Below the pieces are notes generated by a model. The model saw nothing but the letters and a program-made list of their open reading frames with translations, made no database searches and was not told the origin of the DNA. DNA of 45,988 nt from Chloroflexota bacterium. Lineage in GTDB: Bacteria > Chloroflexota > Dehalococcoidia > UBA2247 > RBG-13-53-26. Positions 1-45,988 of the stretch are shown here, piece by piece. The stretch's first letter is position 1, and each line of letters begins with the position of its first letter. Made by a program: the position numbers and the translations under genes. The DNA lies in assembly GCA_016876035.1 (NCBI GenBank), contig VGOE01000012.1:1-45988 (forward strand), read 5' to 3'.

Positions 1-99
1 GGTCTCCTGCTCAAAATCCCCCCACCAATCCTCCTCATCCTTGACCTCCCGCCACAAATCCTCTAACTTGAGTTGGGTCAGGTCTTTGACCTGTACCAT
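1..99 (-). CDS. Transposase N-terminus, partial (mutator/IS256-like)
   Basis: The first 33 codons of a minus-strand gene are visible; the rest lies off the left edge. The ATG at 97-99 is preceded by AGGAGG seven bases away. The peptide is acidic and tryptophan-rich, with the segment LWREVKDEEDWWGDF, a composition I associate with the N-termini of mutator-type transposases in Chloroflexota-like genomes. The catalytic DDE region is not in the window, so the call rests on this short segment plus the terminal-repeat-like sequence upstream. It could instead be an unrelated small acidic protein. Confidence 0.45.
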   Translation of the reverse strand, partial: MVQVKDLTQLKLEDLWREVKDEEDWWGDFEQET

Positions 100-190
100 G
101 GGGCGTCCTCCTTTCTAAGATATCTTTCTCTTATCTCTAGAAGGATACGCCCCCCTCTTTTTACACACAATATGTTACGCTACCTCTAGG
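1..190 (-). mobile_element. End of an IS256-like insertion sequence (rest outside window)
   Basis: The left edge holds the 5' end of a transposase-like reading frame on the minus strand with a strong GGAGG ribosome site. Upstream of it, at about 155-178 (minus strand), lies a stretch containing ATATTGTGTGTAAAAAG. It resembles the TTGTGTAAAA core of IS256-type terminal repeats, which suggests the element ends near position 180-190. Only one end is visible, so neither the paired terminal repeat nor a target duplication can be checked. The family assignment is an inference from the terminus and the N-terminal protein character. Confidence 0.45.
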
Positions 191-280
191 GGCACACTTG
201 TGGCCAAGCCGAGGCTGGGGGTGGTATAATTCATACTGCGTCAAGTCATTAGGCATAGCTGAGTGGATTGGAGGTAGACG

Positions 281-535
281 ATGGGAAAGAAAAACTGTGC
301 TGTTTGCCAGTGTTGTGGTAGAAGGGCAGAATACACCGACTGCTCCAAGGGATGTACTCCGCCTGACGATGCCCGTTGCGAAATGTTGAAGGGTTGGTTA
401 TCGGTTTCTCGCTGGAAAGGCACGGGCAACGTTGACCACTACGACTTTTGCTCCTTGATTTGCCTTCAAGAGTGGGCAGATGCCCAAGTTCCTAAAATTC
501 CCCAAGCATTTCTAAAGGAATTTGAAGAGGACTGA
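281..535 (+). CDS. Small Cys-rich (zinc-ribbon-like) hypothetical protein
   Basis: This is an 84-residue protein whose ATG is preceded by GGAGG eight bases upstream. It has a CxxC pair near the N-terminus (CQCCG, residues 9-13), scattered cysteines in the middle, and a second Cys pair in the segment FCSLICLQEW, which suggests a metal-binding fold. The C-terminus is acidic (FLKEFEED). I do not recognise the family. It sits alone between the insertion-sequence end and the phosphatase gene. The overlapping 198-389 frame has no ribosome site and is rejected in favour of this one. Confidence 0.6.
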   Translation: MGKKNCAVCQCCGRRAEYTDCSKGCTPPDDARCEMLKGWLSVSRWKGTGNVDHYDFCSLICLQEWADAQVPKIPQAFLKEFEED

Positions 536-662
536 GTAGAGGTAGTCATAGCCCGGCCAGCCGATTTAGAGAGTGGATACCTATAGCCTAGCTGATTATG
601 TCCAGGCGTTTGTCTTATGTGGGCAAAGCTAAGTAGAATAACCTATTGCGTAAGGAGGCCCA

Positions 663-2546
663 ATGAAAAAGCTGCAAGCCTTGCTAAGCTTGGTAATGGT
701 GCTGGCTGTCATCAGTGGCATCGGTGTCCTTGCAGGGCCATCACCCGTTGCAGCTACTATTAACGCGCCACCGACTTTTGATGGCCTAGCTTCAGTCACA
801 TTTACTACGTCCGATAATGTCTATCACCTGAGCTGGTTGGCGGCTACAGATGATCATACCCCGCAGTCGGAAATCACATACCGCATCTTCGCGTCAACGG
901 CGCCCGAGGTATCCAGCTATGACTTCAGCACTTCTATCGCCTCTACTGTTGGGGCAACTTCGCTTGACATCACAGGTCTAGACTCACCACAGCGGTATTT
1001 CTTTATTGTCCGGGCTGTTGACGAACAGGGACTCAGTGACGGAAACATCAGACAGCAGGCAACACGTTCTCTGTATTTGCAGAACGCCACCAACTTCAGA
1101 GACCTTGGTGGCTACACCAGCAAGTGGGGCATCCAAGTCAAGTGGGGCAGGATTTACCGTTCCAATAACCTCGTCACACTAACCGATGACGATCTGGCCA
1201 GGGTCAACAGCCTCGGCTGGCACAGGATGGTGGACATGAGACTAGACTACGATATTTCCAGAGACGGTGGAATGGATAGGACCTATGCCGGGAGTGAGAC
1301 CAAGTACGATATGTTACCTTTCAACTACGGTGATCCATACCTTAAGAGCCTGGTTCCGCCAGGCCCACCTATTCCGGCGACGTGGCCCCTGAGTTGGGAC
1401 CTGTCACAGGTGGACTGGGATAACTGGTACATCAACATCATGGAGCAGAACAGGGAAGGCATCAAGGATATCTTCGACCGCTTCACCGACCCCTCCCAGT
1501 ATCCCATAGTGTTGCACTGCACTCAGGGCAAGGATCGAGCAGGGGTGGTCAGCGCTCTTCTGCTTTCGCTGCTTGACGTTCCTAAAGCTACGATAGTGCA
1601 GGACTACATGCTGACGCACGACTATACCCTGGCAGATATCAATGCGAAACTGGGACAGATAGAGACCATGATGAGCGCGTTCCCGTCTATGTTCCCTCCT
1701 GAGGTGACCTTGGCGGACTGGCAGAAAATGGTAGACTGCTATCAGCCAGCTATGGAGAATCTGTTGAGCTACCTGGACACTCAATACGGTGGAGTCGGGG
1801 GCTTTCTGAGCCAGATAGGCGTTGACGAAATAGAGCAACTGGAGATCATGTCCCTTAATCTCGAGTATCCCACGGTAACCGGTGTAAGCCCTGCCTCTGG
1901 CAACCGGGGGCAGGCCATGACCGGTGTAACTATCACTGGCGCTAACTTCGCTGGAGCCACAGCCGTGAGCTTTGGCACCAGCATAAGCACGGACAGCTTC
2001 ACTGTGGATAGCTCAACCCAAATAACGGCTAACATCACCATTGATGGCCTTGCCGCTATCGGTTCCAGGAATGTCTCTGTCACTATACCAGGTGGCACTG
2101 GAACCAGGACCGGCGGCTTCTCAGTGACAGCTCCTCCTGCTCCCACAGTAATCGGAGTTAGCCCCGACTCTGGCAAGCAGGGACAGACCATGGATGTGAC
2201 CATCACTGGCAGCGGGTTCGACGGCGATGTCTATGGCACCACAGCGCGAGCCCACGACGTCACCACGCTGAGCTTTGGCTCAGGGATAACCATCAACAGC
2301 TTCACATTGGATAGTTCTGACCAGATAACTGTCAATATCGCAATCAGCAGTTCGGCCGCTAGTGGTGTCAGAGATGTCTCAGTGACTACCCCAGGAGGCA
2401 CTGCCATCCAGACTGGCGGTTTCACTGTCAACGAGAGCAAGAAAGGACAACCCGCCTGGGTTTGGATTGCCACCGGGGTCGGTGTGCTTGCTGTTATCGT
2501 GGTGGGTGCTTTGGTTGTGCGTCGAGCAGCCCGGCGGCGAGCTTAG
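663..2546 (+). CDS. Secreted, membrane-anchored tyrosine-phosphatase-like protein with IPT/TIG repeats
   Basis: The 627-residue protein begins after TAAGGAGG. Residues 1-31 form a Sec signal peptide (KK, hydrophobic core, A-x-A region). Residues about 38-135 look like a fibronectin-III-type domain. About 140-390 is a protein-tyrosine/serine phosphatase of the Y_phosphatase3 type: NFRDLGG at 144-150 and the active-site loop HCTQGKDRAG at 285-294 with Cys286 and Arg292 (C-x5-R). Two IPT/TIG immunoglobulin-like repeats follow (about 403-490 and 493-588, each starting V-x-G-V-S-P). A single membrane helix (about 597-618) ends in RRAARRRA, so the catalytic part should lie outside the cell. The usual Thr after the active-site Arg is Ala. 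The substrate is unknown; lipid phosphate or phosphoprotein are both possible. Confidence 0.85.
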   Translation: MKKLQALLSLVMVLAVISGIGVLAGPSPVAATINAPPTFDGLASVTFTTSDNVYHLSWLAATDDHTPQSEITYRIFASTAPEVSSYDFSTSIASTVGATSLDITGLDSPQRYFFIVRAVDEQGLSDGNIRQQATRSLYLQNATNFRDLGGYTSKWGIQVKWGRIYRSNNLVTLTDDDLARVNSLGWHRMVDMRLDYDISRDGGMDRTYAGSETKYDMLPFNYGDPYLKSLVPPGPPIPATWPLSWDLSQVDWDNWYINIMEQNREGIKDIFDRFTDPSQYPIVLHCTQGKDRAGVVSALLLSLLDVPKATIVQDYMLTHDYTLADINAKLGQIETMMSAFPSMFPPEVTLADWQKMVDCYQPAMENLLSYLDTQYGGVGGFLSQIGVDEIEQLEIMSLNLEYPTVTGVSPASGNRGQAMTGVTITGANFAGATAVSFGTSISTDSFTVDSSTQITANITIDGLAAIGSRNVSVTIPGGTGTRTGGFSVTAPPAPTVIGVSPDSGKQGQTMDVTITGSGFDGDVYGTTARAHDVTTLSFGSGITINSFTLDSSDQITVNIAISSSAASGVRDVSVTTPGGTAIQTGGFTVNESKKGQPAWVWIATGVGVLAVIVVGALVVRRAARRRA

Positions 2547-2648
2547 TTCTTTCCTGCCGCCCCTGCACCACCATTTCCTATTGCCCAGCATTTGCTTGTT
2601 TCGTCTGCTTGCACCAACCGGCCAGTTGTTAGACGCCTCTTGGATGAA

Positions 2649-3242
2649 TCACCTATTTATCTTTTCCCTGTAACGGCGGGCTATATCAATAGCTACCTCT
2701 GTGACTTCAACCGCACTCTCGCCCAGTACCAAGAACAGCGGTTCCTTTCCCCAGCCAGCTCCCTCGTAGAATAGTCGAGGCATTACCCCATATTTTTCAA
2801 ACAGTTGTTTGACCTTCCAGGGCATGGAACCGCCGTCTCGCCCGGCGACCTCTTCCGGCTCCTCAGCCCGATCCACCGCGCCCAAGACAAGTCCCTTCTC
2901 CCTGCAGTACTGCTGAACAACTTCAATTATCTCCTGGTCGCATTTGAAATTGATAACGGCATTGATTTCGGGATCGTATTTGCGAACCTGCAGTAGCCGT
3001 CTGGCCAGATGATCCGATGCCCCCCAGCCCGGCATGCCTGCAGCCTGAGGGCGGCCGCGCACAGCCGTTACTCTACCTTCCACCGCAGCCACATCCTCGG
3101 GGGTCTGGGCCCCACGTAGGGCATACGCCAGATTGACCCTCACCTCAGGTATGAGACAGGCAAACTCTGGGCAATTCTCTAACATCTGCAAAGCTGTTAC
3201 CAGGTTACCCAGAACCGCTTCAGCCTCGGCCGTGTCGCTCAT
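2649..3242 (-). CDS. thiN: ThiN-type thiamine-phosphate synthase, standalone
   Basis: This 197-residue protein matches the ThiN (ThiP_synth) domain known as the C-terminal part of archaeal ThiDN. The hallmarks are the IPEVRVNLAYAL segment, the GASDHLAR segment carrying the conserved His, SMPW, and WGKEP near the C-terminus. ThiN joins HMP diphosphate and thiazole phosphate to give thiamine phosphate, replacing ThiE. I chose the ATG at 3242 because it overlaps the thi4 stop as ATGA and has AAGG six bases upstream; an upstream ATG at 3248 is also in frame. The overlap implies translational coupling to thi4. No ThiD domain is fused and no thiC/thiD is in the window, so the pyrimidine branch must be elsewhere. 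Confidence 0.85.
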   Translation of the reverse strand: MSDTAEAEAVLGNLVTALQMLENCPEFACLIPEVRVNLAYALRGAQTPEDVAAVEGRVTAVRGRPQAAGMPGWGASDHLARRLLQVRKYDPEINAVINFKCDQEIIEVVQQYCREKGLVLGAVDRAEEPEEVAGRDGGSMPWKVKQLFEKYGVMPRLFYEGAGWGKEPLFLVLGESAVEVTEVAIDIARRYREKINR

Positions 3243-4030
3243 TTCCATCCTTGAGCTTTCCTCAGTATATCGGATGACAGTTCGGCCACCTGTTTACCGG
3301 AGATAAGCATGCCACCGAAGATGGCACCCATTCGCGGGTAACCAAAGACAGCGTTGATCGCCATGCCAGCTACCAGTAGGCCGGGAAATACCTGTTTGGC
3401 TTCGGCGACAAGTTCTCTCTCCCCCACCTCAGCCCACATCGGTTTCTCGCCGATAACATTACCAGTCTCTGTTTCTAGTCTATTGCCGATTTTGCGGGTA
3501 ACTATACGGCACACTTCGGCATCGTGTCCGGTAGCATCTATTACCAGCTTGGATCTTATCGCCAGCGGGTCAACGTGCAGATTCGCCAAAGACACTGCGC
3601 TCCAGTTCAATACCAGGCCGGTTATCCTGTCATTTTCTCGAATCATTACATCTTCCACGGAAATCAAGTTGAAGATGCGAGCACCGGCCTTCACGCACCG
3701 GTAGCAAAGAGCGGAGACAGCCTCTATAGCGTCAGCTACATAATATCCCTCCTGATATTCTGTAGCTGTTATCCCAAATTCATCCAGAATGTGTTTGGCT
3801 TCATTCTGAACCACGATCTTGTTAAACATCATACCGCCACCCCACATACCACCACCCACACTCAGTCTCCTTTCATAGATGACCGTCTTGACCCCCTCCT
3901 TAGCCAAATAGTACCCGGCGGCTAGACCCGACGGACCAGCACCAACTATGGCTACATCTGCTTCCATGAACTCCAGAAATTCCTTTGTGTAGCTCTCTGT
4001 TATTGCTTTGGAAATGGTTACCTCATCCAC
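3239..4030 (-). CDS. thi4: Thi4-family thiazole synthase (sulfide-dependent type)
   Basis: The 263-residue flavoprotein-fold enzyme has the dinucleotide motif GAGPSGLAAGYYLA at 30-43, the GGGMWGGGMMFN loop at 59-70, and the C-terminal GYPRMGAIFGGM segment of the Thi4/ribulose-1,5-bisphosphate-related family. It makes the ADP-thiazole precursor of thiamine from NAD and glycine. The position of the sulfur-donating Cys in yeast Thi4 (within a CMDP segment) is His152 here (LHVDP). This matches the archaeal, catalytic, sulfide-using type rather than the single-turnover suicide type, and fits an anaerobe. The start is GTG with GAGGT eight bases upstream. A TPP riboswitch and terminator lie in its leader, and thiN follows with a four-base overlap. 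Confidence 0.88.
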   Translation of the reverse strand: MDEVTISKAITESYTKEFLEFMEADVAIVGAGPSGLAAGYYLAKEGVKTVIYERRLSVGGGMWGGGMMFNKIVVQNEAKHILDEFGITATEYQEGYYVADAIEAVSALCYRCVKAGARIFNLISVEDVMIRENDRITGLVLNWSAVSLANLHVDPLAIRSKLVIDATGHDAEVCRIVTRKIGNRLETETGNVIGEKPMWAEVGERELVAEAKQVFPGLLVAGMAINAVFGYPRMGAIFGGMLISGKQVAELSSDILRKAQGWK

Positions 4031-4170
4031 TTTAGATACCTCACAGACTCTATTCTTTTCTCTGAAGAGCGACTGGGGAAAAGTACGCCAGCAAGGGGCT
4101 TGCTTATCTTGTCAAAAAGCGATATCCCCCTCCCCTTAGCTGCGATCCCCTCCAGCGTTAAGTAAGTAAA

Positions 4171-4211
4171 GAAAAAACCAGAAGTTAGGAAATACTGAAG
4201 CCTTCTGGTTT
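4171..4211 (-). terminator. Intrinsic terminator of the TPP riboswitch
   Basis: On the minus strand AACCAGAAG (4202-4210) pairs perfectly with CTTCTGGTT (4176-4184) and is followed by a run of Us. It lies directly downstream of the TPP aptamer and 140 bases before thi4. This is the layout of a transcription-attenuating expression platform. Confidence 0.85.
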
Positions 4212-4217
4212 CAACTC

Positions 4218-4307
4218 TTTCGACTTCCCTACGCTCGAATTACCGAGATCAGGTTCAAAGGGTCGTCCTTCCTTGAAGGGAAGGACTCTCAGCCGTCCAG
4301 CTCCCCT
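4218..4307 (-). promoter_or_regulatory. TPP (thi-box) riboswitch aptamer
   Basis: The minus strand shows the conserved thi-box blocks in order: GGGGAGCTGGACGGCTGAGAG near 4307, a variable GC hairpin, then ACCCTTTGAACCTGATC, a short arm, and CGTAGGGAAG near 4222. A U-tailed terminator follows. Thiamine diphosphate binding should favour the terminator and switch off thi4-thiN. Confidence 0.95.
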
Positions 4308-4325
4308 AGATATATTCAGTTTCTC

Positions 4326-4508
4326 CTATTGTGTTACATTCGGGCCAACGATGTCAATGTAGACACCTTTCAGTAACATTCCGACGCAACGCCCAGTTAT
4401 AGCCCCCAGCGAGCAAATCGCGACAACAATGGTGTTTCCCTGGGGCAGTGTTTCAAAATAGTTTTGGCCCTTCCCCTTCATATATGCGGGATCGGCGATG
4501 TGCTCCAC
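4326..4508 (-). pseudogene. Short ORF, possible gene remnant upstream of the thi operon
   Basis: A 60-codon minus-strand frame is present with no visible ribosome site. Its peptide (YFETLPQGNTIVVAICSL, then GRCVGMLLKG) has the feel of a pyridoxamine-phosphate-oxidase-like split-barrel fragment, but it is far shorter than that family. The thi promoter's -35 and -10 boxes lie inside its 3' end. It may be the tail of a decayed gene or chance. Confidence 0.2.
4328..4357 (-). promoter_or_regulatory. Promoter of the thi4-thiN operon
   Basis: The minus strand has a perfect -35 TTGACA (4352-4357), an 18-base spacer and CACAAT (4328-4333, four of six matches). Transcription would start near 4321, about 14 bases before the TPP aptamer. 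That spacing is the main support. Confidence 0.55.
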
Positions 4509-4564
4509 ATCTGTTGACTGTGCTAAAATTAGACCTCATCGTCAGGCAGACGTGAGAAGATAGC

Positions 4565-5566
4565 ATGAAAGCCCAGGTTCTGAAGAACATCTCGCCAGTT
4601 GAAGACCGGCCTTTGGAGTTGGTGAACCTGCCAGTCCCTCGGCCGAAAGCCAGAGAAGTTCTGGTGAAAATCTCGGTCTGCGGGGTCTGCCACACGGAGT
4701 TGGATGAGATTGAAGGACGGCTTCAGCCAAAGCTGCCCGTCGTCCTGGGGCATGAAATCGTGGGAACAGTAGAAGCTCTGGGCCCGCAGGCAGCCAGATG
4801 GAGGATCGGGGATCGGGTGGGAATCGCCTGGATCAACTCGGCTTGTGGCCGGTGCCACTTCTGCCAGGAAGGAAATGAAAATCTGTGTCCTGAGTTCAAA
4901 GGCACCGGGTGTCACGCCGACGGGGGCTATGCCCAGTATGTGGCGGTGGCAGAAGATTATGCCTACCCCATTCCTGATAGGTTCTCCGATACCGAGGCAG
5001 CCCCCCTTCTGTGCGCCGGAGCCATCGGCTTTCGGGATATGAGGCTTTCCGGGGTCAAGCCTGGCCAGACGCTGGGGCTTTTCGGGTTCGGAGCGTCAGC
5101 CCACATCGTCCTTCAGGTAGCCAGGCACTGCAGTTGCCAGGTCTTCGTCTTCACTAGGAGCGCGGAGCATCGCGCCTTAGCCCAGAGACTGGGAGCAGCC
5201 TGGACAGGGACGGCGGAAGATGATCCTCCTCAGAAGGTCAACTGCGCCATAGATTTCACCCCTGTAGGGGAGACCGTGCCTCAAGCCTTGAGGGTCCTGG
5301 AGAAGGGCGGGAGACTGGTGATAGCAGTCATTCGAAAGAGGACTCCTATTCCTCCTCTGGACTATGCCCGGTTGCTGTGGGATGAGAAGGAAATCAAAAG
5401 CGTAGCCAACATCACCAGAAAGGACGCCCAGGATTTTCTTCCCCTGGCTGCCGAAATCCCGATTATCCCTGAAGTCCAGCAATTCAAACTGGAAGAGGCC
5501 AATGAAGCCCTGATCCTGCTGAAGCAAGGCCATATCCAGGGAGCCGCAGTCCTGAGGATGTCTTAG
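4565..5566 (+). CDS. Zinc-dependent alcohol dehydrogenase (MDR family)
   Basis: The 333-residue medium-chain dehydrogenase is close to the family's usual 335-350. The catalytic zinc site is visible as GVCHTE (Cys42) and GHE (62-64). The structural zinc site has four cysteines at 94, 97, 100 and 108 (CGRCHFC...C). The cofactor region contains LFGFGASAH, a variant of GxGxxG. The overall pattern fits the AdhA/YjgB-like group that oxidises primary alcohols or reduces aldehydes with NAD(P). The substrate cannot be told. The gene stands alone, starting 57 bases after the divergent remnant on the other strand. No strong ribosome site is seen; GAGAAG lies about seven bases before the ATG. Confidence 0.85.
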   Translation: MKAQVLKNISPVEDRPLELVNLPVPRPKAREVLVKISVCGVCHTELDEIEGRLQPKLPVVLGHEIVGTVEALGPQAARWRIGDRVGIAWINSACGRCHFCQEGNENLCPEFKGTGCHADGGYAQYVAVAEDYAYPIPDRFSDTEAAPLLCAGAIGFRDMRLSGVKPGQTLGLFGFGASAHIVLQVARHCSCQVFVFTRSAEHRALAQRLGAAWTGTAEDDPPQKVNCAIDFTPVGETVPQALRVLEKGGRLVIAVIRKRTPIPPLDYARLLWDEKEIKSVANITRKDAQDFLPLAAEIPIIPEVQQFKLEEANEALILLKQGHIQGAAVLRMS

Positions 5567-5711
5567 CCCTCTCCAGGCCAAAGGTGAAGCCAGTTGACAC
5601 CTTTAGCCACGACCAGGCCGATTTAGTTCATTCACTAGTGTCCCTTCTCGTCCTTACCCCTTGAACAGACGGAACGTTGCTTGCCACCATCTATTGAGCT
5701 ATCATGGGAGC

Positions 5712-6992
5712 ATGAAAAGGGTATCCGCCATAGATGAACTAGAGGCCAAAGGACAAGCCGCAAAGGCGGCATCCAGAAAGCTGGCCCGGCTTTCCACTGA
5801 GGTCAAGAACCGGGCTTTGTCCAACGTGGCTGATGGCCTCGTCTCTCGGACGGGTGAGATTCTCGAGGCCAACCAACGCGACCGCGCTGCCGCAGAGGCC
5901 TCAGGCATGGGTCCGGCGATGCTTGACCGACTGCTCTTGAGTCCAGAACGCCTTGCGGCTATGGCGCAGGATGTGCGGGCAGTGGTCGCACTCCCCGACC
6001 CCGTGGGCGAGGTCTTCGACATGCGCACCATGCCCAACGGGCTTCAAGTAGGCAAGAAACGTGTGCCTTTAGGGGTGATCGGCGCGATCTACGAGAGCCG
6101 GCCTAACGTCACGGTGGATATTTCCACCCTTTGCCTCAAATCGGGCAATGCGGTTGTCCTTCGCAGCGGCAAGGAAGCCATCAATTCCAGCCTGGCTCTG
6201 GCTAAGGTGGTACAGGAAGCCGCCTATGGTGCTGGAGTGCCTGGGGGAGCTGTTCAGATCATCGAGTCCACTGACCGCGCTGTGGTAAACCGCATGCTCA
6301 AGATGAGCAGCGTCATCGATCTGCTGGTGCCCCGAGGGGGCGCCGATCTTATTCGGTTTGTGTCTGAAAACGCCGCTGTCCCGGTGGTGGCTGGTGGGGT
6401 GGGGGTATGCCACACCTATGTTGACAAGAGCGCCGATCTCCATAAGGCAGTAGCTATCGCCTACAATGCCAAGGTGCAGCGCCCCACGGTATGTAATGCG
6501 CTGGATACCCTTCTTGTCCATGCTGACATTGCCGAGTCATACCTGAAGTTGATCAGCCGTGAGTGGGGTAAAGCCGGTGTGGAGATGCATTGCGATGAGG
6601 CCGCTTTGCGGATACTCAAGGATGTTCCCTCCCTGAAAGTGCTGCCTTCGGTTGAAGCTGACTGGGGTAAGGAGTTCCTAGCGCTGGTCGCTGCCGTCAA
6701 GGTAGTCAACTCCCTGGATGAAGCCCTAGAACACATTCAGCGTTATACCTCAGGGCATTCCGAGGCCATCGTCACCGAGGACTACACCGCAGCGCTTCGC
6801 TTCCTGGACGAGATTGACGCGGCCTGTGTCTATGTCAACGCCAGCACTCGCTTTACCGATGGAGGCCAGTTCGGACTGGGCGCTGAAGTGGGCATCAGCA
6901 CTCAGAAGCTTCATGCCCGTGGGCCTATGGGGCTGAGAGAACTGACCAGCTATAAGTGGATCATTTTCGGCAGTGGCCAGGTCCGTCCTTAG
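5712..6992 (+). CDS. proA: Gamma-glutamyl phosphate reductase
   Basis: ProA performs the NADPH-dependent reduction of glutamyl-5-phosphate to the semialdehyde in proline synthesis. The 426-residue product has the family landmarks: PLGVIGAIYESRPNVT (119-134), VPRGG (206-210), and the catalytic Cys261 in VQRPTVCNALDTLL. The C-terminal segment LGAEVGISTQKLHARGPMGL is also typical. An in-frame TTG at 5661 would add 17 residues without homologous character, so I prefer the ATG at 5712 (MKRVSAIDELEAKG). proB is not in the window. proC lies 0.85 kb downstream on the same strand, so part of the proline pathway is clustered here. Confidence 0.95.
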   Translation: MKRVSAIDELEAKGQAAKAASRKLARLSTEVKNRALSNVADGLVSRTGEILEANQRDRAAAEASGMGPAMLDRLLLSPERLAAMAQDVRAVVALPDPVGEVFDMRTMPNGLQVGKKRVPLGVIGAIYESRPNVTVDISTLCLKSGNAVVLRSGKEAINSSLALAKVVQEAAYGAGVPGGAVQIIESTDRAVVNRMLKMSSVIDLLVPRGGADLIRFVSENAAVPVVAGGVGVCHTYVDKSADLHKAVAIAYNAKVQRPTVCNALDTLLVHADIAESYLKLISREWGKAGVEMHCDEAALRILKDVPSLKVLPSVEADWGKEFLALVAAVKVVNSLDEALEHIQRYTSGHSEAIVTEDYTAALRFLDEIDAACVYVNASTRFTDGGQFGLGAEVGISTQKLHARGPMGLRELTSYKWIIFGSGQVRP

Positions 6993-7023
6993 ACCATGTT
7001 CGCGCTGCCCGCATGACATGTAG

Positions 7024-7044
7024 GGGCGGACGTTCCGTCCGCCC
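7024..7044. repeat. Perfect GC-rich hairpin after proA
   Basis: GGGCGGACG and CGTCCGCCC form a perfect nine-base-pair stem around a TTC loop. There is no U-run, so it is not a classic intrinsic terminator. Short GGGGCGGACG-type palindromes often occur as dispersed intergenic repeats. A second weaker stem (GAGGC/GCCTC) follows at about 7057-7070. Confidence 0.6.
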
Positions 7045-7107
7045 TGCGGAGGTGGGAGGCCTTTGCCTCACTACCTCGTCATCCGCCAGGTTACCAGGCG
7101 TCACCCC

Positions 7108-7135
7108 TTTACTTTGAGGCAAATCACGGTATACT
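7108..7135 (+). promoter_or_regulatory. Possible promoter of yggS-proC-yggT
   Basis: TTTACT (7108-7113), a 16-base spacer and TATACT (7130-7135) lie 24 bases before the yggS start. The -10 box is good (5/6) and the -35 moderate (4/6). Confidence 0.35.
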
Positions 7136-7159
7136 TTTATCCAACACGCGAACTGTAAA

Positions 7160-7843
7160 ATGCCCCAAGACAGACTGATGCAGATCAGGCATAATATTCA
7201 TGAAGTGGAAAGGCGTATCGCCAGAGCTGCTGAGAAATCTGGCAGATCTCCTGGCGATATAACCATCATTGCTGTGACCAAGACGATTGAACCCCGGCTC
7301 ATTCAGGAGGCTTTCCAAGCTGGTATGAGACACTTTGGTGAGAGCAGGATCCAGGAAGCCAGTGACAAGATCGGTCAGCTCTCTGCCCTCCAGCCGCCTC
7401 CTACCTGGCATATGGTTGGCCATCTTCAGACTAACAAGGCCGGTCTAGCCGTAGAGCTTTTCCAATTCATTCAGAGTCTCGATTCGATCAAACTGGCAGA
7501 GGTCATCAGCCATCGTGCTCAGCGCGATATGCCCATTCTTCTCCAGGTGAACGTTTCCGGTGAGGCCAGCAAGTTCGGGTTCTCTCCTGACCAGGTCTCC
7601 TCAGCAGCACAGGTGATAGCCCATCTCCCTCATCTTCAGATAGAAGGGCTGATGACTATAGCACCGCTTGCCACTAATCCCGAAGAGGTGCGCCCCTTTT
7701 TCCGTCAGTTGCGCTTGTTGCGCGACTCTCTGGGACTGGAGCACCTCTCCATGGGAATGACGGATGACTTTGAGGTGGCTGTGGAAGAAGGGGCCACCAT
7801 GGTGAGAATTGGTCGCGCCATCTTTGGCGAAAGAGAGGAGTAA
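7160..7843 (+). CDS. yggS: YggS-family pyridoxal phosphate homeostasis protein
   Basis: The 227-residue single-domain PLP-binding TIM barrel resembles the N-terminal half of alanine racemase. The PLP lysine is Lys41 in AVTKT. Other family signatures are GESRIQEA, WHMVGHLQTNK (83-93), the SMGMTDDFE segment, and the C-terminal GATMVRIGRAIFG. YggS proteins buffer free PLP and affect amino-acid metabolism rather than catalysing a known reaction. It precedes proC by one base and yggT follows, the widespread yggS-proC-yggT arrangement. Confidence 0.93.
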   Translation: MPQDRLMQIRHNIHEVERRIARAAEKSGRSPGDITIIAVTKTIEPRLIQEAFQAGMRHFGESRIQEASDKIGQLSALQPPPTWHMVGHLQTNKAGLAVELFQFIQSLDSIKLAEVISHRAQRDMPILLQVNVSGEASKFGFSPDQVSSAAQVIAHLPHLQIEGLMTIAPLATNPEEVRPFFRQLRLLRDSLGLEHLSMGMTDDFEVAVEEGATMVRIGRAIFGEREE

Positions 7844-7844
7844 C

Positions 7845-8654
7845 ATGTCTGTGAGAATCGCCTTCATTGGTGCCGGCAACATGGGTGAGGCCATCATCCG
7901 CGCCATCCTGGCTAAGGGAGTAGCCAAGACCGGTGACGTCGTGGCCAGTGACGTCAGCAAAGAGCGACGTTCCTACCTGAGCCGCGAATACGGGGTAGCC
8001 GTTGTCTCAGACAATCGTCATGCTGCGGAGAAAGCGGAGATTGTTCTTCTGGCTATCAAGCCTGTTTCCCTGCGTGGGGTGATGGCAGAATTGAAAGGAT
8101 TTCTTCAGCCGGAACAGGTAGTGCTCTCCATCGTTGCCGGTGCTTCGATATCCACCCTATGCCACGGCTTGAACCATAAGATTGTAGTTCGCGCCATGCC
8201 CAATACGCCGGCTCAAATCGGAGAGGGAGTCACCGTCTGGACAACCGCCAGCGAGGTGAGAGAGGAGCACCAACAGAAGGTGCGCTCCGTCTTGAGCGCG
8301 CTGGGCAGTCAAATATTCGTTTCTGACGAAAAATATATTGACATGGCCACCGCCGTAAGCGGAAGCGGCCCAGCATATATTTTCCTGATCATAGAATCCC
8401 TCATTGATGCCTCGGTACACATCGGCCTGCCTAGGGGGCTGGCTCACGACCTAGTGCTGGAGACGATTTCAGGAGCTGTCCACCTAGTCCAGAAGTCAGC
8501 CAAACATCCTGCCGAGCTGCGGAACCTGGTTACTTCACCCGGAGGTACGACAGCCGAGGGCTTGCTTCAATTGGAGGAGGGTGGCCTAAGAGCCCTTCTA
8601 GCTCAGGCTATTATTGCAGGATATGAGAAGGCAAAGATACTGAATCAAGAGTAA
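7845..8654 (+). CDS. proC: Pyrroline-5-carboxylate reductase
   Basis: ProC catalyses the last step of proline synthesis, reducing pyrroline-5-carboxylate with NAD(P)H. The 269-residue protein begins with the Rossmann motif FIGAGNMGEAI and contains AVSGSGPAYIFLIIESL in the middle. The C-terminal signature LVTSPGGTTAEGL is present. The start was set at the ATG preceded by GAGAGGAG, one base after the yggS stop; an upstream in-frame GTG would overlap yggS. It is co-transcribed with yggS and yggT. Confidence 0.95.
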   Translation: MSVRIAFIGAGNMGEAIIRAILAKGVAKTGDVVASDVSKERRSYLSREYGVAVVSDNRHAAEKAEIVLLAIKPVSLRGVMAELKGFLQPEQVVLSIVAGASISTLCHGLNHKIVVRAMPNTPAQIGEGVTVWTTASEVREEHQQKVRSVLSALGSQIFVSDEKYIDMATAVSGSGPAYIFLIIESLIDASVHIGLPRGLAHDLVLETISGAVHLVQKSAKHPAELRNLVTSPGGTTAEGLLQLEEGGLRALLAQAIIAGYEKAKILNQE

Positions 8655-8657
8655 GGG

Positions 8658-8921
8658 ATGGAATACTTTGTCCGCACTATCGATATTCTGTGCTATGTGC
8701 TCATTGTAGCTATAATCGCCAGGTCTATACTGTCATGGTTCAGCCTTCGGCCCGACAATCCCCTTCACCCGATCTTGGTTGCCCTTGACCTGATTACTCA
8801 ACCCCTGCTTAGCCCACTGCGGCGTGTCATCCCCAGAACAGGCATGTTTGACATCACGCCTATGGTAGCCATCTTTCTCCTTTATCTGATTGGCCAACTG
8901 ATACATCTTATGCCGACTTAG
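8658..8921 (+). CDS. yggT: YggT-family membrane protein
   Basis: The 87-residue protein has two hydrophobic helices (about residues 6-26 and 65-85) joined by a loop containing NPLHPILVALDLITQPLLSP and LRRVIPRTG, the hallmark of the YGGT family. Members are small integral membrane proteins linked to osmotic tolerance or cell-division regions; the exact role is unknown. It starts three bases after the proC stop and is the last gene of this operon. Confidence 0.9.
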   Translation: MEYFVRTIDILCYVLIVAIIARSILSWFSLRPDNPLHPILVALDLITQPLLSPLRRVIPRTGMFDITPMVAIFLLYLIGQLIHLMPT

Positions 8922-9199
8922 AGATCACTTATTATTGGTCCCACGTATAAGTACCCCGACGGCAAGATAGATGCCATACAACCTTGGTTGCGGGCAAACA
9001 ACTACGGAGAAAGAAAAGCCACGCCGTTCAGGGCAACTCCAGTTACCGCAAGAAGCATCCCCAGGACTTTCATCATAAGTCGGCAAGGGATTCTGCCCAG
9101 AACCCGGCCTCGGAGTCTCGCCCACCCTTGGCGCAAGATAGATACCAATAGGTCAGGGGAAAAGCGAGGCAACCGCCTCCCATATGACCAGCCCAGCCC
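8922..9199. other. Gene-poor gap between yggT and ferredoxin
   Basis: This 278-base gap separates two convergent operons. Short frames on both strands have no ribosome site or recognisable family. One minus-strand frame has a 24-residue hydrophobic stretch but no convincing start. I see no RNA gene or clear terminator. Confidence 0.4.
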
Positions 9200-9466
9200 T
9201 TAAGTAGCTACTGGAGTCTTCCCGGGGTTCTGATCTTGCCACTTTTTCAGCAATTGCTCGCGTGTTTCCTTATGTTTTGGGTCAGGCACACAGCAGTCTA
9301 CGGGACACAGTTCAACACACTTAGGTGCTTCGTACCAACCTACGCACTCGGTGCACCTAACAGGGTCAATTACGTAGATGGTGTCTCCTTCCTTGATAGC
9401 CAGGTTCTTGCACTCTGGTTCACAGGCTCCGCAACTGATACATTCCTCGGTGATCTTATAGGCCAT
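9200..9466 (-). CDS. 2[4Fe-4S] ferredoxin (YfhL-like)
   Basis: The 88-residue electron carrier has two cluster motifs. The first is CISCGACEPEC (Cys 9, 12, 15 and 19). The second is a CxxC-x8-CxxxC arrangement (RCTECVGWYEAPKCVELCP) with the longer insertion typical of the Allochromatium/YfhL type, which gives low-potential clusters. A Lys-rich tail follows. TAAGGAGG lies nine bases before the ATG. It is the third gene of the rsmD-coaD-fdx operon, a gene order common in several phyla. It could supply electrons to the ferredoxin-linked AOR encoded 3 kb away, but that is inference. Confidence 0.92.
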   Translation of the reverse strand: MAYKITEECISCGACEPECKNLAIKEGDTIYVIDPVRCTECVGWYEAPKCVELCPVDCCVPDPKHKETREQLLKKWQDQNPGKTPVAT

Positions 9467-9479
9467 CTAACGCACCTCC

Positions 9480-9983
9480 TTACCTTCTTACCTTCCTTTT
9501 AGCCCGAGAGGAGAGCTTCTTCTTTAGCGCCACGGCAACGCATTCTGGTACGAAGACGTTAACGTCGCCACCACCTTCAGCCACCTCTTTCAACAGGCTT
9601 GAACTAATGAACTGGTACTCTGCATTGGACATCAAGCACACAGTATCTATTCCTGGGTTCAACCGCTGGTTCATCAGCGCCATGTCAAATTCACGCTCAA
9701 AATCGGACCCCATACGCAGGCCCCGCACGATGAATTTCGCACCTATCTCCTTAACGAATTCGACAGTCAGGCAACTGTAAGCTCTAACGCTGACATTAGG
9801 CAAATGGGCTACCGTTTCCTTCAGCATCCCCACCCTTTCCTGAGTTGTAAAGAGGAGATTCTTGGCTGGAGTATCAAAAACACCAAGAACCAAGTGATCA
9901 AAAAGGGCGGCGGCTCTGGTAGCTATATCCACGTGCCCCCTGGTTGCTGGGTCAAAACTGCCGGGGTAAAGTGCTATCCTCAA
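9480..9983 (-). CDS. coaD: Phosphopantetheine adenylyltransferase
   Basis: CoaD transfers AMP from ATP to 4'-phosphopantetheine in coenzyme A synthesis. The 167-residue protein has the nucleotidyltransferase motif YPGSFDPATRGH, the IVRGLRMGSDFEREF segment, and the ISSSLLKEVA signature with flanking conserved residues. I place the start at a TTG (9981-9983) preceded by GGAGG eight bases upstream; the TTGA overlaps the rsmD stop, a coupled arrangement. An ATG 11 codons upstream, inside rsmD, is less likely because it extends beyond the usual CoaD N-terminus. Confidence 0.93.
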   Translation of the reverse strand: MRIALYPGSFDPATRGHVDIATRAAALFDHLVLGVFDTPAKNLLFTTQERVGMLKETVAHLPNVSVRAYSCLTVEFVKEIGAKFIVRGLRMGSDFEREFDMALMNQRLNPGIDTVCLMSNAEYQFISSSLLKEVAEGGGDVNVFVPECVAVALKKKLSSRAKRKVRR

Positions 9984-10531
9984 TTGTTGGCCTCCTGTCG
10001 ATAGAATGAAAGGCAAGTATCCCCATAGTGCCGAACCTTAGATAGCTCGAACCGCCCCATTTCTGGTGGCAGTGTTTGGTGAGAAGACCATTGTACTATT
10101 ATAGTGGAACCTACTCCAACAAGATGAGAACCAAGCAATGTCCTCAGAGTGTCTACGAAGGACACATCAGAATAGGGAGGGTCTAGCATTACGACGTCAT
10201 AGACTTCGTGAAGTATAGACAACGCCTTGTCCACACTGCAGCAGTAGACTTTGGCCTGCGATGTGAACCCCGTCAGCGCTAGATTCTCCTTGATTACAGC
10301 GCAACGCCGAGGGTTGTTTTCAACAAAGTCCACCCAGCTAGCGCCTCTGCTGAGAGCCTCGATGCCGAGGGCACCACTGCCAGCATAGAGATCCAGAGCC
10401 CGCCATCTATCGCTAACCATTGGTTGCAGGATAGAAAATACGGCCCCGCGTACTAGCTCGGTCGTGGGACGTATGGAGCCCCGCGGTGATTTCAGCCTTC
10501 TACCCTTCACACTACCAGCAATAACCCTCAT
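9980..10531 (-). CDS. rsmD: 16S rRNA (guanine966-N2)-methyltransferase
   Basis: The 183-residue SAM-dependent methyltransferase has the N-terminal RVIAGSVKGRRLKSP and RPTTELVRGAVFSIL signatures, the SAM-binding DLYAGSGALGIEALSRGA, and the catalytic DPPY (N6/N2-type) motif. It methylates G966 of 16S rRNA. The gene heads an operon with coaD and a ferredoxin. A strong TATAAT box ends only about 13 bases before the ATG, so the transcript may be nearly leaderless, and no ribosome site is visible upstream. Confidence 0.93.
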   Translation of the reverse strand: MRVIAGSVKGRRLKSPRGSIRPTTELVRGAVFSILQPMVSDRWRALDLYAGSGALGIEALSRGASWVDFVENNPRRCAVIKENLALTGFTSQAKVYCCSVDKALSILHEVYDVVMLDPPYSDVSFVDTLRTLLGSHLVGVGSTIIVQWSSHQTLPPEMGRFELSKVRHYGDTCLSFYRQEANN

Positions 10532-10543
10532 TCCCAGTCTAAA

Positions 10544-10571
10544 ATTATAACCAGAATCTCCTTGTAGTCAA
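10544..10571 (-). promoter_or_regulatory. Promoter of rsmD-coaD-fdx
   Basis: On the minus strand TTGACT (10566-10571), a 16-base spacer and a perfect TATAAT (10544-10549) are present. The predicted start site near 10537 leaves only about five bases before the rsmD ATG. Confidence 0.65.
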
Positions 10572-10662
10572 GTAACGCCGTCAGGGGTCTTGACGGAACC
10601 ACTGGCAAGACCCCAAGTCAAACGAGAATGCGAGCCCAAGAACACAGCACAGTGAGAGTGAA

Positions 10663-10687
10663 ACGGTTATACTATATACAGAACCGT
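10663..10687. promoter_or_regulatory. Operator-like inverted repeat around a -10 box
   Basis: ACGGTT (10663-10668) and AACCGT (10682-10687) are perfect inverted half-sites with 13 bases between them, and the interval contains TATACT and TATATA. It lies 140 bases before the first FAD oxidoreductase gene. No good -35 box is seen, which would fit a regulated promoter. The rest of the 10532-10825 gap holds no gene that I can recognise. Confidence 0.35.
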
Positions 10688-10825
10688 CATGGAGTATGAC
10701 AACAGCCCCCCAGCCCCCGTTATCCTCGCGGCCTGGCTGACCCATTTCGGTAGAAGGCATGCACATTCTAATCTGGTCACAGAAGCTGGCAGACATGAGG
10801 CACAAGGACCTGGCAAAGGAGACAA

Positions 10826-12559
10826 ATGACTGATGCCACGTTTGATGCGGTAATAATTGGCGGAGGGAACAAAGCGCTACTTCTTGCCATGTATCTCACT
10901 AAATACGGTGGCATGGATGTTGCCATTTTCGAGAGAAGGCACGAGATGGGCGGTTGCCTCGCCACCGACGAGACAGCAGCCCCTGGGTTTCGCAGCAATA
11001 CCCACGCCAACATAATCCTGCCCTGGTACTATGCTCCCATCTATCGCGATTTCCCGGAATTCTGGGGCTGTGGGGCGCAGATCGATCAGTATCCCTGCAG
11101 CGATGGCTCAGTGTTCAGGAACAACAGCACCTGCCTCGCTATCTACAGCACCAAGCATGACCCAACCCAGGAACGCACGGCCAGAGAGATCGCCCGGTTT
11201 TCAGAAAGGGATGCCGAGCGTTGGCTCAAGCTCTGGAGGGTGTGGCAGGGTGACGCCATTCAGAGCACTCAGATGGATATGCTCTTCAACCCGGCAGAGT
11301 TTCGTGCAGCACCCCAGGTGCTGGAAAGGCAGATGGTTGCGTACGGGGAACTTGTGAGTGCTGGCTTTGAGATGGACTCGATGGTTCTTGCGTCCAGCCA
11401 GGTCCGCGCCGCGCGGGAATTTTGGCAGAGCAGGGAAATGCAGTATTGTGTGGTCAGGTTTGCTGTCACAGCAGTGATGGACGTGAACGAACCAGGAACG
11501 GGAGCCGACTCCCTCGGCGTTACAGCCACACTACCAACATTGTGTTTTGCCAGGGGTGGCACTCACCAGATAGCTCATGCCGCCTATCAGATGCTGGTGG
11601 GTGGCCGGTGCAAATTCTTCACCCATACAGATGTAGACAAGGTCATCATAGAGGACGGGACTGCCAAGGGCATTCTACTCAGAGATGGCACTGAGATCAG
11701 CGCCAGAAAGCTGGTAGTAAGCACCCTCAATCCGCGCCAGCTTTGTTTTGATCTAATAGGCAGAGAGCACCTGGACGAACGAAGTGCGCGGCGTATCGAT
11801 CTCCTGGAAACCACTTTCGCCTGCTACATGGACTACAGCTTTGCGCTGCGTGAAGCGCCTGAGTATGAAGCTGCCCAGTTTAATCCAGACATCAATCAAT
11901 GCTTCTGGTTGGGGCTGGCAGAGGACAACAATCCTGAGCATGTTGCCAGGGAGTGTCACTACAGACGGCTGGGAAAGTGGCCTCCCCTGGAGGACTACTC
12001 CCCCGTTATCTGGTGCCACAGCGTGGTTGACCCGAGCTATGCGCCTCCTGGGAAGCACATCGCCGTTCATGAGCAGCTTGGCCCACCGGCCACTGCCCAC
12101 ACCGAAAGGGAATGGATGGAAGTGAAGAAGCGCTACGCAGAGGAGTTGGTCAGTATTTGGCACAAGCATGCCGCCAATATGACCTGGGACAATATCATTG
12201 GCTTCCATGCCAACAGCCCCTACGACAACCTGCGCATGAAGAACTTCGCACCGGACGGAAGCAATGCCATTATCGATTGCGCGCCTTATCAGCGTTACGA
12301 GAACAGGCCTATCCCGGAACTGGCTAACCACAGGACTCCGATAAAGAATCTGTATGCCACAGGTGGGGCCTGGCACCCTGGAGCAAACGCAGGATCGGCT
12401 GAGTCATACAATTGCTACAAGATTATCGCCGCCGATCTGGGGTTGGGCAAGCCGTGGGAAGAGAGGGGGAAGGAAGAGCCGGACTCCTTGGTGCACCAAC
12501 TGAAGAACATAAACCTGAGGCTGCAAGAATCGGCCGCGCCGAAGGCGGATGTTTGGTAA
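10826..12559 (+). CDS. FAD-dependent phytoene-desaturase-like oxidoreductase (copy 1)
   Basis: The 577-residue protein belongs to the COG1233-type amine-oxidase/phytoene-dehydrogenase superfamily. The N-terminal dinucleotide fold reads FDAVIIGGGNKALLLAMYL, with the third glycine of GxGxxG replaced by Ala, then the FERRHEMGG strand-end that holds the FAD ribose. The C-terminal FAD segment is NLYATGGAWHPGANAG. AAAGGAGA precedes the ATG. A paralogue, about two-thirds or more identical by eye, lies in opposite orientation at the other end of the island (21621-23348). Neighbours are an AOR, another FAD oxidoreductase, an SDR and an ALDH. The likely role is desaturation, isomerisation or oxidation of a hydrophobic substrate; the substrate is unknown. 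Confidence 0.8.
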   Translation: MTDATFDAVIIGGGNKALLLAMYLTKYGGMDVAIFERRHEMGGCLATDETAAPGFRSNTHANIILPWYYAPIYRDFPEFWGCGAQIDQYPCSDGSVFRNNSTCLAIYSTKHDPTQERTAREIARFSERDAERWLKLWRVWQGDAIQSTQMDMLFNPAEFRAAPQVLERQMVAYGELVSAGFEMDSMVLASSQVRAAREFWQSREMQYCVVRFAVTAVMDVNEPGTGADSLGVTATLPTLCFARGGTHQIAHAAYQMLVGGRCKFFTHTDVDKVIIEDGTAKGILLRDGTEISARKLVVSTLNPRQLCFDLIGREHLDERSARRIDLLETTFACYMDYSFALREAPEYEAAQFNPDINQCFWLGLAEDNNPEHVARECHYRRLGKWPPLEDYSPVIWCHSVVDPSYAPPGKHIAVHEQLGPPATAHTEREWMEVKKRYAEELVSIWHKHAANMTWDNIIGFHANSPYDNLRMKNFAPDGSNAIIDCAPYQRYENRPIPELANHRTPIKNLYATGGAWHPGANAGSAESYNCYKIIAADLGLGKPWEERGKEEPDSLVHQLKNINLRLQESAAPKADVW

Positions 12560-12605
12560 GTACAAGCGCAGGAACTCAGGTGATGCTTCGCTTGCTCACC
12601 AAAGG

Positions 12606-12649
12606 TTTGGACCTGAGGCTGCCGAATGCTAGCTTGGTCACAGTCCAAA
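12606..12649. repeat. Inverted repeat upstream of the AOR promoter
   Basis: TTTGGAC (12606-12612) and GTCCAAA (12643-12649) form a perfect seven-base inverted repeat with a 30-base loop. It may be an extended hairpin after the first FAD gene, or a regulator site for the AOR gene. No U-run follows. Confidence 0.3.
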
Positions 12650-12743
12650 AGGGCTGAAGGGGGTGGGAATGGGATTACAACAAACCTCTGGTGAGAGTTC
12701 GAGGTACTGCACAGAAAGGTCCTGGGGGAAGTGTGCCAGAGCC

Positions 12744-12772
12744 TTGATAAGAGTGTGCTATCAGCATAAAAT
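12744..12772 (+). promoter_or_regulatory. Promoter of the AOR gene
   Basis: TTGATA (12744-12749), a 17-base spacer and TAAAAT (12767-12772) each match five of six consensus bases. The start site would be near 12779, giving a leader of about 64 bases. Confidence 0.6.
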
Positions 12773-12842
12773 CTAGGTTGACCGAGGCCCTTGCACCGCT
12801 GATTCTCTACGGCGATAGAGACTTCACCACTGGGGAGAGCGA

Positions 12843-14822
12843 ATGTCAGACTTCGGATATGCCAGGAAAATCTTGCGAGTGGATCTGTCATCCGGGAACA
12901 TGACTGTGGTTCCTACGCTGGACTACGCTGGCAGGTTTCTGGGGGGAAGAGGCATTGCTGCCAAGATTTATTGGGATGAAGTCCCGCCTGAGGTGGGTGC
13001 CTTTGACGCTGGAAACAAGCTGATATTTGCCAACGGTCCCCTATGCGGGCTCCCCGTAATTAGCAGCTCGCGTTGGACAGTCTGCGGGAAGTCACCCAAA
13101 AGCCCGGAACGATTCTCTTACGGCAGCTTCGGTGGCACCTGGGGAGCTGAGATGAAGTCTGCTGGGTATGACTGCATCGTGGTCCAGGGTGAATCCGAGA
13201 AACCGGTCTACCTGCTTCTTGACGGTAACACTGCGAAACTCGAGGATGGTTCGTCACTTTGGGGCAAAGGGGCTATCGAGACGAGAGAGATCCTCAAGAG
13301 TAAGCTAGAAGAATCTGTCAAGGTGGCAGCTATTGGCCCAGCCGGAGAGAACCTGGTTCCTACAGCCATTTTGACTGCCGACAACGACGCCACCGGTTCG
13401 GCAGGACTAGGAGCCGTCATGGGATCCAAGAGGCTAAAGGCCATTGCGGTGAGGGGTGCCGGCAAACGCGTGAGCGTGGCCCACCCCGAGAGATTCCGAG
13501 AGCTCACTGATTATTTCCGTGAATCGGGTAGAAGTTTCGCGGAGTTCCTTAATCGATGGGTTAGGGATCCGTTTAGAGAATTCAAGTTGGTACCCGGACC
13601 GGAGATGAAGAAAGACCCTTGTTATGGCTGCCTTGGCAGATGCCCTCGGAAAATATACCAGGCCGCTGACGGCAGAAAGGGAAAGTTCTTTTGCCATTCA
13701 GCCTACTTCTACCAACCCTGGTCAGACAGGTATCATGGGGACTGGGATGATGTTCCGAGCGATGTCCCGTTCTATGCTACCAAACTTTGTGATGATTATG
13801 GGCTGGAGACGAAGGACCTCGACCTGACAATCAGTTGGCTGGTGAACTGCTACGAGGCGGGAATCCTCACCGAGGCCAATATTGGTCTACCCATATCTAG
13901 AGTGGGTAGCGCGGAGTTCATAGAAACCCTGGTTAAAAGTATCTCTCTCCGTCAGGGTTTCGGGGATCTTCTGGCTCAGGGCAGAGACAAGGCAGCGGAC
14001 GCCTTTGGTTCCGCTGCCAAAGAGCAACTAATGCGAGTCGGCTACCTTTCCGAATCTGGAGCAGACGTGTTCGATCCCAGGCTTTACATTGTCACCGGAC
14101 TTCTGTATGCCATGGAGCCGCGGCAGCCCATCCAGCAATTGCACGAAGTAGCTTTTGTGGTATCCAAATGGTTAGTCTCCGCAATTCAGGGTGTCCCAGT
14201 CACTCATGTTTCCACAGAGGTGCTCCAAGCGATCGCCAGAAGGTTCTGGGGAAGCGAGCTAGCTGTTGACTTCTCCACCTACGAAGGCAAGGCACTGATG
14301 GCCAAGAAGATTCAGGATCGCCAGTACGTCAAAGAGAGCCTTATTCTGTGTGACTTCCTATGGCCGGTTACTGACCTTGAATTCACGGAGGATCACGTGG
14401 GGGATCCCACGCTCGAAAGCAAGATCTTGTCTGCCGTTGTTGGCACGAAGATAGAAGAGGATGACCTCTACAGAGTCGGTGAGAGGATCTTCAACTTGCA
14501 GCGGGCCATTCTAGTCCGCGAAGGTCACCGAGGGAGGAACTTCGATACGCTTCCTGAACGCTGCTTCACAGTACCTCTGCGCTTCGATGTTTCCAGCCCT
14601 GACTGCCTGATGCCTGGGAAAGGGGGAGAGTTGATATCCCGCAGGGGTGCAGTGGTTGAGCGAGACAAGTTTGAACGGATGAAAGATGAGTACTACCGCA
14701 TCAGACACTGGGACGTCGATACCGGCCTGCAAACTGGCGAAGTGCTCCAGACACTAGAGCTAAAGGATGTTGCCCAAGACTTACAACAGAGGGGGCTTTT
14801 GGATCCTCTGCACTCCAGATGA
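12843..14822 (+). CDS. aor: Aldehyde:ferredoxin oxidoreductase (tungsten/molybdopterin enzyme)
   Basis: The 659-residue protein spans the whole AOR family. The N-terminal domain has RKILRVDLSSG and FLGGRGIAAK, then GKSPKSPERFSYGSFGG at the bis-pterin site and TGSAGLGAVMGSKRLKAI. The [4Fe-4S] ligands are Cys260, Cys263 and Cys267 (CYGCLGRC) with the fourth at Cys503 (LCDFLWP). AOR enzymes oxidise aldehydes, or reduce acids, with ferredoxin; this member's substrate cannot be told. It is cytoplasmic and oxygen-sensitive, in keeping with an anaerobe. GGGGAGAG precedes the ATG. No MoaD-like or small ferredoxin subunit gene accompanies it, but a MoxR/VWA pair lies 2.7 kb downstream. Confidence 0.92.
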   Translation: MSDFGYARKILRVDLSSGNMTVVPTLDYAGRFLGGRGIAAKIYWDEVPPEVGAFDAGNKLIFANGPLCGLPVISSSRWTVCGKSPKSPERFSYGSFGGTWGAEMKSAGYDCIVVQGESEKPVYLLLDGNTAKLEDGSSLWGKGAIETREILKSKLEESVKVAAIGPAGENLVPTAILTADNDATGSAGLGAVMGSKRLKAIAVRGAGKRVSVAHPERFRELTDYFRESGRSFAEFLNRWVRDPFREFKLVPGPEMKKDPCYGCLGRCPRKIYQAADGRKGKFFCHSAYFYQPWSDRYHGDWDDVPSDVPFYATKLCDDYGLETKDLDLTISWLVNCYEAGILTEANIGLPISRVGSAEFIETLVKSISLRQGFGDLLAQGRDKAADAFGSAAKEQLMRVGYLSESGADVFDPRLYIVTGLLYAMEPRQPIQQLHEVAFVVSKWLVSAIQGVPVTHVSTEVLQAIARRFWGSELAVDFSTYEGKALMAKKIQDRQYVKESLILCDFLWPVTDLEFTEDHVGDPTLESKILSAVVGTKIEEDDLYRVGERIFNLQRAILVREGHRGRNFDTLPERCFTVPLRFDVSSPDCLMPGKGGELISRRGAVVERDKFERMKDEYYRIRHWDVDTGLQTGEVLQTLELKDVAQDLQQRGLLDPLHSR

Positions 14823-14896
14823 TCCTGTAACTTACTGCCCTGCGTCTGGTGTGGGCACCGTACGGTACGCGACATAGTACGTTGAGGAGGACTAGT

Positions 14897-16381
14897 ATGA
14901 AGAAGAACTACGATGTCATCGTGGTCGGAGGGGGGCCAGGGGGCACCTGCTGTGCTGCCCTGCTTGCCAAGAAAGGCATGAATGTCCTGTTACTGGAGAA
15001 GAACGAGAGGGTTGGTGGTAAGGGAATGCGGGTCTCAGTAAAAGGATTCCAGACAGAAATGTGGCCTATGAACTTCATTCCGGTGAAAAGTGGGCCCTGG
15101 ATGGAGGCTTTCAAGGCGCTCGGTATTGAATCAAAGCTTCAGGTGGTGCTGAGCGACATAGCTACATACTATCGCCGGCCCGACGGGAAGTGGGTTCACA
15201 ATGTCACCAGAATGACGGATCCCTATGTACCGCCGGATCCCAACATCATCTTCGATCAGTGGAACCTCAATTCCGCAGAACGCGAAGCAGCTCTGAAATT
15301 GCTGGCGGATATCGCTATGATGCCTGGTGACAAGATCGACTCCCTGGATCAGACAACCGTCAAAGAATTCTTGGACCAATATGAGCCTATGCCGTGGCCT
15401 CTCTACAGCTATATAGCATATCTGACACACCAGTTCACCGTAGGGGTGATCGACCTCGTTCCGATGTCCGAGGTGACAAAGGCTTTCCAAAGTCTCATGA
15501 ACACCGCCGGCGGCTATCCCAGGGGTGGCTACGGGCGACTAGTAGAAAGCATGGCCGAGGTGGCGAAAGCCAACGGAGGCGAGGTCAAGACACGCACCCG
15601 CGTGGAGAGAATCATCATCGAGGATGGCCGTGCTGGTGGCGTGATGACGACGGATAGTGTATTCAGGGCTCCAATCGTGGTCAGCAATGCTGGCATTCAT
15701 CCCACCGTCCTCAAACTGGTGGGGGCAGAACATCTTGACAAAAGTTATGTCAGCTATGTGAGAAGTCTTCTCCCCAGCCTTGGATTCACCGGTGCCCGGT
15801 ACATCCTCAGTAAACCTGTGCTGCCTCATGCCTACTACCAGATCTGGTCTGAGAATAGTTGGTTTGACCTGGCACGCTACAGGGCCGCCGTGATGGGAGA
15901 GATGCCCAAGGACGTAACCGTAAGCATTTGTGTTCCCACCAACTATGACCCAGAAATGGGCCCTCCTGGTAAGCAGTTGTTAGTGCTCGGAACCAATTGC
16001 TCTCCCGCTCCCGAGGACAGAACGGTGAGATCGCTCATGAAAATGACAGACGAAGTCATTGCTGAGGCCTTGCCTGAAATATTGCCGTTCATTGAGTCCA
16101 AGGAAGGATACGCCGGCCCCGCCCAGGTGTCAGCTTTGAGCCGGGATCAGGTATTGCCAGGCCAGGGGGGAGAAGCTGTGGGGGTAGGAGTAACCGTGGG
16201 CCAGTGTGGCAAATACAAGCCCTCAGCCAGATCTCCGATACCCGGGCTTTTCTACGTGGGGTTCGATGCCGGCAGCACCAGCGGTCTCATGGGAACACAC
16301 CAGGCAGTAGATTCGGGCATGAGGGTAGCCCAAATGGTTTACCACTATCATCTAGAAAGGCTGCAGTCAGTATGGGAGTGA
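14897..16381 (+). CDS. FAD-dependent oxidoreductase, phytoene-desaturase-like
   Basis: The 494-residue protein has a canonical FAD-binding N-terminus, YDVIVVGGGPGGTCCAALLA, then LLEKNERVGGKG, and a C-terminal FAD segment around GLFYVGFDAGSTSG. The middle PRGGYGRLVESMAEVAKANG is the region where phytoene-desaturase relatives carry the PxGG-x-GxL motif. The start was set at the ATG after GAGGAGG; an upstream in-frame ATG at 14849 would lie in the spacer. The ten-base perfect palindrome ACCGTACGGT (14857-14866) lies in the 74-base spacer after the AOR gene. It is distinct from the paired copies at the island borders. Substrate unknown; the context suggests a hydrophobic or alicyclic compound. 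Confidence 0.82.
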   Translation: MKKNYDVIVVGGGPGGTCCAALLAKKGMNVLLLEKNERVGGKGMRVSVKGFQTEMWPMNFIPVKSGPWMEAFKALGIESKLQVVLSDIATYYRRPDGKWVHNVTRMTDPYVPPDPNIIFDQWNLNSAEREAALKLLADIAMMPGDKIDSLDQTTVKEFLDQYEPMPWPLYSYIAYLTHQFTVGVIDLVPMSEVTKAFQSLMNTAGGYPRGGYGRLVESMAEVAKANGGEVKTRTRVERIIIEDGRAGGVMTTDSVFRAPIVVSNAGIHPTVLKLVGAEHLDKSYVSYVRSLLPSLGFTGARYILSKPVLPHAYYQIWSENSWFDLARYRAAVMGEMPKDVTVSICVPTNYDPEMGPPGKQLLVLGTNCSPAPEDRTVRSLMKMTDEVIAEALPEILPFIESKEGYAGPAQVSALSRDQVLPGQGGEAVGVGVTVGQCGKYKPSARSPIPGLFYVGFDAGSTSGLMGTHQAVDSGMRVAQMVYHYHLERLQSVWE

Positions 16382-16522
16382 GACGAAAGGTATAGTGACT
16401 TGATTTGTCATGGCTCGGCTGGTTTTCGTCTGTGGAGCAAGGGCGTGACACAATTACCCGCACAACATATCATTCAGTGTCGTATATCACCACGATAAAT
16501 GGTGGTGTCGAGGGGGTATCAA

Positions 16523-17284
16523 ATGACGATAAGATTAGAAGGCAAGGTCGCTGTGGTCACGGGCGGAAGCTCCGGAATAGGACGCAGTACCGCGCTGGCC
16601 TTTGCCAGAGAAGGCACAAGGGTTGTTGTTGCTGATGTCAGCACCGATGGAGGCAAGGAGACAGTGCAGATGATCAAGGATAATGGTGGCGATGCGATTT
16701 TCGTCAAGACCGACGTTACTCAGGCAGATGAGGTTCAGGCACTGGTTGCAAAAGCGGTTGAGGCCTATGGACGCATAGACTTTGCCTTCAACAATGCTGG
16801 AGTTGAGGGGGAGGTCGCTTCCATGACCACATGCACTGAAGAGAACTGGGAGCACGTCGTTAACACCAACCTTAAGAGCGTGTGGCTTTGCATGAAGTAC
16901 GAGATTCTTCAGATGCTGAAGCAAGGTGGTGGAGCCATCGTCAATACGGCGTCGGTTTACGGATTGGTTGGTGGAGGGCCCAACCCGGCCTATGTCAGCA
17001 GCAAACACGGTGTAGTGGGCCTGACGAAAGCAGCCGCACTGGAATGCGCTCAGAGTGGCATTCGTGTAAACGCCGTGTGTCCAGGAGTCATCTATACACC
17101 AATGGTGAAGCGACTCATGGACGACTATCCGGCCATGGAGCAGATCGCCAAGGACATGCACCCGATGGCACGGTTGGGTACGCCAGAAGAGATTGCCCAG
17201 GCAGTAGTTTGGCTTTGCTCGGATGCAGCATCTTTTGTTACTGGGCACCCGTTAGCCGTGGATGGTGGTCTGGTGGCACGATAA
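16523..17284 (+). CDS. Short-chain dehydrogenase/reductase (classical SDR)
   Basis: The 253-residue classical SDR carries TGGSSGIGR (13-21) and NNAG (90-93). The catalytic residues are Ser144, Tyr157 and Lys161 (YVSSK). Asp38 at the end of the second strand (VVADVS) favours NAD(H) over NADP(H). The C-terminal FVTGHPLAVDGGL is typical of the 3-oxoacyl/glucose-dehydrogenase-like group. I chose the ATG preceded by GAGGGGG rather than a GTG eight codons earlier. A CACCAC/GTGGTG hairpin (16488-16507) lies just upstream of the ribosome site. In the island it likely interconverts a hydroxyl and keto group of the pathway intermediate. Confidence 0.88.
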   Translation: MTIRLEGKVAVVTGGSSGIGRSTALAFAREGTRVVVADVSTDGGKETVQMIKDNGGDAIFVKTDVTQADEVQALVAKAVEAYGRIDFAFNNAGVEGEVASMTTCTEENWEHVVNTNLKSVWLCMKYEILQMLKQGGGAIVNTASVYGLVGGGPNPAYVSSKHGVVGLTKAAALECAQSGIRVNAVCPGVIYTPMVKRLMDDYPAMEQIAKDMHPMARLGTPEEIAQAVVWLCSDAASFVTGHPLAVDGGLVAR

Positions 17285-17484
17285 AGGGATGCAGCGGGGG
17301 ACCAGCAGAGAAATGGATCATTCATCAAAAGACAGAGTCATGAGCTGCACCATCTGATGGAACGCTGCACTTCTTCTCAGAATATCTCAGTGATGCTCCA
17401 ACCTTGAGCCCCGCCATTTCCATGCTAGACATGCTCTAACCCTACGGTTCACAGCCTGGTTTGATTTAGTCTCCATGTTTGGGT

Positions 17485-18399
17485 ATGATGACTTTCTTGG
17501 GACAAGAATCAGCAGGAGGTTTAGGATTGGCTAACACCGAGTTCGATCAATTCAGGGGTTCCGCCGACTACGTCGCCGATGATGCCCTGAGAAATTCAGT
17601 CAATGTTTCCATGGCTCTTAGGAGGCCCCTCTTGGTTAGAGGAGAGCCAGGGACAGGCAAGACTCTGCTGGCTCACAGCATCGCCCGCGGACTGGGCAAG
17701 AGACTGATCACCTGGAACATCAAGTCAACCACCAAGGCCCAGGACGGTCTATATGTGTACGACACTGTTCAGAGGCTCAATGATAGCCGCTTCGGTGACA
17801 GAGATGTCTCAGACATCAGATACTACATAAAATTAGGCAAGTTGGGACAGGCTTTCATCTCCTCGGAGCAGGTGGTACTCCTTATCGATGAAGTAGACAA
17901 GGCCGATCTGGAGTTCCCCAACGATCTTCTGAATGAGCTGGACGAAATGTCATTTTTTATTCCGGAAACGAATGAAACAATTACAGCAGTCCACCGACCC
18001 ATAGTAGTCATAACCAGCAATGCGGAGAAAGAGCTCCCTGATGCCTTCTTGAGGCGTTGCATATTCCACTTCATCGAATTCCCCGACCCAGCAAGGATGG
18101 AGGAGATCGTTAAGGTGCATTTCCCCGATATCCAGAATAACCTCCTAGGAGAAGCACTGAAAGCCTTCTATGTCCTCAGAGGGGTCGATGAGTTTCGAAA
18201 GAAGCCCTCCACCGCTGAATTGATAGACTGGATCCGGGCCCTTATTGCTGGTGGAATACCCCACGATCGAATATTCAAAGAGATACCCTTTGTGGGCACT
18301 CTGCTGAAAAAGGAAACGGACTACGACTTCTTCGTGACGCGCCACCAGGGCAGAAGACGCCCAAACAGCAGAGCCGACGCCTACAGAATGCTGTATTGA
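17485..18399 (+). CDS. MoxR-type AAA+ ATPase (CoxD-like)
   Basis: The protein is about 304 residues. Walker A is GEPGTGKT, Walker B is VVLLIDEVDKAD, and sensor 1 is VITSNAEKELPDAFLRRC with the arginine finger region. This is the MoxR branch of AAA+ proteins, which work with VWA proteins as chaperones for metalloenzymes and complexes. The start is uncertain: ATGs at 17485/17488 lack a ribosome site, while a TTG at 17527 has GGAGG seven bases upstream and would give 290 residues. It ends 19 bases before the VWA gene, so the two form an operon. It resembles CoxD, needed to mature the Mo/Cu site of CO dehydrogenase. Confidence 0.88.
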   Translation: MMTFLGQESAGGLGLANTEFDQFRGSADYVADDALRNSVNVSMALRRPLLVRGEPGTGKTLLAHSIARGLGKRLITWNIKSTTKAQDGLYVYDTVQRLNDSRFGDRDVSDIRYYIKLGKLGQAFISSEQVVLLIDEVDKADLEFPNDLLNELDEMSFFIPETNETITAVHRPIVVITSNAEKELPDAFLRRCIFHFIEFPDPARMEEIVKVHFPDIQNNLLGEALKAFYVLRGVDEFRKKPSTAELIDWIRALIAGGIPHDRIFKEIPFVGTLLKKETDYDFFVTRHQGRRRPNSRADAYRMLY

Positions 18400-18418
18400 G
18401 CATAGCTGAAGGGTTCGT

Positions 18419-19588
18419 ATGTTCATCGATTTCTTCTATACCCTCAAGAAAAGAAAGGTACCGGTTTCCATTACGGAATGGATGGCTCTTATGGATGCGC
18501 TATCCAGGGGCCTTATCTCCAATCTGGATGAATTCTATTATCTGGCGCGGGCGATACTGGTCAAAAGCGAGGCCTATTACGACCAATACGACGTCGCTTT
18601 TCAAGAGTACTTCAAGGGAATAGAGGCCCCGGCTGAGATATCAGAGAAGATTTTGGAATGGCTGAAGGATCCCATCAATAGGATGACCCTCACGGACGAG
18701 GAAAAAGCCCTGTTCGATATGATGGACTTCGATGAGCTTTTGCGCGAGTTTGAAAAACGGCTCGCCGAGCAGACGGAGCAGCACGATGGGGGCAATTACT
18801 GGATTGGCAGAGGAGGCAGAAGTCCTTTCGGGCACTCTGGCTCTCACCCCGCTGGTATCAGGATCGGAGGCGAGTCCAGGGGTAGAGGCGCCATACAAAT
18901 CGCTCAGGAGAGGAGGTTCCGGAACTATCGGAGCGATCTGACCCTGGATGTACGCCAAGTGAAGATGGCTCTCAGACGACTGAGAGAACTAAGTCGAATT
19001 GGGCCTGAGGATGAACTGGACCTTGAAGAGACGATTGATGCTACAGCCAAGAACGCTGGCGATATTGAGCTGTGCTGGACACGGAGCAGAAGAAACACCG
19101 TAAAACTGCTCCTCTTGATGGATGTCGGTGGTTCCATGGTGCCCCATGCCGAGGTGTGCAGTCAGCTTTTCTCCGCCGCCCATTCTGAGTCCCACTTCAA
19201 GGACTTCCAATACTTCTATTTCCATAACTGCATATACGATAACCTGTATCGGGATATTGAAAGACAGGGTGAAATAAGCACTGAGCAGCTTCTGCGCACC
19301 CTGGAGCCGGAGTACAAAGTGATCTTGGTGGGAGACGCCACGATGGCCGTACAGGAGCTAACGGAGAAGTACGGGGCTATCTATTACTACCAGCGCAACG
19401 ACACCCCAGGGATAATATGGCTCAAACGGATTGCGGAGCACTTCACTCATTGTGTCTGGCTTAACCCCGAAACGGAGTATTCCTGGAACCATCCCACGGT
19501 TTTGATCATCGGGAAGCTCTTTCCCATGTTCCACCTTACACTGGACGGTCTTGGAGAGGCCGTCAGGAAGCTGAACGTGAGGCGGTAG
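18419..19588 (+). CDS. VWA-domain protein, CoxE-like
   Basis: The 389-residue partner of the preceding MoxR ATPase has an N-terminal helical region (about 1-125), a Gly/Arg-rich linker (about 125-165, with IGRGGRSPFGHSG), and a C-terminal von Willebrand A domain. The metal-ion-dependent adhesion site is DVGGSM (D-x-G-x-S) at about residues 235-240. The central FRNYRSDLTLDVRQVKMALR segment is typical of CoxE-like proteins. These proteins are cytoplasmic and act with MoxR in enzyme maturation. Neither a CO dehydrogenase nor a methanol dehydrogenase is in the window; the nearest metalloenzyme is the AOR. GAAGGG lies about six bases before the ATG. Confidence 0.87.
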   Translation: MFIDFFYTLKKRKVPVSITEWMALMDALSRGLISNLDEFYYLARAILVKSEAYYDQYDVAFQEYFKGIEAPAEISEKILEWLKDPINRMTLTDEEKALFDMMDFDELLREFEKRLAEQTEQHDGGNYWIGRGGRSPFGHSGSHPAGIRIGGESRGRGAIQIAQERRFRNYRSDLTLDVRQVKMALRRLRELSRIGPEDELDLEETIDATAKNAGDIELCWTRSRRNTVKLLLLMDVGGSMVPHAEVCSQLFSAAHSESHFKDFQYFYFHNCIYDNLYRDIERQGEISTEQLLRTLEPEYKVILVGDATMAVQELTEKYGAIYYYQRNDTPGIIWLKRIAEHFTHCVWLNPETEYSWNHPTVLIIGKLFPMFHLTLDGLGEAVRKLNVRR

Positions 19589-19780
19589 GCAACTGTTCTG
19601 ATCTCCTCCCCAAAGGGGCGATCTCTCGCATTTCCGCAAGGCCAGACGACTGGGCTTACCTGAAGAATGATCCGCCCTCCGCCTATAGGAGGGTAAAGCT
19701 GCTCGGCTGGTCACCTGCATGGCTGGTGTAACAAGAACCACCTACATAGATAGCACTCGGTTAATGCCGGAGGAAACACT

Positions 19781-21160
19781 ATGACCATCAAATCAATAAA
19801 CCCTACAACGGGGGAGACCATCAAAGAATATGAAGAGATGCCACCGCCAGCGGTCAGAAGCATCATAAAGGAATCACAGGAGGCTTTCCTGGCCTGGCGA
19901 AAGCAGGGCTTCGCTCAGCGGGCAAGGTTAATGAGGAAGGTGGCGCAGATTCTGCGCGATAGATCGGGAGAATACGCCAGGATGATGGCGGAGGAAATGG
20001 GCAAGCCAATTGCGGACGGCACGGCAGAGGCAGAGAAGTGTGCCTGGGGGTGTGACTATTATGCCGAGAAGGCCGAGAATTTCTTGCGGCCGGAAATGAT
20101 CGAAACAGGGACTGGCAGGAGCTTTGTCACCTTTCAGCCTCTTGGCGTCATTCTGGCGGTAATGCCCTGGAATTTCCCTTTCTGGCAGGTTTTCAGATTC
20201 GCTGCCCCTGCTCTGATGGCTGGTAATGCGATTGCGTTGAAGCACGCTTCAAACGTACCCGGCTGCGCCCTGGCGATAGAGGATATCTTCCGCCAGGCGG
20301 ACTTTCCTGCAAACATCTTCAGGACATTGCTCATCGGCGGCAAACAAGTCGGCGCTGTCATCAGGAACCCGCTGGTCAAGGCGGTCACCCTCACGGGCAG
20401 CGTAGATGCAGGTAGAGTAGTGGCCAGCAAAGCGGGCGCAATGATCAAGAAGACCGTTCTGGAACTGGGCGGCTCCGACCCCTACCTGATCCTGGAAGAT
20501 GCTGACCTTGAAACGGCAGTGGCGGCCTGTGTTGAAAGCAGGCTCACCAATTCAGGCCAAAGCTGTATCGCCGCCAAGCGATTCATCGTAGTAGAATCGC
20601 AAAAAGAACGGTTCCAGGAACTCTTTGTCAGGGGCATGTCCGCTGTGAAGACTGGTGACCCCTTGCAAGAAGGAACCAGAGTAGGGCCTATGGCCCGTCA
20701 TGACCTGAGGGACAAACTTCACCAACAAGTGATCGATAGTATCGAGAAAGGAGCTAAGTGCCTGCTTGGAGGCAGGATACCTGAGGGGAAGGGTGCCTTC
20801 TACCCTCCCACTGTGCTCACTGATGTCAAGAGAGGGATGCCAGCCTATGATGAGGAGCTGTTCGGGCCAGTGGCAGCGATCATCCCCGTAAAGGGGGAGG
20901 AAGAAGCGATCAAGGTGGCAAACGACTCTCGGTTCGGTCTCGGCGCAGCCATCTTCACCAGGGACATAGCAAAAGGAGAGAGGATCGCCGCAACTGAGAT
21001 TGAGGCTGGATGCTGTTTTGTAAACACCCCGGTGAAGTCAGACCCCCGTCTGCCCTTCGGCGGCATTAAGGATAGCGGGTACGGCCGCGAGTTGTCGCAT
21101 TACGGGATCAAGGAATTCGTGAACATCAAGACTGTGGTCGTGAGCCATCGCACCGACTAG
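19781..21160 (+). CDS. Aldehyde dehydrogenase (succinate-semialdehyde dehydrogenase-like)
   Basis: The 459-residue NAD(P)-dependent aldehyde dehydrogenase is close to the usual GabD/Sad length. The catalytic residues are visible: Asn131 (MPWNFPFW), Glu228 (LELGGSDP) and the nucleophile Cys262 (NSGQSCIAAKRF). The FGPVAAI and PFGGIKDSGYGREL segments match the succinate-semialdehyde branch. A good ribosome site (GGAGG, seven bases) precedes the ATG. The 190-base gap upstream holds a six-base-pair hairpin (CCCTCC/GGAGGG, 19675-19693). It closes the plus-strand run of the island and gives a second, NAD-linked aldehyde oxidation route beside the ferredoxin-linked AOR. The real substrate is unknown. 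Confidence 0.88.
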   Translation: MTIKSINPTTGETIKEYEEMPPPAVRSIIKESQEAFLAWRKQGFAQRARLMRKVAQILRDRSGEYARMMAEEMGKPIADGTAEAEKCAWGCDYYAEKAENFLRPEMIETGTGRSFVTFQPLGVILAVMPWNFPFWQVFRFAAPALMAGNAIALKHASNVPGCALAIEDIFRQADFPANIFRTLLIGGKQVGAVIRNPLVKAVTLTGSVDAGRVVASKAGAMIKKTVLELGGSDPYLILEDADLETAVAACVESRLTNSGQSCIAAKRFIVVESQKERFQELFVRGMSAVKTGDPLQEGTRVGPMARHDLRDKLHQQVIDSIEKGAKCLLGGRIPEGKGAFYPPTVLTDVKRGMPAYDEELFGPVAAIIPVKGEEEAIKVANDSRFGLGAAIFTRDIAKGERIAATEIEAGCCFVNTPVKSDPRLPFGGIKDSGYGRELSHYGIKEFVNIKTVVVSHRTD

Positions 21161-21391
21161 CAGCATGGATACATTTTCAAGAACCAGTCGGTGGTGAGGG
21201 CAGCACACTCTTGGTCTCTTGGACATGGCAAAGAGGCCAGGACCTAGCTAACTGCACGTCCCATGCGTTGGGGCAATATATCCTCTTCGGACCCATTGAT
21301 CACCACATACTTCGTCGCTCGGCATATACCTGAGTTTGGCATGAACGGTTGGGTAGGCGTATAGGACATATTGGTTTGATGCGCCAGAACG

Positions 21392-21559
21392 GTTGGAATA
21401 GCCAACAAGATGTTGTCAGTCAAGGGGTCAAACCAACAGCCCACAAAGCAGCAGGTGATAAAGGCTTTCGTGCTGCTCAGCGCGCTGGGATGGGATTGTA
21501 TGGAGAACATACAACATATCATGGATGATATGGGCTTAGAGGTGATATCAAGCTACCGG
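21392..21559 (+). pseudogene. Possible remnant of an A-type flavoprotein (FprA) flavodoxin domain
   Basis: In one frame, VGIANKMLSVKG then KAFVLLSALGWDCMENIQ and HIMDDMGLEVI resemble the flavodoxin-domain segment of FprA-type flavoproteins (VGSPT-x-NN...KAFVFGSYGW...MGLEVI). The expected N-terminal metallo-beta-lactamase part and the preceding flavodoxin strands are missing, and in-frame stops lie immediately upstream. It sits in the 460-base convergent gap between the aldehyde dehydrogenase and the second FAD oxidoreductase. The match is judged by eye only. An opposing 92-codon minus-strand frame (21244-21522) was not recognised. Confidence 0.35.
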
Positions 21560-21620
21560 CCGCCAGCGCCTCCCTCACTTTGCATGACTATCACATGCAC
21601 CCACAATAGCACCAGGGCTC

Positions 21621-23348
21621 TTAACTTTTAGCCCTGAAGGACTCACGTAATCTCTTATTCAAATTTCGCTGTATTGCAACCAGGGAATCGGGATCCTCTT
21701 TCCCCTTTTCCTCCCACGGTTTGCCCAGGCCCATGTCTTTGGCAATGATCTTGTAACAGTTGTACGACTCGGAGGAACTGGCGCTCGACCCCAGGTGCCA
21801 TCCCGCCCCTGTGGCATAAAGATTCTGTATCGGAGTCCTGTGGTTAGCCAGTTCTGGGGTGGGCCTGTTGGCGTCCACCTGGTACGCTATCCGGTCACCC
21901 AGGGCTATACCCCCGTGAGGCGCCAGGTTCTTCATTCTCAGGTTATCGTATGGAGTGTTGGTATCCACGCCCATGATGTTATCCCAGTTCATGTTGGGAG
22001 CATGCTTTTGCCAGAGGCCAACGATCTCCTCAGCGTACCGCTTCTTTATCTCCATCCATTCCTTTTCTGTGTGGGCGCTGGCGGGTGGCCCCAGTTGCTC
22101 GCATTGGGCGACATGTTTTCCTGGAGGCGCGTAGGCTGGGTCAACCAGGCTATTGCACCAGACCACCGGGCAGTAGTCCTCTAGAGGAGGCCAGACGCCT
22201 AACCTGCTGTAGTGGCACTCTCTGGCAACATGCATCGGATCATTATCTTCAGCCAGCCCCAGCCAGAACGTCTCATTTATATCAGGATTAAAGGCAGCCG
22301 CCTTGTATTTGGGAGCTTCGTGGAGCGCAAACGAATACCACATGATACAGCCAAAGCGGCTTTCCAGTTGCTCCACACGGCGCGCCAGGTTATGGTCCAG
22401 GTGCTCTCTGCCTATCAAATCGAAGCAGAGCTGGTATGGGCTCAAGGTGCTGACCACCAGCTTCCTGGCCCTGACCTGACTGCCATCCGTAAGCTGGATG
22501 CCGGTGGCGGTGCCATTCTCTATGATGACCTTCTTCACCTCGGCATGGGTGAAAAACTGGCACCCGTTCTGCACCAGGACCTGGTGGGCAGCATGAGCCA
22601 CCTGGTGAGTCCCTCCTTTGGTGAACGACATGGTCGGCATGGTTGCTGCCTGACCCATGGTGGTAGCCCCAACCCCCGGGTCGGAGACATCATATGCCCC
22701 TGTCAGAGCCGTCCTCACCAGGCAGTATTGCACTTCCCGGCTTTCCCAGGTGTCCTGTGCTGCACGGAGGTGGCTGGCTGCCATAATCAGCCCATCCGGC
22801 ACGAAGTCGGCCTCCACCAGCTTCGGCAGCAGCTCCATTTGCCTGTTCATCACCTCGGCGGTCATGCGGTCTTCCGCCGGATTGAAGATGGTATCGAACT
22901 GCACCCGTTGGAACTCATCGCTTAGCCATAATTGCCACAGTTTGAGCCATTTCTCAGCATCCCGCTCCGAGAACCGGGCAATCTCTTTGGCAGTGCGCTC
23001 TTGAGTCGGGTCATGTTTCTCGCTGTATATGCCCAGGCAGGTCTCATTCTTCTTGAAGATGCCGCCATTGGCGCAGGTGTACTGGTCGATCTGAGCACCG
23101 TACTCCCAGAACTCAGGGAAATCGCGCCATAGCGGCGCGTAGTACCAGGGCAAGATTATGTTGGCGTGGGTGTTACCACGAAACCCTGGCGCTGAAGTCT
23201 CCTCGGTGGCCAGGCAGCCACCGATTTCGTGCCTCCTCTCGAATATGCCCACGCTCATGCCGCCGTACCTGGCCAGGTACATGGCCAGAAACAGGGCCTT
23301 GGTTCCCCCTCCTATGATTACAGCATCGAAGCTCCCGTCTGCCATCAT
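21621..23348 (-). CDS. FAD-dependent phytoene-desaturase-like oxidoreductase (copy 2)
   Basis: The 575-residue protein is a close paralogue of the gene at 10826 along its whole length, in opposite orientation. It shares the altered dinucleotide motif (VIIGGGTKALFLAMYL, Ala for the third Gly), FERRHEIGG, the THANIILPWYYAP segment, and the C-terminal NLYATGAGWHLGSSASS. The ATG at 23348 is directly followed by a second ATG; the second (23345) has better spacing to AAGGGGG and may be the true start. Conservation across two copies suggests both act on related substrates, or as a hetero-oligomer. It forms the right border of the island. Confidence 0.8.
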   Translation of the reverse strand: MMADGSFDAVIIGGGTKALFLAMYLARYGGMSVGIFERRHEIGGCLATEETSAPGFRGNTHANIILPWYYAPLWRDFPEFWEYGAQIDQYTCANGGIFKKNETCLGIYSEKHDPTQERTAKEIARFSERDAEKWLKLWQLWLSDEFQRVQFDTIFNPAEDRMTAEVMNRQMELLPKLVEADFVPDGLIMAASHLRAAQDTWESREVQYCLVRTALTGAYDVSDPGVGATTMGQAATMPTMSFTKGGTHQVAHAAHQVLVQNGCQFFTHAEVKKVIIENGTATGIQLTDGSQVRARKLVVSTLSPYQLCFDLIGREHLDHNLARRVEQLESRFGCIMWYSFALHEAPKYKAAAFNPDINETFWLGLAEDNDPMHVARECHYSRLGVWPPLEDYCPVVWCNSLVDPAYAPPGKHVAQCEQLGPPASAHTEKEWMEIKKRYAEEIVGLWQKHAPNMNWDNIMGVDTNTPYDNLRMKNLAPHGGIALGDRIAYQVDANRPTPELANHRTPIQNLYATGAGWHLGSSASSSESYNCYKIIAKDMGLGKPWEEKGKEDPDSLVAIQRNLNKRLRESFRAKS

Positions 23349-23520
23349 AACCCCCTTAACATGGTTTCCCTAGTTTAGAAAGCCAGCTTCAGAAAAAATC
23401 GCGGGCCGTACTACCTTTTTGATGTGCTCAAGAGTATCGCTAGTGCCTTCGAAAGGGCTTAACAATAAAGCTGACCATGCCATTTCTGTGAGGGCAGAAA
23501 TCCAGAAGGTTTGTGAAGCG

Positions 23521-23543
23521 GATTCTGTGTCAAGCACAGAATC
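23521..23543. repeat. Perfect 9-bp inverted repeat, 5-base loop
   Basis: GATTCTGTG (23521-23529) and CACAGAATC (23535-23543) pair perfectly around TCAAG. There is no U-run on either side, so an operator or an RNA leader hairpin is more likely than a terminator. It lies about 175 bases upstream of the copy-2 oxidoreductase start. Confidence 0.6.
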
Positions 23544-23692
23544 ACATACCGTATGGTTATTACTAGGACACTGCACTAGCAGCCATTATATGTCTTGCTG
23601 ATGAGTCTAGCAATGTCGCATCACCCCGTGGTGGCCTAAGCATCGCCACAACGCCTGTCGAGGTACAAATGAAAAGGTGTGGAAATAGTTAG

Positions 23693-23714
23693 CCGGAGCG
23701 AGTACTCTCTCTGG
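23693..23714. promoter_or_regulatory. 22-bp imperfect palindrome, operator-like
   Basis: The sequence is centred on GAGTACTC and extends as CCGGAG...CTCTGG, with one mismatch and one G-T pair per arm. It is followed by GGTTATAA. The even, loop-free symmetry is what a dimeric regulator would bind. No regulator gene lies nearby. Confidence 0.35.
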
Positions 23715-23785
23715 TTATAAAAAGCAGAAGGAGGTACTCACCCGCGCCATGGGAAGCAATCGCAAGGTGTAGTGAAGACTTCTAG

Positions 23786-23823
23786 GGTGGGGTTGGCCCA
23801 TCAATCCGGTGGCCGCCCCCACC
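23786..23823. repeat. Compound GC-rich stem (GGTGGGG...CCCCACC)
   Basis: An outer seven-base stem (23786-23792 with 23817-23823) encloses a GGCC/GGCC inner stem. It would form a stable hairpin in RNA or a cruciform in DNA. There is no U-run and the function is unknown. Confidence 0.35.
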
Positions 23824-23945
23824 ACCAGAACCCACTTAGGTCAATCCTCCCCTTTGTAAAGAACGAATTGGGGGTGATGAGTGCAACACACCCTGCTGCT
23901 TCTTCGCAATCACGATCCTTGGAAGCGGGCCCAGTCTTAGTGCCA

Positions 23946-23974
23946 TTGCGTTTTCAGAGCCAGCGTGTTATAGT
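23946..23974 (+). promoter_or_regulatory. Possible promoter of pilT
   Basis: TTGCGT (23946-23951), a 17-base spacer and TATAGT (23969-23974, five of six). It lies about 190 bases before the pilT ATG and would give a long leader. Confidence 0.35.
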
Positions 23975-24167
23975 GTCTGCGCAGTGCGCCATAATGGAAA
24001 TGCGTATTTCGTTCAGAGAAGACTGGGGATCAATGAGAGACTGAATGAAGATAGGCCTTTTCTGTGTTAGACGTGTTTGCCCACCATGAACGCTGCACTT
24101 TGGCCACTAATCTCTTTCTAGGTAACCGAGGCGACTAAAGGAAACTGACAAGCTTACAGGCAGGGCT

Positions 24168-25232
24168 ATGGAAATTGACCAACTGCTTAGGTTAGCAATG
24201 GGCAAGAGGGCTTCGGACCTGCATTTGAGAGTGGGTAGTTGTCCTGTGTTGCGTATAGATGATAAGCTCACACCACAGAACGATTTGCCGCAGATTACAA
24301 ACCATGAAGCTGAAAGACTGTTTGAGCAAATTACCACCCAAGAACAGCGAGACGCTTTCTCCAGAGATAAGGAATTAGATTTCGCATACACCCTCGAGGG
24401 GGTAGCCCGATTCCGGGTTAGCGTGTTATGGCAAAGAAAGACAATAAGTATTGCTTGCCGCATGGTGCCTCTTCAAGTCCCGACCATTGACGAACTGGAG
24501 CTACCCGAGATTTGCAAGGAGCTTATTCTCCAGCCGAAGGGGCTAATTCTGGTAACTGGTCCCACGGGGGTTGGAAAGTCTACTACTATGGCTGCCATGA
24601 TTCGTCATCTCAATGAGAATAGAGAGTGTAATGTGATTTCGATTGAAGACCCCATTGAATATCAGCACCCTCACGTCAAGTCCCTCATTGCTCAGCGAGA
24701 ACTTGGAGACGACACTAGATCTTTTTCTTCAGCGTTAGTCCATTCCCTTCGCCATGACCCCGATGTTATTGTTATTGGTGAGATGCGAGACTTGGACACC
24801 ATCGCTACGGCGATTACGGCGGCTGAGACTGGGCACTTAGTCATGAGCACGTTGCACACTTTCGATGCGCCACAGACCCTTGACCGTATGATTGATGTAT
24901 TTCCACCCTATCAACAAACCCAGATTAGACTACAACTATCACAAGCAATACTGGCAATATTGTCCCAGATTCTCGTACCGCGTGCTGAGGGCAAAGGCAG
25001 AATAGCTGCATTTGAGATTGTGATAGCCAACCCTGCTATTAGGACTCTTATACGTGAGAGCAGAACCTATGAAATCCCAAGCTACATGCAGCTCGGCGAC
25101 AACAGGAGTAACATGCAGACTATGGATCAAGCATTGGCAAGCCTGGTGAAGAAAGGTAAAATCACTCGAGAAGAAGCCACGATTAGATCCAGCGATCCGG
25201 AGAGACTAGAGAGGCTTCTTAGGACTTTATGA
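24168..25232 (+). CDS. pilT: PilT-family type IV pilus retraction ATPase
   Basis: The 354-residue hexameric secretion ATPase has the N-terminal PAS-like part with RASDLHLRVG, Walker A GPTGVGKST (131-139), the Asp-box region ISIEDPIEY, and Walker B VIVIGEMRDLDT. The His box is MSTLHT. The AIRTLIRE segment is the PilT retraction signature (AIRNLIRE), which separates it from PilB. PilT powers pilus retraction at the cytoplasmic face. No pilin, pilB, pilC or prepilin peptidase gene is in the window, so the gene is an orphan here. Its start has no clear Shine-Dalgarno sequence (CAGGGCT upstream). Confidence 0.9.
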   Translation: MEIDQLLRLAMGKRASDLHLRVGSCPVLRIDDKLTPQNDLPQITNHEAERLFEQITTQEQRDAFSRDKELDFAYTLEGVARFRVSVLWQRKTISIACRMVPLQVPTIDELELPEICKELILQPKGLILVTGPTGVGKSTTMAAMIRHLNENRECNVISIEDPIEYQHPHVKSLIAQRELGDDTRSFSSALVHSLRHDPDVIVIGEMRDLDTIATAITAAETGHLVMSTLHTFDAPQTLDRMIDVFPPYQQTQIRLQLSQAILAILSQILVPRAEGKGRIAAFEIVIANPAIRTLIRESRTYEIPSYMQLGDNRSNMQTMDQALASLVKKGKITREEATIRSSDPERLERLLRTL

Positions 25233-25319
25233 AAACTCGGCTGAGCACCTGTACTGTGTTAGTCCTGTTCTTATGAGTATTAGGCCTTTTCATTACAAGA
25301 GGCTGAGCTTGTCCGCCGT

Positions 25320-25661
25320 TTAGTGCATATTGAGATTTCCGATGAGGATGATGCTATCAGGCACCCTGTCTTCAAGCGAGCGGCAGCAGACGCGTCTCCA
25401 GGTGAAACTGTCCTTCACCTCTCTCAACAGCGCCTCGCATCCCAGTTCGTAACGAGGCTTGAGGTACATCATCCTGAGCTAGGTGGCTGTGGGAACGGTC
25501 GGCCTGCCCACTCGGGTTTAGAACCCCTCCCCGAAAGGGGCGAAGAACCGCTCATCATCCAGTATCCTATCAACCACAGCTAATTCCTGATCCATCTGGA
25601 AAAGCTCAGGCGGCAAGACCAATTCCCACGGGGACGGCTGGTCGTGACTCGAACTGAACAT
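25320..25661 (-). pseudogene. Decayed IS1182/IS5-like transposase fragment
   Basis: The minus-strand frame from the ATG at 25659-25661 reads as the N-terminus of an IS1182-type transposase: LPPELFQMDQELAVVDRIL, DDERFFAPF, a (TR)VGRPTVP(T) segment, LRMMYLKPRYELGCEAL and SFTWRRVCCRSL. Two in-frame stops interrupt it (TAA at 25518-25520 and TAG at 25479-25481). It ends at a stop soon after DRVPDS, well before the DDE catalytic core. The fragment is therefore an inactive relic. No terminal repeats are recognised. The rest of the 25233-25842 gap shows nothing else. Confidence 0.75.
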
Positions 25662-25842
25662 CGGCGATCCGTTTTTGCCCCCGACCACATCAGCTCCTCG
25701 TACAGCTGACCGAATTCGACTTTTTCAGAGAGACCTGAACCAATGGCACAGACGGAGGCAGAAGCATACCCTTCAGAAGATGGAGAAGCGGTGCACATGT
25801 CTTCAACCCTCAAGTTCGCAGCTTAACCTCCAGGTATCCCCC

Positions 25843-26895
25843 TCAAAGAATCAGCATGCAATCACCGAAGCTGTAGAAGCGGTATCGCTGCCTGATGGCT
25901 TCCTGGTAGGCACAGTCGATAAGCTCCTTGCTGGCAAAGGCGGATACCAGCATCAGCAACGTCGAGCGGGGAAGGTGAAAGTTGGTTATCAGGCAATCTA
26001 CCAGGCGAAACCTGTGTCCCGGCAGGATGAAGAGGTCCACCCAACCCCGAAAAGGCTTCAATATTCCAGATGCGCCGCTTGCCAGAGCGGCCTGCTCGAC
26101 TAACCTGACAGCCGTCGTCCCTACGCAGATAATGCGGCTGCCTCTGGCTGTGGCTGTGGCAATTTCAGTGGCTGCTTCGACGCCTATCTCTCCATATTCG
26201 CTGTGCAGGTGGTGCTGCCCCGGGTCTTCCACCCGGACAGGACGGAAGGAGTCCAGTCCCACATGCAGGGCAACAAAGGCGAGCCTGACCCCCTTGTTTT
26301 CTATCTGCTGAAGAAGCCGCGGCGTGAAGTGTAGGCCAGCAGTGGGTGCCGCTACACTCCCGCTTACCCTGGCGTACACCGTTTGGTAGCGCTCTGGATC
26401 CTCCAAGGGAGCATGAATATAAGGAGGCAGGGGGGCTTCCCCCAGCTCCTCCAGCATGGCTTCATCATCGAAGCGGATAGTCCTTAGGGACTGCTCTCCC
26501 CTCTCCAGCACCTCAATATCGACACTGGTTGGTGTGGAGCCTGCCACGGCTCTCTGCCCTTTAGCGGCGATCCTTATCTTGTCGCCCACCCCGATGCTCC
26601 TTGAAGGCCGCACCAGAGCTTCCCATAGACAGGGTTCCAGACGGCGGAGAAGCAGGATTTCGGCTTTTCCACTACCATCCCTCCACCCCCGTAACCGGGC
26701 GGGGATGACCCGGCTCTCGTTAAGCACGAGCACGTCGCCTGGATTGAGGAAATCGGCGATCTCAAAGAAGTGGCGATGTTCAATAGAGCCAGTGTCGCGG
26801 TGCAGAACCATCAGGCGGGAATGGTCTCGCGGCTCCACTGGCGTCTGAGCGATAAGCTCGGACGGAAGATGGTAGTCGAAGTCGCTGGTTCTCAT
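25843..26895 (-). CDS. queA: S-adenosylmethionine:tRNA ribosyltransferase-isomerase
   Basis: QueA adds the cyclopentene-ring precursor to 7-aminomethyl-7-deazaguanine in tRNA during queuosine synthesis. The 350-residue protein has FDYHLPSELIAQTPVEPRD at its start, VLNESRVIPARLRG, SVAAPTAGLHFTP, the HVGLDSFRPV segment and the C-terminal TNFHLPRSTLLMLVSAF, all family signatures. I set the start at ATG 26895 because the 23 codons upstream lack homologous character; the ribosome site is weak. It is downstream of fhs on the same strand but separated by 260 bases and a strong hairpin. Confidence 0.94.
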   Translation of the reverse strand: MRTSDFDYHLPSELIAQTPVEPRDHSRLMVLHRDTGSIEHRHFFEIADFLNPGDVLVLNESRVIPARLRGWRDGSGKAEILLLRRLEPCLWEALVRPSRSIGVGDKIRIAAKGQRAVAGSTPTSVDIEVLERGEQSLRTIRFDDEAMLEELGEAPLPPYIHAPLEDPERYQTVYARVSGSVAAPTAGLHFTPRLLQQIENKGVRLAFVALHVGLDSFRPVRVEDPGQHHLHSEYGEIGVEAATEIATATARGSRIICVGTTAVRLVEQAALASGASGILKPFRGWVDLFILPGHRFRLVDCLITNFHLPRSTLLMLVSAFASKELIDCAYQEAIRQRYRFYSFGDCMLIL

Positions 26896-27065
26896 CTCGC
26901 TACTGCACGCGGCCATCGGACAGCCCAAACTCATTGGGGGGTTAGGGTGACTGACGTCAGGCATTCTACTCGCTCACCCGAAATGATCCCTCCCTGCTTT
27001 AGGCTGTCAATATAGACTTTCAATGAGCATAAGGCAACTATTTGTGAGCCCTGGCATTACAAACT

Positions 27066-27097
27066 CATTAGGGGTAGTCTTCCGACTACCCCTAATG
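27066..27097 (-). terminator. 14-bp perfect hairpin downstream of fhs
   Basis: CATTAGGGGTAGTC (27066-27079) pairs perfectly with 27084-27097 around a four-base loop that reads GGAA on the minus strand. It lies 60 bases after the fhs stop. The U-run is poor, so it may act as a stable 3' end or Rho-independent-like terminator. It is symmetrical and could serve either strand. Confidence 0.55.
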
Positions 27098-27156
27098 TTG
27101 AACAACACAGCCCTTTCTTCACCACAACCCCAGGCCTCGAGGCCGCAGCACAGGGA

Positions 27157-28926
27157 CTAGAACAGTCCCCGCACCTTCCCTGTCTCCACGTCTATATCGA
27201 TTTTCCTGAATGCCGGGTCGGAGCTGGTCCCGGGCATCAGGCTCAGGCTGATGGTGCCGGCCATGGGGCAAAGGAACTTAGCACCGGAGAATAGCAAAAC
27301 ATCACGGATGGGAAGGGTCCAGCCCTGGGGCACACCCTTGCGGTCAGGCTGATGGGTCAAGCTCAGGTGCGTCTTCACCATCATCGTCGTGTACTCATCA
27401 TACATGGCATCTTTCTCAAACACCTTGGCCTTCTCCTCGGCCTCTGGTGACCAAGCGACGCCATCGGCTCCGTAGACTGTCTTGGCAATCTTCTCCACTC
27501 TGTCCCGTAGCTTCATCTCATTGGGATAAAGGAGCTTGAAGTCATTCTTGTCCTTGCAGGCTTCCATGACGGTATCAGCTAGCTCCAACGCGCCATCGCC
27601 GCCATTGGCCCAGTGGGACGAGAAAGCACAACGCGCTCCGGCCGCCTCGGCGGCCTTGCGCACCATGGCGATCTCCGCTGGAGTGTCAGTGTGGAAAGAG
27701 TTGATGCATACCACCGGGTTGATACCCGCGGTCTTAATGGTATTGATATGGTGCAACATGTTGCCGAGACCCTTCTCCAGGGTCTTCAGGTCTTCCTTCG
27801 TGTAGGCGTCGGGCAAAGGCAGGCCAGCGACCACCTTTGGCCCACCACCATGCATCTTCAAAGCCCTGATGGTGGCCACCAGTACGGCTACATGCGGTTT
27901 GAGGCCGCTCAGACGGCACTTGACATTCCAGAACTTCTCAAAGCCGATATCGGCCGCGAAGCCGCTCTCGGTGACAACAAAGTCAGCCATCTTTAGAGCC
28001 AGGCGGTCGGCTATGATTGAGTTTTGGCCCACGGCAATATTGGCGAAGGGCCCGGCATGCACCAAAACGGGCTGATACTCCACCGTACTGCACAGGGTGG
28101 GGTTGATGGCGTTGCGCATGAAAGCAGTCATGGCGCCACCCACCTCCAGGTCACCGGTGGTAACTGGTTTGCCCTTCTTATCATAGGCCAGGGTAATTTT
28201 GTCCATTCTTTCCCGCAGGTCCTTCAGGTCTCTGACAATGGCCAGCATGGCCATGATCTCAGAGCTTACCGCGATGCCGAACTTCGACTGCATGGTGTAA
28301 CCATCCATGCGACCGCCAAGGCCGATGATGATATTGCGCAGACTCTGGGCACAGAAATCCATTATCCAGCCGAACTCCACCCTGGTGGGATCAACATCCA
28401 GGCGGCGCATCTTGGTAAGCCGTTGCAGTTGCTCGTCATCGTAGTTGCGCTCGTGCATCATCCTGGAGGTAAGAGCCACCATAGCCAGGTTATGGGCGTT
28501 CATGAGGTCATTAATGTCACCGGTGAGGCCCATGGAGAACTCAGTCATGGGGATGAGCAGCGCGTTACCACCGCCAGCAGCGGTGCCTTTGATGTTCATC
28601 GTTGGGCCGCCCGAAGGCTGGCGAATACAACCGAGCACATTTTGCTTGCGCTTGCCCAGGCCTTCCACCAGACCCAGCAAGCTGGTTGTTTTGCCCTCAC
28701 CCAGTGGCGTGGGGGTGATAGCCGTGACATCGATATACTTGCCGTCAGGCCTGCTCTTGAGGCGCTCGATGATTTTCAGGAAATCGAGCTTACCTATCCT
28801 CCCGTAGGGAATGACCTCACCCTTTTGCAGCCCCAGTTTTTGCTGCCATTCCCCGGGAGTTGGCATCTTCTCTTCTGCCACTTCTGCGATTTGCCAGTCT
28901 GCCATCTTTGTTGCATCGTATGCCAC
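27157..28926 (-). CDS. fhs: Formate--tetrahydrofolate ligase
   Basis: This enzyme makes 10-formyl-THF from formate, THF and ATP, and is the entry step of the methyl branch of acetogenic-type C1 metabolism. The 589-residue product has the ATP loop [12 protein letters not shown] (about 71-82), the [14 protein letters not shown] segment, FTHFS signatures around [12 protein letters not shown] and [21 protein letters not shown], and a standard C-terminus. The start is best placed at the GTG (28926) five bases after GGAGG; an in-frame GTG six bases earlier overlaps the ribosome site. It follows folD by about 105 bases, a gap holding a TGGCATCATGCCA palindrome (28963-28975). Confidence 0.95.
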
Positions 28927-29031
28927 AAACACCTCCTTAATTCATCTTCTAGTATTTTTCTATGGCATCATGCCACATACCACGTTGGTATTTACCACCA
29001 CCCCCTCCAGATAGGTCTCTCTGCTAAGTTA

Positions 29032-29913
29032 CTATTTTGCCTGCATCTCTGCTGCCCTGACCGTGTTAGCCATCAGCATGGTAACGGTCATGGGGCCGAC
29101 ACCTCCTGGTACTGGTGTGATGGCTTTCGCCTTCTGACTGGCGGCATCAAAGTCTACATCCCCCACCAGCCTGAATCCGGCTTTCTTGGTGGGGTCGGGA
29201 ATACGGTTTACCCCAACGTCAATCACCACGGCCCCTTCTTTGATCATGTCCGCCGTTATCACCCTGGGAGCGCCCATGGCAGCGATTACGATATCTCCCA
29301 GTCTGACAATGGAGGCCATATTCTTCGTTCCCGTATGCACCACAGTTACGGTGGCGTTGGCCCCCTTCTGTTTTTGCATCAGGATAGCCATCACCGGCTT
29401 GCCCACTATGTTGCTCCGCCCGCAGACCACCACGTGCTTCCCTTCAGGGCTGTTCCCGCTGCGAACCAGTAGCTCCTGGACACCGTGTGGCGTGCAAGGC
29501 ATGAAATAGGGATTACCTATGAGCAGTTTCCCGACGTTGACCGGATGGAAGCCATCCACGTCTTTCTTAGGATCGATAGCATCCAGGACATTGTCAGCAT
29601 TGATGTGCTTTGGCAAGGGGAGCTGCACCAGGATGCCATGGAACTTGGGGTCCTTGTTCAACTCCTGTACTTTGGCCAAGAGTTGCTTCTCTGTCGTGTT
29701 TTCGGGATATACTGTTGTCTCGGAGTAGATTCCCAGTTCCTCGCTGGCCTTGGTCTTACCAGATACATAGGACACTGAGGCTGGGGCCTCCCCTACCCGC
29801 ACCATGGCCAGCCCCGGGGTTATTCCCTTCTTTCTGAGCTCCTTTACCTTCTGGGCCAACTCAGCACGGATCTCTTCAGCAACCTTAGTACCACTTATTA
29901 TCTCTGCCACCAT
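29032..29913 (-). CDS. folD: Methylenetetrahydrofolate dehydrogenase / methenyl-THF cyclohydrolase
   Basis: The 293-residue bifunctional C1 enzyme converts 5,10-methylene-THF to 10-formyl-THF with NAD(P). Visible hallmarks are Tyr49 and Lys53 in SYVSGKTKASEELGI, GILVQLPLPKHI, CTPHG, the nucleotide-binding VVVCGRSNIVGKPV, and TPVPGGVGPMTVTML. The ribosome site GGAGG lies six bases before the ATG. With fhs downstream it interconverts formate and methylene-THF. The predicted promoter lies about 290 bases upstream, leaving an unusually long leader. Confidence 0.95.
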   Translation of the reverse strand: MVAEIISGTKVAEEIRAELAQKVKELRKKGITPGLAMVRVGEAPASVSYVSGKTKASEELGIYSETTVYPENTTEKQLLAKVQELNKDPKFHGILVQLPLPKHINADNVLDAIDPKKDVDGFHPVNVGKLLIGNPYFMPCTPHGVQELLVRSGNSPEGKHVVVCGRSNIVGKPVMAILMQKQKGANATVTVVHTGTKNMASIVRLGDIVIAAMGAPRVITADMIKEGAVVIDVGVNRIPDPTKKAGFRLVGDVDFDAASQKAKAITPVPGGVGPMTVTMLMANTVRAAEMQAK

Positions 29914-30201
29914 AGATCACCTCCTTGTATGATCTTGCCTCGAATAGCAGTTCGAGCCTCGCTTTGTAAACACCCCCTAGATCACTATCCGTACTTTGCC
30001 ACTGCACACGGTCTCCGCTCATGGATGGTCGAAAGGCGAAGACTGGCCATCCCCCGGATATGATCAGGGTATGGCTAAATGAAAGACAACGCATCGACCA
30101 GGGAGAGGAAAAGGGGAAAAGAGGAAATACCAGAAATGAGACAACAACCAGAAGTGTGGACAAACGCTACCTGCACTACCTTTTCCTCAAACCATAACCG
30201 A

Positions 30202-30231
30202 ATTATATCATTCGTAACACAAACACTGCAA
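30202..30231 (-). promoter_or_regulatory. Promoter of folD-fhs
   Basis: On the minus strand TTGCAG (30226-30231), an 18-base spacer and a perfect TATAAT (30202-30207). It would produce a leader of about 280 bases. The leader (29914-30195) has no gene and does not match a riboswitch class I recognise, including the THF riboswitch. Confidence 0.5.
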
Positions 30232-30253
30232 GCCCGCCCGGCCGGGTAGCACC

Positions 30254-30283
30254 TTGTCAACACAAGCAGCGCTGACATATAAT
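30254..30283 (+). promoter_or_regulatory. Promoter of argJ
   Basis: TTGTCA (30254-30259, five of six), an 18-base spacer and a perfect TATAAT (30278-30283). The expected start site near 30290 leaves only four or five bases before the argJ ATG. It is divergent from the folD promoter 22 bases away. Confidence 0.7.
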
Positions 30284-30294
30284 TTGCACTGCCT

Positions 30295-31521
30295 ATGAAG
30301 CCAGGGATGTCCAGATGCACGCCTATTCCCGATGGAACGGTCACCTCACCAGAGGGTTTCCTGGCCGGTGCTCATTATTGTGGGATCAAGACCCGGGGAA
30401 ATGGTGCTTTAGATCTGGCTATCCTTTACTCAGAGGTTCCGTGCGTCGCAGCGGGCGTCTTTACCACCAACAAGGTCAAAGCGGCTCCCGTCCTCCTGTC
30501 ACAAGACAGTTTAACCGCCGGCATAGCACAGGCAGTAGTAGTCAATTCAGGCTGTGCCAATGCTTGCACCGGACGCCAGGGACTGGCTGACTGCGCTGAG
30601 ATGGCTGACCTGGCTGCCAGGAAGCTGGGAATACCGCCGCAGGCAGTGCTGGTGGCCAGCACCGGCGTGATCGGTGTGCCTTTAGCTATGGAACGCATCC
30701 GCAGTGGAATTGAGGCGATCGCTCTCTCCCGCGAAGGAGGACACCAACTAGCGAAGGCAATCATGACCACTGATACTTTTCCCAAAGAAATAGCTGTCAG
30801 CGTTAGAATTGGCGGAAAGGACGTCACCATTGGGGGTGTGGCCAAGGGGGCGGGGATGATTCACCCCGACATGGCTACTCTGCTATCATTTATTACCGCT
30901 AACGTCGCTTTGGATGCTGCGCTGGCACGAGCCGCCTTGCGACAGGCTGTGGATGATTCGTTCAATATGATTTCGGTTGACGGTGATACCAGCACCAATG
31001 ACACGGTATTGTTGCTCGCCAGCGGGCTGGCCGGCAATGAGCCGCTCCGGGCTGGTACACCCGAGGCGGCATTGTTTCAGGATGCACTTGGCCAGGTCTG
31101 CCTCTATCTGGCCAAGTGCATCGCCCGTGATGGAGAGGGGGCGACCAAGCTTTTCGAAGTCAAGGTTGAAGGGGCTGTTACTCTGAGGGAGGCTCGCCTC
31201 GCTGCCCGTACCATAACCAGCTCTCCCCTGGTAAAGGCCGCACTGCACGGGAGTGATCCCAACTGGGGCCGGATCATGGCTGCCCTGGGTCGAAGTGGGG
31301 CTGAGATAGACCCGTCGCAGGTTGAGCTGTACCTAAAGGAGTTGTGTCTTCTGAGAGCGGGGTGCCCCGTGCCTTTTGACCAGGCGGAGGCGAGGAAGAT
31401 GCTCAGCGAGGCTGAGGTTCAGATCAGGGTGTGCCTCAACTTGGGCAGAGAATCGGCGACTGCTTGGGGTTGCGACCTATCAGAGGAGTATGTGACCATT
31501 AACAGCGCCTACGTCACCTAA
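30295..31521 (+). CDS. argJ: Bifunctional glutamate N-acetyltransferase / ornithine acetyltransferase
   Basis: ArgJ recycles the acetyl group from N-acetylornithine to glutamate in arginine synthesis. The 408-residue proenzyme has the self-cleavage site GMIHPDMATLLSF, with nucleophile Thr195 after Ala194. It also has NSGCANACTG and the C-terminal GSDPNWGRIMAALGRSGAE segment. The strong TATAAT box just upstream implies a nearly leaderless mRNA; if so, translation may begin at the first ATG or at the ATG at 30307 (Met5). It ends with a four-base convergent overlap with the DUF1284 gene. argB lies 2.6 kb further on, beyond a minus-strand block. Confidence 0.95.
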   Translation: MKPGMSRCTPIPDGTVTSPEGFLAGAHYCGIKTRGNGALDLAILYSEVPCVAAGVFTTNKVKAAPVLLSQDSLTAGIAQAVVVNSGCANACTGRQGLADCAEMADLAARKLGIPPQAVLVASTGVIGVPLAMERIRSGIEAIALSREGGHQLAKAIMTTDTFPKEIAVSVRIGGKDVTIGGVAKGAGMIHPDMATLLSFITANVALDAALARAALRQAVDDSFNMISVDGDTSTNDTVLLLASGLAGNEPLRAGTPEAALFQDALGQVCLYLAKCIARDGEGATKLFEVKVEGAVTLREARLAARTITSSPLVKAALHGSDPNWGRIMAALGRSGAEIDPSQVELYLKELCLLRAGCPVPFDQAEARKMLSEAEVQIRVCLNLGRESATAWGCDLSEEYVTINSAYVT

Positions 31522-31916
31522 AGGCCGCAATAGGCTCTCCACCGGCACATGCGGCACAGGCGATAAGGCCATTTGTCAGCGATCACAGACCGCCATTGGC
31601 TGACCTTCAAAGTCTCTCCGTAGGACTTCTCCAAATCACCGAGTAGGAAATCATCTACTCTCCTGACCATCTCCTCCTTGATGTGCGGGCTATCGCATTG
31701 GCCTTCAATACAGGAAGGACAGGCCCGGCAGACATCGTCCACACCCTCGATGACGGTCACAGCTAGATCAAGGTCAGACATTAGTTTTTGCTTTACTTCC
31801 GTTAAAACCTGAAGGAATTTGCGGTTCAGATTATCGCTGTCAAAGCTAAGAAATGGCATGCAGCATATATGGTGGGGACGTAGTTTCAACAGCTTGTCGT
31901 GATGTTTATCAGGCAT
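31518..31916 (-). CDS. DUF1284-family Cys-rich protein
   Basis: The 132-residue protein starts with LRPHHICCM, has VDDVCRACPSC and CDSPH in the middle and CRMCRWRAYC at the end. This is the pattern of DUF1284 proteins, which likely bind an iron-sulfur cluster or other metal and have no known function. It lies 83 bases after the toroid-protein gene on the same strand. It may therefore be read from the fluoride-riboswitch promoter. Its stop overlaps the end of argJ on the other strand by four bases. Confidence 0.75.
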   Translation of the reverse strand: MPDKHHDKLLKLRPHHICCMPFLSFDSDNLNRKFLQVLTEVKQKLMSDLDLAVTVIEGVDDVCRACPSCIEGQCDSPHIKEEMVRRVDDFLLGDLEKSYGETLKVSQWRSVIADKWPYRLCRMCRWRAYCGL

Positions 31917-31999
31917 TTTCGAATTTCTTTAGCCGCAGACTATTATAGCACGCCGGGGGTACTGCTATCACAGGGATAATGGTTCTTGAAATATCTTCG

Positions 32000-32890
32000 T
32001 TATCCTCTGATATTAATATCATATAGGATGGCAACTGCATAAAAGGTATATTCCAGAGTGGGAATTCCCATGATTGTGGTACGTGCAAAGCCACCGTTCG
32101 CCCTTTGGCACGCCATAACAAACCTCGTAATCCTTTCAGGGACGTTCGACTTCTCACCCGCGTTGGCCAGGCCCTTAATGAGCCAAAACAGGTTTTCAAT
32201 GAAGTCTACCTGCCCCTTGGCGAAGTTCGCCTGCCACCTGTTCTCTCTATCCCTCAGGTAATCTCTGGTGCTGGTAAGCCTGGGAATCTCTATCCCCAAT
32301 ACCTTGTGGATTTCTGTAGCATAGAAAGTTGAGGCCAAAGTCGAGTGTCCTTCTCTGCCGTATCCTCCATCCTGGTTTAGCAGACTGGAAACAAAAGAGA
32401 TGACTTTCTGTTCATCAAGATCAGTGCCAAGAGTCTTCAGGGTTCTTACGGCGCGATAGGTATCTTCCAGTTCCGAAGGCACTTCTACGTCTATGTTATC
32501 GACAGCGCCAAAGCCCCCTGCCTTATTCTGAAGATACCTTACCCTCTGAGCGTGATCCTTCAGGCTAGGGACCATTTTCTGACCAAGGTCATTCATGACC
32601 TCAACGGCAGCAAAGATCTCACCCAGACTATACAGTGAACTATTCTTCGCCCGATGGAGAAAGTAATCCACGATAGCCGAAGTATGCCGGGGCTCTTCAC
32701 CAATTATGTGAAGGCTCTTGACAGCGAAGTAGGTGTCCCTGGCACTTGAAGGCGGCACGCGGGCAAAGAAGAAGCCACCGTCTTCCAATTGGCAACTCTT
32801 TATGTACTCTGCTATCTGCTGGCGCAGAGGATAGGTAAGATAACGCACATTGTATCCACCGCGCTGTATATTGTTCCGTTCACGATCCAT
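32000..32890 (-). CDS. Prenyltransferase/squalene-cyclase-type alpha-toroid repeat protein
   Basis: The protein has about 296 residues built of repeats with the Q-x-x-DGGF signature seen in protein prenyltransferase beta subunits and terpene cyclases: QLEDGGFFFA, NKAGGFGAVD, NQDGGYGREG and QRANGGFART. No signal peptide or membrane segment is seen, and the DxDD cyclase motif is not obvious, so catalysis is uncertain. An upstream in-frame ATG at 32926 lies inside the terminator loop of the riboswitch, so I place the start at ATG 32890; a GTG at 32848 after GGTGG is also plausible. Its leader carries a fluoride-type riboswitch, which is unusual for this family. Confidence 0.75.
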   Translation of the reverse strand: MDRERNNIQRGGYNVRYLTYPLRQQIAEYIKSCQLEDGGFFFARVPPSSARDTYFAVKSLHIIGEEPRHTSAIVDYFLHRAKNSSLYSLGEIFAAVEVMNDLGQKMVPSLKDHAQRVRYLQNKAGGFGAVDNIDVEVPSELEDTYRAVRTLKTLGTDLDEQKVISFVSSLLNQDGGYGREGHSTLASTFYATEIHKVLGIEIPRLTSTRDYLRDRENRWQANFAKGQVDFIENLFWLIKGLANAGEKSNVPERITRFVMACQRANGGFARTTIMGIPTLEYTFYAVAILYDINIRG

Positions 32891-32895
32891 ATAAA

Positions 32896-32939
32896 TTAAT
32901 AAGCTTCTACTCCAATATTTCCACATTTGGGTAGAAGCT
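32896..32939 (-). terminator. Riboswitch-linked terminator hairpin
   Basis: On the minus strand AGCTTCTAC (32931-32939) pairs with GTAGAAGCT (32902-32910). The stem extends with TTGG/CCAA around an 11-base loop and is followed by U-rich TTATTAATTT. The 5' arm is the same stretch that closes the upstream aptamer, so ligand binding and terminator formation should be mutually exclusive. Confidence 0.7.
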
Positions 32940-33007
32940 ATCAGCCCTGCTAAGTTCAGGGCATTTCGACTATGCGTTTAAGCCAGCCAAGCGAGCCTCA
33001 TCGCTAT
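32930..33007 (-). promoter_or_regulatory. Fluoride (crcB-type) riboswitch A
   Basis: The minus strand reads AGCGATGAGGCTCGCT (P1 region, 32990-33005), an insertion, then GAAATGCCCTG, a loop, CAGGGCTGATAGCTTCTACC. The blocks GCGATGAGG-x-xCGC, GGGCTGAT and CTTCTACC are those of the fluoride aptamer. GAGGCT can pair with AGCTTC to form the ligand-dependent helix. The conserved AAAC could be TAAAC in the insertion or GAAAT before the second stem; this is the one imperfect point. The terminator downstream reuses the 3' arm, as in known Bacillus examples. Confidence 0.78.
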
Positions 33008-33151
33008 AGACGGTTACTCGCTCAGGTCACTGATTAATATTAAGGCTAACAAGCAGCCGCACTTCTGTCGGTTGAACCCTTACCACCAAATAAGCGTCCC
33101 CAATACCTCAACCAGAAACACGGAGCAAATGCCTGAACCCGTCTCGTTATA

Positions 33152-33784
33152 TTATCCTCCGGGGGGTATGAGAGGTCCCGGTTCTTTTGCAGGAACGCCA
33201 GATTCCTCAATCATCCACTCATAACCCAAATCAGCACGCCATTGCAGCATCTCCTCCACAAAGGTCTCATAGTCTTTCTGAAGGGTTTCGTAAAACCTGG
33301 CACTTTCCAAGGCAATGGCACCGAAGCTGGCCGCCGCAGTGGCAAAATCAATATCAGCATCAGTAAAGTGACGGGGCTCAGAAGTGTAAACTCGCATAAC
33401 ACCGACCACCTCTTCTCTCAGTTTGACCGCTACACTCAGAATGGAAGCTATACCCTCCTGCTTGACCTGCTTTCGATACTGAACCCTATCATCTGTTGTA
33501 GCATCGAAGACAGCCACCGGTTTGCCCTGAAGCGTTTCGGCCATGCTTTTGTCGGCCGATACCGGACCTTTTCTGACGTACCAATCACTTAACCCGTAGG
33601 ACGCGGTACGAAGCAGCACCTTTTTGTCTGGCGTGAGCAGCAGCAGTGAACAGCCTTTCGCGTCCATAGCCTTTGCCACGTCCTCAACAATAGATTGAAC
33701 AATTCGCTGAGGGGAACGAGCTGAGTTCAATGTCGCTGCCAGCTTGTATAGGCTCTGATAATAGGTCTTTTCGCCTTGCTTCAT
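33152..33784 (-). CDS. GAF-domain protein
   Basis: The 210-residue protein has one GAF domain (about residues 10-165): CSLLLLTPDKKVLLRTASYGL, the VFDATTDDRVQY segment and SILSVAVKLREEVVGVMRVYT are typical strands. A helical segment and a Pro-rich tail (GPLIPPGG) follow. No kinase, GGDEF or DNA-binding domain is attached, so it is a free-standing sensor or redox protein. The start is the ATG after AAAGGAGG; an in-frame GTG 25 codons upstream has no ribosome site. A fluoride-type riboswitch lies in its 5' leader, about 120 bases upstream. Confidence 0.8.
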   Translation of the reverse strand: MKQGEKTYYQSLYKLAATLNSARSPQRIVQSIVEDVAKAMDAKGCSLLLLTPDKKVLLRTASYGLSDWYVRKGPVSADKSMAETLQGKPVAVFDATTDDRVQYRKQVKQEGIASILSVAVKLREEVVGVMRVYTSEPRHFTDADIDFATAAASFGAIALESARFYETLQKDYETFVEEMLQWRADLGYEWMIEESGVPAKEPGPLIPPGG

Positions 33785-33902
33785 TGGGCACCTCCTTTGC
33801 TCTTGTTGAATTGGAAGGGCTACCATAATCATTCGGTTTTTTCGTTCGCCCTTAACCACTGTTGAAAAGAGGCAAAGAAGAAAGAGACCATCACCTCCCT
33901 TT

Positions 33903-33966
33903 GTAGAAGCTATTAGCTCCTTAAGAGCGGTTTAGGCAACTATCGCCTGGGCGAGCTTCATCGCCC
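33903..33966 (-). promoter_or_regulatory. Fluoride (crcB-type) riboswitch B
   Basis: The minus strand reads GGGCGATGAAGCTCGCCC (33949-33966), a small extra hairpin (GGCGATAGTTGCC), then TAAACCGCTCTTAAGGAGC and TAATAGCTTCTAC. This follows the fluoride aptamer closely: P1 with GCGATGA-x-GC, the AAAC-x-GC strand, the GCTC/GAGC stem, CTAAT, and the pairing of GAAGCT with AGCTTC. GGGAGGTG follows immediately. No matching terminator is seen, so control may act on translation or on a 20-codon upstream frame (33829-33891). Confidence 0.85.
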
Positions 33967-33982
33967 ATTTACTTCTTCTAGA

Positions 33983-33988
33983 ATTATA
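33983..33988 (-). promoter_or_regulatory. -10 box ahead of riboswitch B
   Basis: A perfect TATAAT on the minus strand sits 17 bases before the aptamer, putting the transcript start about ten bases upstream of P1. The -35 is poor at standard spacing (a TTGATT lies 20 bases upstream). Confidence 0.55.
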
Positions 33989-34065
33989 CTACCAAGATTA
34001 AGACACGAAATCAATAGCTTCATTGGTCTGACTGCCCTCAACTTTTTTGGGGGGCAGAGTGTGTT

Positions 34066-34094
34066 TTGATATTAGTCCGCACTTTTGCTATTCT
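34066..34094 (+). promoter_or_regulatory. Promoter of the argB-argD-argG-argH operon
   Basis: TTGATA (34066-34071, five of six), a 17-base spacer and TATTCT (34089-34094, four of six), with a start site expected near 34101 and a leader of about 35 bases. No ARG-box is recognised. Confidence 0.5.
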
Positions 34095-34135
34095 TAAACT
34101 TCAATTCAAAAGAAAGGTTAATCAGGCCGTAAGGT

Positions 34136-34915
34136 ATGGGAAAAGCCATCGTTGTTAAGCTAGGCGGAAGCACGCTGGGCAGCCACGATACCACACTCGA
34201 GGACTTGGTGACCCTCCAGCAGAGGGGAAAGCGGTTGGTGGTTATTCATGGCGGTGGCAATGTCGTTTCGGAGTGGCTTAAACTCCTGGACATACCTTTC
34301 ACTTTTGTCAGAGGCACGAGGGTGACGGACGCCAAGACGCTGGAGGTGGTGGTTGCCATTCTGGCAGGGTTAGTGAATAAGGAGTTGGTAGCCAGTATCG
34401 AGGCTCTGGGCGGACAGGCTGTTGGCCTGACCGGTATAGACGGTGCGCTTTTTGAAGCCGAAATCAGGAATGCTGAAATGGGATACGTCGGGGAAGTAGT
34501 TAAGGTCAAAAAAGCATTGCTGGGAGCTCTGCTTGAGGCGGGGTTCATCCCCGTAATCGCCCCGCTCGGCCTTCAATCGTCTCCCAGGACTCAGGAGAAC
34601 AAGTTCATGCTCAATCTCAATGGCGATACCGTCGCCGGCGAGATAGCCGCCGCTCTCGCTGCCGAGAAGCTGATCTTCCTTACCGATGTCGCTGGTATTC
34701 ATGATGGCGCTGGGCAGTTGATTCGGCATCTTTCTTCAGAGCAGGCGAAAGGCCTCATCACCACTGGTGTGGCTTCGGGGGGAATGATACCTAAGATAGA
34801 AGCCTGCCTGCGGGCGCTTACAACTGTTCCCGTGACCCGGATTATCGATGGCAGACTGCCCCATGCCTTGCTCAGGGAAATAGAGGGCACGGGCGATGGC
34901 ACCACCGTTGCCTGA
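34136..34915 (+). CDS. argB: Acetylglutamate kinase
   Basis: ArgB phosphorylates N-acetylglutamate. The 259-residue amino-acid-kinase-fold protein shows VVKLGGSTLG at the start, VVIHGGGNVVSEWL, NLNGDTVAGEIAAAL, FLTDVAGI, and ASGGMIPKIEACLRAL near the end, all typical. There is no N-terminal extension of the arginine-inhibited hexameric type, though this is not decisive. It starts the plus-strand arginine operon and is followed by argD after a 27-base gap. The ribosome site is weak (TAAGGT abutting the ATG). Confidence 0.94.
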   Translation: MGKAIVVKLGGSTLGSHDTTLEDLVTLQQRGKRLVVIHGGGNVVSEWLKLLDIPFTFVRGTRVTDAKTLEVVVAILAGLVNKELVASIEALGGQAVGLTGIDGALFEAEIRNAEMGYVGEVVKVKKALLGALLEAGFIPVIAPLGLQSSPRTQENKFMLNLNGDTVAGEIAAALAAEKLIFLTDVAGIHDGAGQLIRHLSSEQAKGLITTGVASGGMIPKIEACLRALTTVPVTRIIDGRLPHALLREIEGTGDGTTVA

Positions 34916-34942
34916 TTGTTTAGAGTGTTTGAAGAGGTAGTC

Positions 34943-36127
34943 ATGACTAACTGGCAAGAACTGGAAAAGAAGTATTACTTTCAGGTGGTGAAGCGTTTGC
35001 CGGTCACCCTGGTTCGCGGACAAGGGGCAAGGGTGTGGGATGATACCGGCAAAGAGTACCTTGACTTTACGGCTGGCTGGGCGGTGAATAGCTTAGGTCA
35101 CTGCCATCCCGTGGTAGCCCAAGCCCTGGCTGACCAGGCTAATACCTTGATCCACACCTCAAACCAATTTTACACAGTGCCACAGATCCGCCTGGCACAA
35201 CTGCTCGTGGAGAATAGCTGCTTTGATAAGGTATTCCTCTGCAACAGCGGTACTGAAGCCAACGAGGGAGCGGTAAAGCTGGCTCGCAAATATGGCAAGC
35301 TCCACCGGAAAGGGGCCTTCGAGGTTATCACCACCTTCAATTCCTTTCACGGTCGCACCCTGGCTATGGTGGCGGCTACGGGCCAGCGCAAGTTTCAGCA
35401 ACCCTACATTCCCCTACCCTCCGGATTCGTCAATGTGGAATACAGCAGCATTGAGGCCATAGAGAAGGCTACCACCAGCCAGACGTGTGCCGTAATGGTG
35501 GAACCGATACAGGGGGAGGGAGGAGTCATTGTTCCCGCTGAGGATTACCTGAAGAAAGTGCGGGCATGGTGCGATCAGAAGGGGCTTCTCCTTATCCTGG
35601 ACGAAATCCAGACCGGGATAGGACGGACGGGGACGCTTTTCGCCTACCAGCAGTCCGGTATTGAGCCTGACATCATGACCTTAGCCAAGGGGTTGGGTGG
35701 TGGAGTGCCTATTGGTGCTGTCTTGGCCACGAATAAGTCAGCCGTTTTCGAGCTTGGAGAACATGGTTCTACCTATGGCGGTAATCCCCTAGCCTCTGCT
35801 GCCGCTCTCGCTACGCTGAAGTTCATTCTTGAGAACGACGTGTCGGCTAAGGTTCGGCAGGTGGGACAATACTTGGCCAGCAAACTCGAAGAGATGAAGT
35901 CGAAGTTCGACTTCATCGTTGAGGTGCGGGGTCGGGGGCTTCTGTGGGCTATGGAATTCAACCGGGAGATTGCGGACAGCTTAGTGAGCGCGTGTCAGGA
36001 GAGGGGCTTGCTGGTTAACGGCGTAAAGCCCAATGCTTTGCGGTTCATGCCTCCACTTATCATCAGCGAGGCAGAGGTTGATCAGGCGAAAGAAATACTA
36101 CAGGAGGCTCTTGCCAGCTTTTCCTAG
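34943..36127 (+). CDS. argD: Acetylornithine aminotransferase
   Basis: ArgD is a class-III PLP aminotransferase converting N-acetylglutamate semialdehyde to N-acetylornithine. The 394-residue product has DFTAGWAVNSLGHCHP, CNSGTEANEGAVKLAR, FHGRTLAMVAATG, LDEIQTGIGRTG, the PLP lysine in LAKGLGGGVPIGA, and GSTYGGNPLASAAAL. I prefer the ATG at 34943 preceded by GAGG; the TTG at 34916 right after the argB stop adds nine residues without homologous character. argC is not in the window, so this step's partner lies elsewhere. Confidence 0.94.
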   Translation: MTNWQELEKKYYFQVVKRLPVTLVRGQGARVWDDTGKEYLDFTAGWAVNSLGHCHPVVAQALADQANTLIHTSNQFYTVPQIRLAQLLVENSCFDKVFLCNSGTEANEGAVKLARKYGKLHRKGAFEVITTFNSFHGRTLAMVAATGQRKFQQPYIPLPSGFVNVEYSSIEAIEKATTSQTCAVMVEPIQGEGGVIVPAEDYLKKVRAWCDQKGLLLILDEIQTGIGRTGTLFAYQQSGIEPDIMTLAKGLGGGVPIGAVLATNKSAVFELGEHGSTYGGNPLASAAALATLKFILENDVSAKVRQVGQYLASKLEEMKSKFDFIVEVRGRGLLWAMEFNREIADSLVSACQERGLLVNGVKPNALRFMPPLIISEAEVDQAKEILQEALASFS

Positions 36128-36169
36128 CTGGCAGCCAGGCATTACTCTTGCCCGATAGGGAGCATCCCA

Positions 36170-36358
36170 GTGACCAACCACGACAGCTCGCCGCTATACC
36201 GCATTCAAGCAGGGTGCTCTTTCTGGTATACTGATTCTGGTGGCGAAAAGAAAGTTCTGATCGTGAAGGATAATGGCATGACGCCCGATATCTGGGGCAG
36301 CGGAGGACGGCCTTTGGCAGTCAGAACTTTGGGCGCCGGGATGAATATAATCATTTAG
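36170..36358 (+). CDS. Small hypothetical protein between argD and argG
   Basis: A 62-codon frame starts at a GTG with GGGAG seven bases upstream and ends nine bases before argG. The peptide (SFWYTDSGGEKKVLIVK, then WGSGGRPLAVRTLGAG) is not one I recognise and has no clear motif. The stop overlaps the argG ribosome site (TTAGGAG), which would couple the two. It could be a real small protein or a leader frame; coding status is uncertain. Confidence 0.35.
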   Translation: MTNHDSSPLYRIQAGCSFWYTDSGGEKKVLIVKDNGMTPDIWGSGGRPLAVRTLGAGMNIII

Positions 36359-36367
36359 GAGTGTTAC

Positions 36368-37585
36368 ATGACAGAGAAGGTGGTGCTGGCTTACAGTGGT
36401 GGTCTGGATACCTCGGTAGCTATCCGGTGGATCAAAGAAAAATACCACATGGAGGTTATCGCTCTCACCATTGACGTAGGTGGCGATCGCGATCTGGTTG
36501 CCACGCGCCAAAAGGCGCTGAAGGTAGGGGCAGTGAAAGCGCTGGTGGTGGACGCCAGGGAGACTTTCGTCAATCAGTTTGTTTTTCCTGCTCTTCAGGC
36601 GAACGCCGTGTACCAGGGTTCCTACTCCCTGGCCACGGCTCTATCACGCCCGTTGATAGCCAAGCTACAGGTGGATGTTGCCCGGGACGAAGGGGCATCT
36701 GCTGTGGCTCACGGCTGCACCGGGAAAGGTAACGATCAGGTAAGGTTTGAGGTGACTGCGGCTGCCTTGTCTCCACGCCTGAAGGTCATCGCCCCGGCCC
36801 GGGAGTGGGGCATGACACGGGAGGAGACCATTGCCTACGCCCAAAAGCATGACATCCCCATACCGATCACCGTCAGCAGCCCTTACTCCATTGATGAGAA
36901 CCTGTGGGGGAGGAGCATCGAGTGCGGTGTTCTGGAGGACCCCTGGGTGGAACCGCCAGAGGACGTATTCGCCTGGACAAAGTCCCCTGAAAACGCTCCT
37001 GACCAGCCGTCATATATCGAAATTGGCTTCGAAAAAGGGATTCCCATTAGCCTTGATGGGCAACCAATGGATGGAGTCAGCCTTGTTAGGAAGCTGAACG
37101 AAGCGGCTGGAACGCACGGAGTGGGGAGGGTTGACCACATTGAGGACAGGTTAGTGGGTATAAAATCGAGAGAGATTTACGAGGCGCCTGCGGCTACTGT
37201 CTTGCTGGTGGCGCATCAGGCCCTGGAAGCCATGACCCTGTCTAAGGATCAGTTGAAGTTTAAGCAGAAAGTGTCTAGCGAATATGCGGACCTGGTCTAC
37301 AACGGGCTGTGGTTTAGCTCCCTGCGTCAGGACCTGGATGCCTATGTGCGAAGCTCACAGCGCCATGTCAGCGGGTCAGTCCGTTTGAAGCTGCACAAAG
37401 GCGGGTGCAGGGTGGTGGGGCGGAAGTCGCCTTTCTCCCTTTATCGGCATGAGCTGGCCACCTACGACCAGGGCGACCTTTTTGATCAGAGCGCTTCTCC
37501 AGGTTTCATCCAGATCTGGGGCTTGTCGGCCAAGGTGCAGGCACAGGTACAGCCTGAGGATACCTCAGAGGAGCAAGCCTCCTGA
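36368..37585 (+). CDS. argG: Argininosuccinate synthase
   Basis: ArgG condenses citrulline and aspartate with ATP. The 405-residue product starts with the PP-loop VVLAYSGGLDTSVAI, has HGCTGKGNDQVRFE in the middle, SPYSIDENLWGRSIECG and GIKSREIYEAP, matching the normal family length. TTAGGAG lies seven bases before the ATG. A TPR gene sits between argG and argH, an insertion in the usual argGH pair. Confidence 0.95.
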   Translation: MTEKVVLAYSGGLDTSVAIRWIKEKYHMEVIALTIDVGGDRDLVATRQKALKVGAVKALVVDARETFVNQFVFPALQANAVYQGSYSLATALSRPLIAKLQVDVARDEGASAVAHGCTGKGNDQVRFEVTAAALSPRLKVIAPAREWGMTREETIAYAQKHDIPIPITVSSPYSIDENLWGRSIECGVLEDPWVEPPEDVFAWTKSPENAPDQPSYIEIGFEKGIPISLDGQPMDGVSLVRKLNEAAGTHGVGRVDHIEDRLVGIKSREIYEAPAATVLLVAHQALEAMTLSKDQLKFKQKVSSEYADLVYNGLWFSSLRQDLDAYVRSSQRHVSGSVRLKLHKGGCRVVGRKSPFSLYRHELATYDQGDLFDQSASPGFIQIWGLSAKVQAQVQPEDTSEEQAS

Positions 37586-37601
37586 TCGGCTGAGATAGTT
37601 T

Positions 37602-38210
37602 ATGGGCTTCTTTCGACGACAGATCAGCGAAGCAGAGAAACACTACATGGAAGCGTTGCGCTGTCGCCGCCGCGACAAGGCGTTCAACCTCGGGCTGGCG
37701 GTGTGGCACTTGAAGCAGGCTATTGAGCTTGAGCCTGGCAATCCCCTGCTCCACTTCGAGCTAGGGCGGGCCTACGCAGCGGTGCCTTTGTTGGCAGTCA
37801 CCCGCCGGCTTGATGGCAGCTTCAGAATCAGTGAATCGCTGGAGATGGCCATTGCCGAAGCCAAGGAAGCGCTTAGACTGAAGCCTAATTATCCTGAAGC
37901 CTACCTCATCCTGGGAGAAGCTTATATGTATCTTGGTGAAAGAGAGAAGGCATCAGAGGCTTTCGGGGCTGTGTTTCAGCTTAGCCGTGACCAGAGGCTT
38001 CGCTACCATGCACAGCGGGAGAGTCGTCAGATGAAGCAGGGGCTGGGCAAAAAGCCACAACCTGAAGAGGCGAGGAAATGTCTTGAGCAGGCGGTAGCCT
38101 ATCGAGACCGAGGAGAATACCGCCGGGCTGAGAGAAAGCTGGGTAAGGCGCTCAAGCTTGCCCCCGACTGGCCCTGGATGTATGATACGCTGTGCAAGTT
38201 GGGTGGCTGA
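37602..38210 (+). CDS. TPR-repeat protein
   Basis: The 202-residue soluble protein has several tetratricopeptide-like helical pairs: LGLAVWHLKQAIELEPGNPL, then AIAEAKEALRLKPNYPEAYL and LGEAYMYLGEREKASEAFGA, and a final RRAERKLGKALKLAPDWPW. No signal peptide or catalytic domain is seen. It lies between argG (17 bases upstream) and argH (78 bases downstream), probably in the same transcript. Such proteins mediate protein contacts; a role in arginine synthesis is not established. Confidence 0.8.
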   Translation: MGFFRRQISEAEKHYMEALRCRRRDKAFNLGLAVWHLKQAIELEPGNPLLHFELGRAYAAVPLLAVTRRLDGSFRISESLEMAIAEAKEALRLKPNYPEAYLILGEAYMYLGEREKASEAFGAVFQLSRDQRLRYHAQRESRQMKQGLGKKPQPEEARKCLEQAVAYRDRGEYRRAERKLGKALKLAPDWPWMYDTLCKLGG

Positions 38211-38288
38211 TGATCTGGCTCTACGGCAGATCCCAAGACCAGGATCTCAATACAAGGCAGTATCTCGGGGCGCTTATCATATGTCCTC

Positions 38289-39686
38289 ATGAAGGCAAAT
38301 AGGCAAATGAGTTTACGAAGTCGCTTCCATAAAGATGCCGATGACTTGGTGAAACAGTATACGGCTTCTATTCCCTTCGACCAGCGCCTCTATAAGCAGG
38401 ACATCGCTGGCAGCATCGCTCATGCGAAGATGCTGGCCAGGCAAGGCATCATCGCAGAAAAAGAGGCAGAGCTTATCGTCATGGGGCTGGTCTCTCTCAG
38501 AGAGCAGATCGAGCAGGGGACATTCCGCTTTGACACCGCACTGGAAGACATCCACATGAATATCGAGGCCCGCCTGACCGAGAAGATAGGCGACATTGCG
38601 GGCAAGCTACATACCGCCCGCTCCAGGAATGACCAGGTTGCCCTGGACATGCGCCTGTACACCAGAGAGGCCATCGCCGAAACGATTCGCGGGCTGAAAG
38701 AGCTTCAGCGTGCCCTACTGGCCGTAGCCGAAGCCAATAAGAGCACAGTCATGCCAGGCTACACTCATCTGCAACGGGCCCAGCCAGTCCTGATGGCCCA
38801 TCATCTTCTGGCGTACTTCGAGATGCTGGAGCGAGACATATCCAGATTCAGGGATTGTCTCAAGCGCACTGATGTTCTGCCTCTGGGCAGCGGAGCGCTG
38901 GCTGGCATGCCTTACCCCATTGATCGTGACTTCCTTGCCCGGGAGCTGGGCTTCAGCCAGATAAGCAGGAACAGCATTGATGCCGTCTCTGACAGAGACT
39001 TCGTCATCGAATACGAAGCGGCAGCCAGCATCACTATGATGCACCTGTCACGCCTGGCAGAGGAGCTTGTGCTATGGTCATCGGCGGAATTTGGCTTTAT
39101 TGACATTGATGAGGCCTACGCCACCAGCTCCAGCATCATGCCTCAGAAGAAAAATCCAGACGTGGCTGAACTGGCCCGTGGCAAGGTGGGGCGGGTCTAT
39201 GGTAATCTCCTGGGCATGCTGACGGTGATGAAAGCTTTGCCCTTGTCCTACAACAGGGACTTACAGGAGGACAAAGAAGGGCTGTTTGATACCGTAGACA
39301 CTCTTCTTTCTACACTGGAAGTACTTGCTGGGATGGTGAAGACGCTCAAGATCAATTCGGCGCACACGCGGCAGGCCGCCGAGGAAGGTTACATCCTGGC
39401 TACCGATGTCGCCGATTACCTGGTGAAGAAGGGCCTTCCCTTCCGCCAGGCCCATGCCGTCGTAGCTAAGCTCGTAGCTTACGCCATTGAACAGGGCAAG
39501 AACTTGCACCAGGTGGACATTAGCCGATACAAGAGCTATTCTCCTCTCTTCGAGGAAGACGTCTACAAGATTACGCTGGATTCATCTATCAAGGCCAGGA
39601 ACGTCTCCGGGGGCACCGCTCCGCAGCAAGTGGAGGCGCAACTGGCCACCGCACGGAGGATTGTTGAAGACAAAGAAGAAGATTAA
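38289..39686 (+). CDS. argH: Argininosuccinate lyase
   Basis: ArgH cleaves argininosuccinate to arginine and fumarate. The 465-residue protein has the signature SSSIMPQKKNPDVAEL, HTARSRNDQVALDMRL, PGYTHLQRAQPV and the AGMPYPIDRDFLA segment. The N-terminus differs from the common LWGGRF form and reads MSLRSRFHKDADDLVKQY, which I read as a lineage variant. An ATG at 38307 (MSLRSR) is an alternative to 38289. It is the last arginine gene here and overlaps the start of rpe by about 23 bases. Confidence 0.95.
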   Translation: MKANRQMSLRSRFHKDADDLVKQYTASIPFDQRLYKQDIAGSIAHAKMLARQGIIAEKEAELIVMGLVSLREQIEQGTFRFDTALEDIHMNIEARLTEKIGDIAGKLHTARSRNDQVALDMRLYTREAIAETIRGLKELQRALLAVAEANKSTVMPGYTHLQRAQPVLMAHHLLAYFEMLERDISRFRDCLKRTDVLPLGSGALAGMPYPIDRDFLARELGFSQISRNSIDAVSDRDFVIEYEAAASITMMHLSRLAEELVLWSSAEFGFIDIDEAYATSSSIMPQKKNPDVAELARGKVGRVYGNLLGMLTVMKALPLSYNRDLQEDKEGLFDTVDTLLSTLEVLAGMVKTLKINSAHTRQAAEEGYILATDVADYLVKKGLPFRQAHAVVAKLVAYAIEQGKNLHQVDISRYKSYSPLFEEDVYKITLDSSIKARNVSGGTAPQQVEAQLATARRIVEDKEED

Positions 39687-40350
39687 GCTGGCACCTTCCA
39701 TTCTCTCCGCCGATTTCAGCCGTCTTGGGGAGCAGGTGGCTGAGGTTAGTGCCGCCGGGGCTGATTACATCCATGTCGATGTCATGGACGGGTGCTTTGT
39801 GCCCAACATTACCATCGGTGCCCCGGTAGTTAAGACGGTACGTTCCTGGACCAAGTTGCCTCTTGATGTCCACCTGATGATACAGAACCCCCTGGCCCAT
39901 ATCTCCGATTTTGCCGAAGCTGGCGCAGACATAATAACTGTCCACGCTGAAGCTTGTCCGCATCTGCATCGGGCGGTGCAGAAGATCAAAGAATGCCATG
40001 TTAAAGCTGGGGTGGCCCTTAATCCAGCCACGTCACTGGTAATGGTGGACGAGATTTTACCTTTGGTTGATTTGGTGCTGGTGATGACCGTCAACCCCGG
40101 CTTTGGTGGGCAGCCCTTCCTTGAGGAAGTGGTGGGCAAGATAGCCCGGCTGCGGAAGATTCTTGATGGCAGGGGTTTGACTGCTGAACTTGAAGTTGAC
40201 GGCGGGATCAACGCTGACGTTGCCCCGAAGGTGGTGAATGCAGGAGCCAGAGTATTGGTGGCTGGAGCCGCCGTATTCCGCTCCGAAGAAAGTATCAAGA
40301 AGGCACTGCAAAAGCTCAGGAAGAGTCTTCGTTCCTTAGAGGTAAGCTAG
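39664..40350 (+). CDS. rpe: Ribulose-phosphate 3-epimerase
   Basis: Rpe interconverts ribulose-5-phosphate and xylulose-5-phosphate in the pentose phosphate pathway. The 228-residue TIM barrel begins KIKLAPSILSADFSRLG and has HVDVMDGCFVPNITIG, PLDVHLMIQNP, the VMTVNPGFGGQPF loop and ELEVDGGI. The start is a TTG preceded by GGAGG, inside the argH 3' end; the long open frame further upstream has no family resemblance and is an argH shadow. Its stop overlaps the rpmB stop on the other strand by four bases. Confidence 0.92.
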   Translation: MKTKKKIKLAPSILSADFSRLGEQVAEVSAAGADYIHVDVMDGCFVPNITIGAPVVKTVRSWTKLPLDVHLMIQNPLAHISDFAEAGADIITVHAEACPHLHRAVQKIKECHVKAGVALNPATSLVMVDEILPLVDLVLVMTVNPGFGGQPFLEEVVGKIARLRKILDGRGLTAELEVDGGINADVAPKVVNAGARVLVAGAAVFRSEESIKKALQKLRKSLRSLEVS

Positions 40351-40532
40351 TGTGCCAGTTTATGCTGAGTGCGGAGGCACCTGGTGCAAACTCTAAGCCG
40401 CCTATACTTCCCGCCAACACTTACTGTAGCGGTATGGATATTCGGCAACCACTGTCGTCTGGTACGACGTTTGGAATGGCTTACGTTGTGCCCAAACTGA
40501 GATGCCTTGCCACAAATATCACATTTAGCCAT
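40347..40532 (-). CDS. rpmB: Ribosomal protein L28
   Basis: The 61-residue L28 of the zinc-binding type has CDICGK at the start and CTRC near the C-terminus, together giving four cysteine ligands, plus the SHSKRRTRRQWLPN segment. It is encoded opposite to its neighbours, between rpe and fakA. The ribosome site is weak. The same rpmB/fakA neighbourhood occurs in Dehalococcoidia and Firmicutes, where rpmB diverges from the DAK gene. Confidence 0.95.
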   Translation of the reverse strand: MAKCDICGKASQFGHNVSHSKRRTRRQWLPNIHTATVSVGGKYRRLRVCTRCLRTQHKLAH

Positions 40533-40608
40533 AATTCTACTGCTTGTATGACAAAGATTACCTTTACCGCCAAACTACGACCATAATAATACACGGAGAG
40601 ACGGAAAG

Positions 40609-42267
40609 ATGCAAGGGCATTCCGGGAGGCAAGGCAAGAGCGCAGTAACGTACAATGGCCGAGAGTTAAGAGAGATGTTTGCCGCAGCCACCTTGTGGCT
40701 GGAGAAAAGTGCACCAGATATCAATGCGCTGAATGTCTTCCCTGTGCCGGATGGCGATTGTGGCACCAACATGCTGCTGACCATGCGGTCTACCACAGAG
40801 GAAGCTTATCGTGCCCCTGATAGCAATGCCTCAGCAGTGGCTCAGGCTATGGCCAAGGGCGCTTTGATGGGAGCCCGGGGGAATAGCGGGGTGATTCTGT
40901 CGCAAATCTTCCGCGGTTTGGCCCAAGCATTGGAAGGCAGAGAATCATTCAGCGGCCCTGACTTTGCGGCTGCCCTGGTGAAGGGAGCAGCGGCAGCGCA
41001 CAAAGCACTAAGCCATCCCGTAGAAGGAACAATACTGACTGTGGCCAGGGACGCCTCCATTGCTGCCCAGATGGCCAGTGCCCAGAGTGATAGCCTGATT
41101 TCTATCATGGAAAGCGCTGTGAGTGCCGCCAGAGAATCCGTGGCCAATACCCCTGCTCTCCTCCCAATCCTGCGGCAGGCGGGGGTGGTTGATGCCGGGG
41201 GGCAAGGGCTGTACGTTGTATTGGAGGGTGCCTTGCAATGCCTCAAGGGAGAGAGGCAAAAGATGCAGCATCGCCGTCCCCAGGTAGTCTCCAGCAACAT
41301 GCCGGTGGCTTCCAAAATCCCAACCTCTGCTTTCGAGGAGGAGACGCCTTATGGGTATTGCATCGAGTTTCTGTTGCGAGGACACAAGGCGTTGGACCGG
41401 GACAGGATCAGAGAGAGGCTGGCCGACAAAGGCCAATGCCTCATAGTAGTAGGCGATGAGGAGATGGTTCACGTTCATATCCACACCTTTGACCCTGGGA
41501 AGGTCCTCGGCTACGCCAACTCCCTGGGCACTCTGCACCAGATAAAGGTGCAGAACATGGATGATCAGTTCAAAGACTTTGCCCAGATGATCGAGGCCGA
41601 GGTACCACTGACCAATATTGCTACTGTAGCTGTGGTTTCGGGGGAAGGTCTGGCTCGGGTGTTCCAAAGCCTAAGAGTCAGCGCCATTGTTCCGGGCGGG
41701 CAGACGATGAATCCCAGTACCGGTGAATTGCTGGAGGCGGTAGAATCGGTACCACAGGATAAGGTAATCATCCTGCCCAACAACAAGAACATTATTCCGG
41801 CTGCCAGGCAGGTCTCAGGGTTGACCCGGAAAAAGGTGAAGGTGGTGCCTACAACAACTATTCCTCAAGGAGTAGCTGCCCTTCTCGCCTTCGACTATGA
41901 TGCTGACCTGAGAACGAATGCTTCTATGATGAAGGAGGCAGGTTCGGCAGTGAGGACAGTAGAAGTCACCAGGGCAGTACGCTCTGCCAATATTGGCAAA
42001 GTGAAGATACGGCGAAGGCAGGCCATGGGGTTCGCCGACGGGAAACTGGTCTCGGTCGGCAATAGGCCAGATGAAGTCCTGTGGCAGGCATTGGCGGGTT
42101 TAGACATAGAGAGGGGCCAGATAGTCACCCTTTACTATAATTGGAAGGCCAGACGCCGCGAAGCTGAAGGGATGGCAGAAAGGATTCGCCGCGAGTATTC
42201 CGGTGTGGAGGTGGAGGTGATCTACGGCGGACAGCCACATTACCACTACATCGCCTCCGTGGAGTAG
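40609..42267 (+). CDS. fakA: Fatty acid kinase catalytic subunit (DhaL/YloV family)
   Basis: The 552-residue protein has an N-terminal DhaL (DAK2) ATP-binding domain with the metal-binding VFPVPDGDCGTNM (about 43-55) and GARGNSGVILSQIFRGL. A middle region holds VHVHIHTFDPGKVLG, and a C-terminal DegV/DhaK-like domain contains VIILPNNKNIIPAARQ. This is the YloV/FakA layout; FakA phosphorylates fatty acids bound to FakB. The FakB-type partner follows 15 bases downstream, which supports the call. GGAGAG lies about nine bases before the ATG. Confidence 0.9.
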   Translation: MQGHSGRQGKSAVTYNGRELREMFAAATLWLEKSAPDINALNVFPVPDGDCGTNMLLTMRSTTEEAYRAPDSNASAVAQAMAKGALMGARGNSGVILSQIFRGLAQALEGRESFSGPDFAAALVKGAAAAHKALSHPVEGTILTVARDASIAAQMASAQSDSLISIMESAVSAARESVANTPALLPILRQAGVVDAGGQGLYVVLEGALQCLKGERQKMQHRRPQVVSSNMPVASKIPTSAFEEETPYGYCIEFLLRGHKALDRDRIRERLADKGQCLIVVGDEEMVHVHIHTFDPGKVLGYANSLGTLHQIKVQNMDDQFKDFAQMIEAEVPLTNIATVAVVSGEGLARVFQSLRVSAIVPGGQTMNPSTGELLEAVESVPQDKVIILPNNKNIIPAARQVSGLTRKKVKVVPTTTIPQGVAALLAFDYDADLRTNASMMKEAGSAVRTVEVTRAVRSANIGKVKIRRRQAMGFADGKLVSVGNRPDEVLWQALAGLDIERGQIVTLYYNWKARRREAEGMAERIRREYSGVEVEVIYGGQPHYHYIASVE

Positions 42268-42282
42268 GACTCAGGGGCCATC

Positions 42283-43122
42283 GTGATAAGAGTAGTGACC
42301 GACAGCGTTGCCGACATTCCCCCAAAGTTGGCTGAGGAGCTGGCTATTACCATAGTTCCTTTCTATGTGCGCTTTGACGATGAAGTCTATCGGGACGGAG
42401 TAGACCTGAGCACTGAGGAATTCTACCGCAAGCTTACGAGCAATCGAAGACTTCCTGTCAGCAGCACGCCCTCTCCGGGGGAGATAGCCGAGGTGTACGA
42501 TAGGTTGGCCGAAGAAACTGATGAAATCCTTTCGATCCATGTCTCCTCTAAGTTGACAGCCACCTATGAGGTAGCCCTGCAAGCCCAGGAACAGATGAAA
42601 AGGAGAGGGAAGTGCCGGATCGAGCTTATTGATTCTCAGTCTGGGGCTATGGGAGAAGGTCTGGTGGTTATCACCGCTGCCAGGGAAGCCCAGACAGGGG
42701 CAAGCCTGGATCGGGTGGCAGACCTGGCAAGGAAGGCTGTGCTCAGGTCGCATGTGCGTATGTGCTTCGATACCTTGGAGTATCTGCGTAAGGGGGGCCG
42801 CATTGGCAGAGCGCAGGCCCTATTGGGGTCGGTCCTGAGAGTGAATCCCATTGTTGGTGTCAAGGATGGCGAGGTGCATCCCTTTGGCAGAGAGCGAAGT
42901 CGTGCCAAGGCAATTGATCGGTTGTTCGATTTTGTCAGAAGCCTCCCTAGCGTGAGAGAATTGGCTGTGGAGCATGCTACTACGCCTGACGAAGCTGAAG
43001 TGTTAGCCGACCGCCTCGGTGTCCTATTCCCCAGAGAGCGTATCTATATTTCTACGGTGGCTCCAGCGGTGGGAGTGCACGTCGGTCCTAGAGTTATCGC
43101 AGTCTCTGCACTAGAGGGTTGA
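42283..43122 (+). CDS. fakB: DegV-family fatty-acid-binding protein (FakB)
   Basis: The 279-residue DegV fold protein has the N-terminal VTDSVADIP, VSSTPSPGE, the SIHVSSKLTATYEVA lipid-site segment, and RKGGRIGRAQALLGSVL followed by NPIV. DegV/FakB proteins carry exogenous or recycled fatty acids to FakA for phosphorylation, feeding phospholipid synthesis. The start is a GTG with AGGGG upstream. Its placement straight after fakA indicates a functional pair. Confidence 0.9.
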   Translation: MIRVVTDSVADIPPKLAEELAITIVPFYVRFDDEVYRDGVDLSTEEFYRKLTSNRRLPVSSTPSPGEIAEVYDRLAEETDEILSIHVSSKLTATYEVALQAQEQMKRRGKCRIELIDSQSGAMGEGLVVITAAREAQTGASLDRVADLARKAVLRSHVRMCFDTLEYLRKGGRIGRAQALLGSVLRVNPIVGVKDGEVHPFGRERSRAKAIDRLFDFVRSLPSVRELAVEHATTPDEAEVLADRLGVLFPRERIYISTVAPAVGVHVGPRVIAVSALEG

Positions 43123-43258
43123 TGAAAGCGAGAACAGTCATTGATAACACCTCACTACTCCCATCTCACGTAGCACAGGCTCTGCAGGTCACAATAGCAC
43201 CCCCTGATGCTCACCGCATTGATTGTACCCGGTAGAATGACATGGAGATAAGAGAGAA

Positions 43259-44932
43259 ATGAAGCCAGAAAACATGCTCAAGTATAGAATCATTCACCTT
43301 CTGCGACAGGCTGCCATGGAGGCGCAGCACAGAGGTTGGTTACCTCAGGTTGATCTGCCTGAGATTGCAGTGGAACATCCCCCCAGTGCAACCCACGCCG
43401 ATTATGCTTGCAGTCTCCCACTGAAACTGGGCCGAAGTGCTGGACTCAATCCCCTGGACATCGCGGATAAGGTGGTCAAGGTAATCACCCCTATTCCAGA
43501 GGTTCAGAAGATCGAGGTAGCACCGCCGGGGTTTATCAACTTCACGCTGAGAAACGATTGGCTGGCACAGCAGGTGGAGACTATTCTCACCAGTGGTGAA
43601 GATTGGGGCAATATCGATCTGAGTGATGGACTGAAAGTACAACTGGAATTCGTCAGTGTTAACCCTACTGGCCCACTGCATGTGGGACACGGTAGAGGCG
43701 CTATACTGGGAGACACCCTCGCCAATTTGCTTAGTGCTGCCGGGTGTGCAGTAGAGAAGGAGTACTACGTTAACGATGCCGGTACCCAAATGGAAGCCTT
43801 CTACCGCTCCCTTTATGCGCGTTATCGGCAGGCCTTTGGCCTGCCAGATGAAATCCCTCCGGATGGCTACCACGGTGACTACGTAGTAGAACTAGCTAAG
43901 GAGATCATAGCCGAACAAGGAGATGCCTTTCTCAGGGTACCCGAGGAACAAGCGGTGGCTGAAGTGGGAAAAGTGGGACTGAGGAAGGTTCTGGACGCTA
44001 TCAGGTCAGACCTCGAGATGCCAGGGGTACGTTTCGACGTCTGGTTCAGTGAGCGGAGCCTCTACAGCGGCAGCCAGTACGAAAGGGCGATGTCCTTGTT
44101 GCGAGACGCAGGTTACATAGCTGAAAAAGAGGGGGCGGTGTGGTTTGCTTCCTCTGAGATGGGCGAGGACAAAGACAACGTCCTGGTGCGTAGTAACGGC
44201 ACTCCTACTTATTTTGCCTCTGACATTGCCTACCACTACAACAAATTCGTGCAGCGCAAGTTCGATGAAGTGGTCAACATCTGGGGGGCTGATCACCAGG
44301 GCCACGTCTCTCGCATGAAGGCTGTGATAAAGGCGTTGGGCATCGATCCCAACAGGCTTAAAGTCATCATCACCCAGATGGTTACCCTGAAGCGGGGAAA
44401 TGTGGAAATCCGGATATCCAAGCGTAGCGGAGAGATCATCACCCTTCGGGAGTTGGTACAAGAGGTGGGAGCAGATGCGTGCCGCTTCTTTTTCCTTTCT
44501 CGTGCGGCAGATAGCCAGATGGACTTTGACCTTGAACTAGCTAAGAGACAATCGGCTGACAACCCCGTCTACTATATCCAGTACGCCCACGCGCGCATTT
44601 CCAGTATCCTTCGCCTGGCACAGGAGAAAAACATAGATTACAGCCAGGGAGACGTTAGCTTGCTTGTCACCCAAGCCGAGCTGGACCTTATTCGAAAAAT
44701 GCTCGAACTACCAGAGGTGGTAGAGGTAGTTGCTCAGACTCTTGAGCCTCATCATCTCCCTTACTATGCTCAAGGGCTAGCCACAGCCTTTCATGGTTTC
44801 TATAAGCAATGTCGGGTTGTCTCAGATGACAAGGACTTGACAGGGGCACGTCTCAAGCTGGTGGAGGCATCAAGGATTGCCTTCGCTCGCACCCTACATC
44901 TCATGGGCATGAATGCGCCTGAGAAAATGTGA
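43259..44932 (+). CDS. argS: Arginyl-tRNA synthetase
   Basis: The 557-residue class-I synthetase has the ArgRS N-terminal domain, the HIGH motif as HVGH (141-144, within NPTGPLHVGHGRGA), GADHQGHVSRMKAVIKALG, and the C-terminal anticodon-binding part ending LHLMGMNAPEKM. The KMSKS loop is RISKRSGEIITLRELV, with the first Lys and Met replaced, in line with the degenerate KMSKS of many ArgRS. The 136-base gap upstream has no clear promoter. It is near, but not contiguous with, the arginine biosynthesis genes. Confidence 0.94.
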   Translation: MKPENMLKYRIIHLLRQAAMEAQHRGWLPQVDLPEIAVEHPPSATHADYACSLPLKLGRSAGLNPLDIADKVVKVITPIPEVQKIEVAPPGFINFTLRNDWLAQQVETILTSGEDWGNIDLSDGLKVQLEFVSVNPTGPLHVGHGRGAILGDTLANLLSAAGCAVEKEYYVNDAGTQMEAFYRSLYARYRQAFGLPDEIPPDGYHGDYVVELAKEIIAEQGDAFLRVPEEQAVAEVGKVGLRKVLDAIRSDLEMPGVRFDVWFSERSLYSGSQYERAMSLLRDAGYIAEKEGAVWFASSEMGEDKDNVLVRSNGTPTYFASDIAYHYNKFVQRKFDEVVNIWGADHQGHVSRMKAVIKALGIDPNRLKVIITQMVTLKRGNVEIRISKRSGEIITLRELVQEVGADACRFFFLSRAADSQMDFDLELAKRQSADNPVYYIQYAHARISSILRLAQEKNIDYSQGDVSLLVTQAELDLIRKMLELPEVVEVVAQTLEPHHLPYYAQGLATAFHGFYKQCRVVSDDKDLTGARLKLVEASRIAFARTLHLMGMNAPEKM

Positions 44933-45000
44933 GACGCCTTGCCTCGGCAGGGAGAAGGTGACTCTTAAGGGATCGCAGCCCACACCTGAGTTGCCCAGCG

Positions 45001-45987
45001 CTATCCCAGCTTGTGCAGCGTCTTTACCTCTTGGATAATGGTCTCCACTGCTGGTGCTTTCCTGCCCTGTAACGGCTTGCCCAAGGGATCATCAACTTCA
45101 ACCTCCCCCAACAGCACCTCCAAGGTCGCCTTTACGGAGCGAGCCAGCGCCGGGAGATGGTAGCCTCCTTCCAAGGTAAATACCAGCCGTCCTTGGCATA
45201 GCTTCAGAGCCAGCTTTTGTAGTAATTGCACCATTTGAGCAAAGCCGCTGACGCTCAATTGCATGGATCCGATAGGATCTAACCAGTGGGCGTCGTACCC
45301 AGCTGACACCAGAATAAGCTGGGGCTGAAAACGGTGGGCCAAGGGAACAAGGATCTGTTGAAATACCTGCATGTATTCCTCATCGCCGCACCAGGCCGGC
45401 AGCGGCACATTAGCAGTGGTGCCTATTCCCTTCCCCACCCCCACCTCATCCATACGGCCTGTGCCGGGATAGAAGGGGTACAGATGGGTGGAGAAGTAGA
45501 GCACCGCAGGGTCATCATAGAAGGCATCTTGCGTTCCGTTGCCATGATGAACGTCGAAGTCAACAATGAGGACTCGGTCAAGGTCATATTTCCTCATGCT
45601 TTGCCTGGCAGCAATGGCAATGTTATTGAACAGGCAGAATCCCATTGCCCTCGTCCTTGTGGCGTGGTGCCCCGGCGGCCTCACCAGGGCGAAGGCACTA
45701 TCTATCTTCCTCTCCATCACTGCATCGACCGCATTGAGGACCCCACCGACAGCATATAGGGCTACCTTGTAGGAAGCCGGCGACATCACCGTATCAGCGT
45801 CAAGCCATCCCCCACCCGACTGGGCCACCTTCTCGATTTGCGAGATGTGTTTTATTGAGTGCACCAGCGACAATTCCTCCCGGGAGAGGGGGGTAGTGTC
45901 AAGAGAAGTGTGTAAATTGAGGGATAGGCTTCTCCTTCCAGGTTGAGTTAAGGTGATTGGTAATGCCATAGATGATCCGATCAACAC
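45001..45987 (-). CDS. Histone-deacetylase-like amidohydrolase (AcuC/HdaH family), 5' end unclear
   Basis: The 328-residue frame has the zinc-hydrolase signatures RPPGHHA, FCLFNNIAIAA, the DFDVHHGNGTQ metal site, STHLYPFYPGTG, VSAGYDAHWLD and TLEGGYHL. Bacterial members remove acyl groups from proteins, polyamines or acetoin-related compounds. The first 40 residues do not show the usual DPxxLxH...HPExPxRL start. Another frame at the edge (from 45988) reads RIIYGITNHLNSTW, closer to that pattern, so a frameshift near 45930-45945 or a start off the right edge is possible. It is convergent with argS. Confidence 0.85.
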   Translation of the reverse strand: MLIGSSMALPITLTQPGRRSLSLNLHTSLDTTPLSREELSLVHSIKHISQIEKVAQSGGGWLDADTVMSPASYKVALYAVGGVLNAVDAVMERKIDSAFALVRPPGHHATRTRAMGFCLFNNIAIAARQSMRKYDLDRVLIVDFDVHHGNGTQDAFYDDPAVLYFSTHLYPFYPGTGRMDEVGVGKGIGTTANVPLPAWCGDEEYMQVFQQILVPLAHRFQPQLILVSAGYDAHWLDPIGSMQLSVSGFAQMVQLLQKLALKLCQGRLVFTLEGGYHLPALARSVKATLEVLLGEVEVDDPLGKPLQGRKAPAVETIIQEVKTLHKLG

Positions 45988-45988
45988 T

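Follow-up and report, generated by a model that had tools for sequence, protein, structure and literature searches.

The window, a stretch of 45,988 nucleotides from a Chloroflexota bacterium, contains on its minus strand two matches to the fluoride riboswitch family RF01734 (RS1 and RS2), each located ahead of a gene. The order of features is RS1, a GAF-domain gene, RS2, a terminator-like hairpin, a gene for an alpha-alpha toroid protein and a DUF1284 gene (Table 1). The GAF gene is sensor-like, and its product scores above the Pfam cut-off for GAF domains. Elsewhere in the window, a TPP riboswitch was detected at 4209-4317 (-) with a score of 70.4 bits.

Table 1. Features of the locus in minus-strand order, with coordinates of the window
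Feature	Position	Strand	Evidence
-10-like TATAAT just 5' of RS1	33983..33988	-	Sequence inspection; consensus match only
RS1, fluoride riboswitch aptamer (RF01734), ahead of GAF gene	33897..33974	-	45.8 bits, E 1.2e-9
GAF-domain gene, ~210 aa; ATG preceded by AAAGGAGGTGCCCA	33152..33784	-	PF13185 56.5 bits, PF01590 54.1 bits
RS2, fluoride riboswitch aptamer (RF01734), ahead of toroid gene	32925..33014	-	34.8 bits, E = 4.9e-6
Terminator-like hairpin (expression platform of RS2); the pseudoknot 3' strand AGCTTCTAC serves as its 5' arm	32902..32939	-	Pairing and folding
Alpha-alpha toroid (prenyltransferase-fold) gene, <=296 aa; start uncertain, ATG 32890 or GTG 32848	32000..32890	-	PF00432 65.9 bits
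DUF1284 gene, neighbour	31518..31916	-	Pfam match

The original prediction was of a single fluoride riboswitch ahead of the toroid gene, with three sequence elements in the order of the crcB-motif aptamer. These elements, GCGATGAGGCTCGC, GGGCTGAT and AGCTTCTAC, are all present in this order on the minus strand, and comparison with the covariance model confirmed RS2 as an RF01734 match over the full model (1-64), with a score of 34.8 bits that is barely above the curated Rfam cut-off of 34 bits. RS1, which was missed in the earlier reading, is a second and better full-model match in which P1, an extra P2 hairpin, P3 and the pseudoknot are intact. Position 39 of RS1 is an A in place of G, a substitution also found in the aptamer of another genome (G614) whose terminator is normal.

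Forty aptamers of the class were aligned in register (Thermotoga petrophila numbering). Residues A6, U7, G8, U38, A40 and U48 were invariant (40 of 40) and U41 was present in 39 of 40, while all seven were kept in each of the 12 toroid- or GAF-linked aptamers, including RS1 and RS2. The A6-U38 and A40-U48 interactions are long-range pairs of the fluoride aptamer (PMC11586693, PMC8752731). All six pseudoknot pairs form in both RS1 and RS2, and over the 40 aptamers 234 of 240 pseudoknot cells were paired as compared to 214 +/- 2.8 when the 3' strands were shuffled among sequences, a level of pairing equalled in none of 10000 shuffles (19 distinct rows). Covariation was observed at 9-46 (A-U, G-C), 12-43 (C-G, U-A) and 13-42 (U-A, C-G, U-G). 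Position 42 is A rather than G in both RS1 and RS2, and since this position pairs and covaries with position 13 the substitution is a compensated change. RS1 and RS2 share with the described crcB motif a full-length Rfam match, P1, P3, the pseudoknot and the A40-U48 linchpin positions (PMC8752731, PMC11586693), and RS2 also has the overlapping terminator. Both differ from the motif in having a long P1-P3 linker with an extra P2-like hairpin, a feature of most toroid-linked copies, while RS1 differs further in A39 and in having no overlapping terminator; the toroid is absent from the regulated gene families listed in the literature searched. Within the class, the same aptamer type is located ahead of crcB and Na+/H+ antiporter genes. 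RS1 and RS2 are almost certainly genuine fluoride-class aptamers, and their intact determinants point to fluoride as the ligand.

A terminator had also been predicted for RS2, and the pairing was found as described: AGCTTCTAC (32939-32931) pairs with GTAGAAGCT (32910-32902) at nine of nine positions across a 20-nt loop. The T-run is degenerate (TATTAATTTATA) with five T among the next eight bases, the weakest tail of the ten toroid-linked switches, most relatives having TTTTT. When sequences downstream of the 40 aptamers were shuffled (8000 in all), 9/9 pairing combined with five T in eight bases never arose, and the RS2 leader has a predicted fold of -47.6 kcal/mol (z = -4.45). The expression platform of RS2 would compete with the aptamer through this overlapping hairpin, with its weak T-run, which suggests that the toroid gene may be controlled by termination. 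For RS1, no overlapping terminator was found and the best downstream pairing was 6/9, as compared to a canonical overlapping terminator (9/9) in its counterpart at a related locus (L031, see below). The predicted fold of the RS1 leader pairs the Shine-Dalgarno region of the GAF gene with an upstream U-rich stretch, an arrangement that is only suggestive; RS1 may act on translation or may have decayed. Between RS1 and the GAF gene, a short open frame (ATGGTCTCTTTC..., ~20 codons; 33897-33800 (-)) directly follows a strong GGGAGGTG sequence.

A survey of riboswitch-gene pairings in related genomes, proposed alongside the original prediction, supported the association of switch and toroid. The toroid family was detected by profile search in nine of 393 genomes of the class and an RF01734 match (E <= 0.001) in 50; all nine toroid genomes were among these 50, with the switch upstream of the toroid gene on the same strand each time. 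A tenth locus (L031), found separately in a Chloroflexi MAG from a lake (VGNY01000021), also has an upstream switch, giving 10 of 10 loci, and repeats the order of the window (riboswitch, GAF, riboswitch, toroid) with GAF and toroid proteins 61 % and 55 % identical, respectively. A fully paired (9/9) hairpin overlaps the toroid-linked switch at every one of the ten loci, and five or more of the eight bases that follow it are T. The switch lies directly ahead of the toroid gene in the window and in six genomes (G040, G078, G540, G566, G614 and G641), while one ORF intervenes in G029 and two in G035, where the match is weak. In G040, cmscan gave 24.8 bits for the directly upstream copy; the class survey had picked up a neighbouring copy in divergent orientation. 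The hypergeometric value for co-presence alone was 4.5e-9, which overstates independence as the genomes are related. The toroid carriers belong to at least eight families with differing flanking genes, and their toroid proteins are 38-58 % identical to that of the window. A phylum-wide search for further toroids gave two of 400, and an order-wide search found no new toroids in the order of G566. The toroid gene of G029 (L032 4325-5154 (-)) contains one in-frame TAG. These observations make it highly likely that the toroid family is regulated by fluoride switches.

The two remaining genes of the locus are not consistently associated with the toroid. GAF was rejected as an obligatory toroid partner, the family being carried by 93 of 393 genomes of the class and adjoining a toroid gene at only three loci seen (G000, L031 and G566). 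In the GAF relative at L031 (4215-4850 (+)), a single stop codon interrupts the frame at a position that is Tyr in the other two, reflecting either a sequencing error or a real truncation. The DUF1284 gene behind the toroid gene had been correctly identified, as shown by its Pfam match, but its suggested link to the toroid was unsupported: no homologue was found at the other toroid loci searched and a promoter-like site is present in the gap between the two genes. DUF1284 was rejected as a partner on these grounds and its gene is probably outside the system.

Elsewhere in the class, switches precede genes for CrcB, CLC-type and cation/proton antiporter proteins, most of them named from sequence, and some of the switch-led genes are followed by UspA-like genes. 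Several such genes adjoin toroid loci. In G078 the toroid switch is divergent from an antiporter switch, the antiporter being confirmed by PF00999, and in G029 the toroid gene is followed by one for a PF00719 pyrophosphatase (38.1 bits, cut-off 23.5) that is probably truncated; the corresponding protein in G035 has only a sub-threshold hint of PF00719. Na+/H+ antiporters and pyrophosphatase are among the commonest fluoride-riboswitch genes (PMC11139923), and in Enterobacter cloacae resistance is due in part to the pyrophosphatase of one such operon (PMC5533749). The toroid loci are similar in switch and genomic logic to the riboswitch-controlled fluoride-resistance operons (crcB, CLC-F, Na+/H+ antiporter, pyrophosphatase and UspA; Enterobacter cloacae FRM, PMC5533749), and in other genomes the toroid occurs together with antiporter or pyrophosphatase genes, whereas the regulated genes of the window are GAF and toroid and its genome has no CrcB, CLC or PF00719 match. 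In this genome (2.53 Mb, 97.7 % complete) no third RF01734 match above the cut-off and no match to CrcB (PF02537), CLC (PF00654) or family I pyrophosphatase (PF00719) was detected; two PF00999 antiporters are located on other contigs, neither adjoining an above-cut-off switch. The missing CrcB means little alone because 30 of 41 relatives also have none.

Several other genes were observed beside these switches. A fluoride-type switch with an overlapping terminator (L034 7944-8018 (-)), divergent from a toroid switch, is ahead of an apparent MoxR ATPase operon. A second divergent copy (L059 6495-6578 (-); RF01734, 41.1 bits) is followed by a 143-aa protein without a Pfam match. In three genomes (L075, L091 and L063), proteins with two C-x-x-C motifs (CPICR...), all of one family, are encoded beside antiporter genes that are under fluoride switches. 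MFS-like transporters, named by eye, were seen behind fluoride switches at two loci (L087 and L039), once directly and once after crcB. Two conserved small proteins of 108 aa and 162-181 aa are encoded directly 3' of the toroid in G078 and G614 (L049 and L058); the G078 pair, the only one scanned, gave no above-cut-off Pfam match. Small coiled-coil proteins adjoining toroids had no significant homology among them.

The identification of the toroid gene product as an alpha-toroid repeat protein was correct, the PF00432 score being 65.9 bits for a cut-off of 26.5. The AlphaFold model is an alpha-alpha toroid (pLDDT 90.4, pTM 0.90), and the closest solved structures in a Foldseek search were RabGGTase beta subunits (1dce_B, TM 0.74, 18 % identity). 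The toroid resembles protein prenyltransferase beta subunits in this predicted fold but differs from them in the aligned zinc ligands and in having no alpha subunit gene beside it. In a profile alignment the DxC zinc motif of RabGGTase (LPDVCYSWW) aligned with F/Y-x-E218 in the toroid family, in which E218 is invariant; the zinc ligands Asp and Cys are not kept, and the His region lay outside the alignment. Other invariant polar residues are D23, D38, E83, S125, E126, S169, R199, E202, R249, R256, T264 and E266. Similarity to squalene-hopene cyclase toroids was weaker, both in fold and in Pfam scores. The protein differs from these cyclases in its single toroid domain, in scores below the Pfam and NCBIfam cut-offs for class II terpene cyclases of the SHC type (PF13243, 17.8 bits, cut-off 26.1; TIGR01787, 24.9 bits, cut-off 322.7) and in the DxDD cyclase motif, which was not seen in the toroid alignment. 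The toroid is probably not a classical prenyltransferase, and its cavity may be used for something other than zinc-dependent prenyl transfer. A guess is that the protein binds a peptide or small molecule, or acts as an enzyme, by means of carboxylates placed in the cavity at the site that holds zinc in prenyltransferases.

The original prediction offered two readings of the unusual pairing, a new fluoride-response protein or a diverged ligand specificity. Under the latter, the aptamers would be a variant class with another ligand and the toroid pathway would concern that ligand and not fluoride. Such a variant would fit the unusual regulated gene, the genome without a CrcB or CLC match, A42 in both switches and A39 in RS1. 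However, A42 is also found in crcB- and antiporter-linked aptamers, position 42 covaries with 13, all of the checked fluoride-site positions are conserved, and the toroid switch of G078 divergently adjoins an antiporter switch. A changed ligand is unlikely because every checked fluoride-binding nucleotide is kept in RS1 and RS2, and a diverged ligand was rejected, given the conserved core and the occurrence of the same aptamer type ahead of crcB and antiporter genes; a variant class is extremely improbable. The other reading is supported by a switch preceding the toroid at all ten loci, among known fluoride genes, and the toroid is very probably a new fluoride-response protein. A different concern is that the switches of the window may be partly decayed, such that expression of the genes here is largely constitutive or set at translation, while the family is fluoride-regulated elsewhere. 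The degenerate RS2 tail (TATTAATTTATA), the 6/9 downstream pairing of RS1 as compared to 9/9 in L031 and the pairing of the GAF Shine-Dalgarno region in the RS1 leader fold are all consistent with decay. The aptamer cores are intact, however, RS2 still has 9/9 pairing with five T in the next eight bases, and a full set of core positions is not expected to persist in a useless RNA. Decay is unlikely.

If the toroid were an active prenyltransferase or terpene cyclase, fluoride might signal only a lipid or prenylation change. Enzymatic activity would agree with the PF00432 match, with the Foldseek matches to RabGGTase beta and squalene-hopene cyclases and with the many invariant charged and aromatic residues, but F/Y-x-E218 opposite the RabGGTase DxC, the unseen DxDD motif and the lack of an adjoining alpha-subunit gene make this explanation improbable. 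The sporadic distribution of the toroid (nine of 393 genomes, in at least eight families with differing flanking genes) also raises the question of whether switch and toroid are a mobile cassette, travelling together and saying little about fluoride physiology. This is highly improbable, as the pairing has persisted in proteins only 38-58 % identical to that of the window and known fluoride genes adjoin several loci.

The locus is likely to be a fluoride response consisting of two riboswitches, a GAF gene and a toroid gene, acting by anti-termination and with the toroid aiding tolerance. When fluoride is absent, AGCUUCUAC, the 3' pseudoknot strand of RS2, would pair with GUAGAAGCU to give the terminator-like hairpin ahead of the toroid gene. 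In the presence of Mg2+ and fluoride, the RS2 aptamer would dock and, by means of the A40-U48 linchpin pair, keep this strand in the pseudoknot, allowing the polymerase to read into the toroid gene. The toroid protein would then be made and would help the cell to tolerate fluoride, not as an exporter. A role for the toroid in fluoride tolerance is fairly likely given the genomic neighbours, which provide an association only. Any biochemical mechanism is doubtful. One rather speculative mechanism is a new type of fluoride defence, in which a prenyltransferase fold has exchanged its zinc site for a carboxylate ring that accommodates a different metal or some phosphorylated ligand, and shields a fluoride-sensitive step by means other than export.

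The RNA class is known, while the toroid as a fluoride-response effector appears to be unreported in the literature searched, in which nothing was found linking a fluoride riboswitch to a prenyltransferase or GAF domain (the gene list of Baker et al. 2012 lies outside this literature). The fluoride defences known so far consist mostly of exporters, pH homeostasis and extra copies of enzymes that fluoride inhibits. A toroid family that always has a switch upstream in this sample, sometimes in genomes without a recognised exporter, would indicate a further, unexplained defence and would place a bacterial branch of the prenyltransferase fold, otherwise uncharacterised, in a biological context.
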